A DNA stretch of 5,908 nucleotides, from positions 1 through 5,908 of the forward strand of contig JAZDEY010000026.1 of the NCBI GenBank assembly GCA_043808325.1, in the 5' to 3' direction. Position 1 is the first letter of the stretch. Every line of letters begins with the position of its first letter. The stretch comes from JAZDEY01 sp043808325 [NCBI: Candidatus Eiseniibacteriota bacterium]. GTDB lineage: Bacteria > Arandabacterota > Arandabacteria > Arandabacterales. Position numbers and translations under genes: made by a program. Under the pieces are notes generated by a model. The model worked only from the letters and a program-made list of their open reading frames with translations, ran no database searches and was not told where the DNA came from. Positions 1-5,908 of this stretch are shown piece after piece.

Positions 1-139
1 TGGCAAAGCAGGGCAACCACATCCGTATCACCCACATCATCCGCCACACCAATAACGTCGCAAGGCGTCCACGGCCCCACGCGCCATCATCCCCGTAACG
101 AACCCCTGCCCCCACCCGCGAAAACTGACAGAGGGCAAG
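1..139. repeat. Left copy of a perfect 139-bp inverted repeat, cut by the window edge
   Basis: Bases 1-139 are the exact reverse complement of 5769-5907 (position i pairs with 5908-i). The identity breaks at base 140 (A here, G in the other copy), then GCC at 141-143 matches again. The copy runs off the window, so the full element is longer than what is visible. It is C-rich on this strand, with three loosely repeated CCACATC-like units at 17-50, and shows no convincing gene, transposase or strong hairpin. Read toward the window centre, it leads directly into a promoter whose -35 box begins 12 bp after the repeat ends. It could be a dispersed intergenic repeat, a shared upstream regulatory region, or the end of a mobile element; sequence alone does not decide. 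Confidence 0.93.
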
Positions 140-151
140 AGCCTGCAGCGA

Positions 152-180
152 TTGACGTGCACCCCCATCTGTGATATAAT
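152..180 (+). promoter_or_regulatory. Sigma70-type extended -10 promoter of the M28 peptidase gene
   Basis: A -35 box TTGACG (152-157, 5 of 6 consensus) and a perfect -10 box TATAAT (175-180) are separated by the ideal 17 bp. A TG dinucleotide at 172-173, one base before the -10 box, makes it an extended -10 promoter. Transcription would start near 187, giving a leader of roughly 20-25 bases before the start codon at 210. The match to consensus predicts strong basal transcription if the host uses a standard housekeeping sigma factor. No operator palindrome is obvious between the boxes. Confidence 0.85.
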
Positions 181-197
181 GTAATGTCTGAACTATG

Positions 198-204
198 AAG
201 GAGG
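198..204 (+). promoter_or_regulatory. Shine-Dalgarno site fixing the M28 peptidase start
   Basis: AAGGAGG at 198-204 is a near-perfect Shine-Dalgarno sequence, 5 bases before ATG at 210. An upstream in-frame ATG at 195 overlaps this site and has no ribosome binding site of its own, so 210 is the preferred start. Confidence 0.85.
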
Positions 205-209
205 CTTCG

Positions 210-2744
210 ATGCCGTCACATCTTAGAGTAGTTACGTTGATTACGGTCTTGGCGCTTCTTGCGTTTGCTGGTATGGCGGACGCAGGTCCGGAATCCATAG
301 GAAAGCCGAATCTTATCCAGATCAAGAGCGGGGTGGCACAGGCGCAGGTCGGCCCCACCGGCCTTGCCGACGTCCAGGGCTACCTTAAGCTTATTGGCAG
401 GGGAGCAGATGAAGAATTCTTCTACGCCTGGGCTCCGGCCCTGAAGGTGCTCGAGGCTCGAGGCATCGCTTACTCGGTCCTGCTCAGCGATGCCGACGGA
501 GTCGAGTTGTACTTGGTCCCCAAGGCATCCGGTGTGGATCACAGTGCTGTCGAGCAGGTGTCCACGATCCTCAGTGAAGACGGCTTATTCTACCTGGTTT
601 CGGTGAAGCCCGAGGATACGGCCGGGGTAGAGGCGCTGCCGGCCAAGCAGTTGTTGCCGCGGTTGTGGGAGGCGGGCTTGCCGCTACAGCCGGCTCGCGT
701 GATTGCGGAGGCTCCGGCTTACGCGCCACTGGCGTACAATTCCACGATTCAGGCTGCCGTCGATGCGGTATCCCAGTCCAATCTCTATACGCTGCTGAGC
801 GGGCTTTCGGGTGAGAACCCGGTCTTGATTGGCGGCCAGCCCTATACTATCGCGACACGGTATTCCCCCACAGAGGGTTGCAGGAAGGCCGCGGAGTACC
901 TCAAGGAGCAGTTTGAGGCACTCGGCGTCGCCACCGAGTACGACTACTTTAACTTCAGAAAGTGGCTGACCTCAGTCGATTTTCCCGAGGACAATCTTGC
1001 TGGTTGGGCCGTCGGCGGCTCCCTGATACTGCGTACCGATAACAGCGGACAGGTCTGGTACAAGCTGGAAGATGGCACCGATGCCAGCTTGAGGGGTGTC
1101 TTCATGTTTGATAATGAGACCGGCTGTGTTGTTGGGGGGGGCGGCACGGTTCTCCTTACTGACGACGGTGCGACCTGGCAGACGGTCACGACTCCTACTA
1201 CCTCCGATCTCAAGGCCGTTTTCTTTGTTGATGCTTCAGTCGGGTACTGCTGTGGGGCAGGAGGGACGATCCTCAAGTCCACCGATGGCGGGCATTCCTG
1301 GTCTGCGCTCACGAGCGGCACAACGCAGGAACTGAACAGTATCTACTTCACCAGTGCAACCCAGGGCTGGGTAGTGGGTGCCGTGGGAACGATCCGGCGG
1401 ACCTCGAACGGAGGCTCGACGTGGCAGACGGTCACGAGCCCGGTCACCGGCGACCTCAACGGCGTTGTGATCACCAGTGCCACGACCGGTGCCATCGTCG
1501 GGGATGCCGGTGTTGTGCTCAGGACCCTGGATGGCGCGGCCTGGCAGACGGTCACCAGTCCGGTCACGGACGATCTCTCCGGGCTCTTCTTCGTCAACCA
1601 GTCGGTGGGCTGGGCCTGTGGAAACGGTGGAGCCACTATTAAGACGCTCGATGGCGGCACGACCTGGAGTGATCAGAGCAGCTCCGTCAACTACCTGCTG
1701 ACTGCGGTGCACTTCGCCAATCCGAGTGAGGGCTGGATGGTTGGAAATGCGGTCATACTTCACTCTCTGGACGGTGGTGTGAGCTGGGAAAACCAGACCG
1801 ACAACATCCAGGCCGGCGATGTCAACGTGGTCGCCACCCTCCCCGGGACCACACATCCTGAAGAGATTTACATTATTGGCGCCCATTATGACGACACGTC
1901 TCCATCCTATATGACGTATGCGCCCGGCGCCGACGACAACGGCACCGGCACGATTGCCACGGTGGAGGCCGCAAGAGTGCTCAAGGATCTCCACTTCGAG
2001 GCGACCCTCAAGTTCATCTGCTTCTCACGAGAGGAACAGGGCCTGGTGGGAAGCGCCGCCTATGCCCGGAAAGCCTCGCAGCGCGGAGATTCCATCCGCG
2101 GGATGATTGACTTCGACATGATAGGCTACGTCGATGTGAGTCCTGAGGACATAGACATAATCTATAACGGCATCTCCCTCTGGTTCGCCAACGCTTACGA
2201 GGCGGCCGCGGGGCTCTACGTTCCCGATCTTCTCGTGGCCACCAAGTACGGGCCGGGGATGTCCGGGAGCGACCATGCGTCTTTCTGGAGCTATGGGTAC
2301 AGTTCCTTCTGCGGGATAGAGGACTTACCCCTCGCCAATCCTTACTATCATCGGACCGGCGACAGGGTCTCCACCCTCAACTTTGATTTCTACACGGACG
2401 TGGTGAAGAGCGGGGTCGCGACCCTCGCAGAGCTGGCGAGGCTCGATACGGTAACCACATCGGTCCCGGCGATCGCCCTCGATCCCGGCCTCAAGGTAGG
2501 ACCGAATCCGGCCAGGGGCGAGATCTCAATTGAGATGGCCTTCGGCGGGGCCAGGGCGCAGGCCGTTGACATCTATGATGTCGCAGGCAGACTTGTTACC
2601 AGCGTCAAGCCCTCGGTCGAGAATGGGATAGCCAAGGCGCTATGGCAAGGCGATGACGCTTCAGGTGCCAAGGTCAGCGCCGGCATCTACTTCGTCAGAG
2701 TCCAGGGGCACGACCCAGCGGTCAAGATTGTGCTGGTAAAATAG
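210..2744 (+). CDS. Exported M28-family zinc peptidase with an inserted seven-bladed YCF48/BNR-like propeller and C-terminal sorting domain
   Basis: The predicted product is an 844-residue secreted metallo-aminopeptidase-like enzyme (numbering from ATG 210; the ATG at 195 would add five residues). Residues 1-25 form a signal peptide with likely cleavage after ADA. Residues about 26-170 are an N-terminal region I do not recognise, perhaps a propeptide. The M28 fold begins at about 175-248, is interrupted by seven propeller repeats (about 253-531), and resumes to about 740. By alignment to Streptomyces griseus aminopeptidase, zinc ligands are His559 (GAHYDD), Asp576 (DDNGTG), Glu609, Asp636 (DFDMIGY) and His714 (YYHRTGD); Glu608 is the general base and Tyr713 matches the catalytic tyrosine. 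All are present, so an active two-zinc exopeptidase is expected. Residues about 762-844 (GPNPARG, IYDVAGRLV, AGIYFVRV) form a FlgD-like / type IX-type sorting domain, implying delivery to the surface or release. It is transcribed alone from the promoter at 152-180. The substrate is unknown. Confidence 0.93.
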   Translation: MPSHLRVVTLITVLALLAFAGMADAGPESIGKPNLIQIKSGVAQAQVGPTGLADVQGYLKLIGRGADEEFFYAWAPALKVLEARGIAYSVLLSDADGVELYLVPKASGVDHSAVEQVSTILSEDGLFYLVSVKPEDTAGVEALPAKQLLPRLWEAGLPLQPARVIAEAPAYAPLAYNSTIQAAVDAVSQSNLYTLLSGLSGENPVLIGGQPYTIATRYSPTEGCRKAAEYLKEQFEALGVATEYDYFNFRKWLTSVDFPEDNLAGWAVGGSLILRTDNSGQVWYKLEDGTDASLRGVFMFDNETGCVVGGGGTVLLTDDGATWQTVTTPTTSDLKAVFFVDASVGYCCGAGGTILKSTDGGHSWSALTSGTTQELNSIYFTSATQGWVVGAVGTIRRTSNGGSTWQTVTSPVTGDLNGVVITSATTGAIVGDAGVVLRTLDGAAWQTVTSPVTDDLSGLFFVNQSVGWACGNGGATIKTLDGGTTWSDQSSSVNYLLTAVHFANPSEGWMVGNAVILHSLDGGVSWENQTDNIQAGDVNVVATLPGTTHPEEIYIIGAHYDDTSPSYMTYAPGADDNGTGTIATVEAARVLKDLHFEATLKFICFSREEQGLVGSAAYARKASQRGDSIRGMIDFDMIGYVDVSPEDIDIIYNGISLWFANAYEAAAGLYVPDLLVATKYGPGMSGSDHASFWSYGYSSFCGIEDLPLANPYYHRTGDRVSTLNFDFYTDVVKSGVATLAELARLDTVTTSVPAIALDPGLKVGPNPARGEISIEMAFGGARAQAVDIYDVAGRLVTSVKPSVENGIAKALWQGDDASGAKVSAGIYFVRVQGHDPAVKIVLVK
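966..1802 (+). repeat. Seven tandem propeller-blade repeats of about 40 codons within the M28 gene
   Basis: Seven units of 40-41 residues follow the pattern L..V.F.....GW.VG..G.I..T.DGG..W....... Approximate residue ranges (from ATG 210) are 253-292, 293-332, 333-373, 374-414, 415-454, 455-495 and 496-531. Landmark cores are GWAVG, GCVVG, GYCCG, GWVVG, GAIVG, GWACG and GWMVG, each followed by a T/S-x-x-G-x-x-W turn. This is the YCF48/BNR-like propeller signature, and seven units are enough to close one propeller. At the DNA level the 14-mer TGGCAGACGGTCAC recurs at 1176, 1422 and 1542. The spacings of 246 and 120 bases correspond to two blades and one blade, which suggests recent blade duplication. 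The propeller probably serves as a binding or scaffold module; its ligand cannot be inferred. Confidence 0.88.
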
Positions 2745-2763
2745 ATTCACGACTAGGCCAGAA

Positions 2764-2811
2764 GAAACAGGGGTCTTAGGGCATTGCTTCCTGCCCGTAG
2801 GCCCCTGTTTC
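2764..2811. terminator. Large stem-loop between convergent genes, probable terminator
   Basis: A 10-bp perfect outer stem (GAAACAGGGG 2764-2773 with 2802-2811) continues through a T-G wobble and two more pairs. After a two-base mismatch it closes with GGGCA/TGCCC (2779-2783 with 2792-2796) around an 8-base loop at 2784-2791. It starts 20 bases after the M28 stop codon. On the plus strand the tail is not a clean T-run. On the minus strand the arm is followed by TTTCTTCT, closer to a classic Rho-independent signal, so it may terminate tldDE readthrough as well as the M28 transcript. Confidence 0.75.
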
Positions 2812-2815
2812 GATT

Positions 2816-2880
2816 GGCCGGTTAAGGCAAGGATCTTCCGTCAGGAAGCAATTCCCTCAGACCCTTGCCTTTTCCCGGCC
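2816..2880. terminator. Second long stem-loop in the convergent intergenic region
   Basis: GGCCGG (2816-2821) pairs with CCGGCC (2875-2880). After a small internal loop, AAGGCAAGG (2824-2832) pairs with CCTTGCCTT (2863-2871). The apical part can fold either as CTTCC/GGAAG (2835-2839 with 2844-2848) or as GGAA/TTCC with a GCAA loop (2844-2855). It lies 21 bases beyond the tldE stop codon as read on the minus strand. Neither strand has a strong T-run right after the stem, so its role may be transcript 3'-end protection or bidirectional termination together with the neighbouring hairpin. Confidence 0.6.
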
Positions 2881-2901
2881 CTTTGCCTCTCGGCTAACCG
2901 T

Positions 2902-4245
2902 CTAGAAATCGGTCTTACCGCTGAAATTGAAGTTCTTGATCTTAAGGGCCGGCAGCACATCGGCGCCGAACCAGTCGGAGAGATGCATCCGCGTATCCTT
3001 TGAGATCATCTCGACCGCGGAGAACGCATCCAGCATGCTGTGAGTGAATCTCAGGTTCTTGACCGGGTACTTTATCTTGCCGCCCTCGACATAGAATGTG
3101 CCGTCGCGCGTCATCCCGGTAAAGAGGGCACGCCTGGGTTCGAGGAGGCCGTTCACATAGTGAAACCTTGTGACCAGAAGGCCCCTGTGGAGGGACGCGA
3201 TCATCTCTTCGCGAGTGTGCTTGCCGGTAGCGAAAAAGATATTGGTCGGCATCGCACTAATCTCATCGGTAGGAGGGAGCGCGTGGCCGGTTGAGGAGCG
3301 CTTCTCCTTGTGCGCCTTCATGGTGTTATAGACCACGCCCTTGGCTATGCCGTTCTGGACCAGGTCCACCCGCTGCTTGGGCACGCCTTCAAAATCGAAG
3401 GGCAGTGGATTGCCGCTGGGATCGAGCCCGTCGTCCCACATCGAGACGTTCTCTCCCATGATCCTCTCGCCGATCCTGCCGGACATGAAACTGCGGCCGT
3501 CCTGGTAGGAATCGGCGCTGAAGCCGATATAAGCCAGCCAGTTCATGAGGTCGCTGAGGGCGCGCGGAGTGATCACCACGTCGTAGCGTCCCTCCGGAAT
3601 ATCCCTGGGGTTCTGGCTCTCGGCGCATATCCGGACCGCCTCCTCGGCCAGCTTCCCCGGATCGAAGCCGGCCAGGTCGAGCGTGGAAAGGTCCGCGTAA
3701 CCGGAACCGGTGGGTGACATCACCACCGTATTCATGTAGACCGCTGTACACTTGTGGTACTGCTCAGTGCCGAGGGAATTCACGAAGGCCAGTTCCTTCG
3801 CCGAGGTCGAGTGTGAACCTGCCGCGAGGAAGCTAAACTTGTCGGCCTGGTCGATCACCACTTTGACGTTCCCGGCACGGCGGTCGGCCCCGCACTTTTC
3901 GGTCTCGGCATCGAAGGCTTCAACCTGCTTTGCCCTCGGGGACTTGACAAACGATTCGAACTCGGGGTTGTCGACCTGCTTCCGAGCAATCTCAACTGCC
4001 CGCTTGGCGATCTGCTTAAGGGCCTCGGGCTCCATCAGGTTGGAAGAGACCACGCCAAGCTTCTTCCCGACAGCCGCCCGCAAATAGATGATGCTGTCCT
4101 TCTCAAACACATTCTGATGAATGGTCGAATTGGCGAACCGCGTCAGGCCGCTTGAGACTCCCATAAGGATCGCCTCGGCCTGGTCCGCCTCGACCGTCTT
4201 TACCATCTTCCTGAGAACGTCGAGTGCCTTCGCTTCACCTTGCAT
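2902..4245 (-). CDS. tldE: TldE/PmbA, non-catalytic partner of the TldD/TldE protease
   Basis: This gene encodes a 447-residue protein of the TldD/PmbA family, almost the length of E. coli PmbA (450). It lacks the HExxxH zinc motif, as expected for the TldE subunit. An N-terminal domain (about 1-125) carries the family pattern ANSTIHQN...LRAAVGKKLGVVSSN. The C-terminal domain contains FDFEGVPKQRVDLVQNGI (about 284-301), SSTGHA (about 317-322), a GLLVT strand and VEGGKIKYPVKNLRF (about 386-400), all of which line up with E. coli PmbA. In E. coli it forms a heterodimer with TldD enclosing the active chamber, used to degrade unfolded peptides and for microcin B17 leader removal. ATG at 4245 is preferred because AGGTG lies six bases upstream; a GTG at 4254 is possible but poorly spaced. 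The start overlaps the end of tldD by 11 bases, which implies translational coupling. Confidence 0.93.
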   Translation of the reverse strand: MQGEAKALDVLRKMVKTVEADQAEAILMGVSSGLTRFANSTIHQNVFEKDSIIYLRAAVGKKLGVVSSNLMEPEALKQIAKRAVEIARKQVDNPEFESFVKSPRAKQVEAFDAETEKCGADRRAGNVKVVIDQADKFSFLAAGSHSTSAKELAFVNSLGTEQYHKCTAVYMNTVVMSPTGSGYADLSTLDLAGFDPGKLAEEAVRICAESQNPRDIPEGRYDVVITPRALSDLMNWLAYIGFSADSYQDGRSFMSGRIGERIMGENVSMWDDGLDPSGNPLPFDFEGVPKQRVDLVQNGIAKGVVYNTMKAHKEKRSSTGHALPPTDEISAMPTNIFFATGKHTREEMIASLHRGLLVTRFHYVNGLLEPRRALFTGMTRDGTFYVEGGKIKYPVKNLRFTHSMLDAFSAVEMISKDTRMHLSDWFGADVLPALKIKNFNFSGKTDF

Positions 4246-5677
4246 TGCCGACACCTACCCTTACTTTTCTGAACCTCGCCGGCGCAGTTCCATGTGCGAC
4301 GTGCGCGACCTGCATCGGTTCACCTTTGCCGCAACTTGGGACTCCCCATATGTGCCAGTATTTCCTGCTGCACACTGCATCGCAGCTGGCCCAGAACTCA
4401 GGGGTGATGCCCGTGTAGACCGCGTTCTTGACCAAGCCTTCGATCTTGCCGTTTCGTATTCTCCAGGCCAATTCGGTGCCGAACTGGAAGTTGAGTCTCT
4501 TGTCGTCGATACTCCAGCTCTTGTTGGAGTCAACCAGGATGCCGTCCTTTGTATCCTTGATAAGATCATCGTAGTCCCAGGTACCCGGTTCCAGGTTGAT
4601 GTTGGTCATCCGGATGATCGGGATTCGGTTCCAGCCGTCGGCCCGCATGCAGCCGTTGCTCTTCTTCTGGAGCCGTGAGGCCGTCTCCCGCGAGGTGAGA
4701 TAGCCCACAAAGAGCCCTTCCTTGACGATGGGGGAGCGCTGGGCCGGTACGCCTTCGTCATCGTACCCGAAAGTGCCAAGGCCGCCCTCGCAGGTCGCAT
4801 CGGCGAAGATCGACACCTGTTTGGAGCCGTACTTGAAGTTGCCCATCTTCTCAACCGTGAGAAAGCTTGTTCCCGCGAAGCTCGCCTCGGTGCCGAACAC
4901 GCGATCCAGTTCCGTCGGGTGGCCGCAGGATTCGTGAACCTGGAGGGCAAGCTGGGAGCCTCCGATAATGAGGTCCATCTCGCCGGAGGGGCACTCCGGC
5001 GCAGCGAGCAAGCCCGAGGCCTCGCCGGCCGCCTTTTCGGCATTCTCGACAAGACCCATCTCTTCCACGAATTCATAGCCGCGGGTTGCGGTATCTCCCC
5101 ACGAACCTGGGAAGGAGCGCCGCTGGACATCGCCGTTACTCACCGCCGTCGCCGTGATGCCGGCGCCGCTCTCGATGATGGTCTGGTCGATGTCGGCGCC
5201 TTCGGTGCTCAGGAAGAACTTGTCGGTCTGATAGAAGGACATCGCGCCCTCGGCCACCTTGATCGCCGGGTTCTTGCGCATCAGTCGGTCGGCCTCAAGC
5301 AGGACTGCGATCTTCTCGTCCAGCGAGATGGCGAAGGGGTCCTTCACGATCTTGGTGCGGTACCTGTCGACCTTGGGCTCCTGCTCGCCGAGATCCACAT
5401 CCATCTTCTTGAGCAACTTGGTCGCCTGGGCGATCTCAATCGCTTCCTTGGCGACACGGGCAGCCTCGTCTTTGGTGATGGTGGAGCTGCTGGAGAAGCC
5501 CCAGCACCCATCGACCACCACTCGTATGCCGAAGCCCTTTGAAGTGTTGTCGCTGATCGAATCGACCATGCCGTTCTTGGTTCGAATTCGCTCGCTTCGC
5601 GTCGTCACCACCCGGACGTCGGCGTAGTCCACCTTCTTCTTGATCGAATCCAGCACATCCCTGACAATGTCTTTCAC
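4235..5677 (-). CDS. tldD: TldD, zinc metalloprotease subunit of the TldD/TldE complex
   Basis: This gene encodes a 480-residue protein, matching the usual TldD length (E. coli 481). The N-terminal family domain includes DNTSKGFGIRVVVDG (about 43-57) followed by a serine-rich strand. The catalytic motif is HESCGH at residues 248-253 (HExxxH: His248, Glu249, His253). Cys449 in the C-terminal CGKG motif corresponds to the cysteine described as the third zinc ligand in E. coli TldD. A typical C-terminal block, VYTGITPEFW and GVPSCGKGEP through ARFRKV, is complete. With TldE it should form a cytoplasmic protease that cleaves small unfolded peptides. GTG at 5677 is preferred over GTG at 5707, since AAGGAGG (5692-5686) sits eight bases before it and the longer start would place the SD inside the gene and the leader hairpin partly within it. 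It is the first gene of the tldD-tldE operon. No precursor peptide or RiPP enzyme is nearby. Confidence 0.95.
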   Translation of the reverse strand: MKDIVRDVLDSIKKKVDYADVRVVTTRSERIRTKNGMVDSISDNTSKGFGIRVVVDGCWGFSSSSTITKDEAARVAKEAIEIAQATKLLKKMDVDLGEQEPKVDRYRTKIVKDPFAISLDEKIAVLLEADRLMRKNPAIKVAEGAMSFYQTDKFFLSTEGADIDQTIIESGAGITATAVSNGDVQRRSFPGSWGDTATRGYEFVEEMGLVENAEKAAGEASGLLAAPECPSGEMDLIIGGSQLALQVHESCGHPTELDRVFGTEASFAGTSFLTVEKMGNFKYGSKQVSIFADATCEGGLGTFGYDDEGVPAQRSPIVKEGLFVGYLTSRETASRLQKKSNGCMRADGWNRIPIIRMTNINLEPGTWDYDDLIKDTKDGILVDSNKSWSIDDKRLNFQFGTELAWRIRNGKIEGLVKNAVYTGITPEFWASCDAVCSRKYWHIWGVPSCGKGEPMQVAHVAHGTAPARFRKVRVGVGNAR

Positions 5678-5685
5678 ACGAACAC

Positions 5686-5692
5686 CCTCCTT
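5686..5692 (-). promoter_or_regulatory. Shine-Dalgarno site of tldD
   Basis: On the minus strand AAGGAGG (5692-5686) lies eight bases before GTG at 5677. It argues against the longer reading from GTG 5707. Its first base directly abuts the 3' arm of the leader hairpin at 5693-5715, so ribosome access could depend on that fold. Confidence 0.85.
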
Positions 5693-5715
5693 AAAATAGG
5701 GACACACCCCATTTT
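5693..5715 (-). promoter_or_regulatory. Stem-loop in the tldD 5' leader, abutting the Shine-Dalgarno
   Basis: On the minus strand AAAATGGGG (5715-5707) pairs with CCCTATTTT (5701-5693) around the loop TGTGT. This gives nine pairs including one G-U wobble. On the plus strand the same position is an A-C mismatch, so the fold fits RNA made in the tldD direction. With a transcription start near 5720 it would lie at the extreme 5' end of the mRNA, where hairpins can slow decay or tune ribosome loading. A small dispersed palindrome is an alternative explanation. Confidence 0.55.
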
Positions 5716-5726
5716 CCTGCGGAACG

Positions 5727-5756
5727 ATTGAACCACGCCGCAGCGGGCACTGTCAA
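5727..5756 (-). promoter_or_regulatory. Probable sigma70-type promoter of the tldD-tldE operon
   Basis: The minus strand shows a perfect -35 box TTGACA (5756-5751), an 18-bp spacer and a weaker -10 box TTCAAT (5732-5727, 4 of 6 consensus). A TG one base before the -10 box gives extended -10 character. The predicted start near 5720 yields a leader of about 43 bases containing the hairpin and the Shine-Dalgarno site. The -35 box is 12 bp from the end of the right inverted repeat, exactly the spacing seen at the M28 promoter. Confidence 0.65.
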
Positions 5757-5768
5757 GGGGATTGGGCC

Positions 5769-5907
5769 CTTGCCCTCTGTCAGTTTTCGCGGGTGGGGGC
5801 AGGGGTTCGTTACGGGGATGATGGCGCGTGGGGCCGTGGACGCCTTGCGACGTTATTGGTGTGGCGGATGATGTGGGTGATACGGATGTGGTTGCCCTGC
5901 TTTGCCA
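5769..5907. repeat. Right copy of the perfect 139-bp inverted repeat
   Basis: This is the exact reverse complement of 1-139, oriented so that both copies point toward the gene they precede. It is G-rich on the plus strand. Base 5908 has no partner because the left copy is cut one base earlier by the window edge. Weak open frames run through it outward, but none has a ribosome binding site or a recognisable protein pattern. It lies upstream of the tldD promoter. Confidence 0.93.
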
Positions 5908-5908
5908 G

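What the first reader, a model, noticed from the sequence alone, without database searches (positions are those of the whole stretch)
840..1890. Seven-bladed propeller nested inside the M28 peptidase domain
The M28 fold starts before the propeller (TRYSPTEGCRKAAEYLKEQF and the following strand ATEYDYF) and resumes directly after it with NVVATLPGT and GAHYDD. In S. griseus aminopeptidase the corresponding two strands are joined by only a short loop. Here about 280 residues of YCF48/BNR-like propeller replace that loop, while every catalytic and zinc residue is kept. An in-fold insertion should hold the propeller in a fixed position relative to the peptidase and could gate substrates or bind a polymer or surface. 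Propellers appended to a terminus are common; insertion at this loop is less usual to my knowledge.
Basis: partly seen in the sequence, partly recalled or inferred. Interest (0 to 1): 0.6.

Follow-up and report, generated by a model that had tools for sequence, protein, structure and literature searches.

The report
Peptidase with a nested seven-bladed propeller
A probably secreted bacterial zinc peptidase carries a complete seven-bladed propeller inside its catalytic fold, at the same spot where better-known relatives carry a small lid domain, and the same design recurs in several little-studied bacterial phyla.

Summary
The 849-residue ORF (195-2744, +) has one M28 di-zinc aminopeptidase core split by a seven-bladed YCF48-type propeller (residues about 256-542, nt 960-1820). 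AlphaFold2 plus structural alignment lays both flanks onto one Vibrio aminopeptidase chain (278 of 291 residues, Z 38.1). A profile of propeller-free relatives breaks in the window at positions 223/228 and in a PA-domain M28 protein at 228/223: the propeller sits in the hairpin where the PA lid inserts. The loop is thus a known insertion site; a propeller there is what I did not find described. Insert-spanning matches occur in seven of nine phylum groups surveyed, in 13 of 14 genomes of the Coatesbacteria-centred group. Catalytic residues are almost always kept. Propeller-bearing proteins are not one clade on the M28 core tree (AU p 0.0013). Best reading: a probably T9SS-exported aminopeptidase whose propeller is a lid or recognition platform, loosely like prolyl oligopeptidase; gating is inferred, not shown. 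A TldD/PmbA pair is a recurrent neighbour in some lineages.

The parts
195..2744 (+). ORF, 849 aa: N-domain, M28 core split by a propeller, C-terminal sorting domain; the ATG at 210 is an alternative start with GGAGG upstream
   Evidence: start choice is from reading the sequence
210..284 (+). probable signal peptide
   Evidence: sequence reading only; not tested with a predictor
285..644 (+). N-terminal alpha/beta domain, partly shared with propeller-free relatives, possibly a propeptide
   Evidence: profile of propeller-free relatives matches from residue 72; mixed pLDDT; propeptide role inferred
720..959 (+). M28 core, N-terminal segment (helices and strand beta1)
960..1820 (+). inserted seven-bladed YCF48-type propeller
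1821..2447 (+). M28 core, C-terminal segment with the zinc ligands
1884..1886 (+). zinc ligand H564
   Evidence: role recalled
1932..1934 (+). bridging ligand D580
   Evidence: role recalled
2031..2036 (+). E613 (general base) and E614 (zinc ligand)
   Evidence: roles recalled
2115..2117 (+). zinc ligand D641
   Evidence: role recalled
2349..2351 (+). zinc ligand H719
   Evidence: role recalled
2499..2741 (+). C-terminal T9SS type A sorting domain
   Evidence: TIGR04183 at 769-839, 28.7 bits against a cut-off of 23; Pfam Por_Secre_tail and FlgD_ig slightly below their cut-offs
2902..4254 (-). PmbA (TldE) homologue, neighbour
4235..5707 (-). TldD homologue, neighbour

Best explanation
It is a probably secreted M28 di-zinc aminopeptidase of the Vibrio proteolyticus type whose beta1-beta2 hairpin carries a whole seven-bladed propeller. 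SHOWN by computation: the two flanks form one M28 core; the propeller leaves and re-enters at the hairpin that carries the PA domain in PA-type M28 enzymes; catalytic residues are kept; a T9SS-type sorting domain is present. INFERRED: the propeller, tied by two strands to the catalytic sheet, acts as a lid or recognition platform that selects or presents peptide ends, as the PA domain does in Pseudomonas PaAP and as the in-fold propeller does in prolyl oligopeptidase. Extracellular release of amino acids from peptides is the likely job.
For: One core: 1amp aligned over 278 of 291 residues, Z 38.1, rmsd 2.2, model range 147-723; only 214 model residues follow the propeller within that range (510-723), so at least 64 aligned residues must lie before or in it, and the chain has no propeller to align. 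Profile break 223/228 in the window. Same site as PA: a Peribacillus M28 protein with a Pfam PA domain at 129-213 breaks at 228/223; the best profile stretch in PDB chains 2ek8, 6hc6, 8ac9 and 3fec starts at 220-223 (that 3fec has a PA domain is recalled). PaAP: M28 44-116 and 274-510, PA 117-273, which rotates about 40 degrees and makes the active site more accessible (PMC10449631, passages). Domain placement: pTM 0.87, pLDDT 95.2. Of 50 propeller-bearing proteins H564, D566, E613, E614 and D641 are kept in 50, H719 in 49, D580 in 47. Clean empty site against 14 propeller-free relatives. Sorting domain. Prolyl oligopeptidase: catalytic 1-71 and 436-710, propeller 72-435, described as a gating filter (PMC5306367, passages).
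Against: No coordinates or PAE were available, so the distance and face between propeller and active site were not measured; pTM 0.87 is not full certainty. The 31 insert columns conserved at 80% or more are repeat-type residues (mostly G and W), so no shared binding site is visible. No activity data. The model is not independent of the alignment argument: its alignment held propeller-free relatives. T9SS machinery could not be checked, as no genome is held for the window, and one of three relatives scanned (L048) scores below the sorting-domain cut-off (16.3 of 23).
Confidence: 0.6

Rival explanations
1. The propeller is a binding module that holds the exported peptidase on a polymer, cell surface or partner protein; it does not control the active site.
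For: The insert is less conserved than the core (mean pairwise identity 28.5% against 39.0%; core higher in 1201 of 1225 pairs) with no conserved non-repeat residues, as expected if each copy binds something else; several copies per genome in the Coatesbacteria-centred group.
Against: A binding module could sit at a terminus; in the nested proteins where both flanks could be scored, the break lies at the hairpin that is the PA lid site. Faster evolution of repeats is also ordinary.
Confidence: 0.28
2. The propeller is mainly structural or regulatory (stability, autoinhibition with the N-terminal domain, folding before export) and binds no substrate.
For: An N-terminal domain partly shared with propeller-free relatives may be a propeptide.
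Against: Propeller-free relatives matching over the same N-terminal region exist and keep the catalytic core, so the propeller is not needed for folding in general.
Confidence: 0.1
3. Tandem, not nested: a propeller between an unrelated N-terminal domain and a complete M28 domain, as the Pfam table alone suggests.
For: Pfam M28 starts at residue 544, behind the propeller.
Against: The segment before the propeller is needed for the 278-residue match to 1amp and aligns with propeller-free relatives.
Confidence: 0.02

Closest known systems
Vibrio (Aeromonas) proteolytica aminopeptidase, 1amp, family M28
   Same: the catalytic core
   Different: short beta1-beta2 hairpin, no propeller (alignment)
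PA-domain M28 aminopeptidases (PaAP, 2ek8, BSAP/YwaD)
   Same: M28 core interrupted by a whole domain at the same hairpin
   Different: the insert is a PA domain, not a propeller; no PA match in the window protein
CA_C2195 (DUF4910 with inserted DUF2172)
   Same: M28-like fold with a domain inserted at a site equivalent to that of PA (PMC4000134, passages)
   Different: insert fold differs; one zinc and some ligands lost there
Prolyl oligopeptidase (S9)
   Same: seven-bladed propeller inserted in a peptidase fold (PMC5306367, passages)
   Different: alpha/beta-hydrolase, unrelated catalytic fold
Ycf48 / HCF136 propeller
   Same: PSII_BNR match and propeller fold
   Different: photosystem II assembly factor, not part of a peptidase; Ycf48 equivalog model far below its cut-off (99.5 of 326 bits)

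Membership tests
Peptidase family M28 | M28 fold | tested here: met
   1amp Z 38.1 over 278 of 291 residues; PF04389 104.2 bits against 21.3
Peptidase family M28 | zinc ligands and catalytic residues | tested here: met
   H564, D566, D580, E613, E614, D641, H719 present; roles recalled
Peptidase family M28 | zinc-dependent aminopeptidase activity | not testable with these tools
   needs an assay
PA-domain M28 enzymes | domain inserted in the beta1-beta2 hairpin | tested here: met
   profile breaks at 223/228 (window) and 228/223 (PA protein L099)
PA-domain M28 enzymes | the insert is a PA domain (PF02225) | tested here: not met
   no PA match listed at E up to 1; the insert is a propeller
YCF48/BNR-type seven-bladed propellers | repeat match and seven-bladed fold | tested here: met
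   PF14870 98 bits against 27, though PF02012 BNR is below its cut-off; 7bie Z 33.5, 278 of 286
YCF48 proper | equivalog-level match to Ycf48 | tested here: not met
   99.5 bits against a cut-off of 326
Prolyl oligopeptidase family S9 | alpha/beta-hydrolase serine catalytic domain | tested here: not met
   the catalytic part is M28
Prolyl oligopeptidase-like gating (works like) | propeller limits access to the active site | not testable with these tools
   no coordinates, no kinetics
Type IX secretion cargo | T9SS type A sorting domain | tested here: met
   TIGR04183 28.7 bits against 23 in the window protein; above it in L023 and L033, below in L048
Type IX secretion cargo | T9SS machinery in the same genome | not tested
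   no genome held for the window

The most novel reading that the evidence does not exclude
Several lineages of M28 aminopeptidases independently captured a seven-bladed propeller in the PA hairpin and became metallo-counterparts of prolyl oligopeptidase, with the propeller gating the active site; in some lineages they work with a dedicated TldD/PmbA pair in one peptide-processing route.
Probability: 0.2. Interest if true: 0.7.

Novelty: new variant of a known kind. Interest (0 to 1): 0.5.

Why it matters
It shows that the M28 hairpin known as the PA site can host a much larger, unrelated domain, and perhaps did so more than once. It offers a natural comparison set (PA, propeller, empty) for asking how an inserted domain controls an exopeptidase. 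Domain tables that list M28 after YCF48, as Pfam does here, hide the nesting, so such genes may be read as plain tandem proteins.

Tried and rejected
One origin of the nested design on the M28 core tree: rejected (10 changes against a shuffled mean of 38.3, at least 4 forced by starred branches; AU p 0.0013). Gain and loss cannot be told apart. Whether the inserted propellers share one origin: inconclusive; 14 proteins taken as free-standing propellers (one of them hardly matching) score within the range of the inserts or above it, and repeats make such comparisons unreliable. The viral fold search listed mainly phage proteins, several with propeller-type names, and I followed none. A MAFFT alignment with the PA protein misplaced N-terminal segments, so I used the profile split instead.

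Limits of the survey: matches had to reach E 1e-90 (1e-60), and only part of the first-look candidates was scored in many genomes (at most 29 per genome, 10 in 68, 34 in 69, 17 in 70, 3 in 79, 4 in 80 and 107, 9 in 81, in the rows shown), so low or zero counts are lower bounds, most of all in the Bacteroidota-, Chloroflexota- and Aminicenantes-centred groups. Groups are named after the record title of the locus used as centre; the genomes themselves are unnamed. The genome of L019, the nearest relative, is not among the 47. The count of Asp-box motifs is a regular expression, not a domain search. Tree rows: from the 80 loci, five failed the core filter (L030, L055, L077, L079, L096); of the 88 loci L101-L188 I gave 43; two cut proteins (L039, L047), four duplicates and one ORF fragment were then dropped.

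Full report
WHAT IS THERE. The window holds an 849-residue ORF (195-2744, +) followed by PmbA and TldD homologues on the other strand. Pfam lists M28 at 544-732 and PSII_BNR repeats before it, which would look like a tandem. A profile of 23 propeller-free relatives shows otherwise: it matches residues 72-255 with profile positions 57-223 and residues 543-751 with 228-436, so one M28 protein is interrupted by residues 256-542. A direct alignment with 14 propeller-free relatives shows the empty site.

STRUCTURE. AlphaFold2 on 45 aligned sequences gave pLDDT 87.5 and pTM 0.75 for residues 30-849; residues 178-750 alone gave pLDDT 95.2 and pTM 0.87. VIA-align matched 1amp over 278 of its 291 residues (Z 38.1, rmsd 2.2) across model 147-723, and a seven-bladed designed propeller (7bie) across model 225-509 (Z 33.5, 278 of 286). 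As only 214 model residues lie behind the propeller within that range, at least 64 of the residues aligned to 1amp must come from before residue 510, and the segment before the propeller is the natural source. If the two domains were placed at random I would expect a pTM near 0.5 to 0.6; that is my own estimate, and no PAE was available.

THE SITE IS THE PA SITE. A Peribacillus M28 protein with a Pfam PA domain at 129-213 is split by the same profile at 228/223. In the PDB search the best stretch starts at profile 220-223 in 2ek8, 6hc6, 8ac9 and glutamate carboxypeptidase III 3fec, while it is continuous from 160 in 1amp. PaAP is described as M28 44-116 and 274-510 with the PA domain 117-273 between them, the PA domain rotating and opening the active site, and as similar to 2ek8 and 6hc6 (PMC10449631, passages). 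PMC4000134 (passages) notes that PA and DUF2172 are inserted at structurally equivalent sites. The new element here is thus the kind of insert, not the site.

SPREAD. Among the 80 loci kept by the genome scan (a capped list), 19 carry at least two Asp-box motifs before the core in one ORF and 2 more, cut or short, carry one; 59 have none. Whole-genome searches with the nested profile, grouped by the phylum of the centre: Eisenbacteria centre, 5 of 47 genomes with full-span matches (14 of 47 with any match at 1e-60); Zixibacteria centre, 14 of 132 with a match at 1e-90, 11 of them full-span; Calditrichota centre, 7 of 40, one cut; Krumholzibacteriota centre, 19 of 80, one partial; Coatesbacteria centre, 14 of 14, one of them (G309) only partial, and up to 10 matches in one genome; Bacteroidota centre, 2 of 395; WOR-3 centre, 8 of 147; Chloroflexota centre, 0 of 301; Aminicenantes centre, 0 of 297. 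Six single genomes behind propeller-free loci gave 0 of 6. In the 54 proteins where both flanks were matched the insert is 280-307 residues long.

EVOLUTION. On a tree of the M28 core without the insert (114 rows, 58 nested and 56 plain) the nested state needs 10 changes against a shuffled mean of 38.3, and one clade is rejected (AU p 0.0013). So the design is clustered (near relatives help that) but was gained or lost more than once. Free-standing propellers do not separate cleanly from the inserts, so repeated capture is possible and not shown. Across 50 nested proteins the catalytic residues are nearly all kept, while the insert keeps repeat-type residues in its 31 best-conserved columns and is less alike than the core in 1201 of 1225 pairs.

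MECHANISM. A likely signal peptide (my reading) and a T9SS type A sorting domain above its cut-off suggest export. I infer an extracellular aminopeptidase with a propeller lid or recognition platform. The closest working analogue is prolyl oligopeptidase, where a seven-bladed propeller splits the catalytic domain and is described as a gating filter (PMC5306367, passages); the window protein is not a member of that family. What speaks against a firm claim is the lack of coordinates, kinetics and conserved surface residues.

NEIGHBOURS. The nearest relative, L019 (record titled Candidatus Eisenbacteria; 64% identity over 206 core columns), has the same convergent PmbA and TldD genes (70% and 78% identity), so the window probably comes from a related organism. 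In the Krumholzibacteriota-centred group a TldD gene lies divergently next to the nested gene in 15 of 19 loci read, with PmbA behind it in 12 of these; in the other 4 the contig ends on that side. In 12 of those 19 genomes, searched whole, there are 2 to 4 PmbA/TldD-family matches per genome, and two of them lie beside the nested gene in all 12. These genomes are related, so they are not 12 independent cases. Elsewhere the link is weaker: 3 of 14 loci in the Zixibacteria-centred group (1.4 to 4.5 kb away), 3 of 10 in the Coatesbacteria-centred group, 0 of 6 Calditrichota-centred, 0 of 7 Eisenbacteria-centred, 0 of 3 others. None of the 59 propeller-free loci showed TldD or PmbA within the flanks held, by tblastn at 1e-10, but these come largely from other lineages and some flanks are short. 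TldD/E is described as a heterodimeric metalloprotease that trims unfolded polypeptides (PMC5810440, abstract). A shared peptide route is a guess.

LITERATURE. Searches covered the open library only. From their listings, and from passages of four papers and one abstract, I saw no description of a propeller inserted in an M28 peptidase. Most subscription papers are not held.

VERDICT. Observation confirmed; nesting supported; gating open; a new variant of a known kind, of moderate interest.

Noticed in passing
window 2902-5707 (-); L146, L189-L206, L207, L217, L218, L238, L240, L241: TldD/PmbA genes recur beside propeller-bearing M28 genes; in the Krumholzibacteriota-centred group TldD is divergently adjacent in the 15 of 19 loci where the contig does not end on that side.
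   Followed up: partly
window 1-143 and 5765-5907: A 143-nt inverted repeat (142 of 143 matching) at both ends of the window, probably where an assembly stopped at a repeat; no other copy found in the loci held at that time.
   Followed up: partly
genomes G304-G308: Six to ten matches to the nested profile per genome in five genomes of the Coatesbacteria-centred group, a few of them partial.
   Followed up: partly
L244:7682-10528 and 10525-12663: Two nested genes in tandem, their open frames overlapping by a few bases, in a genome of the Bacteroidota-centred group.
   Followed up: no
window 2756-2819: Inverted repeat between the convergent genes, possibly a two-way terminator.
   Followed up: no
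L011:2372-4654: A 760-residue protein with an M28 region in its C-terminal part on a contig of the viral collection, upstream of an ORF that looks like a tape measure protein (my reading).
   Followed up: no
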